Source: a virus. Taken from it: DNA of 30,019 nucleotides. Positions 1 through 30,019 of the stretch are shown piece after piece. Positions within the stretch are counted from its first letter, which is position 1, and every line of letters begins with the position of its first letter. The position numbers were made by a program, and so were the translations under genes. The notes beneath the pieces were generated by a model. The model ran no database searches. It saw only the letters and a program-made list of their open reading frames with translations, and was not told where the DNA came from. The DNA lies in IMG/VR virus record IMGVR_UViG_3300005731_000028, positions 1 through 30,019 of that record, one strand, 5' to 3'.

Positions 1-30
1 GGTGCGCCCGCTCTACACTCTCTACGGTAG
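1..30. repeat. Terminal 30-bp direct repeat (circular closure)
   Basis: Bases 1-30 are identical to bases 29990-30019. Both copies lie inside one leftward reading frame that is continuous across the join. This points to the overlap left when a circular or circularly permuted genome is assembled, giving about 29,989 unique bases. A true short terminal repeat cannot be excluded from sequence alone. Confidence 0.9.
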
Positions 31-367
31 GGAGTGGGTCGGGGAGGGAGGAAAGGGCGGTGCGGAGTGCGATATAGGCCCCGCCAGGGTCGCATTCGCC
101 GGACCCAACTTCACCGAACTTTTCAATGTATGCGTCGAGATAGGAAGCCGCGACTTTAGCAGCCTCCACCAGCTCACCCGGTAGGATGGACTGGCTTGCT
201 TCGCTGCGCTGCGTGTCCTCGCTCTCGCTCCGGGCCGCTTCACCAGACCAACAATGCGAGCATGGCGCGCGAAGGGAGTAGTCAAACATGCCGTACGGAT
301 CGGCATCGACCCCCTCCCCGTCGCATTTCCGGCAATCCGGGTCCGGGTACTCATTATCATCGCTCAT
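1..367 (-). CDS. Unknown leftward protein, N-terminal part (continues across the genome join)
   Basis: The start is ATG at 367-365, just after the preceding gene stops at 377. The frame stays open to base 1 and, when the ends are joined, continues from 29989 to a TGA at 29858-29856, giving 166 residues. The N-terminus has closely spaced cysteines (PDCRKCDGEG near residue 10, PCSHCW near 40), suggesting a small zinc-binding domain. The rest is rich in Ala and Glu with probable helices (VEAAKVAASYLDAYIEKFG). I do not recognise the family. It belongs to the leftward operon of small genes. The overlapping frame beginning at 360 is a shadow: it is Arg/Ser/Pro-rich and does not continue across the join. 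Confidence 0.7.
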   Translation of the reverse strand, partial: MSDDNEYPDPDCRKCDGEGVDADPYGMFDYSLRAPCSHCWSGEAARSESEDTQRSEASQSILPGELVEAAKVAASYLDAYIEKFGEVGSGECDPGGAYIALRTALSSLPDPLPTVESVERAH

Positions 368-376
368 TTCTTCACC

Positions 377-706
377 TCAGCTTTCCTCCGTGTAGTCACG
401 AATGGGCTGTGTCTCAGTGACGATTGTGCGCGTGACGAGCGGGTGGACATTGCTAGTCACTGGCACGCCATCAACCGGCTCGGCAATGGCATCATTTTCC
501 TCGGCAGCCTTGATTGCGGATTCCGCTTGCTGTGCGGCTCGCATAATGGCTTTGCAGGCAGCGCGAGCGTTGGAGAAGTCAACACCGTTGCCAGAGTGTC
601 CGCCCTGGTACTTGAGGCGTTCAATTGAACAGATCGCGTCGTCGCGATGGTGGCCAATCACACGCATCATGTCTGCGGCTTGGCTGAGTGGTTCGTGGTA
701 AGTCAT
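377..706 (-). CDS. Small acidic protein of unknown function
   Basis: The frame encodes 109 residues, starting at ATG 706-704 with the Shine-Dalgarno sequence AAGGGAG just upstream. A GTG at 721 is in frame but would swallow that ribosome site. The N-terminal half is probably helical (SQAADMMRVIGHHRDDAICS) and is followed by an Ala/Glu-rich helix (CKAIMRAAQQAESAIKAAEE). No catalytic motif or membrane segment is visible. It is the first gene after a 57-bp gap containing a palindrome, so it may have its own promoter as well as read-through from the operon upstream. Family not recognised. Confidence 0.7.
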   Translation of the reverse strand: MTYHEPLSQAADMMRVIGHHRDDAICSIERLKYQGGHSGNGVDFSNARAACKAIMRAAQQAESAIKAAEENDAIAEPVDGVPVTSNVHPLVTRTIVTETQPIRDYTEES

Positions 707-721
707 GTAGTCTCCCTTCAC

Positions 722-755
722 CTATTGGAATAGCGCGTATTGCTAGTTATTGCAA
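722..755 (-). promoter_or_regulatory. Candidate leftward promoter with operator-like palindrome
   Basis: On the minus strand, TTGCAA (755-750) and TATTCC (732-727) are separated by 17 bases. The second element lies inside CTATTGGAATAG (722-733), whose five-base arms are perfectly inverted. Similar motifs recur at 2233-2245 and 5501-5512. The -10 match is poor, so the operator reading is firmer than the promoter reading. Confidence 0.35.
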
Positions 756-763
756 GCGATGTG

Positions 764-835
764 TTACCCACCAATAAACAAAAGTGAGAAAAGCAGGAGC
801 CAAGACGCGGCCCCGATCCAGTCGCGGCGGGTCAT
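764..835 (-). CDS. 23-residue single-pass membrane peptide
   Basis: A very short frame runs from ATG 835-833 to TAA 766-764. It starts with MTRRDW, a positively charged cap, followed by a hydrophobic stretch (IGAASWLLLFSLLFIGG) long enough to cross the membrane. Its ATG overlaps the TGA of the upstream gene in an ATGA junction, and GGAGG lies just before it, so translational coupling is likely. The overlap and ribosome site argue for a real gene despite its size. Possible roles include holin-like or host-membrane modulation, but nothing in the sequence decides this. Confidence 0.55.
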   Translation of the reverse strand: MTRRDWIGAASWLLLFSLLFIGG

Positions 836-1020
836 GTGTCACCTCCGATCAGCCCTAGGTCATCAAAGTCCGGCCCGGCTGGTTGATCCGCTGGCGGCGT
901 GGTGTGGCATTCCTCGCAGGTAAACTGTGCTGGCACCGGCCCCCATCCGTCATGGAGCTTGCGGATTTCTGTTTCGGCAGGCGTGCGCTCACACATCCAG
1001 CATTCGATCTGAGCGCTCAT
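832..1020 (-). CDS. Small zinc-ribbon-like protein
   Basis: The frame encodes 62 residues with two Cys pairs, CWMC (residues 7-10) and CEEC (about 35-38), spaced as in a four-cysteine zinc ribbon, followed by an acidic Pro-rich tail. The ATG at 1020 overlaps the stop of the upstream gene (ATGA), with AAAGGCGG before it. Such small zinc ribbons are common in phage early regions, often without an assigned role; a protein- or nucleic-acid-binding function is inference. It ends in GGDT, like its upstream neighbour, because the two gene junctions share sequence. Confidence 0.7.
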   Translation of the reverse strand: MSAQIECWMCERTPAETEIRKLHDGWGPVPAQFTCEECHTTPPADQPAGPDFDDLGLIGGDT

Positions 1021-1382
1021 GTGTCACCGCCTTTCTGGGCGGCGGCAAAATCATCTGACGGACAAAACCAGTCATCCTTGGTGATGTGTCCAATTGCGTA
1101 AACCTTGGAATGAGAGGCGCGCACGCGGATCGCTTTGCCCGGCAGTTTTGCCCATTCCTCGACGCTGGCGATTTCCATGCAGCGAAAAAGGAAGTGGCCC
1201 GCCACAGACATCAGCTCGTGATTGGAATAAGACTTCGGCAGGTACAGCGCGTAACCGCCAAATCCCTGTCCAGACCCACCATAATCAAGATGAAGCCACG
1301 CTTGCAGCAGCCCGCGATCACCCATGTCGATAGGGGCCGCCTTGATAATCGCGTTGCGGATTTCGAGGATTGTATCAGCCAT
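1017..1382 (-). CDS. Unknown 121-residue protein
   Basis: The start chosen is ATG 1382-1380 (MADTILEIRN), which overlaps the upstream stop as TGATG and has AGAAAGG before it. A longer in-frame extension to 1460 is Arg-rich and overlaps the neighbouring gene, so I reject it. Visible features are a Gly-rich segment (LDYGGSGQGFGGYALYLP, about residues 33-50) and a conserved-looking C-terminal section (IRVRASHSKVYAIGHITKDD, about 85-104) that resembles a small beta-rich domain. I cannot name the family. The tail AAQKGGDT overlaps the next gene. Confidence 0.65.
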   Translation of the reverse strand: MADTILEIRNAIIKAAPIDMGDRGLLQAWLHLDYGGSGQGFGGYALYLPKSYSNHELMSVAGHFLFRCMEIASVEEWAKLPGKAIRVRASHSKVYAIGHITKDDWFCPSDDFAAAQKGGDT

Positions 1383-1621
1383 CACGCACCGCCTTTCTGG
1401 CGAACTGCGAGCATGGCGTCGGCGACTTCGTAGGCCGCTGCGGCGGCATGTTGCGGCCAATGCGCTATACCGGATTCGTGATATTCTCCGGCAATCTGGG
1501 CCAAAGCCTGACCAGCGAACCAGTCACGCATGCTCATTCCGGGACCAGCGTCATCGCCAATATTCATGTCAGGCGTGTAGACCGGAAACGCAGGCCCGCC
1601 ATCTTCAATACGATCAGCCAT
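1382..1621 (-). CDS. Conserved small phage protein of the MRDWFAGQAL type
   Basis: The frame encodes 79 residues. The core GMSMRDWFAGQALAQIAGEY (about residues 28-47) followed by an Ala-rich helix with AYEVADAMLAVR matches a layout seen in many small, uncharacterised phage proteins: Gly-Met-Ser-x-Arg-Asp-Trp/Tyr-Phe-Ala, then a helix, then an ADAML motif. Their function is unknown. ATG 1621-1619 overlaps the upstream TGA (TGATG); a GTG one codon earlier is possible. It is coupled on both sides within the leftward operon. Confidence 0.72.
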   Translation of the reverse strand: MADRIEDGGPAFPVYTPDMNIGDDAGPGMSMRDWFAGQALAQIAGEYHESGIAHWPQHAAAAAYEVADAMLAVRQKGGA

Positions 1622-1899
1622 CACGCGGCCTCTTCTGCTTGAGTGCAGGCGGCGTCGAGCTGGTCAATTAGAACCCCGGTTGCGTTCACGCCGACCAACC
1701 CACGAAGCTGGTCGCGGGTCACAAGCTGGCCCTCGCCCTCGTAGTGGAATCCAGCGAGCGAGATCAGGAAGGTGTCAGGCTCGGCAGTGTAGCGCGTGAC
1801 CGTCAAAGTGGCGTCAGGCTTGGCGGCGTAAACGCCCTTGGTGGCCTGGAACCAGCCCTCACCATTCTCATCGGTTGACCATTCAGTGCGATTGCTCAT
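1621..1899 (-). CDS. Unknown 92-residue protein
   Basis: ATG 1899 overlaps the upstream stop as ATGA, with GGGAGAAAAC ahead of it. The sequence alternates polar and hydrophobic residues (WSTDENGEGWFQATKGVYAA, LTVTRYTAEPDTFLISLAGF), suggesting a beta-rich domain in the first 60 residues, followed by a helical tail (VLIDQLDAACTQAEEAA). There is no signal peptide, Cys cluster or recognisable catalytic motif. It is acidic and small, like many phage early proteins that bind host factors, but that role is only a guess. Confidence 0.65.
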   Translation of the reverse strand: MSNRTEWSTDENGEGWFQATKGVYAAKPDATLTVTRYTAEPDTFLISLAGFHYEGEGQLVTRDQLRGLVGVNATGVLIDQLDAACTQAEEAA

Positions 1900-2204
1900 T
1901 TGTTTTCTCCCTTGTTCGTGGCGGCCTCGACAAGCGTGTCCTCGGCCATCTGGTAGTCTTCGGCAGTCAAAACCTCGGCATACTCGTCGATCTCGACAAA
2001 GCCTTCAGTGATATCCTGCGCGATAATCTCCAACCGGAGTCTTGAAAAGCCGGAGTTAGCCAGCGTCTTGCCGACTTTTGCGCAAATGCCCCGCAACTCT
2101 ACACGAGCGGCGTAGAGCGTTGCAGCGGCTTCGCTTTCCTCGCGTGTATCGGGGCGGTCCCAAGTCATGCGGCTAAAATCAACGTTGTCCGGGTAATTGC
2201 TCAC
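1896..2204 (-). CDS. First gene of the leftward operon, acidic protein of unknown function
   Basis: The frame encodes 102 residues starting at GTG 2204-2202, with the strong ribosome site GGGAGA seven bases upstream. This is the first gene behind the leftward promoter. The protein is acidic and largely helical (EESEAAATLYAARVELRGIC near residues 22-41; DEYAEVLTAEDYQMAEDTL near the end). No family is recognised. Its promoter-proximal place suggests early, strong expression. It overlaps the following gene by four bases. Confidence 0.65.
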   Translation of the reverse strand: MSNYPDNVDFSRMTWDRPDTREESEAAATLYAARVELRGICAKVGKTLANSGFSRLRLEIIAQDITEGFVEIDEYAEVLTAEDYQMAEDTLVEAATNKGENK

Positions 2205-2318
2205 GTCTGTCTCCCAATTCGTTATGGCCTCACTATTCCATATAGCCGGGTGTGACGCAAGCGCTATTTTGGAATAATTCGGGTTGCTGGTAATGCCCGC
2301 CTGTGGAATAATCCCGGC
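2205..2318. promoter_or_regulatory. Divergent promoter-operator region (phage switch)
   Basis: This 114-bp gap separates the leftward and rightward units. Leftward: TTGCGT (2260-2255), 17-bp spacer, AATAGT (2237-2232). Rightward: TTGCTG (2284-2289), 17-bp spacer, AATAAT (2307-2312). Both -10 elements lie in the word GGAATA, which occurs a third time at 2271-2276. CTATTCCATATAG (2233-2245) and TATTTTGGAATA (2265-2276) are inverted repeats. The Cro-like protein encoded immediately downstream is the obvious candidate to bind these sites. Confidence 0.6.
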
Positions 2319-2558
2319 ATGGAAAACCCATTGAGAAAGTGGCTTAAAGCCTCTGGTGTTACCGTCTCCGAGCTATCGGATCGGGTTAACGCATCGTCTG
2401 CCCATACCTGGGCTGTGTGCAACGGCAACCGGCGTGTCGGTGCCGCCCTTGGCGCTGAGATCGAGTACGAGACTGGGGGCGCGGTAACTACCGATGGCCT
2501 TCTTAAGTGGCACGCCAAGCACGGCAAGCCTCGCTGTGATGTGAAAGGGAAGGCATGA
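2319..2558 (+). CDS. Cro-like helix-turn-helix repressor
   Basis: The protein has 79 residues. Its N-terminal two thirds fit a compact HTH fold of the Cro/YdaS type: a first helix (NPLRKWLKAS), then VTVSELSDRVNAS as HTH helix 2 and turn, and SAHTWAVCNGNRRVGAALG as recognition helix and following segment. A GAVTTDGLL loop and a basic tail (KHGKPRCDVKGKA) complete it. It is transcribed away from the leftward operon across a region full of inverted repeats, the usual position of a phage switch repressor. The predicted transcription start is at or very near the ATG, and there is no good ribosome site, so the mRNA may be leaderless. No partner CI-type repressor is visible. Confidence 0.75.
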   Translation: MENPLRKWLKASGVTVSELSDRVNASSAHTWAVCNGNRRVGAALGAEIEYETGGAVTTDGLLKWHAKHGKPRCDVKGKA

Positions 2559-2731
2559 GCTATACACCCAAGCACCCGAACAGCCTGCCCATCGCTATGG
2601 AGCCAGCCCGCGCGGCTGCTGCTGCAAAGTACCGGACAGCCACAGGAGGCCAGAAATTGCGCCGCCTCAAGCAGCTGCAAGACCTGACCACTGAGGCGCT
2701 TATCTGGGACCGGGAGAGCCGCAATGGCTGA
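2555..2731 (+). CDS. Small basic protein of unknown function
   Basis: The frame encodes 58 residues. ATG 2555 overlaps the repressor stop (ATGA), with AAGGGAAGG upstream, and its stop overlaps the start of the next gene by eight bases, so it fills the gap exactly. The sequence begins MSYTPKHPNSLPIAMEPARA and continues with an Ala-rich, then Arg/Lys-rich helix (GGQKLRRLKQLQDLTTEAL). No motif is recognised. Being flanked by regulatory and nuclease genes suggests an early regulatory or DNA-associated role, which is inference. Confidence 0.6.
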   Translation: MSYTPKHPNSLPIAMEPARAAAAAKYRTATGGQKLRRLKQLQDLTTEALIWDRESRNG

Positions 2732-3122
2732 TCGGCGCGAGTTCACCGAAGCCATCAAGCAGGAAATCAGGGAGCGCTCTGGCGGTAAGTGCGAGTGCTA
2801 CCGGATGGGGCCTGACATCATCCATATGTTTCCCAAAGGGTGCCAGCGTGAGGCATCGGACATTGACCATATCTTTGCCGATGTCCTGGAGCTGGAAAAA
2901 GACGCCCCGCTTACGGCTGATGACGGCGCGCACCTGTCGAGGGCCTGCCACCAGATAAAGACGGCCACTGACCAAGCATACCGGCGCAAACGCAACAAGC
3001 ACAAGATGCGCAAGGATCGGCCAAAGCCTGGTTGGTTTCAGGCAAGCGCCAAGATTGAAGGCACAAACCGTTGGCCGCCTAAAGGGTCACGCAAGCTTAA
3101 ATCGCGGGGGTTCAACGCATGA
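2724..3122 (+). CDS. HNH endonuclease family protein
   Basis: The protein has 132 residues. After a helix (FTEAIKQEIRERSGGK) it shows a CxC pair (KCECYRM), a later Cys (PKGCQRE), the DIDHI motif (residues about 46-50) that corresponds to the D-H of the beta-beta-alpha-metal core, and the RACHQIKTATD segment (about 73-83), which matches the final Cys/His and KT(x)D part of the HNH fold. The central Asn of the canonical motif is not clearly present (ADDGAHL), so activity is not certain. The C-terminus is strongly basic. Small phage HNH proteins can act with terminase or in recombination; here it sits next to a resolvase, favouring DNA processing. Confidence 0.8.
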   Translation: MADRREFTEAIKQEIRERSGGKCECYRMGPDIIHMFPKGCQREASDIDHIFADVLELEKDAPLTADDGAHLSRACHQIKTATDQAYRRKRNKHKMRKDRPKPGWFQASAKIEGTNRWPPKGSRKLKSRGFNA

Positions 3123-3463
3123 AAGCTACCTTACCCTATCCGCCATCCAAGCTGTCGCCTAACAAGCGCTTGCACTGGGCTGCACTGGCCAAGGCAAAGC
3201 GCGATTACCGCTGGACGTGCGCCATGCACGCAAGAGCCGCTGGCTGGCGTCTTATCGACCGTGACCGCATAGCCATCAAGATAACGTTTTGCCCACCAGA
3301 CAAGCGCAGGCGCGACCGTGACAACATGATTGCTGCGTTCAAGTCGGGAGCTGACGGGCTGGTCGATGTGATCGGCGTTGATGATGCCAACTGGACGCCA
3401 ACCTACAGCGTAGGCGATCCGATCAAAGGTGGCTGTGTCCGAGTAGAGATAGCCGACGACTAA
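3119..3463 (+). CDS. rusA: RusA-type Holliday junction resolvase
   Basis: The protein has 114 residues, close to the usual RusA length. The N-terminal PSKLSPNKRLHWAALAKAK is the family's typical start. The catalytic region RRRDRDNMIAAFKSGADGLV (about residues 63-82) supplies paired aspartates (D-R-D-N) and is followed by DVIGVDD with the third acidic site. RusA cuts four-way DNA junctions, resolving recombination or replication intermediates before packaging. It overlaps the HNH gene by four bases (ATGA), so the two are probably translated together. Confidence 0.88.
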   Translation: MKATLPYPPSKLSPNKRLHWAALAKAKRDYRWTCAMHARAAGWRLIDRDRIAIKITFCPPDKRRRDRDNMIAAFKSGADGLVDVIGVDDANWTPTYSVGDPIKGGCVRVEIADD

Positions 3464-3485
3464 CAACCAAGAAGGGAACAAGCTA

Positions 3486-3986
3486 ATGGCTTACGACTGG
3501 AACACGCAAGCAGAAGAGCGCCTTATTGCGCTGTGGAAGCTGGGAACAAGCGCAAGTGGCGTCGCAGAGGTATTGGGTGGCGGCCTTACCCGCAACGCGG
3601 TTCTCGGCAAGGTCGATCGCTTACGCAGGGCTGGCGTTGATGTCGGCCCCGAGCGTAAAGGTGGTGCAGCGGAGGCGGCCAAGCGTCGCCCCAAAGCTCC
3701 CATCATCCGACAGAGCGCCAAGCATCAAGAGCTGCCCGCTAAGATCGAGATGAAGCCGACAAAGCTGGCGGACCTCACGCCAAGCCAGTGTCGATACCCG
3801 ATTGATGACGTGAACGCACCAGGGACCACACAGACGCCTTTCTGTGGCGCAACGAAGAAAGACGGATCATCCTACTGCGAGCATCACCATGACGTGTGCT
3901 GCACGCCCTACAAGCGCCGCAAGGAGCCAATAGACCGTTCTGAGTTCATCAAGCGAGGAAAGTTCGTATTCGGGGTTGCGGCATGA
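3486..3986 (+). CDS. gcrA-like: GcrA-family cell-cycle regulator homologue
   Basis: The protein has 166 residues, near the size of cellular GcrA. The N-terminal DNA-binding domain matches the family closely: WNTQAEERLIALWKLGTSAS, then a LTRNAVLGKVDRL recognition helix (about residues 34-46). A basic linker follows, then the C-terminal Cys-rich domain (QCRYPIDD near 101, FCGATKKDGSSYCEHH near 118-133). In Caulobacter, GcrA binds sigma-70 and activates promoters carrying m6A-methylated GANTC sites. Both domains are present, so it may redirect host transcription or tune phage promoters to the cell cycle. Ribosome site AAGGGAACAAGCTA precedes ATG 3486. It is followed by the initiator gene with an ATGA overlap. 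Confidence 0.88.
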   Translation: MAYDWNTQAEERLIALWKLGTSASGVAEVLGGGLTRNAVLGKVDRLRRAGVDVGPERKGGAAEAAKRRPKAPIIRQSAKHQELPAKIEMKPTKLADLTPSQCRYPIDDVNAPGTTQTPFCGATKKDGSSYCEHHHDVCCTPYKRRKEPIDRSEFIKRGKFVFGVAA

Positions 3987-4561
3987 CACACATCACCGAC
4001 AACACGCCACTTGCAGAGCGGGTCTATCTCAAATCTCCAGACTTTAAGCGCTGGCGTCAATTCGCGATGATTAAGCAAGGCTCGGCGGCTTTTGATATTG
4101 GCTGCTCACAGGGCATGTATGCCAGATATGAAAACGGAGAGGCACCGCTTGCGTTACGGGACGCTGAAAAGCTGGTTCAGGTTATCACTGACGAGCTTGC
4201 ATCATGTGGCTTGCCGACGCCGGACTCTGGGGCGCTTTTCCATTTTGAATGTCCCACTATGCAATCGCTTCTACAATTTTGCGCTGCTCATGCCGGTTTT
4301 TCGATGGATGAAATCAAGGGCCGGTCTCGCAAAGCTCGTATCAACGATGCCCGCCAATGGTTCATGTACGCCGCATCAGCGCGCAACAAGTACCGCGCCG
4401 TCAAGTGGTCCTGGTGTCAGATAGCCCGAGTAGCAGGCCGGTCTGACCACACAACGGCTCTCTCAGGCGCAAGAGCCTATGCAGAGCGCCATAACCTTCC
4501 AGCGCCAGAGGATCGCATACGCAAGCCATGCCGCTTGCCAGAGACCGAAATTGAGTGCTAA
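3983..4561 (+). CDS. Putative replication initiator: HTH domain fused to DnaA domain IV
   Basis: The protein has 192 residues in two parts. Residues about 20-70 look like a Cro/XRE HTH (RRFAMIK-like start, then GCSQGMYARYENGEAPLALR). Residues about 93-165 match DnaA domain IV: a helix (LLQFCAAHAGFSMDEIKG), the basic RSRKARINDARQWFMYAA, and the signature RSDHTTALSGARAYAE, equivalent to the GRDHTTVLHACRKI box that contacts DnaA boxes. The DnaA AAA+ ATPase domain is absent, so any initiation activity must recruit host factors. It is followed by a long structured non-coding region that could be the origin. Alternatively it acts as a transcription factor or competitor at host DnaA boxes. Confidence 0.8.
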   Translation: MTHITDNTPLAERVYLKSPDFKRWRQFAMIKQGSAAFDIGCSQGMYARYENGEAPLALRDAEKLVQVITDELASCGLPTPDSGALFHFECPTMQSLLQFCAAHAGFSMDEIKGRSRKARINDARQWFMYAASARNKYRAVKWSWCQIARVAGRSDHTTALSGARAYAERHNLPAPEDRIRKPCRLPETEIEC

Positions 4562-4568
4562 AAGAAAT

Positions 4569-4597
4569 GGCCGGGCAGCTCGCAAAAGCTCCCGGCC
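4569..4597. terminator. Strong hairpin after the initiator gene
   Basis: GGCCGGG-c-AGCT pairs with AGCT-CCCGGCC across a six-base loop: 11 pairs with one bulged C. It begins eight bases after the initiator stop. On the plus strand no T-run follows; on the minus strand the hairpin is followed by ATTTCTTTT, so its polarity favours termination of leftward transcripts, or a processing or attenuation role for rightward ones. Confidence 0.45.
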
Positions 4598-4699
4598 TCA
4601 AAGCGGTGAAGGTTGTTTGGAGACGACTGATCCGCTTCGGAAGTTAATTGTATAGACCATTAGGTCGCAGCTTCCAAGCCTACCCTCTCCAAAAAAACT

Positions 4700-4731
4700 C
4701 TGCATCGGGCGGACGCCGAGGGTGCAGTTTT
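4700..4731. terminator. Bidirectional intrinsic terminator
   Basis: The CTGCA/TGCAG outer stem and TCGG(g)C/GCCGA inner stem close a GGAC loop, with a GGG internal bulge. On the plus strand TTTTAT follows. On the minus strand AG and then seven T's follow (the A-run at 4691-4697). Both readings fit an intrinsic terminator, and the leftward one is stronger. Confidence 0.65.
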
Positions 4732-4905
4732 ATCAAGCGCGGTACTTGGGGTTCCTGACACACCGCGCAGCCCGCTCCTAGGGTCGGAGGGCAGTCAGCG
4801 GCGCTACCTGAGCGTCGGAAGTAGCGACCACCTCAAAGCGTGCAGGAATGCGCTGCGAGGCCCGAACGTGACGGCTGGCTCCGGTCGAGCAAGATTGCGT
4901 TGGAT

Positions 4906-4955
4906 GGGACAGGAACGACTGAGAGGCTAGTTGTCTCCAGTGGTTCTTGTCCTCC
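4906..4955. ncRNA. Long imperfect hairpin, putative structured RNA element
   Basis: GGACAGGAAC (4907-4916) pairs with GTTCTTGTCC (4943-4952) with one A/G-type mismatch. Inside it ACTGAGA (4918-4924) pairs with TCTCCAGT (4934-4941) through one bulge, leaving a nine-base loop. The stem has about 17 pairs with compensating geometry, unlike chance pairing. It sits 80 bp before the next gene's start. It could be part of a phage RNA, an origin structure or a protein-binding element; nothing identifies a known RNA family. Confidence 0.4.
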
Positions 4956-5032
4956 TATGCCCACCGTTCAAGCTCCACCAGTCGAGCAGGGGGTAAGACA
5001 CAGACATCAGCTATCAATTAGGAGACTGAGAC

Positions 5033-5329
5033 ATGAGTGCTGAAACAAGAGACGAAGCTGAGCTTTGGATGATGAGCCAGGAATTAGCTGACCGATGCGC
5101 TAAAGCGGTTGCACAATCGCAAATTCAGCGGGGTAAGAGCCGAGCTTTTGGTCATACGGTTTCTATTAAGCAGTCCAATTATCAGGACGGAATGGCCGTT
5201 ATTCAGGCTATCAACAAATACATGACCGAGCTGGAAGACAAAAAAGACCTTACAGGCGATGAGCTTCTAAAGGTTTTGGCTGACGTTATGGAGCCAGAAT
5301 TCATGAACTACCGACCGGACCGCCCATGA
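5033..5329 (+). CDS. Unknown 98-residue protein in its own transcription unit
   Basis: ATG 5033 is preceded by AGGAG at a spacing of eight bases. The protein is mostly helical and acidic (ELWMMSQELADRCAKAVAQS near residues 10-29; GMAVIQAINKYMTELEDKKD near 53-72; LTGDELLKVLADVMEP near 74-89). No membrane segment or metal site is visible. It lies alone between the hairpin-rich region and another strong hairpin, unlike the overlapping genes elsewhere, so it is probably transcribed and regulated separately. Family not recognised. Confidence 0.65.
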   Translation: MSAETRDEAELWMMSQELADRCAKAVAQSQIQRGKSRAFGHTVSIKQSNYQDGMAVIQAINKYMTELEDKKDLTGDELLKVLADVMEPEFMNYRPDRP

Positions 5330-5333
5330 AAAA

Positions 5334-5370
5334 GCCCCAGCACGCCAGTTTGGCGACCGCGCGCTGGGGC
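5334..5370. terminator. Strong hairpin after the monocistronic gene
   Basis: GCCCCAGC (5334-5341) and GCTGGGGC (5363-5370) pair perfectly, and a nested CGCCA/TGGCG hairpin (5343-5355) lies inside. It starts five bases after the stop codon. Five A's precede the left arm, so a leftward transcript would end in a T-run; the rightward one would not. Likely a terminator or 3' stabiliser. Confidence 0.5.
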
Positions 5371-5402
5371 ATGAAACCCCTCACATGATGGAGAGAAATT
5401 CC

Positions 5403-5477
5403 ATGCAAATTGTGCACTACAAAGCTCAACAGTCAAGTCCCGCCAAGCAAATTTACCACCTGGACGATACCTGTTGA
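5403..5477 (+). CDS. Possible 24-residue peptide
   Basis: A short frame runs from ATG 5403 to TGA 5475-5477. It is preceded by GGAGAG at a good distance (nine bases). The peptide (begins MQIVHYKAQQSS, ends YHLDDTC) has no hydrophobic segment. The ribosome site is its main support. It could be a leader peptide or a chance frame in the 200-bp gap between two units. Confidence 0.35.
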   Translation: MQIVHYKAQQSSPAKQIYHLDDTC

Positions 5478-5512
5478 CGGGATGGCTGGCATCAATCATA
5501 CTATTCCAACAG
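5474..5512 (+). promoter_or_regulatory. Candidate promoter with CTATTCC operator-like motif
   Basis: TTGACG (5474-5479) is followed after 17 bases by CATACT (5497-5502) or after 19 by TACTAT (5499-5504). CTATTCCAACAG (5501-5512) differs by one base from the inverted repeat at 722-733, read on the other strand. It precedes the 5533-8272 gene cluster, which overlaps internally and needs a promoter. Confidence 0.45.
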
Positions 5513-5532
5513 ATCACATGGAAGGGAACCCC

Positions 5533-6201
5533 ATGACACGCAAACCGATTAACGCAGAACACCCGATCACTGAAGCTGACGTAGGCCGGAAGGCTTTGCG
5601 CAGGGATGGGGACATCACGGAGATTACTGCATACGGTCGGGGTGACTATCCCGTTTGCACAAAAACTGAGACTGGGGGTCAGCATTGGCACGACTCATAT
5701 GGTCGTTCTTGCGTGGAAATCTCTGCCAGAGACCTCATCGCATGGGCTGACGAGGCCACAGAGCCGGACCTGTCTAACCCTGACCGCATCCCGTTTGGCG
5801 ACCTGCCCCGTGAGACGCAAGAGGCCATGGTTTTGGCGAATGTGTTGGGCAGCGAGGGGTTTGAGGTTTGGGGCGAAATGACTGAGGAGTGGTACACTGT
5901 AACGCGGGCGGAGTGGCGAGAATCTGGTGTCTACCGCATCGCCACCAAGCCCGAACCCAAGACAAAGCCGTCAATCAACTGGGACCATGTGTCGCCGGAG
6001 TTTAACTGGTTGGCGGTGGATGCGTGCGGGACAGTGCGGCTTCACAAGGGTAAGCCTGCGTTTGATGTTAGGTCGTGGAAGGGAGTCGCTGATTATATTT
6101 TAGCCGGTGCCTTCGCCTCCTATAAGCCCGGCACCTGCGCGCCAGAGGACAGCCTTGTGTGCCGTCCTGGACATGAAGACCGGGAGACGAACAATGACTG
6201 A
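5533..6201 (+). CDS. Unknown 222-residue protein with repeated KPxInWdhVs-type region
   Basis: The start chosen is ATG 5533, with GAAGGGA seven bases upstream; the open frame extends to 5410 but crosses the candidate promoter and lacks a ribosome site. The N-terminus (PITEADVGRKALRRDGDITE, about residues 11-30) is a small beta-type module often seen in phage proteins of unknown function. The middle has acidic, Trp-rich text (EGFEVWGEMTEEWYTVTRAE). The C-terminus (SINWDHVSPEFNWLAVDACG) resembles a segment repeated in unclassified phage proteins. No enzymatic motif is visible. It ends overlapping the next gene by eight bases. Confidence 0.65.
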   Translation: MTRKPINAEHPITEADVGRKALRRDGDITEITAYGRGDYPVCTKTETGGQHWHDSYGRSCVEISARDLIAWADEATEPDLSNPDRIPFGDLPRETQEAMVLANVLGSEGFEVWGEMTEEWYTVTRAEWRESGVYRIATKPEPKTKPSINWDHVSPEFNWLAVDACGTVRLHKGKPAFDVRSWKGVADYILAGAFASYKPGTCAPEDSLVCRPGHEDRETNND

Positions 6202-6613
6202 CATCACACGCGAAGAAGTTCTGGCTAACCGCAAGCGCTGGGTTGAGTTCCTGCAAAAGCCGGGGCGCAAGAAGGCGGAGGGATTGCTTGACATGGGCGA
6301 CGGAGGGCGGTGCTGCCTTGGGCATGGTTGCTATGCACTGGGGATTAAGCGAATGCCAAGCCCACTTTCTGATGGGGTGTTTTATTATGAGGGCCAAGCT
6401 GATGCGGCACCGGCATCATTTCGCAAAATGGTTGGTTTAATTGGTGGATATGGAGAACTTGCCGATGGGGGGATGGCGCTTGCCGAAATGAACGACAAAA
6501 CCGACATGACGCCCCAACAAATCGGCGCATGGATCGAAGCCCGCATTACTGGCGATGCGCCTGACAGCCCGTTTCTGCCGCTATCGAACTATTTAGAAGG
6601 GAATAACCAATGA
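6194..6613 (+). CDS. Unknown 139-residue protein
   Basis: ATG 6194 has GGGAGA eight bases upstream; a longer in-frame extension to 6107 is Pro-rich and overlaps the previous gene, so it is rejected. The segment RWVEFLQKPGRKKAEGLLDM, then GDGGRCCLGHGCYALGIKR (about residues 36-54) has closely spaced Cys and His, and MALAEMNDKTDMTPQQIGAW follows. The layout (helix, CCLGH-type patch, then a DMTPQQIG helix) recurs in uncharacterised phage proteins, but I know no function. Coupled to the genes on both sides. Confidence 0.65.
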   Translation: MTDITREEVLANRKRWVEFLQKPGRKKAEGLLDMGDGGRCCLGHGCYALGIKRMPSPLSDGVFYYEGQADAAPASFRKMVGLIGGYGELADGGMALAEMNDKTDMTPQQIGAWIEARITGDAPDSPFLPLSNYLEGNNQ

Positions 6614-6822
6614 GTGACGAACAAATCCGCGTACAAATGGCAATGGCTTGGGAGCGCGCCAAAGGTGAGCTGCGCTCAATCGCTATAGCTGCCGGTCATC
6701 GCCGGTTGTGCGAACCGATGACACTGGAGCGCGAAAAATGGTGCTCCGCTCGATGGCAACAGCTTGATGATCGCATTGAGAAGTTCATCACCGATATGGA
6801 CGATGAGGGGATGACCGAATGA
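6610..6822 (+). CDS. Small helical protein of unknown function
   Basis: The frame encodes 70 residues. ATG 6610 overlaps the previous stop (ATGA), and GAAGGG lies upstream. The sequence is almost entirely helical and charged (QMAMAWERAKGELRSIAIAA near residues 9-28; WQQLDDRIEKFITDMDDEG near the end). It could form a dimeric coiled structure. No known family is recognised, and it has no membrane segment or metal site. Confidence 0.6.
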   Translation: MSDEQIRVQMAMAWERAKGELRSIAIAAGHRRLCEPMTLEREKWCSARWQQLDDRIEKFITDMDDEGMTE

Positions 6823-7226
6823 GTAACATGGAAGAGGTGATCGAAGAAGTTTTGCTTGACGAGAAAGCCCCGCTTTACCTTGCTCAGACCATCGCCCAAG
6901 CCCTCACAGCCTCCGGCCTTGGTGGGTTTGAGGAGTGGCGGCCTATCGAGACTGCGCCGAAGGATGGGACTTGGGTCCGTCTGTACAGGCCAAAGACCGA
7001 TTTTGGCGTTTGGGATCGCGCTATCACGGGGCGATGGTCAGAAGTTGATGCCGCTTGGGTTTGGCCCTGTGAAACGTTTGACGAATATGACGGCTTAGAC
7101 AGAGCCGATGGCCTGATCGAAAACGGCGGCTTTTGGGAAGACGGAGAAAACTTTACCCACTGGATGCCCCTTCCCGATCCCCCAGCCATGACTACGAGCG
7201 ATAACGAGGCGCGCGCTGATGGCTGA
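6819..7226 (+). CDS. DUF551-like small phage protein
   Basis: The protein has 135 residues. Residues about 38-60 (EEWRPIETAPKDGTWVRLY) and the end FTHWMPLPDPP (about 112-122) match the two hallmarks of the DUF551 family: a W-x-P-I-x-x-A-P-x-D-G-T opening and an HWMPLPxPP close. Between them lie Trp-rich strands (VWDRAITGRWSEVDAAWVWP). The function of DUF551 proteins is unknown; they are frequent in phage early or middle regions. The N-terminal 37 residues form an additional helical extension. ATGA overlap upstream; eight-base overlap downstream. Confidence 0.75.
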   Translation: MSNMEEVIEEVLLDEKAPLYLAQTIAQALTASGLGGFEEWRPIETAPKDGTWVRLYRPKTDFGVWDRAITGRWSEVDAAWVWPCETFDEYDGLDRADGLIENGGFWEDGENFTHWMPLPDPPAMTTSDNEARADG

Positions 7227-7806
7227 GAAGAAAGGAACCCGGCTTCCAGATGATTGGCAACCTGGACCCGTTGAAATTGACTACGCAATAAGCCTAGGCT
7301 TCAAGTCTCACGAAGCACGCCGGATGGGCGAGGACTTCCGCGACTACTGGGTGGCCCAGCCGGGACAGCGTGGCGTCAAACTCAACTGGGTGGCTACATG
7401 GCGGACATGGGCGCGCAAGCAGGCCGACCGAGAGGACAAACAGCCACCACGGGAGCCGACGATGCTTGGCGAGCCTCACCACGGATCGCCCCAAAGCTGG
7501 CGCAGTGCACAAGGCCGCGTGGCCGAGATGCTTACCCGGATGGCAGAGAAGGGCTGCCCGCACGACATACTCGACAAGCTCTATACCGAAGGGTTGGGCA
7601 TTACGTATGTGAACTGCTTTAACGGAGAGGCCCCGACAGCCGTTGCAAAGAATGCTGCGTGCTGTTCGCTATGGACAAGCGCTGCATCTGGCTATGCGCG
7701 TCGGGCAGGGTATAACCGCACGATTTACACGGCGGATTACGTCAGGTGTCGCACGCAGCGGCTGAAAGAAAAGGAGGCTCAGAATGGCGAGAGGGCGCAA
7801 GCGTAA
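7219..7806 (+). CDS. Replication-associated protein, RLPDDW family-like
   Basis: The protein has 195 residues. The first 70 match the recurring tail module of phage replication proteins: TRLPDDWQPG, a helix containing SLGFKSHEARRMGEDFRDYW, then GVKLNWVATWRTWARK, normally found at the C-terminus of DUF1376 or primosome-like proteins. Here it is N-terminal, followed by a basic linker and an unrelated second part with GITYVNCFNGEAP and several cysteines (KNAACCSLW). The missing usual partner domain and reversed order are odd. A DNA-binding or helicase-loading role is inferred. The next gene starts 22 bases before its end. Confidence 0.6.
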   Translation: MAEKKGTRLPDDWQPGPVEIDYAISLGFKSHEARRMGEDFRDYWVAQPGQRGVKLNWVATWRTWARKQADREDKQPPREPTMLGEPHHGSPQSWRSAQGRVAEMLTRMAEKGCPHDILDKLYTEGLGITYVNCFNGEAPTAVAKNAACCSLWTSAASGYARRAGYNRTIYTADYVRCRTQRLKEKEAQNGERAQA

Positions 7807-8272
7807 GCTGGTCAAGCGAGAGCCTAACGGTCGCGCTCAACGGTCATCGCGAGTAGAGCCGACGCCAGAGATGGCAAAGCGCAAAGCTCGATATAACTAC
7901 GACTGGACAGACCCGGTAGCTGGATTGCAAAACGAGGGCCACCTTTCGCCAAAACAGGCAAGCGCTGTCTCGCTTTATCGGTCACTGGTGCGCTCATGCT
8001 TGCAAGGAGCCGGGCCAAGCCAGAACGTCACCGGGGCCATCAAGGACCGCGTCGGGGGTAGCGCTTTGGTCGAGTATGATGAGGGCCTGGACCTCAAGCG
8101 TCAGCGCAGTCGGAAGATTGGGCTTAGGGCGCTATCGGATGCCGGTTCGCGGGTTGATTTGGCTATTCACACACTCATTCAAACGCACGGATACCACCGT
8201 TACGAAGCCGTCGAGATTGCCAAGATCAGGAAAGGCGCGGACGCTTTGGCGAGGGTCTATCAGGGGTGTTGA
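7784..8272 (+). CDS. Basic protein of unknown function, possible late regulator
   Basis: The protein has 162 residues. ATG 7784 has the perfect ribosome site AAGGAGG. The N-terminus is very basic (MARGRKRKLVKREPNGRAQR) and suggests nucleic acid binding. The rest is helical (LSPKQASAVSLYRSLVRSCL near residues 54-73; VDLAIHTLIQTHGYHRYEAV near 123-142). It is the last gene before the candidate late promoter, the position in which lambdoid phages keep their late antiterminator. That analogy is the only evidence for such a role, since no family signature is seen. Confidence 0.6.
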   Translation: MARGRKRKLVKREPNGRAQRSSRVEPTPEMAKRKARYNYDWTDPVAGLQNEGHLSPKQASAVSLYRSLVRSCLQGAGPSQNVTGAIKDRVGGSALVEYDEGLDLKRQRSRKIGLRALSDAGSRVDLAIHTLIQTHGYHRYEAVEIAKIRKGADALARVYQGC

Positions 8273-8297
8273 CACTGTTACAGAATAACCTGATTAT
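8269..8297 (+). promoter_or_regulatory. Candidate late promoter
   Basis: TTGACA (8269-8274), a perfect -35, is followed after 17 bases by GATTAT (8292-8297), four of six matches to TATAAT. GTTA-cagaa-TAAC inside the spacer is a short inverted repeat. It sits at the end of the early region and directly before the packaging and structural genes. Confidence 0.6.
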
Positions 8298-8499
8298 GTC
8301 GGAAATATAGTCTGGACAATTTGCGGCGTTGCCTTTGGCGGCGTCGTTTCAGTTTGGGCCTCCTGGCGTTCGGTCTCCCTTCCCTGCGCGCTGGTTTGAC
8401 GGCCCAATTCAATTGCGCGGCCTGGCCAACATCACATGCAGGCTTATTGCCAATCAAGACCGAGAGCCGCGCTACACCTTGGGATGGCTATCTGGCTAG
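8296..8499 (+). pseudogene. Amber-interrupted or decayed reading frame
   Basis: ATG 8296 opens a frame stopped after four codons by TAG 8308-8310. The same frame then stays open for 62 codons to TAG 8497-8499 and reads protein-like, especially ARWFDGPIQLRGLANITCRL and NQDREPRYTLGWLSG. No ribosome site or good internal start is visible, and the ATG falls in the candidate -10 box. Two overlapping frames (8321-8521 and the third frame) look less natural, although the first ends in a TAATG overlap with the next gene. This is either a gene fragment left after recombination or a gene with an unusual start. Confidence 0.35.
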
Positions 8500-8520
8500 A
8501 GTGGACAGGGATGCAAGCTA

Positions 8521-8889
8521 ATGGCTGATCGGACGGTAAAGGTGCTGGAGAATGGCCGCTTCGTTCCTCGTGGCCTCTCAATGCGCACATCGGGCCTTGT
8601 CTTGCTGTTGGATGAAGATGAAACGCTGGATGTGACGTTCAACTGGTCAAGCTGGTTAGGTGATGACACTATCGCCAGCATCACGAATGAGGCGGATGGC
8701 GTAACGGTTGGCTCTGAGAGCAACACGACCACGACAGCCACATTCACGGTCACTAATTCACCTGGAGCCGTACAGCACAGGATCACCACCGTCGGCGGCT
8801 TGATCAAGGAAGCACGTGTCTACGTCAACTCCCCTGCTGGTGGCATATCGGATGACTACGGGTTCTACAGACCTTCATGGGTGGCGTGA
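8521..8889 (+). CDS. Unknown beta-rich protein, possible virion component
   Basis: The protein has 122 residues, with ACAGGG ahead of ATG 8521. After a short basic start the sequence is strand-rich with Thr/Ser/Val repeats (TIASITNEADGVTVGSESNT, about residues 56-75; TTATFTVTNSPGAVQHRITT next), typical of Ig-like or fibre-type virion domains, and ends in an aromatic tail (DDYGFYRPSWVA). It precedes the terminase genes. I would expect a decoration or accessory virion protein, but no family is recognised. Confidence 0.6.
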   Translation: MADRTVKVLENGRFVPRGLSMRTSGLVLLLDEDETLDVTFNWSSWLGDDTIASITNEADGVTVGSESNTTTTATFTVTNSPGAVQHRITTVGGLIKEARVYVNSPAGGISDDYGFYRPSWVA

Positions 8890-8924
8890 TGACCGGTACG
8901 GAAACGATCTAGGGAGGATTGCCC

Positions 8925-9176
8925 ATGCCAAGGAAAAAGGGCTACCGGACGCCAGACGAAATCCGGGAGAAAATCCAGGGCAGTCAAATCATCAACAGAC
9001 TGCAAAGCCATGTATACGGACAGGTCGAAATGACGCCCTCCCAAGTTAACGCCGCCAAGACCTTGTTGGGAAAGGTTATTCCTGATTTAAAGGCAGTGGA
9101 ATTGTCAAGCGACCCTGACAGTCCATTGCAACAAGTCCATAGGGTAGAATGGCAAGTCGTCAAACCCTCCGAATAG
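8925..9176 (+). CDS. terS: Terminase small subunit-like protein
   Basis: The protein has 83 residues starting at ATG 8925 (MPRKKGYRTPDEIREKI) with GGGAGG nine bases upstream. The core (QIINRLQSHVYGQVEMTPSQ, then VNAAKTLLGKVIPDLKAVEL) is a helical pattern found in short small-terminase proteins, which bind the packaging start on the phage DNA. Position agrees: its end overlaps the large terminase gene by 28 bases. It is shorter than the usual 150-170 residues of P22-type small subunits, so it may hold only the DNA-binding part. Confidence 0.75.
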   Translation: MPRKKGYRTPDEIREKIQGSQIINRLQSHVYGQVEMTPSQVNAAKTLLGKVIPDLKAVELSSDPDSPLQQVHRVEWQVVKPSE

Positions 9177-10462
9177 AGGTCGGGTCAGAGCGCTTTCTTC
9201 CGCTGCTGGAGCCTAAGACGTTCAAGGGCGCTCATGGTGGCCGAGCTGGGATGAAGTCGTACTTCTTCGCCGACATGCACATTGCCAGATCGGTAAGCCA
9301 GCCAGCTTATCGGGCGTTGTGTTTGCGGGAGGTGCAGAAGTCCATCAAGGAGTCGAGCAAGTTCCTGCTTGAGCAGCGCATCCAGCATTACGGCCTGGGG
9401 CATTTGTTCGAGGTCCAGGACACGCGCATCAAGACACCGGGCGGTGGCGAGCTGGTGTTCCACGGCTTGCAGAACCACACAGCGGAGAGCGTGAAGTCGT
9501 TCGAAGGCTTCGACGTTGCCGACATCGAGGAAGGCCAGACAATCAAGCAGCGGTCATTGGACTTGCTGATCCCGACCATCATCCGCAAGCCGGGCGCTGA
9601 GATTTGGGCACGTTGGAATCCCCGGCATGACACGGACGCGATTGACCGGCTGTTCCGAGAGGGAGGCCCGCCGCCTAACAGCGTATGCGTTGAGGTCACA
9701 TGGAAGGATAACCCGTGGCTGTCGGACGAGGTGAAGGCGCAGATTGAAGCGGACTACGCCAGCGACCCGGAGAAGGCGCAGCACATCTGGGGCGGCGGGT
9801 ATGAGATTGTCACTGAGGGCGCTTACTACGCGAAGCTGATTGCCAATGCCGAGAGAGATGGCCGGATCGGTGATTTCCCATGGGACCCGGATTTGCCGGT
9901 CGTGACGGGTTGGGACATTGGTGTTGATGATTACTCGGCGGTTTGGTTCCTGCAAGAGAACGGGGCCGAGGTTCGAGCGATTGATTATCTTGAATGCTCT
10001 GGCGAGGGCGCAGACTTCATAGCGGATTACATTCACTCAAAGCCGTATGAGTACCGGGCGCATTATCTGCCGCATGACGTGAATGTCAGGGAGTGGGGCG
10101 GTGGCGCAAAGAAGCGGTCTCAGACATTGCAAGAGCTTGGCGTCAGCCCGGTTCGTCCTGGTGCGCGCTTAGGCCCTGCCGAGCGGATCAACGCAACGCG
10201 GCGCCTGTTGCCGATAGTGAGCTTCGACAAGGTGAACTGCGCGCTAGGCATCAAACGGCTGCGCAACTACTCGCGCAAGTACAATGAGAGCATGCAAAGC
10301 TATTTGGGTCCGGCCCATGACGACAACTCGCACGGCGCAGATGCGTTTGGAGAGTTCGCGGTCAATTGCCCGATTGTACCGCGTGTCAAGAAGCCGGAAG
10401 AAGCAGATAAGTTCGATGATTACCGCGCAAGAGAAACCGAGGGTTCGAGTTCATGGCTATGA
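9149..10462 (+). CDS. terL: Terminase large subunit
   Basis: The protein has 437 residues, an ATPase and nuclease that pumps DNA into the prohead and cuts it. The Walker A-like loop GAHGGRAGMKS spans residues 27-37 (K36), the Walker B stretch FDVADIEE spans about 121-128, and a coupling segment follows (WARWNPRHDTD). The RNase H-like nuclease begins near residue 250 with TGWDIGVDDYSAVWF (first catalytic Asp) and ends with HDDNSHGADAFGEFA near 405. This order is that of the Terminase_3/6 group used by PBSX- and P22-like phages, many of which package by headful. It overlaps the portal gene by ten bases. Confidence 0.93.
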   Translation: MASRQTLRIEVGSERFLPLLEPKTFKGAHGGRAGMKSYFFADMHIARSVSQPAYRALCLREVQKSIKESSKFLLEQRIQHYGLGHLFEVQDTRIKTPGGGELVFHGLQNHTAESVKSFEGFDVADIEEGQTIKQRSLDLLIPTIIRKPGAEIWARWNPRHDTDAIDRLFREGGPPPNSVCVEVTWKDNPWLSDEVKAQIEADYASDPEKAQHIWGGGYEIVTEGAYYAKLIANAERDGRIGDFPWDPDLPVVTGWDIGVDDYSAVWFLQENGAEVRAIDYLECSGEGADFIADYIHSKPYEYRAHYLPHDVNVREWGGGAKKRSQTLQELGVSPVRPGARLGPAERINATRRLLPIVSFDKVNCALGIKRLRNYSRKYNESMQSYLGPAHDDNSHGADAFGEFAVNCPIVPRVKKPEEADKFDDYRARETEGSSSWL

Positions 10463-12267
10463 TTGAATCCATCGAGGTCGAGGTTTACGAAGGCAAGGGC
10501 CTTGCATCGCTCAAGGATATGTTCCGCAAGGCTGAAGGGCATCACCAGAAGGCCCGTGACTTGGCTCGCCGGGATACTGACTGGTATGACAACTTCAACG
10601 ATGGCCAGTGGTCGGATGAGGAAAAGGAGCTACTTAAGAGTCGCGGCCAGCCTGTCGTCACGTCAAACCGTATCAAGCGCAAGATTGGTTTTTTGTTGGG
10701 GTATGAGCAGCGTGGCCGGTCTGACCCGAAGGCGTATCCGCGCAATCCTGATGACGAGCGGGCCGCGAAGGTCGCCACGGATGTAATGGACTACATTGAG
10801 ACGCAAAGCCGGTTTGACCGTGAGGCATCGGCAGCGTTTCGGGATATGTGCCTTGGTGGCATCGAGGCTGCCGAGGTCGTGATTGACCCGGAAGGCAACG
10901 ACATCAAAGCTAGCCGTATTGATGCTGGCAAGTTCTTCTACGATCCGCGTTCACGAGAAGCTGACTTCTCGGATGCTCGCTATATGGGGTATTCGGACTG
11001 GCACGACCTGGACGAGGCGCTAGAGCTGTTCCCTGACAAGCAACAGGAGCTGGAAGACAGCACCGACGTTGGGGTGAATGACGAAGACTATGAAGACAAG
11101 CCCTATGGTCTGTGGGGCATGTCAGATCGGCAGCGGGTTCGCATTGCGGTCTGCTACTACAAGCACCGAGGCCAGTGGTGTTACGCCTATTACACGGGCG
11201 GCGCGATTCTCGATGAGGGTGTGAGCGTTTACCTCGATGAGAAGGGTAAGCCAAGTAATCCGATCATTGCGCAGTCGGCTTATGTGACGCGGGACAATGA
11301 GCGCTATGGCGTGGTCCGTGACATGATCGGCCCGCAGATGGAGATCAACTATCGCCGCTCGATGGCGCTGTACCTTCTGAAGAACCGCCGCATCTGGGCG
11401 CGTGAAGGTGTCTTTAAGAATCCGCAGGGCGCGAAGGTTGAGGCCGCAAAGGCTGATGGATTCCTGTCCGCTGAGGGGCAGTTTGGCCAAGACTGGGGCT
11501 TCATTGAAAGCACGTCTGAGACGGCTGGCAACTTCGAGCTTCTCCAGGAGGCAAAGGCTGAGCTTGATGTCCAGGGACCGAATGCGGGCCTCCAGGGGCG
11601 GGGCATTGAGGGGCAGAGTGGCCGGGCGATCCTTGCGCAACAGAACGCTGGACTGACTGAGGAAAACTCGCTCTTTGACGCTCACAACGATTTCAAGCTG
11701 CGTTGCTATCGGGCCATGTGGGCGCGTGCCAAGCAGTTCTGGACGGAGCCGATGTTCATTCGGGTTACGGCTGATGAACAGGCTTTCCGCTTTGCCAAAG
11801 TCAACCAACCGGTTGTCGATGAGATGGGCTTCCCTGTGATTGACCCGATGACGGGCCAACCGGCTATGCAAGACGCCCTTGCCGAGATGGATGTTGACAT
11901 CATCATTGAAGCTGGACCGGACATGATTTCGCTCCAGCATGAGCAGTTCGAGCAGCTCTCACAATTGGCACAGTCTGGGTTCCCGATTCCGCCGGATGTG
12001 TTGATTGCTGCCAGCCAGCTTCGGGACAAGCAAGCGCTGCTTGAAAAGCTACAGCAGGCGCAGGCCAATCCGATGAATCAGGCCGCTGCCCAGCTTGAGA
12101 TGCAGACCAAGCAGGCTGACATTGCTGAGACGCAGGCCAAGACCGAGAAATATATTGCAGACACAGCCAAGACCAAGGCTGAAACCATCGAGACTGCGGT
12201 GGATGCTGCACAAAAGACAGGGCAGATGGCTTCCGTCATGCCCGTGAATGACACAGGAGGCTTCTAG
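10453..12267 (+). CDS. Portal protein, P22 gp1 family
   Basis: The protein has 604 residues, slightly shorter than the P22 portal. The N-terminal part has the family's usual text: DTDWYDNFNDGQWSDEEKEL (about residues 40-60), QPVVTSNRIKRKIGFLLGYE (about 64-83), then AGKFFYDPRSREADFSDARY (about 156-175). The middle holds QMEINYRRSMALYLLKNRRI, and a later GRGIEGQSGRAILAQQNAG contains the segment that lines the channel in relatives. The C-terminal 100 residues are Gln/Ala-rich coiled coil (QADIAETQAKTEKYIADTAK), like the P22 barrel. The dodecameric portal is the DNA entry vertex and tail attachment site. Confidence 0.92.
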   Translation: MAMIESIEVEVYEGKGLASLKDMFRKAEGHHQKARDLARRDTDWYDNFNDGQWSDEEKELLKSRGQPVVTSNRIKRKIGFLLGYEQRGRSDPKAYPRNPDDERAAKVATDVMDYIETQSRFDREASAAFRDMCLGGIEAAEVVIDPEGNDIKASRIDAGKFFYDPRSREADFSDARYMGYSDWHDLDEALELFPDKQQELEDSTDVGVNDEDYEDKPYGLWGMSDRQRVRIAVCYYKHRGQWCYAYYTGGAILDEGVSVYLDEKGKPSNPIIAQSAYVTRDNERYGVVRDMIGPQMEINYRRSMALYLLKNRRIWAREGVFKNPQGAKVEAAKADGFLSAEGQFGQDWGFIESTSETAGNFELLQEAKAELDVQGPNAGLQGRGIEGQSGRAILAQQNAGLTEENSLFDAHNDFKLRCYRAMWARAKQFWTEPMFIRVTADEQAFRFAKVNQPVVDEMGFPVIDPMTGQPAMQDALAEMDVDIIIEAGPDMISLQHEQFEQLSQLAQSGFPIPPDVLIAASQLRDKQALLEKLQQAQANPMNQAAAQLEMQTKQADIAETQAKTEKYIADTAKTKAETIETAVDAAQKTGQMASVMPVNDTGGF

Positions 12268-12281
12268 CCACTGAGTGCCGC

Positions 12282-12301
12282 CGCCGGGCTTCGGGCGTTT
12301 T
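12282..12301 (+). terminator. Weak hairpin with T-run between portal and scaffold genes
   Basis: CGCC (12282-12285) can pair with GGCG (12294-12297), or CCG with CGG, followed by TTTTG. The stem is short (four or five pairs), so termination would be partial at most. It lies in the 73-bp gap before the scaffold gene. Confidence 0.25.
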
Positions 12302-12340
12302 GATGGTGCCGCCGACCTTGATGGGCGTTGGAGAAGATAC

Positions 12341-13138
12341 ATGAGCATGGAAACGGAACACTTCACAGACGAGTTTTTTGACGGCGACGGTGACGCAACC
12401 GAGCAAGTGGCCGAGGCAAGTCCTGATATTAAGGACGAGCCAGACCAGCCGGAAGCGCCAGACCAAGTTGCCGAAGCGGGCGAAACCGAGACCCAAGAGG
12501 TTGAGGACACCTTGCCGCCGGAGGACGAAACACCCGTTACGAAAGGCCAGTTTCAGGCCATGCTTGCTGAGCGCGAGAAGCGTCAGGAGGAAGCGCGCGC
12601 CCGTCAAGAGGCGGAAAAGCGTGCAGCCGATCTGGAAAAGCGGCTCGCTGAATTTCAACGGACACAGCAAGAGCAGTCCACGCAGTTTGACCCCATTGAC
12701 GATCTGGATGGGTTTAACAGGGACCTCCAAGGGCGAATGGTTGCCCAGCGTATCGAGATTTCAGAAGACATGGCGCGTATGCATCATGGTGATGAGGTGG
12801 TTGATGCGGCCCAGAGATGGGCGGAGGAAAACGCTAATTCTGACCCGGCAATGCGAGCTTCTTTGCAAGCTCTTGGTCAGGATCGCAATCCCTATGCAAA
12901 GCTGATCAAAATGCACAAGCAGGCAATGCTGACGCAAGAGATTGGTGATGACCCAGAAGCCTACAAGCAGCGGATCATTGAAGAGCATCTTAAAACCGTT
13001 GGTGAAGCCGCGCCTCAACGCCCGGCAGCTCCGGCGGCAAAGGTTCCGCCCTCTTTAGGGAAAGGCGGAGGCGGAAGCACTTCAACCGATGAGGTTATGT
13101 CTGACGAGGATGTGTTCGAGTCTATGTTCCGCAAATAA
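12341..13138 (+). CDS. Scaffolding protein
   Basis: The protein has 265 residues starting at ATG 12341, with GGAGAAG upstream; an in-frame extension to 12275 overlaps the weak hairpin and has no ribosome site. Composition is typical of a capsid scaffold: an acidic disordered N-terminus (DEFFDGDGDATEQVAEASPD), a long Glu/Arg/Gln coiled coil (about residues 75-125, including REKRQEEARARQEAEKRAAD), a helical second half and an acidic end (MSDEDVFESMFRK). Scaffolds guide coat assembly and leave before maturation. It sits in the canonical place between portal and coat. Confidence 0.85.
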   Translation: MSMETEHFTDEFFDGDGDATEQVAEASPDIKDEPDQPEAPDQVAEAGETETQEVEDTLPPEDETPVTKGQFQAMLAEREKRQEEARARQEAEKRAADLEKRLAEFQRTQQEQSTQFDPIDDLDGFNRDLQGRMVAQRIEISEDMARMHHGDEVVDAAQRWAEENANSDPAMRASLQALGQDRNPYAKLIKMHKQAMLTQEIGDDPEAYKQRIIEEHLKTVGEAAPQRPAAPAAKVPPSLGKGGGGSTSTDEVMSDEDVFESMFRK

Positions 13139-13149
13139 GGAACTGACCG

Positions 13150-14238
13150 ATGGCTACCACTGCTATCAATAGTGCTTCCCAGCTCAAAAAGTACGAGCAG
13201 AAGTACTTCAAGGAGTTCGTTCGCGAGAGCGGCTTCGATCCGTATATGGGCGCTTCGCCCATGTCGCCTTTCGTCGTAAAGCGCCAGCTTATCGACAAGG
13301 GCCAAGTGATCAACATTCCGCTTGTCTCCGCCCTGAATGGCGACGGCAAGGGCACCGGGACGCTGGTGGGCAATGAAGAGGCTCTTGGCAACTACAGCTA
13401 CGACGTGAAGCCTTATTGGCATCGTCACGCTGTCCTGGTTGACAAGGAACAGGCTCACATTTCTTCGTTTGATGTGAAGTCGGCATCTCGTGACATGCTC
13501 AAAGTCTGGGACATGGACGACCTGCGTGACAACATCATCGACGCGATGTCGGCGGTTGTTGAAAACTCCTCGGCTTATGACGCAACCAATGGCCATGCCA
13601 AGCAGGTTTACCTGAAGGATGCGACCACGGCGCAGAAGAATGCGTTTGCGGCTCGTGGTCAGTATCGCCTGCTGTTCGGTGCCGCTGAGTCTAACTACAG
13701 CGCCACGTGGGCAACCGCACTGGCAACGGTTGGCTCTGGTGACGAGCTTGGCCGTGCTGAAATCAGCCTGATGAAGAAGATGGCCCGTCGCCGGGTCAAA
13801 GGCACGTATCCGTCCATTCGCCCGATCCGGGTTGCTGGTGGTCGTGAGTATTTCATCTGCTTCACGGGTTCGGACAACTTCGCCAAGCTCAAGGCTGATA
13901 TGGAAACAGTCAACCTGGACGGTCGTCCGCGTGATCCGGGTTCAAATCCGGTCTTCCAGGATGGCGATCTTGAGTATGATGGCGTCATCATCCGTGAGAT
14001 TCCTGAAATCCTGTCCGGCACGAGTGCTGGCCTCTCTGCCAACCAGCAAGCCGCATACTTCTGCGGTGCGCAGGCGCTGGGTATCGCTTGGGGTCAGACC
14101 CCGAAGGCTACCGAGCGTAAGGAAGACGATTACGGCTTCCAGTACGGCAAAGGCACCGAGTCTCTGTGGGCGGCTGAAAAGCTGATCTACAACGACTTGG
14201 ATCACGGCATGATCACCGGCTTCTTCTACACGGCTTAA
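13150..14238 (+). CDS. Major capsid protein, N4-gp56 family
   Basis: The protein has 362 residues. The N-terminus MATTAINSASQLKKYEQKYF, then a segment with VKRQLIDKGQVINIPLVSAL (about residues 40-60) and EEALGNYSYDVKPYWHRHAV (about 75-95), matches the N4 gp56-like coat family. Later text RRVKGTYPSIRPIRVAGGRE and YFICFTGSDNFAKLKADMET (about 210-255) is the usual core. It should have the HK97 fold and form the shell. Clean codon use and its position after the scaffold fit a highly expressed coat gene. This coat type is unexpected next to P22-type portal and tail genes. Confidence 0.9.
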   Translation: MATTAINSASQLKKYEQKYFKEFVRESGFDPYMGASPMSPFVVKRQLIDKGQVINIPLVSALNGDGKGTGTLVGNEEALGNYSYDVKPYWHRHAVLVDKEQAHISSFDVKSASRDMLKVWDMDDLRDNIIDAMSAVVENSSAYDATNGHAKQVYLKDATTAQKNAFAARGQYRLLFGAAESNYSATWATALATVGSGDELGRAEISLMKKMARRRVKGTYPSIRPIRVAGGREYFICFTGSDNFAKLKADMETVNLDGRPRDPGSNPVFQDGDLEYDGVIIREIPEILSGTSAGLSANQQAAYFCGAQALGIAWGQTPKATERKEDDYGFQYGKGTESLWAAEKLIYNDLDHGMITGFFYTA

Positions 14239-14250
14239 GGAGGCTGAGAT

Positions 14251-14643
14251 ATGACTACCCCTGCTCGTGAGTATCACACTCAACAGCTCCACTATCTGCG
14301 CAAGGGCATCACCTTCGCCGATATTGGCACCACCGTTGATCTGGGTGTTGTCCCGGCTGGCGCGATTGTTGACAACGCCTATGTGCTTGTCTCGACCGCG
14401 TTTGATTCCGGGTCGACCGACATCCTCGACATTGGCACGTCGGCTGATACCGATGGCTTTGCTACCGATCTGACCCTTCAGACCGCTGGCAAGATTGCTG
14501 CCGATGAACTGGCTACGTCTGATGACCTTGGCCCGTACTCCGCAGATACTACCCTGCAAGCTGTTCTCGTTGCCACTGGCACGGCAGCTACTGCGGGTGC
14601 TGCGGAAGTCGTTGTCACGTTCATCCCGGACAATGACGGCTAA
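14251..14643 (+). CDS. Capsid decoration or head-fibre-like protein
   Basis: The protein has 130 residues, with AAGGAGG ahead of ATG 14251. It is Thr/Ala/Gly/Asp-rich and strand-forming (GITFADIGTTVDLGVVPAGA, about residues 17-36; AIVDNAYVLVSTAFDSGSTD next), ending VVVTFIPDNDG. Proteins of this kind directly after an N4-type coat gene usually sit on the capsid surface, and the fold resembles a small jelly-roll. The assignment rests on position and composition. Its stop abuts the glycosyltransferase ATG with no spacer. Confidence 0.65.
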   Translation: MTTPAREYHTQQLHYLRKGITFADIGTTVDLGVVPAGAIVDNAYVLVSTAFDSGSTDILDIGTSADTDGFATDLTLQTAGKIAADELATSDDLGPYSADTTLQAVLVATGTAATAGAAEVVVTFIPDNDG

Positions 14644-15351
14644 ATGAGGATCGCCCTGCTAACGCCCAGCCGCGATGGCAGGGCGCACCTCGATCATAGT
14701 GAGGCCATAACGGACACGCGCATTGAGGCGATCCGTCGTGGCATCCAGCTGAAGCGGTATGTGGGGAAGGGATCAAGCAACCTTCCCCGCAACCGTAACC
14801 TTCTCGCCGCCCAGGCTATCAAGGATGGCGCGGATGTTCTGATCTGGATTGACTGCGATATTGCATTTGATCCAGCCGATGTGTTTCGGCTTGCTGAGTC
14901 TGAGTGCGACATTGTGGCGGCTCTGCCTCAAGCGCGCACGCATAACTATGGCGAACCAGCCCGTATTGCGGGCATCAACGTACAACGCGAAGCTGACGAG
15001 ACGGGCTATCATCCAGCCGATGCGGTTCCGACAGCCTTTATGGCGGTCAAGCGGGCTGTGTTTGAGCGGATGGCGTCTGAGGGTGTAGCTGAAAACTTCA
15101 TGTGTCCGGCTTCGTCAAAGGAGCTTTGGCCGCATCTGCATAACTGGTTTTTCTATCGCCTGAGGCAGAGCGATACGGTTCCCGGCATGTTGCAAGACGA
15201 CGCTGAGGACTACTACTTCTGCTGCAAGTGGCGTGAGATGGGTGGCAAGGTTCATGCCGCTCCCGATATTCGCCTGCATCATTTTGAGGGCCTTGTGAGG
15301 CATTCGCTTTGCTTTGCTGATGTGTGGAGTGTTCAAGATGGCGCTAACTAA
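14644..15351 (+). CDS. Glycosyltransferase-like protein (GT-A fold) in the head module
   Basis: The protein has 235 residues. The N-terminal strand MRIALLTPSRDGRAH leads to VGKGSSNLPRNRNLLAAQAI and then VLIWIDCDIAFDPADVFRL, where D70-C-D72 is the DxD sugar-nucleotide/metal motif after a hydrophobic strand, as in GT-A (family 2-like) enzymes. A later HNWFFYRLRQ and DDAEDYYFCCKWREMGGKVH segment resembles the acceptor-side ED-Y-F pattern of this group. There is no membrane segment, so it should act in the cytoplasm on a soluble target. Its place between decoration and connector genes suggests it modifies a virion protein. The acceptor and sugar are unknown. Confidence 0.75.
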   Translation: MRIALLTPSRDGRAHLDHSEAITDTRIEAIRRGIQLKRYVGKGSSNLPRNRNLLAAQAIKDGADVLIWIDCDIAFDPADVFRLAESECDIVAALPQARTHNYGEPARIAGINVQREADETGYHPADAVPTAFMAVKRAVFERMASEGVAENFMCPASSKELWPHLHNWFFYRLRQSDTVPGMLQDDAEDYYFCCKWREMGGKVHAAPDIRLHHFEGLVRHSLCFADVWSVQDGAN

Positions 15352-15679
15352 AGCTCAGATGCGCAACAAAGTGCTTCGTCGGATAGGTCGCTTGCCGGAG
15401 GGGCAGGTGGCCAGCGATGCAGACGCGGACATTGTTGATGAGACGATTGATGAAGCGCACGCATTCCTTGAAGCCAAGGGTATTGCCTATTGGGAGACGA
15501 GTGCCATCCCCGATGAGATTGCGCACCAGCTTTGCAAGTATCTCGCTGCACAGGTTGCGCCTGAATTCATGAGTCCTTCTGAGGCGGCGATTTACGTTGC
15601 CCTGGAGGCGAATGCACTGACCGAAATGCGGGCCGCTGTTTCAAGCCCGAACGGTCCCATTGTGAACACGTATTTCTGA
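15338..15679 (+). CDS. Head-to-tail adaptor, P22 gp4-like
   Basis: The protein has 113 residues starting at ATG 15338, with GGAG upstream; it overlaps the glycosyltransferase by 14 bases. Helical text (TKAQMRNKVLRRIGRLPEGQ; ETIDEAHAFLEAKGIAYWET; IPDEIAHQLCKYLAAQVAPE) matches gp4-type tail accessory factors, which attach below the portal to extend the DNA channel and begin tail assembly. The identity is supported by the following gene, a clear gp10 relative, in the same order as in P22. It is shorter than P22 gp4 (166 residues), and no lysozyme motif is seen. Confidence 0.75.
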   Translation: MALTKAQMRNKVLRRIGRLPEGQVASDADADIVDETIDEAHAFLEAKGIAYWETSAIPDEIAHQLCKYLAAQVAPEFMSPSEAAIYVALEANALTEMRAAVSSPNGPIVNTYF

Positions 15680-17070
15680 TGGGGTATCTTCCGCTCGGCC
15701 TCTCGACGTATGAGAACAATGATTACGGGTTTCCGGCTGTCGAGCTGCAAAACTGGTTTGCTGAGCCTGCCCCTGATCGGGTGGACCGGCCTGCTCGATT
15801 GCTTCCGACGCCGGGTCTTGTTTCGTTCGCTTCTAGTCTTGATGGTGCCATTCGTGGCATGGACCAGCGTGACGGCCTGCTGTCTGACAAGATGGTGGTG
15901 AGCGCTGGGGCCAAGGTCTACACAATCACCAGCGGCGGAACTGTTGCTGAGGTCGGGTCTGGCATTGGTGGGACTGGGAAAGCGCATTTTGCCGGGTCTC
16001 AGGCGGACATGGTGGTTGCGGTGGGCGGTTCTGCTTACGTCGTCACCGGGTCTCTGACAGCCATCACGGTTGGGGCGTCTACGGGGGACATTATCGACGT
16101 TGCGACATTGGGGCAGCGGCATATCTTTGCGGAGGCTGACAGCGGGCGGCTTTGGTACTCTGACCCCGGCGATCCGACCACGGTCTCTAATACAGCCTTT
16201 GCAACATCGTCTGATGAGGCTGACCCGCTTTTGGGCGTCGAGGTCTGGTCTGACACGGTTTGGGCGCTGGGAACGCAATCGGTTCGCGGATATGTCCAGA
16301 CGGGCGATGTTGATGCGCCATTTGTTCCTCGTCCTGGTGCGCTTTATTCGACCGGAGTGATTGGCAATGCTGCCGTCATCAAGGCGGATTTTGGTCTGTA
16401 TATGGTCGGGGACGATGGCAGGGTCTATCGGGCTGCTCAGGGCATCGAGGCTATTTCAACGCCACCGATTGAGCGCCTTATTGAGGGTGTAGTTACTAAA
16501 AGCGAAATTCGGCTTTCAGCGCATAACTGGGCTGGGCACCAACAGGTTGGTTTGCATCTTCCAGGGGTAGGCGACTACTTCTTTGATCAGTTGACCGGCT
16601 TCTGGCATCGCCGCAAGGAGATTGGGAACGACCGCCATTTGGCCCATGACTTCTTGAATGCTCACGGCGTCACATATGCTGGCAACCGTTCGACGGGAAC
16701 GATTTATACGCTTGACAGGGACGTATACACTCACGATGGCGATGAGGTGCGGCGGCTGGCTCAGGTGTTGTTCCCAGTGGATGACAACAGCCCGCAAATC
16801 AAAAACCTGACGATCGAGCTGCAATCTGGCATCGGTCTTGTGACGGGACAAGGTTCTGACCCTCAAGTCATGTTGCGCTGGTCAACCAATGGCCGGACGT
16901 GGAGCAATGAGCTGCTGCGCTCATTTGGCAAGATCGGTGAGTATGACCACCGCACATTCTTTGGCTCTCTGGGGCGCTTCCATCCGCCGGTAGGAATGAT
17001 TGAGGTGGCGGTATCTGATCCAGTTCCGGCCACGGTAACGGGTCTTTATGCCAACAGGTCGCGAGTATGA
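15679..17070 (+). CDS. Packaged DNA stabilisation protein, P22 gp10-like
   Basis: The protein has 463 residues, close to P22 gp10 (472). The beginning YENNDYGFPAVELQNWFAEP (about residues 11-30) and DRPARLLPTPGLVSFAS carry the family opening N-W-(Y/F)-x-E, with R-P-A-x-L-x-P-T-P-G-L. The main part is a repetitive, Gly-rich beta structure (VSAGAKVYTITSGGTVAEVG) like a propeller, and SEIRLSAHNWAGHQQVGLHL and VSDPVPATVTGLYANRSRV are also as in relatives. gp10 forms a hexameric ring that plugs the tail after packaging. TGATG overlap upstream and ATGA downstream. Confidence 0.9.
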   Translation: MGYLPLGLSTYENNDYGFPAVELQNWFAEPAPDRVDRPARLLPTPGLVSFASSLDGAIRGMDQRDGLLSDKMVVSAGAKVYTITSGGTVAEVGSGIGGTGKAHFAGSQADMVVAVGGSAYVVTGSLTAITVGASTGDIIDVATLGQRHIFAEADSGRLWYSDPGDPTTVSNTAFATSSDEADPLLGVEVWSDTVWALGTQSVRGYVQTGDVDAPFVPRPGALYSTGVIGNAAVIKADFGLYMVGDDGRVYRAAQGIEAISTPPIERLIEGVVTKSEIRLSAHNWAGHQQVGLHLPGVGDYFFDQLTGFWHRRKEIGNDRHLAHDFLNAHGVTYAGNRSTGTIYTLDRDVYTHDGDEVRRLAQVLFPVDDNSPQIKNLTIELQSGIGLVTGQGSDPQVMLRWSTNGRTWSNELLRSFGKIGEYDHRTFFGSLGRFHPPVGMIEVAVSDPVPATVTGLYANRSRV

Positions 17071-17957
17071 CTGATACCCGTAATTTCCGATATACGAACG
17101 CCATCCCACCGCTGGGGACGCGCTTTGTGGATGATCGGGGATTTGCAACGGAAGAGTATCGCCGCTTCCTTGAGGGCATTGTCACCCAACTGGGTGGTCA
17201 GGGCGGCGATTACCTGGACGACTTGCGAACTTTGGCAGAGGCAAGCAATCTTCGGGAGCTGGAAGAGCTTCGCGCCTTGATCGAACAGCAGGCCGCGCGG
17301 ATTGCAGATAATGCAAGCCAGCTAGAGCAAATAAAGCAGGATTCAGAGCGTCAATTAGCTGTGTTGGTGCAAGAAATAAGCACAGCGATTGCCCTGCGTC
17401 CATTTGGCCCATTGGCAGAAAAGTCCACAGTGGACACGCCCGACATTACTCAGGGCGCGGTCACGAATGCGGACAGCACAGGCGCGACGGCCAGCAATGC
17501 AAGCTGGACCACTGAGGACAGCTTTTCTCAGGTAGAGTTAGCGCGGCATACGCAAGTTCTCTCATCAGGCTCGACTGCCATTCTTGATTGCCGGTTCACA
17601 AAAACGGAAATCGTGGGCAGCTCGACTTTTTACCTTTCAAGCAATGGCCTTTCGCCGCCATTCTCACCTACGCGGGATGTCCTGCTTAGGTTGGTGCGAG
17701 ACCCTGACGGCTCTGCTGATGTGTTGCGAAGCGTGTTCGTGGCAGAAGGGTGGAACGGTAACACGTCCCCATTTGGCTCATTTGCTGACCTTGCCGATGC
17801 CAACTTTATTTATGAGGACGATGGCCACTCTGGCGGCTCGACCACGTGGGCGCTCGACCTTGTGTCCTACAATACGGGCACCACGACATCAAACCCGGTT
17901 AAGTACGCTCTCAATAACGTGACTCGGACAATCTATTGCCTGGAGGCAAAACGCTAA
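17067..17957 (+). CDS. Tail needle or fibre protein with coiled coil
   Basis: The protein has 296 residues. A short N-terminus (FRYTNAIPPLGTRFVDDRGF) is followed by a long coiled coil (about residues 45-115; contains LRELEELRALIEQQAARIAD and QLEQIKQDSERQLAVLVQEI), then VTNADSTGATASNASWTTED and a beta-rich C-terminal domain. This organisation resembles a trimeric needle such as P22 gp26, with a distal knob, and the gene occupies the position of gp26 after gp10. Alternatively it is a minor fibre. No helical plug motif like that of P22 is evident, so the needle assignment is provisional. Confidence 0.65.
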   Translation: MTDTRNFRYTNAIPPLGTRFVDDRGFATEEYRRFLEGIVTQLGGQGGDYLDDLRTLAEASNLRELEELRALIEQQAARIADNASQLEQIKQDSERQLAVLVQEISTAIALRPFGPLAEKSTVDTPDITQGAVTNADSTGATASNASWTTEDSFSQVELARHTQVLSSGSTAILDCRFTKTEIVGSSTFYLSSNGLSPPFSPTRDVLLRLVRDPDGSADVLRSVFVAEGWNGNTSPFGSFADLADANFIYEDDGHSGGSTTWALDLVSYNTGTTTSNPVKYALNNVTRTIYCLEAKR

Positions 17958-18295
17958 TGGCCACTCTCCCGCAAAGCACCGCGACTGCCCAGCTCGGCAC
18001 ATCGGCGGCTGATCTTATCGCTCCGTCCTCAGGCGAGACATACGTTGTAACAAAAATCAGCCTGCACAATTCGGATACATCCACGGTGTCAGGGATCAAG
18101 CTTTATAAGTTTGAGACGGGTGGCTCTGCCGGGGCTACAAATATCATGGAAGACATTTCTCTTGCGGCATCTGAAACACGGCAGATTACCAGCCTGACGG
18201 TCCCTCTGGTTGGGGCTGTGGGAGATACCATTGCGGGCCTTGCTGGGACGGACGCAAAAGTTAATGTGGTCATTGGCTACACCAAGTTGACGTGA
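17957..18295 (+). CDS. Small tail-associated protein of unknown function
   Basis: The protein has 112 residues starting at ATG 17957, a TAATG overlap with the preceding stop; an in-frame extension to 17936 overlaps that gene. It is beta-rich and Thr/Ser/Gly-rich (ETYVVTKISLHNSDTSTVSG, about residues 34-53; IAGLAGTDAKVNVVIGYTKL at the end), like jelly-roll accessory virion proteins. It overlaps the GNAT gene (TGATG). Its place between needle and ejection genes suggests a structural or assembly role. Confidence 0.65.
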   Translation: MATLPQSTATAQLGTSAADLIAPSSGETYVVTKISLHNSDTSTVSGIKLYKFETGGSAGATNIMEDISLAASETRQITSLTVPLVGAVGDTIAGLAGTDAKVNVVIGYTKLT

Positions 18296-18720
18296 TGACT
18301 GTCCGCGAAGCCACGCCGGAAGATTTCGACGCCATTTTGCAGATCGGCAAGCGGTTCCATGAGTTCTCGCCTTGGAGGGATCGGCCTTTTAGCGAAGACG
18401 CCACGCGAGACATGTTGCATCGCTTGGTGGATTCAGAAGACGCAGTGTTGTTCTGGAACGGGTCCGGCATCCTTGGGGGCTTGGTGGCTCCGATCTATTT
18501 TGGTGGCGGCACGGTTGCTCAAGAGCTTTTTTGGTTTGCTGACGCGAACGGGCGCGAGTTGTTAGATGCCTTTGAGGCTTGGGCATCGCAAAAGGGCGCA
18601 GCGGGCGTCCTGATGATTTCACTGAGCCTCGATGAGCGTACAGATGCGCGCATGGATCGGCTCTACAAGCGTCGGAACTATCGGCTTCGTGAGCGCAACT
18701 ACTACAAGGATTTGAGCTAA
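18295..18720 (+). CDS. GNAT-like acetyltransferase in the tail module
   Basis: The protein has 141 residues. The opening TVREATPEDFDAILQIGKRF (residues 2-21) is a classic GNAT start. It is followed by a short strand pair and ends GAAGVLMISLSLDERTDARM and YKRRNYRLRERNYYKDL, matching the last strands and the YxRRGF-like element. The central acetyl-CoA-binding R/Q-x-x-G-x-G/A motif is not visible. Similar GNAT-like proteins lie next to tail or core genes in several T7- and P22-like phages, where one is an assembly protein, so catalytic activity here is uncertain. A GTG one codon upstream (18292) could also serve as start. Confidence 0.75.
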   Translation: MTVREATPEDFDAILQIGKRFHEFSPWRDRPFSEDATRDMLHRLVDSEDAVLFWNGSGILGGLVAPIYFGGGTVAQELFWFADANGRELLDAFEAWASQKGAAGVLMISLSLDERTDARMDRLYKRRNYRLRERNYYKDLS

Positions 18721-19775
18721 TGGCTATTGGTACGACAGCAGCTATTCTTGGGTCGGCAGCGCTTGCGGCTGGTACGGGAATCGCTGGCTCACGCGCACAA
18801 TCAAGCGCGGCGCGCAATGCAGCGCAGACGGCACAACAGGACACCGCCGCGAATAACGCCCTACAGCGTGAGATTTACTACGATCAGCGCGGCTTGTATC
18901 AGCCCTTTTATCGGTCGGACCTCGCCCGGCGTGGCGCTCTGGATGAGCTGTTTGGCATCAATGCAATTAATCAGCCGCAAGCCCAAGGTGCAGGCGGTGG
19001 CATTAATGGCATTATGGCGGGTGGTGGCACGCAGGGCGGCGCTGGGGGCATGGGTGGTGGCAATGCGGGCGTAATGGCCTACAGCCCGGCTCTAACCGTC
19101 CCACAGGGTATTGATGGCATGGCTGCGGGTGGTCCGTCCGATGGCAACGCAGCGGCTATGAATGCGCTTGGATTGCGCTCACCGATGCGGGCGATAGGGG
19201 ATGGCATTAATCGGCCTCCTGGCGTTCAAAACTACATGAACCAGAACGGCGGCCAATTGCCTCCGGCTCAGCAGATGGCCAACACAAACGGCCCGCTTTC
19301 TCCGCAGGTCCAGGACACGCAAGGCGTGACCGATCCGAACGCGGTTACAACGACGCCAACACAGCAAGGGCTTTTTAATAGCTCCATCCCCGGAGCGGAT
19401 CGGTTCAACAACTCGCTGTTCAATCCTCTGGCTCAAACGATGTTTAATCAGGACCGAGACCGGATTGACGCCAATCTTGCGGCGTCTGGTATGCTTTACA
19501 ACGGGGTTCGGCAAACGGCTGTGCAGGAAGCGGGCAACCGAGCTGCACAAGGGGCGTTGGGAATGTATCTCAACACTCTGATGGGTGCGCCGACTTCGCA
19601 GGCTGCGTCCGGACTTTCAAATGCCGCGGGACAATATGGCCAGAATGTGCAGGCCAATAATACGGCTGGCGCGAACGCGGTTATGCAGTCTCAACTGGCG
19701 CAGGGTCAGGCCCGTTCGGATATGTGGGGCAACCTTGGCTCCGCTGCGGGCTTTGGCCTTTCGGCCTTCACCTAA
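18720..19775 (+). CDS. DNA ejection protein (first of three)
   Basis: The protein has 351 residues. The N-terminal Ala/Gly helix (TTAAILGSAALAAGTGIAGS) could insert in a membrane. The next part has QREIYYDQRGLYQPFYRSDL, a Gly/Met/Asn-rich low-complexity centre (about residues 85-215), and the conserved-looking FNQDRDRIDANLAASGMLYN plus GVRQTAVQEAGNRAAQGALG (about 240-280), the hallmark of P22-type injection proteins (I-D-x-N-L-A-A-S-G-M-L-x-x-G-x-R). These virion proteins leave the capsid first and form a conduit across the cell envelope. TAATG overlap with the GNAT gene. Confidence 0.8.
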   Translation: MAIGTTAAILGSAALAAGTGIAGSRAQSSAARNAAQTAQQDTAANNALQREIYYDQRGLYQPFYRSDLARRGALDELFGINAINQPQAQGAGGGINGIMAGGGTQGGAGGMGGGNAGVMAYSPALTVPQGIDGMAAGGPSDGNAAAMNALGLRSPMRAIGDGINRPPGVQNYMNQNGGQLPPAQQMANTNGPLSPQVQDTQGVTDPNAVTTTPTQQGLFNSSIPGADRFNNSLFNPLAQTMFNQDRDRIDANLAASGMLYNGVRQTAVQEAGNRAAQGALGMYLNTLMGAPTSQAASGLSNAAGQYGQNVQANNTAGANAVMQSQLAQGQARSDMWGNLGSAAGFGLSAFT

Positions 19776-19795
19776 ACGCTATCGGGAGCGCTGAC

Positions 19796-21199
19796 ATGCC
19801 AGCCAATAACGCCATCAACTCTTTCCTCGCTGGAACGCAATTTCGGCAGGGGCAAGAAGACCGGCAACGCGCGCTTGCTGATATGCAGCGCCAACAGGGC
19901 CTTGAGAACACGCGAGGCAAAATCAACGCGCTGATGATGCAGCCCAGTGCTCAAGCCCCGTCTGCGGGTCCAGGCCAATCGGCTGGCATGAATGCGGGTG
20001 TAGCTCAAGCGCAGGTCGCCCAGCCATCCCGTCAGCCCTCGAATATGGAACGCGCCCGGCAACTGGCGGTCGGCTCTGGTGATGCGCAGCTTCTGGGGCA
20101 GTTTCAGCAAGAAGTGGCAGCGATGGACGACCGTCGCCGTGCGCAGGCGCAAGCGCTTTTCACTGAGGTTGGCCGCCTTGGCACGTCAATGGTTAGTTTG
20201 ACCCCGGAGCAGCGTGTCATTGCCTTGGACTCCGAAGCTCCCCGCCTTATGCAAATGGGCGTCCCGCAAGAAGAAATCATGCGGTATCGTGAATTGTTTG
20301 CCGACCCGCAAACGTCAGATGCGGTGGTTACAGCGCTAGCGTCGCGTGCTGTTGAGGCGCAAAGCGTGTTCGATGCCTACGCACCACAGATGCAAGGCGA
20401 AAATGACGTCCTGACAAGATTTCAGGGCGGCCAGCAAGTCCAAGGCCCGGTTAATCCTAACGCGCCAATTAACCAAGGGCTTGAGGGTCGTGGGCTTGAT
20501 ATTCGCCGACAAGAGGCAGATACGACCCGGCAGACTGGCTTAATGAATGCGCGCACCAATCGCATGGAGGCGGATTTGGCACGCCAAGAATTTGAAGCCG
20601 GGCAAACGAGAGGGCCAAATTGGATCACGCTTGAACCCGGGGACCCGCGGCGCGCTGGCTTCGATGAAAACAACGTTGTTCAATACAACACTGAAACCGG
20701 GCAGATTGCGCGTAGATCGGCAGACCGAGTGTTTAACGCTACCGAGTCAGAAGCGGCGGGCTTTGCGGGGCGAATGAATGATGCCGGGCAAATCATTTCT
20801 CAAATTGAACGCTTGCCAGATTTCAATGGCGTGCCTGAATTCCTTTGGCAGCGCCCGACTCGTTCATTGCCTTCGGAGTGGCAGCGGTATCGTCAAGCTG
20901 GCGAAAACTGGATCAGAGCTAACTTGCGCCGCGAATCTGGCGCTGTGATTGGTGAAGATGAAATGCGTGACGAGTTCCGCGTTTACTTTCCGCAGCCGGG
21001 AGATAGCCCGCAAGTGATAGCGCAGAAAGCGGCAACTCGCGCTAGGGCTGAGCAAGCCATGCGCGCTCAAAGCCGTGGCGCATACGAAGAATACGGGCTG
21101 GATCAGGTTATCGGTGGCGCTAGCGAAGACGGGCCTGCTGTGGACCCCGAATTGCTACAATTCATGCCACCTCAAGACCGCGCCCTTTTTGGAGGCTAG
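19796..21199 (+). CDS. DNA ejection protein (second of three)
   Basis: The protein has 467 residues starting at ATG 19796, with GGGAG upstream; the open frame to 19724 overlaps the previous gene. Gln/Arg/Ala-rich helices dominate (QFRQGQEDRQRALADMQRQQ; RARQLAVGSGDAQLLGQFQQ). The C-terminal region RRESGAVIGEDEMRDEFRVY and FPQPGDSPQVIAQKAATRAR (about residues 388-430) is a segment common to this class of virion core proteins. No lytic motif is visible. It should be packaged inside the head and delivered with the DNA. Order and length fit the P22 gp7/gp20/gp16 trio. Confidence 0.78.
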   Translation: MPANNAINSFLAGTQFRQGQEDRQRALADMQRQQGLENTRGKINALMMQPSAQAPSAGPGQSAGMNAGVAQAQVAQPSRQPSNMERARQLAVGSGDAQLLGQFQQEVAAMDDRRRAQAQALFTEVGRLGTSMVSLTPEQRVIALDSEAPRLMQMGVPQEEIMRYRELFADPQTSDAVVTALASRAVEAQSVFDAYAPQMQGENDVLTRFQGGQQVQGPVNPNAPINQGLEGRGLDIRRQEADTTRQTGLMNARTNRMEADLARQEFEAGQTRGPNWITLEPGDPRRAGFDENNVVQYNTETGQIARRSADRVFNATESEAAGFAGRMNDAGQIISQIERLPDFNGVPEFLWQRPTRSLPSEWQRYRQAGENWIRANLRRESGAVIGEDEMRDEFRVYFPQPGDSPQVIAQKAATRARAEQAMRAQSRGAYEEYGLDQVIGGASEDGPAVDPELLQFMPPQDRALFGG

Positions 21200-21202
21200 A
21201 GC

Positions 21203-23206
21203 ATGCAAGAATTAACGCTTGAGCAACGGCGGGCAATTGCACTGGCCGAAGCTCGCCGCCGTCAAGCGCAGGCTCAAGGGCAAGGCCAACCGCAGCGCCA
21301 AGTCTCAACAGACCCGCGCGACATGATCCCGACAGATGAACCGGGGCAGGGTGGGTTTATTACGCGAGAGCAATCCGAGCGGCAACGACAAGAGCGATTG
21401 CAAGGCCGTGCGCGCGAGTATGTCAGAGAGCAGCCGCTTGCACACCCGGTTAGCTTCCAAGGTCTGTCGCAAGCATTCAATATGTCTGACGAGCTTATGG
21501 GGGCGATGGCGTCGAATCGTGGCCTTCCGGGTGATGTTGCGGCTGATGAACAGCGCCAGCTTGTACAAAATTTCCGCTCACAGGCTCCAGGGCAAGCAGC
21601 GCTTTACGAGGGCATGGCAACGCTGCCTCTGGCTTTGTTCGGCGGTGGCGGGTCCTCGCTCGGTAATGCCGCTCGTGTTGGTGCTGCCTACGGTGCTGCA
21701 GCTGGTGCCGGTGAGGGCGAGACAGTTCCAGAGAGAATGCAGAACGCTGCTCAAGGTGGCGCGGCGGGTGGGGTTCTCGGTGCCGTTGGCCAGCAGGCTA
21801 TTAGGGCGGGGTCGGCTGTTCTTACGCCTCTCGCTAGGGCGGTGCAACGTCGCCTTAGTGGTAATTCTGGCAACATGACCAGAGCGCAACGCCGGGCTTT
21901 TGCGGAGCTTCGCAGCGCCTTTCGAGATGATGGAATGAGCGGCCCACAAGTAAGGGAAGCGCTGCAACAATATCGGGATGCCGGGTTTGATGACGCCACC
22001 TTGCTAGATGCTGGCGGGCAAAATGTGCAACGACTGGTTCGCCGGGCAGGAACGCAGGGAGGTCCGGCAGGCGAGGATTTGCAGAACCTGCTGCAACAGC
22101 GCCTTGATACGCAAGCCGAACGGGTTGGTGAGCGCCTTTCCTCAATGATGTCGGGAAGTGGGAACTACGGGCAGGCGCTTCGCACGCAAGTAACAGAGCG
22201 TGCCAGAGCTGCCGCGCCATTGTATCAGCAGGCCTTTGGCGACGCTGATAACTTGGTCACTATCTCCCGCGCGCCTGTCGCCAGCGTGCTAGATCGCGCG
22301 CCCTCAAGAGCGCTTGCTACAGCCCGTCGCCTTGCCCGCCTTGATGGCCGTGACGCTGGCTCTCTGACTGGAGAAAATGTTGCCGTTCGTGATCTGCATT
22401 ATCTGAAAATGGCCTTGGATGATATCATCAGCTCAAGCCGTCGCGGGCAAAACTCTATTGGCAATACGCAACGCGCGGGCCTTGAGCGCTTGCGTGGCGA
22501 GCTGTTGAACGCGATGCCTGAAAACTACCGGGCTGCAAACAATTCATTTGCCGGTGATAGTGCCCTTATTGATGCGATGCGAGCTGGCCGTACGGCTTTG
22601 CGTGGCGATGCCGAAGAGGTCGAAGCGCTTTTGTCCAGTGCGTCTCAAGGAGAACGGGAGATGTTCCGCGCTGGTCTGGTGCGTGCTGCGCAAGAGCAGG
22701 CCGAGCGTGCCGGTGATGGGTCGGAAGTCGTGCGGCGCATTATTGGCAACCGGGATCGACGCCGTCGCCTTGCATCCGCCTTTGATACGCCGGAGGAGTT
22801 TGACGGATTCGTCAATTCTTTGCGTGCCGAGCAATCGCGTGTGACGACCGCCCGTGCAGTCGCGCCTACTACGGGTTCACAGACAGAGTTGCGCCGAAAT
22901 GACGCAATGGATGAGGCGGGTAACTTCCTTCGCGACCTGTCTAATGCCGATCTCGGAAACGCAATGACGCGCGTGGCTCGTGGCGTTGGCGGAAATATTG
23001 GGCAGCGCTCACGTAATGCGACCAATCAAGAGCTTGTACGGATGGCGACGGCGGTTCGGGAATCAGCCGATGATAACGCGCGCCAGATACTTTTGCGCGA
23101 GGTCGAGCGAGCCTATGGGTCGGAAGTGGCGCAAAGGGTTAACGCCCTTGCATCCAGAGCGCTTCCAGCCGCTGCGGCTGGTGCTGCAACTACCGTCACA
23201 CAGTAA
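21203..23206 (+). CDS. DNA ejection protein (third, large)
   Basis: The protein has 667 residues, with GGAGG upstream. The N-terminal 60 residues are Gln/Arg-rich, followed by SFQGLSQAFNMSDELMGAMA (about 82-101). A Gly/Ala-rich, glycine-zipper-like stretch follows (PLALFGGGGSSLGNAARVGA and GAAAGAGEGETVPERMQNAA, about 140-190), likely to cross a membrane during infection. The remainder is helical and charged. It resembles the large P22 gp16-like injection proteins by position, size and composition, but I see no conserved enzymatic site such as a transglycosylase. Confidence 0.75.
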   Translation: MQELTLEQRRAIALAEARRRQAQAQGQGQPQRQVSTDPRDMIPTDEPGQGGFITREQSERQRQERLQGRAREYVREQPLAHPVSFQGLSQAFNMSDELMGAMASNRGLPGDVAADEQRQLVQNFRSQAPGQAALYEGMATLPLALFGGGGSSLGNAARVGAAYGAAAGAGEGETVPERMQNAAQGGAAGGVLGAVGQQAIRAGSAVLTPLARAVQRRLSGNSGNMTRAQRRAFAELRSAFRDDGMSGPQVREALQQYRDAGFDDATLLDAGGQNVQRLVRRAGTQGGPAGEDLQNLLQQRLDTQAERVGERLSSMMSGSGNYGQALRTQVTERARAAAPLYQQAFGDADNLVTISRAPVASVLDRAPSRALATARRLARLDGRDAGSLTGENVAVRDLHYLKMALDDIISSSRRGQNSIGNTQRAGLERLRGELLNAMPENYRAANNSFAGDSALIDAMRAGRTALRGDAEEVEALLSSASQGEREMFRAGLVRAAQEQAERAGDGSEVVRRIIGNRDRRRRLASAFDTPEEFDGFVNSLRAEQSRVTTARAVAPTTGSQTELRRNDAMDEAGNFLRDLSNADLGNAMTRVARGVGGNIGQRSRNATNQELVRMATAVRESADDNARQILLREVERAYGSEVAQRVNALASRALPAAAAGAATTVTQ

Positions 23207-23291
23207 GCAGGGCGCGAATAAAGAAAGCGCCCATCGTCATTAGGATGATAACGCCAATTGATGCCCAGTCCGGGTCGTAATCTCGGTTCAT
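23196..23291 (-). CDS. Possible antisense 31-residue membrane peptide
   Basis: ATG 23291-23289 to TGA 23198-23196 encodes MNRDYDPDWASIGVIILMTM followed by GAFFIRALLTV: an acidic N-terminus and one clear hydrophobic helix. It lies almost entirely within the 119-bp gap before the tailspike, on the opposite strand, overlapping the ejection gene by 11 bases. No convincing ribosome site is seen. A hairpin (GGGCGC 23210-23215, GCGCCC 23227-23232) lies within it. The membrane-like sequence may be real or chance. Confidence 0.35.
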   Translation of the reverse strand: MNRDYDPDWASIGVIILMTMGAFFIRALLTV

Positions 23292-23325
23292 TCAAAAAGT
23301 CTACACCATAAACGGAGCCCTCCCA

Positions 23326-26300
23326 ATGGCCGCTATGCTGATTTCCGCTCAGGCTGTCGATTTTGACGGCAACGTCCTGTCAGGCGCTAAACTCAATGTT
23401 TACGACGCAGGGACCACGACGCCGCGAGCTATCTACGTTTCCAGCGCCCTTTCCGGTGGGGCGTCGTCTGCCAATCCGGCAATTGCCACGTCTGCGGGCG
23501 GTGTCGCGGTATGGGTTGACGATACCGCTGGGGACATCTGGGTTACGCTGACCAACTCGGCAGGAACAACGTTCTATTACAATCAAAATAACATTGACCC
23601 GACCAATGGTAACTTGGTGATTTTCCCGCTGGGTGGATCGGACCAGACGACCGGAACGGGTGATAGCGTCACTTTCGCCAACCTGACTATCGGCGCGGTT
23701 CCCTTCTCCGGCGTCACGGCTGACCCTGGCGCTGATCGCATCATGTTCTGGGATGACAGCGACACGCAAGTTGAATGGCTTTCGCTTGGCACAGGCTTGA
23801 GCATTACGGCCAACACCCTGTCACTGGATGGCGACCTTGAGGACATTTCCGGCCTGACGCCTGCGGATGGCGCAGTGATTATCGGTGATGGGACGGACTT
23901 CACGACCGAAAGCGGCGCAACGCTGCGGACCTCCCTTGGCCTTGCTATCGGATCGGATGTGCTAGCCTATGACGCCAACCTGCAAGCTTTTGTGGGTGTG
24001 TTCACGCTGCCGACTACAGACGGCACTGCGGGCCAATACCTCAAGACGGATGGTGCAGGCGCGCTAGCTTTTGCAACGCCTGCTGGGGGTGGCGATACGC
24101 TTGCGGCTGCAAATGAGACAATTAGCGGGGATTGGGAGTTTACGGGGTCGCCTGACTTCTCCGGCGTCGGCAATGTCAACACGATCCGTTCTGACCTGTC
24201 CGTCCCGCTCATTTACTCGACCTGCAGCGCGCTTGCCTCGCAGGCGGTCTCTGCCTTTACGAATGGCCAGCAATTTATTGTAACGGGCTATTCAGCGGCC
24301 AATGATGGCGGCGGCGGTGTCTTCTATTACACGACCTCGGATATTTCTGACGGTGTCGACCAGGACGGGTTGAACGGTGTGTTCATTCCTGACCCGGCTG
24401 ATGCGACTGGCGCGAGCGGTGGCTATGTCCGCCTGATCGAGCATACGACCGTTGAAATGTTTGGCGGCAAGGGGGACTGGACGGCGTCTAGCGCGACGGA
24501 CAACCGGGATGCTTTGGAAGCGGCCTTAAACGTGGCTGCGGTCTATACGGCTGTCAGAAACGGGGTGTCGTCCGTTACCACCACGACAAACCAGCAAGGC
24601 AACCTTGAGACCAAGCTACTTGGTGGCCTCTACCATATTGACACCGATGGTGGCTCTATCGTTATCCCGGAAGGCGCGACGCTGTCCGGCCAGGGCGGCA
24701 ATCAAAGCCGGTTCATTGAGGTTTCCGGTCAAGGCACAACCTTGATGATTACGGGCACCACAAACGCGCCGTTTGAGCATATCAAGTCTGCCAACCTGAC
24801 TAATTTTGGTGTGTTCTACCCGGATCAGCGCAATGCCGCTGTGTATAACAGCTCAGCAGCGCCAGGGGCGGCGGGTGCGCCAACTGTTTACCCGTTCTTC
24901 CTGTCCCGTGGCTCGAACGCTGGCAATCGGTGCCGCATTCATAATGTCTACCTCTACAATGCCTATAAGGGCTTTGAGGTTGGTGCTGGTGCGGAGCTTA
25001 TCGCGGTCAATGGCTTTTGCTACCTGTCATACGTCAAGATTTTCAACGCCAACGCAGCGCCGAAGATTGCGGATTGCTTCTTTTCCGGTGCTAACCTGCG
25101 CTATCTCGACTCGGACGATTTCAGCGGGACAAGCGTTACCATTGCCTCGGTTGCGGACAGCGGCGGGGATGCCCTGTTCACCACGTCTGGCGAGCACAAG
25201 TACAGTGTTGGTGAAAGCATTACCATTTCTGATACGACTAACTATGACGGCACAGCAACGGTTGCGACGGTGCCGTCCACCACGACCTTGACCCTCACCG
25301 GGATCTCGTATGTCGCTGATGAGACGGGAGAAATCGAACCGGAGTTTCAGGTATCGGGCCGGGGCGTCAACTGGTCGCACATTCACTCAACGGTGCTGGA
25401 GGTCGAGGGTGTGGCTGATGGCCTCATCTTCTCGAATTCCCTTATCTTCTCCGCGAAGACCCTGCTTAAAATCTCGAACGGCACGGACTCCGCTGTCACC
25501 CAAACCAACCAGAACTTCCAGCGCTTCTCCAATCTGGTTGTTGACGGCCTGCGGAAGATTATCGAGTTCGATGAGTCAGGCTCGCAGGGTAAAATCGGTG
25601 TTTTCGAGCAGCAATGGAACAACTGCTTCTTCGGCATGGATTATGGCAATGACCCTGATAGCTCGGTTCTTGCTGCGGACGAGACGGCCATTGACTTCAA
25701 CTTCACCGGCTATCGCGGGCTTGCCTCGGGTATCGCTGTAAATGTCGCCCTCGGGACTGATGGGACGATTACGTCTGTGACTGACAGCAGCGGAACAGCC
25801 CTGTTCAACACTGCCGGAGCCCACGGTTACTCGGTCTCAGATAGCGTCCAGGTTTGGAACACCACCAATTACAATGTGACCGCGACGGTCGCGACGGTGC
25901 CGACCACGACCAGCTTTACCCTGACGGCCATCAGCTATGTGGCCAATGATACGGGCTGGTCTACGTCAGACACGCAAACGGATGCAGACCAGTCTGTCCG
26001 GTTTGAAAACTGCAAGATGCGCAAGCTGATCGGCAACGGCATCAAGATCGCCAATGGCTGTACGCTCAACCGCTTCACTTGGATCGGCGGCGAGATGATC
26101 GGCTTGGACCTTTACGGCACCAGCACGACCAGCCCGGCCTACTTCGTCAAGACCAACAGCGCGACGACTGATGTTACCATTCAGGATGTTGCAGTTAAGG
26201 CGGAGTTCGGGGTCAATCAGCCGATTGATGACGCCAAGCTGTTCCTTTTCTCCAAAGCCCGCCGCCTGCGTGTGGCAAGCATGGATATTGATGGCACCGC

Positions 26301-26973
26301 CGATGCAGCCAACACCACGACATGCATCAGCCTTGGCACGGTCACCGAAGCCATCATTGAGAGCAATACGGCTCATGATGGTGATGTGGGCTTTGAGATT
26401 ACGGGAACGGTTACGGACCTGTTCGTGCGCAACAACGTTCTGACCGATGCGGGAACGGCGGATTACCAGTCCAGCGGCACGGTCACAAACCTGTACAAGT
26501 ACGACAACTCGATTGACACGGACAGCACGGCAATTGGCTTTAAGGCGACAATGGCCTCCAGCCAGTCACGCACGGGTGGCTCGGCAGCTGTGGTTATGAC
26601 GTACGACACGGAGTCATACGACTACGGCGCGGACTATAGCGCAACAAATAAACGGTTTACGGCACCGCAGGACGGTATCTATCGCTATCTCATGCGGGCT
26701 GAGTGGACGGACAGCGGCGGAGACGCCAGCTACACAATGGACTTTAGCCTGCAAATCAATAACGATACGCAGCAAATGTACGCCATGCCTTCAGGGACCG
26801 GAGCGACGGATTCCATCACGCTGACGGGTGAGGTTTACTTGCAGTCTGGCGAGACAATGCGCTGGACGGTCGAAAACCAGTCAAGCGGGGGCACCGCGAC
26901 AATTTCTAACACTGCCGCTGACACTTTCTGGCAGATGGACCTTTTACCAACCCGGCCCGGTGGCCTGCTTTAA
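23326..26973 (+). CDS. Tailspike or tail fibre with beta-helix and C1q-like C-terminus
   Basis: The protein has 1215 residues, with GGAG upstream. Residues 1-110 (GNVLSGAKLNVYDAGTTTPR; GDIWVTLTNSAGTTFYYNQN) form an attachment-type domain seen at the start of many podoviral fibres. From about 392 (DNRDALEAALNVAAVYTAVR), then YHIDTDGGSIVIPEGATLSG, the sequence follows a right-handed beta-helix of the pectate-lyase-like class, probably the receptor-binding or polysaccharide-degrading part. Residues 601-668 and 813-877 are a duplicated inserted module. The last 110 residues (RFTAPQDGIYRYLMRAEWTD; MRWTVENQSSGGTATISNTA) look like a C1q/TNF-type trimer head. No catalytic residues can be assigned. 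Confidence 0.85.
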   Translation: MAAMLISAQAVDFDGNVLSGAKLNVYDAGTTTPRAIYVSSALSGGASSANPAIATSAGGVAVWVDDTAGDIWVTLTNSAGTTFYYNQNNIDPTNGNLVIFPLGGSDQTTGTGDSVTFANLTIGAVPFSGVTADPGADRIMFWDDSDTQVEWLSLGTGLSITANTLSLDGDLEDISGLTPADGAVIIGDGTDFTTESGATLRTSLGLAIGSDVLAYDANLQAFVGVFTLPTTDGTAGQYLKTDGAGALAFATPAGGGDTLAAANETISGDWEFTGSPDFSGVGNVNTIRSDLSVPLIYSTCSALASQAVSAFTNGQQFIVTGYSAANDGGGGVFYYTTSDISDGVDQDGLNGVFIPDPADATGASGGYVRLIEHTTVEMFGGKGDWTASSATDNRDALEAALNVAAVYTAVRNGVSSVTTTTNQQGNLETKLLGGLYHIDTDGGSIVIPEGATLSGQGGNQSRFIEVSGQGTTLMITGTTNAPFEHIKSANLTNFGVFYPDQRNAAVYNSSAAPGAAGAPTVYPFFLSRGSNAGNRCRIHNVYLYNAYKGFEVGAGAELIAVNGFCYLSYVKIFNANAAPKIADCFFSGANLRYLDSDDFSGTSVTIASVADSGGDALFTTSGEHKYSVGESITISDTTNYDGTATVATVPSTTTLTLTGISYVADETGEIEPEFQVSGRGVNWSHIHSTVLEVEGVADGLIFSNSLIFSAKTLLKISNGTDSAVTQTNQNFQRFSNLVVDGLRKIIEFDESGSQGKIGVFEQQWNNCFFGMDYGNDPDSSVLAADETAIDFNFTGYRGLASGIAVNVALGTDGTITSVTDSSGTALFNTAGAHGYSVSDSVQVWNTTNYNVTATVATVPTTTSFTLTAISYVANDTGWSTSDTQTDADQSVRFENCKMRKLIGNGIKIANGCTLNRFTWIGGEMIGLDLYGTSTTSPAYFVKTNSATTDVTIQDVAVKAEFGVNQPIDDAKLFLFSKARRLRVASMDIDGTADAANTTTCISLGTVTEAIIESNTAHDGDVGFEITGTVTDLFVRNNVLTDAGTADYQSSGTVTNLYKYDNSIDTDSTAIGFKATMASSQSRTGGSAAVVMTYDTESYDYGADYSATNKRFTAPQDGIYRYLMRAEWTDSGGDASYTMDFSLQINNDTQQMYAMPSGTGATDSITLTGEVYLQSGETMRWTVENQSSGGTATISNTAADTFWQMDLLPTRPGGLL
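25126..25329 (+). repeat. Tailspike module, copy 1
   Basis: This encodes residues 601-668 (GTSVTIASVADSGGDALFTT through YVADETG). Copy 2, at 25762-25956, repeats the same pattern. Shared blocks include ALF, H-x-Y-S-V, D-T/T-T-N-Y, TATVATVP and the final G-I/A-I-S-Y-V-A-x-x-T-G. Confidence 0.85.
25762..25956 (+). repeat. Tailspike module, copy 2
   Basis: This encodes residues 813-877 (GTITSVTDSSGTALFNTAGA through YVANDTG). It is diverged from copy 1 at the DNA level but clearly homologous in protein, so the duplication is not recent or each copy is under selection. Confidence 0.85.
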
Positions 26974-26982
26974 GGAGCTGAC

Positions 26983-27210
26983 ATGAGCATTCAAGACGAC
27001 GCGCAAGCGATCCAGGATAAGACAATCGAGCTGGAAGGCCTCTGCGATGCATTCATTGCCGATCACGGTTTGACCGGTCGGCGTGTCCGCGCTGCACGGG
27101 CCGCCTTGGCGACCTTTCATGTTCTGTCCGAAGTGGTCGGGGATAGCGTGCTTGAGGGCGGCGTTACGACGCTTTCGGGCGGATCCAAGACCGATCCAGA
27201 AGTGCCATAG
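26983..27210 (+). CDS. Unknown 75-residue protein
   Basis: The frame starts at ATG 26983, with AAGGAG upstream, nine bases after the tailspike. The protein is helical and acidic at first (QDDAQAIQDKTIELEGLCDA), then basic (LTGRRVRAARAALATFHVLS), with a polar end. No membrane segment or cysteine pattern is visible. Its place between tailspike and lysis genes might suggest a tailspike chaperone or a lysis regulator. Neither is shown by sequence. Confidence 0.6.
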   Translation: MSIQDDAQAIQDKTIELEGLCDAFIADHGLTGRRVRAARAALATFHVLSEVVGDSVLEGGVTTLSGGSKTDPEVP

Positions 27211-27219
27211 GGGACACTT

Positions 27220-27723
27220 ATGCCAGACGCTTTTGCGCTCGCTCTGTTGTCGTGGTTCGTGGTCTGCACGTGGGCCACGCGACGCCATAGGCTCCGACTG
27301 GAGGCAATGATCGTTATGCTTGGCGGCTGGGTCGCCAGCGTGACGGCTCAATATTGGCTCTCCAGCATATCGCCAACCTCGCAATTTGTGCTGATTGATT
27401 TGCTGATCCTGGCTTTGCTGTTTTCACTGCTAGCGCACCGCTCAACAAAATGGGTCGGTGTGGCGGTCATCTGTCATGGGGCAATGCTTGTAGGTCACTC
27501 AGTGCATTATTTTTCTGGTTGGCCAAGCGCGGGGTTGTATGTAGGCTATCTAAACGCTTTGGGTTATTTTTCGGCGGGGGCAATCGCCGGTGGGCCGATG
27601 GTTGGGGCCATCACGGACAGGGTTAGGGCATACCATGCAAGGCATGCTCATCTTTCTTGGGGGTCTCTGCGGGATAGCTTCAATATTCGTCGGAATCCGA
27701 GCCATCCAGCGGGGCAGAAATGA
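27220..27723 (+). CDS. Multi-pass membrane protein, holin candidate
   Basis: The protein has 167 residues. Hydrophobic stretches are seen near residues 5-18 (FALALLSWFVVCTW), 29-50 (AMIVMLGGWVASVTAQYWL), 55-72 (FVLIDLLILALLFSLLA), 77-98 (WVGVAVICHGAMLVGHSVHY) and 105-128 (GLYVGYLNALGYFSAGAIAG), so four or five membrane helices, with a basic tail of 40 residues. The number is higher than in a usual holin. It opens the lysis block, so it may be a holin-like pore, an antiholin or a superinfection protein. Its end overlaps two smaller frames. Confidence 0.6.
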   Translation: MPDAFALALLSWFVVCTWATRRHRLRLEAMIVMLGGWVASVTAQYWLSSISPTSQFVLIDLLILALLFSLLAHRSTKWVGVAVICHGAMLVGHSVHYFSGWPSAGLYVGYLNALGYFSAGAIAGGPMVGAITDRVRAYHARHAHLSWGSLRDSFNIRRNPSHPAGQK

Positions 27724-27757
27724 CCGAAGAGCTAAGCGCGCGAGTCGCGGAGATTGA
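27635..27757 (+). CDS. Nested 40-residue membrane peptide (candidate)
   Basis: The frame runs from ATG 27635 to TGA 27755-27757 in a second reading frame, within the end of the multi-pass protein gene and the beginning of the next. It starts MQGMLIFLGGLCGIASIFVG, a single hydrophobic helix, followed by a strongly basic tail (RAIQRGRNDRRAKRASRGD). AGGG lies eight bases upstream. A one-helix peptide with a positive tail in a lysis region fits a small holin or antiholin, but overlap with two other frames makes chance possible. Confidence 0.38.
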   Translation: MQGMLIFLGGLCGIASIFVGIRAIQRGRNDRRAKRASRGD

Positions 27758-27965
27758 AAAGGCTATGGCTGTAGGCGATTACCGGGCCGCGCATGTCGAT
27801 AAGGCTTTGAGTGAGATTAAGGAGGGCATTGAAAAGCTGTCCGCCCGGATCGAATCCCTCAAGGAAACCAAAGACCAAAACTCAGGCATGTTTCGCCTAA
27901 TCAATATCGCGGCGGCGGCGGTTGTTGCTGGTGTCGTTTCGGTACTGTTTGGGAGGCTGTCGTGA
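27720..27965 (+). CDS. Coiled-coil membrane protein, XhlA-like
   Basis: The protein has 81 residues: an N-terminal coiled coil (ARVAEIEKAMAVGDYRAAHV; ALSEIKEGIEKLSARIESLK, up to about residue 50) and one C-terminal helix (LINIAAAAVVAGVVSVLFG). This is the architecture of XhlA-type haemolysin or holin accessory proteins. ATG 27720 overlaps the preceding stop (ATGA). Coupling with the next gene, a two-helix membrane protein, recalls the XhlA/XhlB pair, in which both are needed for lysis. Confidence 0.7.
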   Translation: MTEELSARVAEIEKAMAVGDYRAAHVDKALSEIKEGIEKLSARIESLKETKDQNSGMFRLINIAAAAVVAGVVSVLFGRLS

Positions 27966-28198
27966 CCACGCCATCTGCTTCCAACTTTGCCAGCCGCTTT
28001 ATGCGCCCGCTGTTCTATGGTTCGACCATTGCCGGGCTTAACTGGCTGGTGTTCTCCATGCCTGCAGAGAGCCGCCTGACGGCCTTTGGCTATCTTCTTC
28101 TAGCGGGCCTGTTGCTTTTCTTTTATCGTGGCGTTGTGGACAAGGGGCAGCTGACCGAATGGCTGCGGATTTGGAAAGGGCCGGGCAATGCTGAGTAG
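27962..28198 (+). CDS. Two-helix membrane protein, holin candidate
   Basis: The protein has 78 residues, starting at GTG 27962 with a GTGA overlap and GGGAGG upstream. Two hydrophobic segments are seen: FYGSTIAGLNWLVFSM (about residues 18-33) and LTAFGYLLLAGLLLFFYRGV (about 39-58), with polar ends. This is the size and topology of a class II holin, the pore that releases the endolysin; the endolysin gene begins within its last four codons. It is the strongest holin candidate in the cassette. Confidence 0.7.
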   Translation: MTTPSASNFASRFMRPLFYGSTIAGLNWLVFSMPAESRLTAFGYLLLAGLLLFFYRGVVDKGQLTEWLRIWKGPGNAE

Positions 28199-28628
28199 AC
28201 ACTTTACGCTTGCGGAATTCCTGCACTCGGACAAGGCAGACGAGCTAGGCGATCCGAACACGCCAGAGGAAAAGCACCTTCGCGCTCTGCACGCCACCGC
28301 TTGCGGTATGGAACAGGTTCGGGCGATCCTGGGAGGTGAGCCTATCACCATCACGTCAGGTTACCGTAACCCTCGCGTCAATGCGGCGGTTGGCGGTGTG
28401 CCTACGTCAGCTCATGCGCTGGGTTATGCGGCGGACTTTTATCATTCCCAGCTTCCGCCATATGATGCAGCCAAGGCGCTTGTTAAAAGTTCCCTCGCGT
28501 TTGATCAGATTATCCTGGAAACGTCCCGCAACATCATTCATATCAGCTTTGACCCTCGCATGCGTCGTCAGGTCATGACGCAACCCAACGGGCCGGGGAC
28601 TCCGTGCCTGCCGGGGATTGTCCGGTGA
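28188..28628 (+). CDS. Endolysin, peptidase M15 family
   Basis: The protein has 146 residues, close to the minimal M15A peptidase. The start SRHFTLAEFLHSDKADELG is the usual opening. ITITSGYRNPRVNAAVGG is followed by SAHALGYAADF, giving the zinc ligands H76 and D83, and IIHISF supplies the third, H118. M15 endolysins cut peptide cross-links in peptidoglycan. No signal peptide is visible, so export needs the holin. ATG 28188 overlaps the holin gene by 11 bases. Confidence 0.9.
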   Translation: MLSRHFTLAEFLHSDKADELGDPNTPEEKHLRALHATACGMEQVRAILGGEPITITSGYRNPRVNAAVGGVPTSAHALGYAADFYHSQLPPYDAAKALVKSSLAFDQIILETSRNIIHISFDPRMRRQVMTQPNGPGTPCLPGIVR

Positions 28629-29017
28629 TGGCTCTTCTTGGAATGCTTAAGGGGCGGCTTGCAATGGTCGGTTTAGCGCTTGCGCTGGCCACTGTTGCAG
28701 GCCTTTACTTTCGGGGCAATTTTCTGGCCGCGAAGCTTCAGCGCACAGAAGCGCGCGAGGCGGTGGCCCTGGCAGCGAATGAAGCTCAGCTTGAAACCAT
28801 ATCAGCGCTCCGCGAAGCGGCTGCACGGGATGCCACAATTCTGCGAGGACTGGACGAAATACGCTCCGGCCTCGCTGCGGTTTCCGCCGCCCGCCGTGCT
28901 GACCGTGAAAGGATAAGCCGTGAAGACCCGGACGTATCTGATTACCTCAGCCAGCCTATTCCTTGCGGCCTGCGGGACAACGCAGACGGTGACGCAGACT
29001 GTCCCAGTCCAGATTGA
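28628..29017 (+). CDS. Rz: Rz-like inner-membrane spanin subunit
   Basis: The protein has 129 residues starting at ATG 28628 (TGATG overlap with the endolysin stop). An N-terminal membrane helix (LAMVGLALALATVAGLYF, about residues 12-29) precedes a periplasmic helical coiled coil (REAVALAANEAQLETISALR and AARRADRERISREDPDVSDY), and it ends near a Cys-containing tail. Together with the lipoprotein nested in its 3' end, it should fuse inner and outer membrane at the last step of lysis. The arrangement follows Rz/Rz1 of lambda. Confidence 0.85.
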   Translation: MALLGMLKGRLAMVGLALALATVAGLYFRGNFLAAKLQRTEAREAVALAANEAQLETISALREAAARDATILRGLDEIRSGLAAVSAARRADRERISREDPDVSDYLSQPIPCGLRDNADGDADCPSPD

Positions 29018-29189
29018 GGTAAACCCCGCTCTACGGGTGCCGTGTGTGCCCGCGTCGCCTGTTCCTCAGCGCGTTACGGAAGATGTGTTTGAGAACCGGG
29101 ACCGTTGGCGTGCGGCATTTGAGCTATGCAGTGCGCAGCATGACGCGTTGATTGAAGCGACAGCGCCAGGTGAGCAACCCGATGAGTGA
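28920..29189 (+). CDS. Rz1: Rz1-like outer-membrane spanin lipoprotein
   Basis: The frame encodes 89 residues, starting at GTG 28920 in a different frame inside the Rz gene (98-bp overlap) and running past its end. The signal peptide MKTRTYLITSASLFLAACGT ends in the lipobox LAAC (Cys 18), the site of lipid attachment. The mature part is Val/Pro/Glu-rich with two later cysteines. This is the classical partner of Rz: a lipoprotein in the outer membrane whose periplasmic part meets the Rz coiled coil. The overlapping frame is typical of the pair. Confidence 0.85.
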   Translation: MKTRTYLITSASLFLAACGTTQTVTQTVPVQIEVNPALRVPCVPASPVPQRVTEDVFENRDRWRAAFELCSAQHDALIEATAPGEQPDE

Positions 29190-29481
29190 CCGCATACTCC
29201 CCCGAACTCCGCAAGGCTGGTTTACGCTGGCGGGCGTCTGCTTTGGCGTCGTGTCGGGTGCCATCGGCGCTTTGATTGGCGGCCATGCGTGGCTGCTAGC
29301 GACCGTGGAGCATGTCCATGTGAGCTTGTCAGAGATAGACCGGCAGCGCGACGAGATTGAGGCGGACATTTTGCTGCTGGATAAGATGCTTGAAAGCCTG
29401 CCAGAAGGCGAAGAGCGTGACGCCGTGCTTGCCCGTCGAGTGCAGAAGTATTCAGAGCTGGACCGGCTTAACGGGCTTTAA
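29182..29481 (+). CDS. Membrane protein with coiled-coil tail
   Basis: The protein has 99 residues; ATG 29182 overlaps the Rz1 stop by eight bases. One hydrophobic segment (FTLAGVCFGVVSGAIGALIG, about residues 14-33) is followed by a coiled coil (LSEIDRQRDEIEADILLLDK; RVQKYSELDRLNGL). It is the last gene of the rightward unit and lies in the lysis cassette. It could be a third spanin-like or antiholin component, but no family is recognised. Confidence 0.62.
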   Translation: MSDRILPRTPQGWFTLAGVCFGVVSGAIGALIGGHAWLLATVEHVHVSLSEIDRQRDEIEADILLLDKMLESLPEGEERDAVLARRVQKYSELDRLNGL

Positions 29482-29498
29482 GCCATCAGCCCGCCTTG

Positions 29499-29768
29499 TC
29501 ATGGGTGGTGTCCTCCACATTTTTGATTCCTGTTAAATCCCGATGCGCCCCACTGATGAGCAGGGGTCGGGCGGAATTGTTCAAAGCCACAAATTAGACA
29601 CACCCTATGCGTGGAACCCCAAGCGCCCGAGCTTATCCAGCTGTGTCGGGTGGCAACACGGTCTTGGATGCGCTGCGCACCATCCTTAAGAAGCCCGAAA
29701 GCTATTCGGATCAGCACAACGGAAATCAGGACCGCTGCCACGTAAAGGGCGACGTTAAGGATCATCAT
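29499..29768 (-). CDS. Small membrane protein with a Cys pair
   Basis: The frame encodes 89 residues from ATG 29768 (TGATG overlap with the upstream peptide stop), with GGGGGAG upstream. A GTG at 29771 and a second ATG at 29765 are also possible starts. The N-terminal helix (LYVAAVLISVVLIRIAFGLL) crosses a membrane. The soluble part has HRVCLICGFEQFRP, a CxxC pair, and a later Cys near the end, a possible zinc site. It is the last leftward gene, converging on the rightward unit at 29481 with no evident terminator in between. Confidence 0.6.
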   Translation of the reverse strand: MMILNVALYVAAVLISVVLIRIAFGLLKDGAQRIQDRVATRHSWISSGAWGSTHRVCLICGFEQFRPTPAHQWGASGFNRNQKCGGHHP

Positions 29769-29863
29769 CACCTCTCCCCCTTCAGAGCCGCCCAGTAGCT
29801 TGGCGTGTCGTGTGCCGTGACCATGCTGGCCAGATGCTCAGCAAGCGCTGGAATGTCAGTCAT
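29768..29863 (-). CDS. 31-residue peptide gene
   Basis: The frame runs from ATG 29863-29861 to TGA 29770-29768 and starts MTDIPALAEHLASMVTAHDT. Its ATG overlaps the stop of the junction-spanning gene (ATGACTGA), with GGAGATGGGG upstream, and its stop overlaps the start of the next gene. It exactly fills the gap, which supports a real gene. No membrane segment is present; the function is unknown. Confidence 0.55.
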   Translation of the reverse strand: MTDIPALAEHLASMVTAHDTPSYWAALKGER

Positions 29864-30019
29864 CCCCATCTCCTTTATGGATAGAGCGGAGGCAACCGAG
29901 ATGCGCGGTGGCGTGCACTATTTCCGCCCCGTCACCCTTCGCAGATGCGGCGCGTTGCGCCTGCTCAGCATCCGCAATCAGCCGCTCCAGGTGCGCCCGC
30001 TCTACACTCTCTACGGTAG
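29856..30019 (-). CDS. C-terminal part of the junction-spanning unknown protein
   Basis: After joining the ends at the 30-bp repeat, the frame from 367 continues through 29989 to TGA 29858-29856. This part encodes the last 44 residues (LERLIADAEQAQRAASAKGD, then GAEIVHATAHLGCLRSIHKG), a helical, Ala-rich tail. A coherent frame across the join supports circular closure. Within the linear window the frame enters at 30019 without a start. Confidence 0.7.
   Translation of the reverse strand, partial: TVESVERAHLERLIADAEQAQRAASAKGDGAEIVHATAHLGCLRSIHKGDGDD
29990..30019. repeat. Second copy of the terminal 30-bp repeat
   Basis: This is identical to bases 1-30; see that entry. It is part of the coding sequence of the junction-spanning gene. 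Confidence 0.9.

What the first reader, a model, noticed from the sequence alone, without database searches (positions are those of the whole stretch)
4562..5032. Hairpin-dense non-coding region beside a DnaA-domain gene: origin or new structured RNA
At least six inverted repeats lie in 471 bp of an otherwise gene-packed genome: 4569-4597, 4700-4727, 4737-4768, about 4770-4792, 4803-4823 and 4906-4955. One ends in T-runs on both strands. Phages this small seldom keep so much non-coding DNA without use. Adjacency to the DnaA-domain gene makes an origin plausible; the stacked stems make a structured RNA equally so. I cannot match it to a known RNA family.
Basis: partly seen in the sequence, partly recalled or inferred. 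Interest (0 to 1): 0.68.

Follow-up and report, generated by a model that had tools for sequence, protein, structure and literature searches.

The report
Pseudoknotted RNA shared by mobile elements
The hairpin-rich gap in this phage encodes an intricately folded non-coding RNA that also occurs in other phages, prophages, defence islands and a plasmid, and each copy carries the same variable eight-letter word twice, which suggests that it recognises some still unknown partner.

Summary
The 471-bp gap is a structured non-coding RNA gene, not an origin. In the syntenic phage L106 the block 4560-4991 is 91% identical, while the flanking genes share only 34-51% protein identity. Covariance models built here found 16 members in phages, a prophage, integrative islands and a 17-kb plasmid, mostly in Alphaproteobacteria. 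Comparison gives a conserved fold: helix S2 crossed by pseudoknot PK1, two further loop pairings (PK2, PK3), and a long 3' hairpin S7. Permutation tests support PK1, PK2, PK3, S2 and S7, and four later members agree. Every member carries a 7-11-nt direct repeat, X1 after GGCUCCG and X2 after CACCA, usually 84-97 nt apart. X is nearly identical within an RNA and differs between RNAs (0 of 50,000 permutations). X has no consistent complement inside the RNA. Four members match the 5' part of Rfam RF02932 (Betaproteobacteria-1, unknown function) in register, all below its cut-off. The family therefore probably extends that orphan. In several islands the order is integrase, excisionase-type HTH gene, RNA, then restriction or BREX genes. 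Best guess: a trans-acting RNA of mobile elements that recognises a partner through its two X copies. That mechanism is inferred; the RNA family is shown.

The parts
4535..4564 (+). putative promoter TTGCCA-N18-TAAAAG; comparable TTGCnA-N17/18-TA-rich pairs stand just upstream of hairpin H0 in L106, L082 and L140
   Evidence: read by eye from upstream sequences; the tool's promoter scan did not list it, so inference only
4569..4597 (+). H0, 5' hairpin GGCCGGG..CCCGGCC; on the - strand it is followed by a T-rich stretch
   Evidence: a hairpin stands in the same place in L082 and L140
4700..4727 (+). S1 hairpin, equivalent to the 5' hairpin of RF02932 in other members
4716..4749 (+). PK3: S1 segment CCGAG 4716-4720 pairs with CUUGG 4745-4749 in the S2 loop
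   Evidence: permutation test 3 of 50000 over 10 members
4737..4768 (+). S2 helix GCGCGGU 4737-4743 / ACCGCGC 4762-4768
   Evidence: permutation tests 133 of 20000 and 23 of 50000
4755..4798 (+). PK1: CUGAC 4755-4759 in the S2 loop pairs with GUCAG 4794-4798 beyond S3, crossing S2
   Evidence: different sequence in nearly every member; 0 of 20000, 0 of 50000 and 0 of 50000 permutations
4770..4792 (+). S3 hairpin GCCC/GGGC with a 15-nt loop (15-16 nt in the nine members checked)
   Evidence: not significant in the loose permutation test
4782..4829 (+). PK2: GGUCG 4782-4786 in the S3 loop pairs with CGACC 4825-4829 after the conserved AAGUAG
   Evidence: best helix of an unguided column scan; 32 of 50000, 0 of 50000 with more members
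4832..4859 (+). S5 hairpin: CUC/GAG plus AGCG/CGCU; L082 has ACUC/GAGU
4860..4883 (+). conserved core GGCCCGAA..GACGG..GGCUCCG, ending in GGCUCCG 4877-4883
   Evidence: the core pattern recovered members L106 and L140
4884..4891 (+). X1, first copy of the variable direct repeat (GUCGAGCA)
4906..4955 (+). S7 long hairpin; the UAUGCC just 3' of it is conserved
   Evidence: covaries, 0 of 20000 permutations; folds in all members
4973..4980 (+). conserved CUCCACCA just before X2
4981..4988 (+). X2, second copy of the variable direct repeat (GUCGAGCA), 97 nt after X1
4560..4991 (+). whole conserved RNA block; 3' end not determined, conservation with L106 fades near 4991
   Evidence: 91.2% identity to L106 over 433 columns against 27% and 57% nucleotide identity in the flanking genes

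Best explanation
The region is a gene for a conserved, structured non-coding RNA, about 300-430 nt, + strand, carried by mobile elements of mainly alphaproteobacterial hosts. Shown here: homologues, covarying helices with three loop-loop or pseudoknot pairings, and a duplicated variable 7-11-nt word (X1, X2) at fixed places. Inferred: it is transcribed from its own promoter just after the DnaA-domain gene, acts in trans, and uses the two exposed X copies to recognise a partner specific to each element (a nucleic acid or a protein) to control the element's gene expression or its relations with host or competing elements. My confidence is about 0.95 that it is a structured RNA of this family, 0.85 that RF02932 is the 5' part of the same superfamily, and 0.35 that X acts as a trans recognition word.
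For: Synteny and excess conservation: L106 has DnaA-domain gene, RNA, homologue of 5033-5329; RNA 91% identical, neighbours 34% and 51% at protein level. Members found by sequence or sequence-structure models: L082, L112/L150, L140, six more in alphaproteobacterial genomes at E 2e-27 to 1e-6, a plasmid member, and four found last. Covariation: S2, PK1, PK2, PK3, S7. + strand more stable than - in 10 of 12 members, and G-U pairs such as A-U to G-U in S7 of L106. X1 = X2: 102 identities against 56.5 +- 6.0 expected, 0 of 50000. No consistent internal complement of X. The RNA does not need a downstream gene: in L140 and L166 the next gene is convergent, which favours action in trans.
Against: No transcript data; promoter, ends and action in trans are inferred. 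In most islands the RNA is on the same strand as, and upstream of, the cargo genes, which would also suit a cis-acting leader. No target of X was found: its reverse complement TGCTCGAC does not occur in the window, and X does not match tRNAs near three members. The relatives found last may share the X pattern partly because the model was built on members that have it. The genome set is unnamed, so hosts are known only by class.
Confidence: 0.5

Rival explanations
1. A cis-acting leader (attenuator, processive antiterminator or ligand-sensing element) for the operon downstream; X1 and X2 would be alternative or cooperative sites within the nascent transcript.
For: Same strand as and upstream of the next genes in the window, L106, L082, L151, L154, L155, L172; in L154 the next ORF begins at X2; it sits between regulatory or integration genes and cargo or late genes.
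Against: In L140 the RNA runs head-on into the repressor gene and in L166 into parDE. Downstream genes share no theme except a tendency to defence genes. Two competing internal pairings of X were looked for and not found.
Confidence: 0.3
2. X1 and X2 are two copies of a processing site, and the working product is the piece between them (84-97 nt in most members: hairpin S7 with a 3'-CACCA end).
For: Near-constant spacing (84-87 nt in 8 of 10 members, 94 and 97 in the others); both copies follow conserved anchors GGCUC[CG]G and YNMCCA.
Against: X differs between members, so one host enzyme with one specificity is unlikely; no RNase gene accompanies the RNA consistently.
Confidence: 0.12
3. X1 is a guide and X2 is the flanking target at the element's 3' edge, as in RNA-guided transposons (bridge-RNA-like logic).
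For: Conservation with L106 stops just after X2; X is variable between and identical within elements.
Against: No transposase or nuclease is linked; X keeps a consensus (roughly A-N-R-R-G-C-R); sequence similarity continues a little past X2 (GUAAGA); no empty site was found.
Confidence: 0.06
4. Origin of replication, with hairpins acting in single-stranded DNA.
For: Next to a gene with a DnaA C-terminal domain; hairpins and short direct repeats.
Against: No DnaA-box-like site in the gap; PK1-PK3 and the + strand bias point to RNA; in most relatives no replication gene is adjacent.
Confidence: 0.04
5. Chance hairpins and terminators in leftover non-coding DNA.
For: Other stretches of the window fold as well.
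Against: 91% conservation against 34-51% protein identity beside it, and covariation across 10-15 members.
Confidence: 0.01

Closest known systems
Rfam RF02932, Betaproteobacteria-1 RNA (120 positions, sRNA, no function known to me; no paper found)
   Same: Same order and register at the 5' end: hairpin S1 with loop GG.CGG..AC.GCAGC, short linker, S2 with GGUACUnUGGG, as matched in L112/L150, L152, L153, L154; the hit in G098 lies inside an independently found member
   Different: Best match 34.1 bits against a cut-off of 49.4; the window itself gives no match at E 10. RF02932 covers only the first third: PK1, PK2, S7 and the X repeats lie outside or are not modelled
Phage P4 CI / P1 c4 immunity RNAs (from general knowledge)
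   Same: Mobile-element RNA near immunity or early genes with short direct repeats as recognition sequences
   Different: Those repeats have a complementary partner in the same locus; none was found here; no Rfam match
Bridge RNAs / omega RNAs of transposons (from general knowledge)
   Same: Conserved scaffold with short element-specific variable words
   Different: No linked transposase or nuclease; X is a direct repeat, not guide arms; about 300-430 nt with a different fold
Rfam int-alpA RNA (name from memory: lies between integrase and alpA genes)
   Same: Similar neighbourhood, next to integrase and excisionase-type HTH genes in L153, L154, L171
   Different: No match of any member searched to that family

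Membership tests
RF02932 Betaproteobacteria-1 | score at or above the gathering cut-off (49.4 bits) | tested here: not met
   window: no match even at E 10; best relative 34.1 bits
RF02932 Betaproteobacteria-1 | 5' hairpin plus S2 helix with their loop sequences in the right order | tested here: inconclusive
   met in L152, L153, L154 and L112/L150, all matched from model position 1 in the same register; in the window S1 lacks the loop motif and is not matched
the RNA family defined here (models R1-R3) | S2 crossed by PK1 with S3 between | tested here: met
   window GCGCGGU/ACCGCGC, CUGAC/GUCAG, GCCC/GGGC
the RNA family defined here (models R1-R3) | X1 after GGCUC[CG]G and X2 after YNMCCA | tested here: met
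   window GUCGAGCA at 4884 and 4981
any other Rfam family (group I/II introns, RNase P, tmRNA, riboswitches, GOLLD, ROOL, HEARO, int-alpA) | covariance-model match | tested here: not met
   ARAGORN finds no tRNA or tmRNA in the window
phage origin of replication | DnaA boxes in the region | tested here: not met
   no TTWTNCACA site with up to one mismatch in 4562-5032
phage origin of replication | replication starts here | not testable with these tools
   needs marker-frequency data
P4/c4-type immunity RNA | internal or local complement of the direct repeats | tested here: not met
   no consistent internal partner; no TGCTCGAC in the window
trans-acting small RNA | independent transcript with a target | not testable with these tools
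   needs RNA-seq and target capture

The most novel reading that the evidence does not exclude
A programmable guide-like RNA shared by phages, defence islands and plasmids: a conserved three-pseudoknot scaffold presents two identical, element-specific 8-nt words that pair with an element-specific target, so that the target changes by changing X in both places.
Probability: 0.2. Interest if true: 0.9.

Novelty: new variant of a known kind. Interest (0 to 1): 0.72.

Why it matters
It turns an unexplained 120-nt Rfam entry into about 300 nt of RNA with three long-range pairings and a paired variable word, found in phages, integrative defence islands and a plasmid. That makes a concrete question testable: what do the two X copies recognise, and why must they match within each RNA? 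Carriage by both phages and islands that hold restriction or BREX genes suggests a role in element maintenance or in conflict between elements.

Tried and rejected
Rfam searches of the window: nothing. blastn of the region against phages and plasmids: only chance matches. Protein searches with the DnaA-domain and 98-aa genes: no relatives. Pattern GGTACTYGGGGT..GTAGCGA: 13 chance hits in other sequence. L111 is a chance match. The idea that the S3 loop pairs with X, which fitted the first four members, failed with more members; the S3 loop pairs elsewhere as PK2. X as part of a nearby tRNA: not found. In one search the PK1 window was misplaced and that test negative; searches use the right window. 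In one search the X anchor for L166 is off by one, which costs that member its score (GCTATGGATCA/GCTATGGGTCA when read in register). S3 and S8 were not significant in permutation tests. RF02932 was not found in 369 gammaproteobacterial genomes, so its own members could not be inspected. Literature searches gave nothing on this RNA.

Full report
What was claimed and what is there. The six inverted repeats exist at the stated places. The gap 4562-5032 folds better than dinucleotide shuffles on the + strand (z -3.46) and not clearly on the - strand (z -1.51). It is non-coding in all frames. The window is a 30,019-bp IMG/VR virus record with P22-like head genes. A GcrA homologue and a protein with an HTH and a DnaA C-terminal domain stand upstream of the gap.

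Comparative evidence. blastn found a homologous non-coding stretch in L082, a 38-kb contig with a 75%-identical terminase, where the upstream genes differ and the RNA is followed by an HNH gene. A pattern built on the shared motifs found L106, where gene order around the RNA is the same. There the block 4560-4991 is 91.2% identical, while the DnaA-domain protein is 34% and the downstream protein 51% identical. This is far more constraint than on the neighbouring genes, or a recent transfer of the RNA as a unit.

The family. Model R1 from three sequences found L112/L150 in an alphaproteobacterial genome (E 3.4e-7) and confirmed L140, found by a core pattern. Model R2 from five sequences found six more genomes among 357 Alphaproteobacteria, at E 2e-27 to 1e-6, plus the known one, and nothing solid among 340 Gammaproteobacteria other than the one holding L082. 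A blastn search with L153 found a member on a 17-kb plasmid of Pseudosulfitobacter. Model R3 found four more, E 4e-32 to 2e-26. The total is 16. L156 is the weakest: its S2/PK1 part is not recognisable, but the core, S7 and X repeats are.

The fold. S2 encloses a G-rich loop and is crossed by PK1, whose two strands differ between members but always match, for instance CUGAC/GUCAG, GUAUCA/UGAUAC, GCGACC/GGUCGC, GCGGUC/GACCGC. Permuting the 3' strands among members never reached the observed pairing (0 of 50,000). An unguided scan of the alignment gave as its best helix PK2, between the S3 loop and the bases after AAGUAG (32 of 50,000, 0 of 50,000). PK3 joins S1 to the S2 loop (3 of 50,000). S2 and the long 3' hairpin S7 also covary. 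S3 is present by inspection in nine of nine members with a loop of 15-16 nt, but is not significant in a loose test. The + strand folds better in 10 of 12 members.

The repeat X. Immediately after GGCUC[CG]G and again after a CACCA-like motif, each RNA carries the same 7-11-nt word: GUCGAGCA twice in the window, ACAGUCAU in L082, AAGGGCA in L140, AUGAGCA in L151, ACGAGCGGA in L153, UUGAGCG in L156, GCUAUGGRUCA in L166, and AAGAGUAU in L171. The spacing is 84-87 nt in 8 of the first 10 members, 94 and 97 in the others. Identity between X1 and X2 within molecules is far above that between molecules (102 against 56.5 +- 6.0, 0 of 50,000). No internal complement lies in a consistent place.

Neighbourhood. 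In L154, L171 and L153 the RNA directly follows an excisionase-type HTH_17 gene near a tyrosine integrase; in L170 one small ORF separates them; L172 has an integrase upstream. Type I restriction genes follow in L154 and L172, and BREX genes in L155 (BrxA by Pfam). The L154 island lies between two copies of a tRNA-Arg. In L140 it lies in an immunity region, head-on to a repressor gene.

Link to Rfam. RF02932 matches L154 (34.1 bits), L152 (28.1), L153 (24.6) and L112/L150 (21.9), always in register with S1 and S2 and always below the cut-off of 49.4 bits. The RF02932 hit in G098 lies inside the member found independently by R2. RF02932 therefore most likely describes the 5' part of this RNA. 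The window itself is not detected by it.

Mechanism. Shown: a conserved structured RNA with three long-range pairings and a duplicated variable word. Inferred: a promoter just upstream of H0 (similar TTGCnA-N17/18-TA-rich pairs in four phage members, but not found by the promoter scan), action in trans (convergent neighbours in L140 and L166), and X as recognition word. A cis-acting leader is the main rival. An origin is unlikely: no DnaA box lies in the gap, and skew is not decisive.

Limits. There are no expression data. The genome set is unnamed. The windows for the strongest tests were anchored on conserved motifs by hand, and related sequences can inflate permutation tests. The members are, however, very divergent, with the S2/PK1 sequences differing in nearly every one.

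Noticed in passing
window 8321-8472: A second non-coding stretch, just upstream of gene 8521-8889, is 79% identical to L106:4325-4480 although a neighbouring protein (7784-8272) is only 32% identical; no Rfam match.
   Followed up: partly
window 5333-5371; L106:1795-1830: A conserved G+C-rich hairpin after the 98-aa gene has a T-run on the - strand (GCTGGGGCTTTTTCATG), like H0 and S1 of the RNA: several hairpins here look like terminators for leftward transcription although no leftward gene lies to the right.
   Followed up: no
L082 (JAESPR010000015.1): A 38-kb phage contig is binned in a Colwellia genome, yet its terminase is 75% identical to that of the window, whose relatives in genomes are otherwise alphaproteobacterial.
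   Followed up: no
L162 2390-11702: An integrative island of about 9 kb with integrase, HTH_17, this RNA and type I restriction genes lies between two copies of tRNA-Arg(CCG), likely attL and attR.
   Followed up: partly
L140 430-500: Palindromes GGCACAAA..TTTGTGCC and GGTACAA repeats upstream of the RNA look like repressor operators of an immunity region.
   Followed up: no
window 14581-14820: A stretch inside predicted genes folds as far below shuffles as the RNA (z about -4.9 on +, -4.1 on -).
   Followed up: no
L162 and L174: Order integrase, ORF of about 190-290 aa, HTH_17, RNA recurs in different genomes: possibly one undescribed family of alphaproteobacterial islands.
   Followed up: partly
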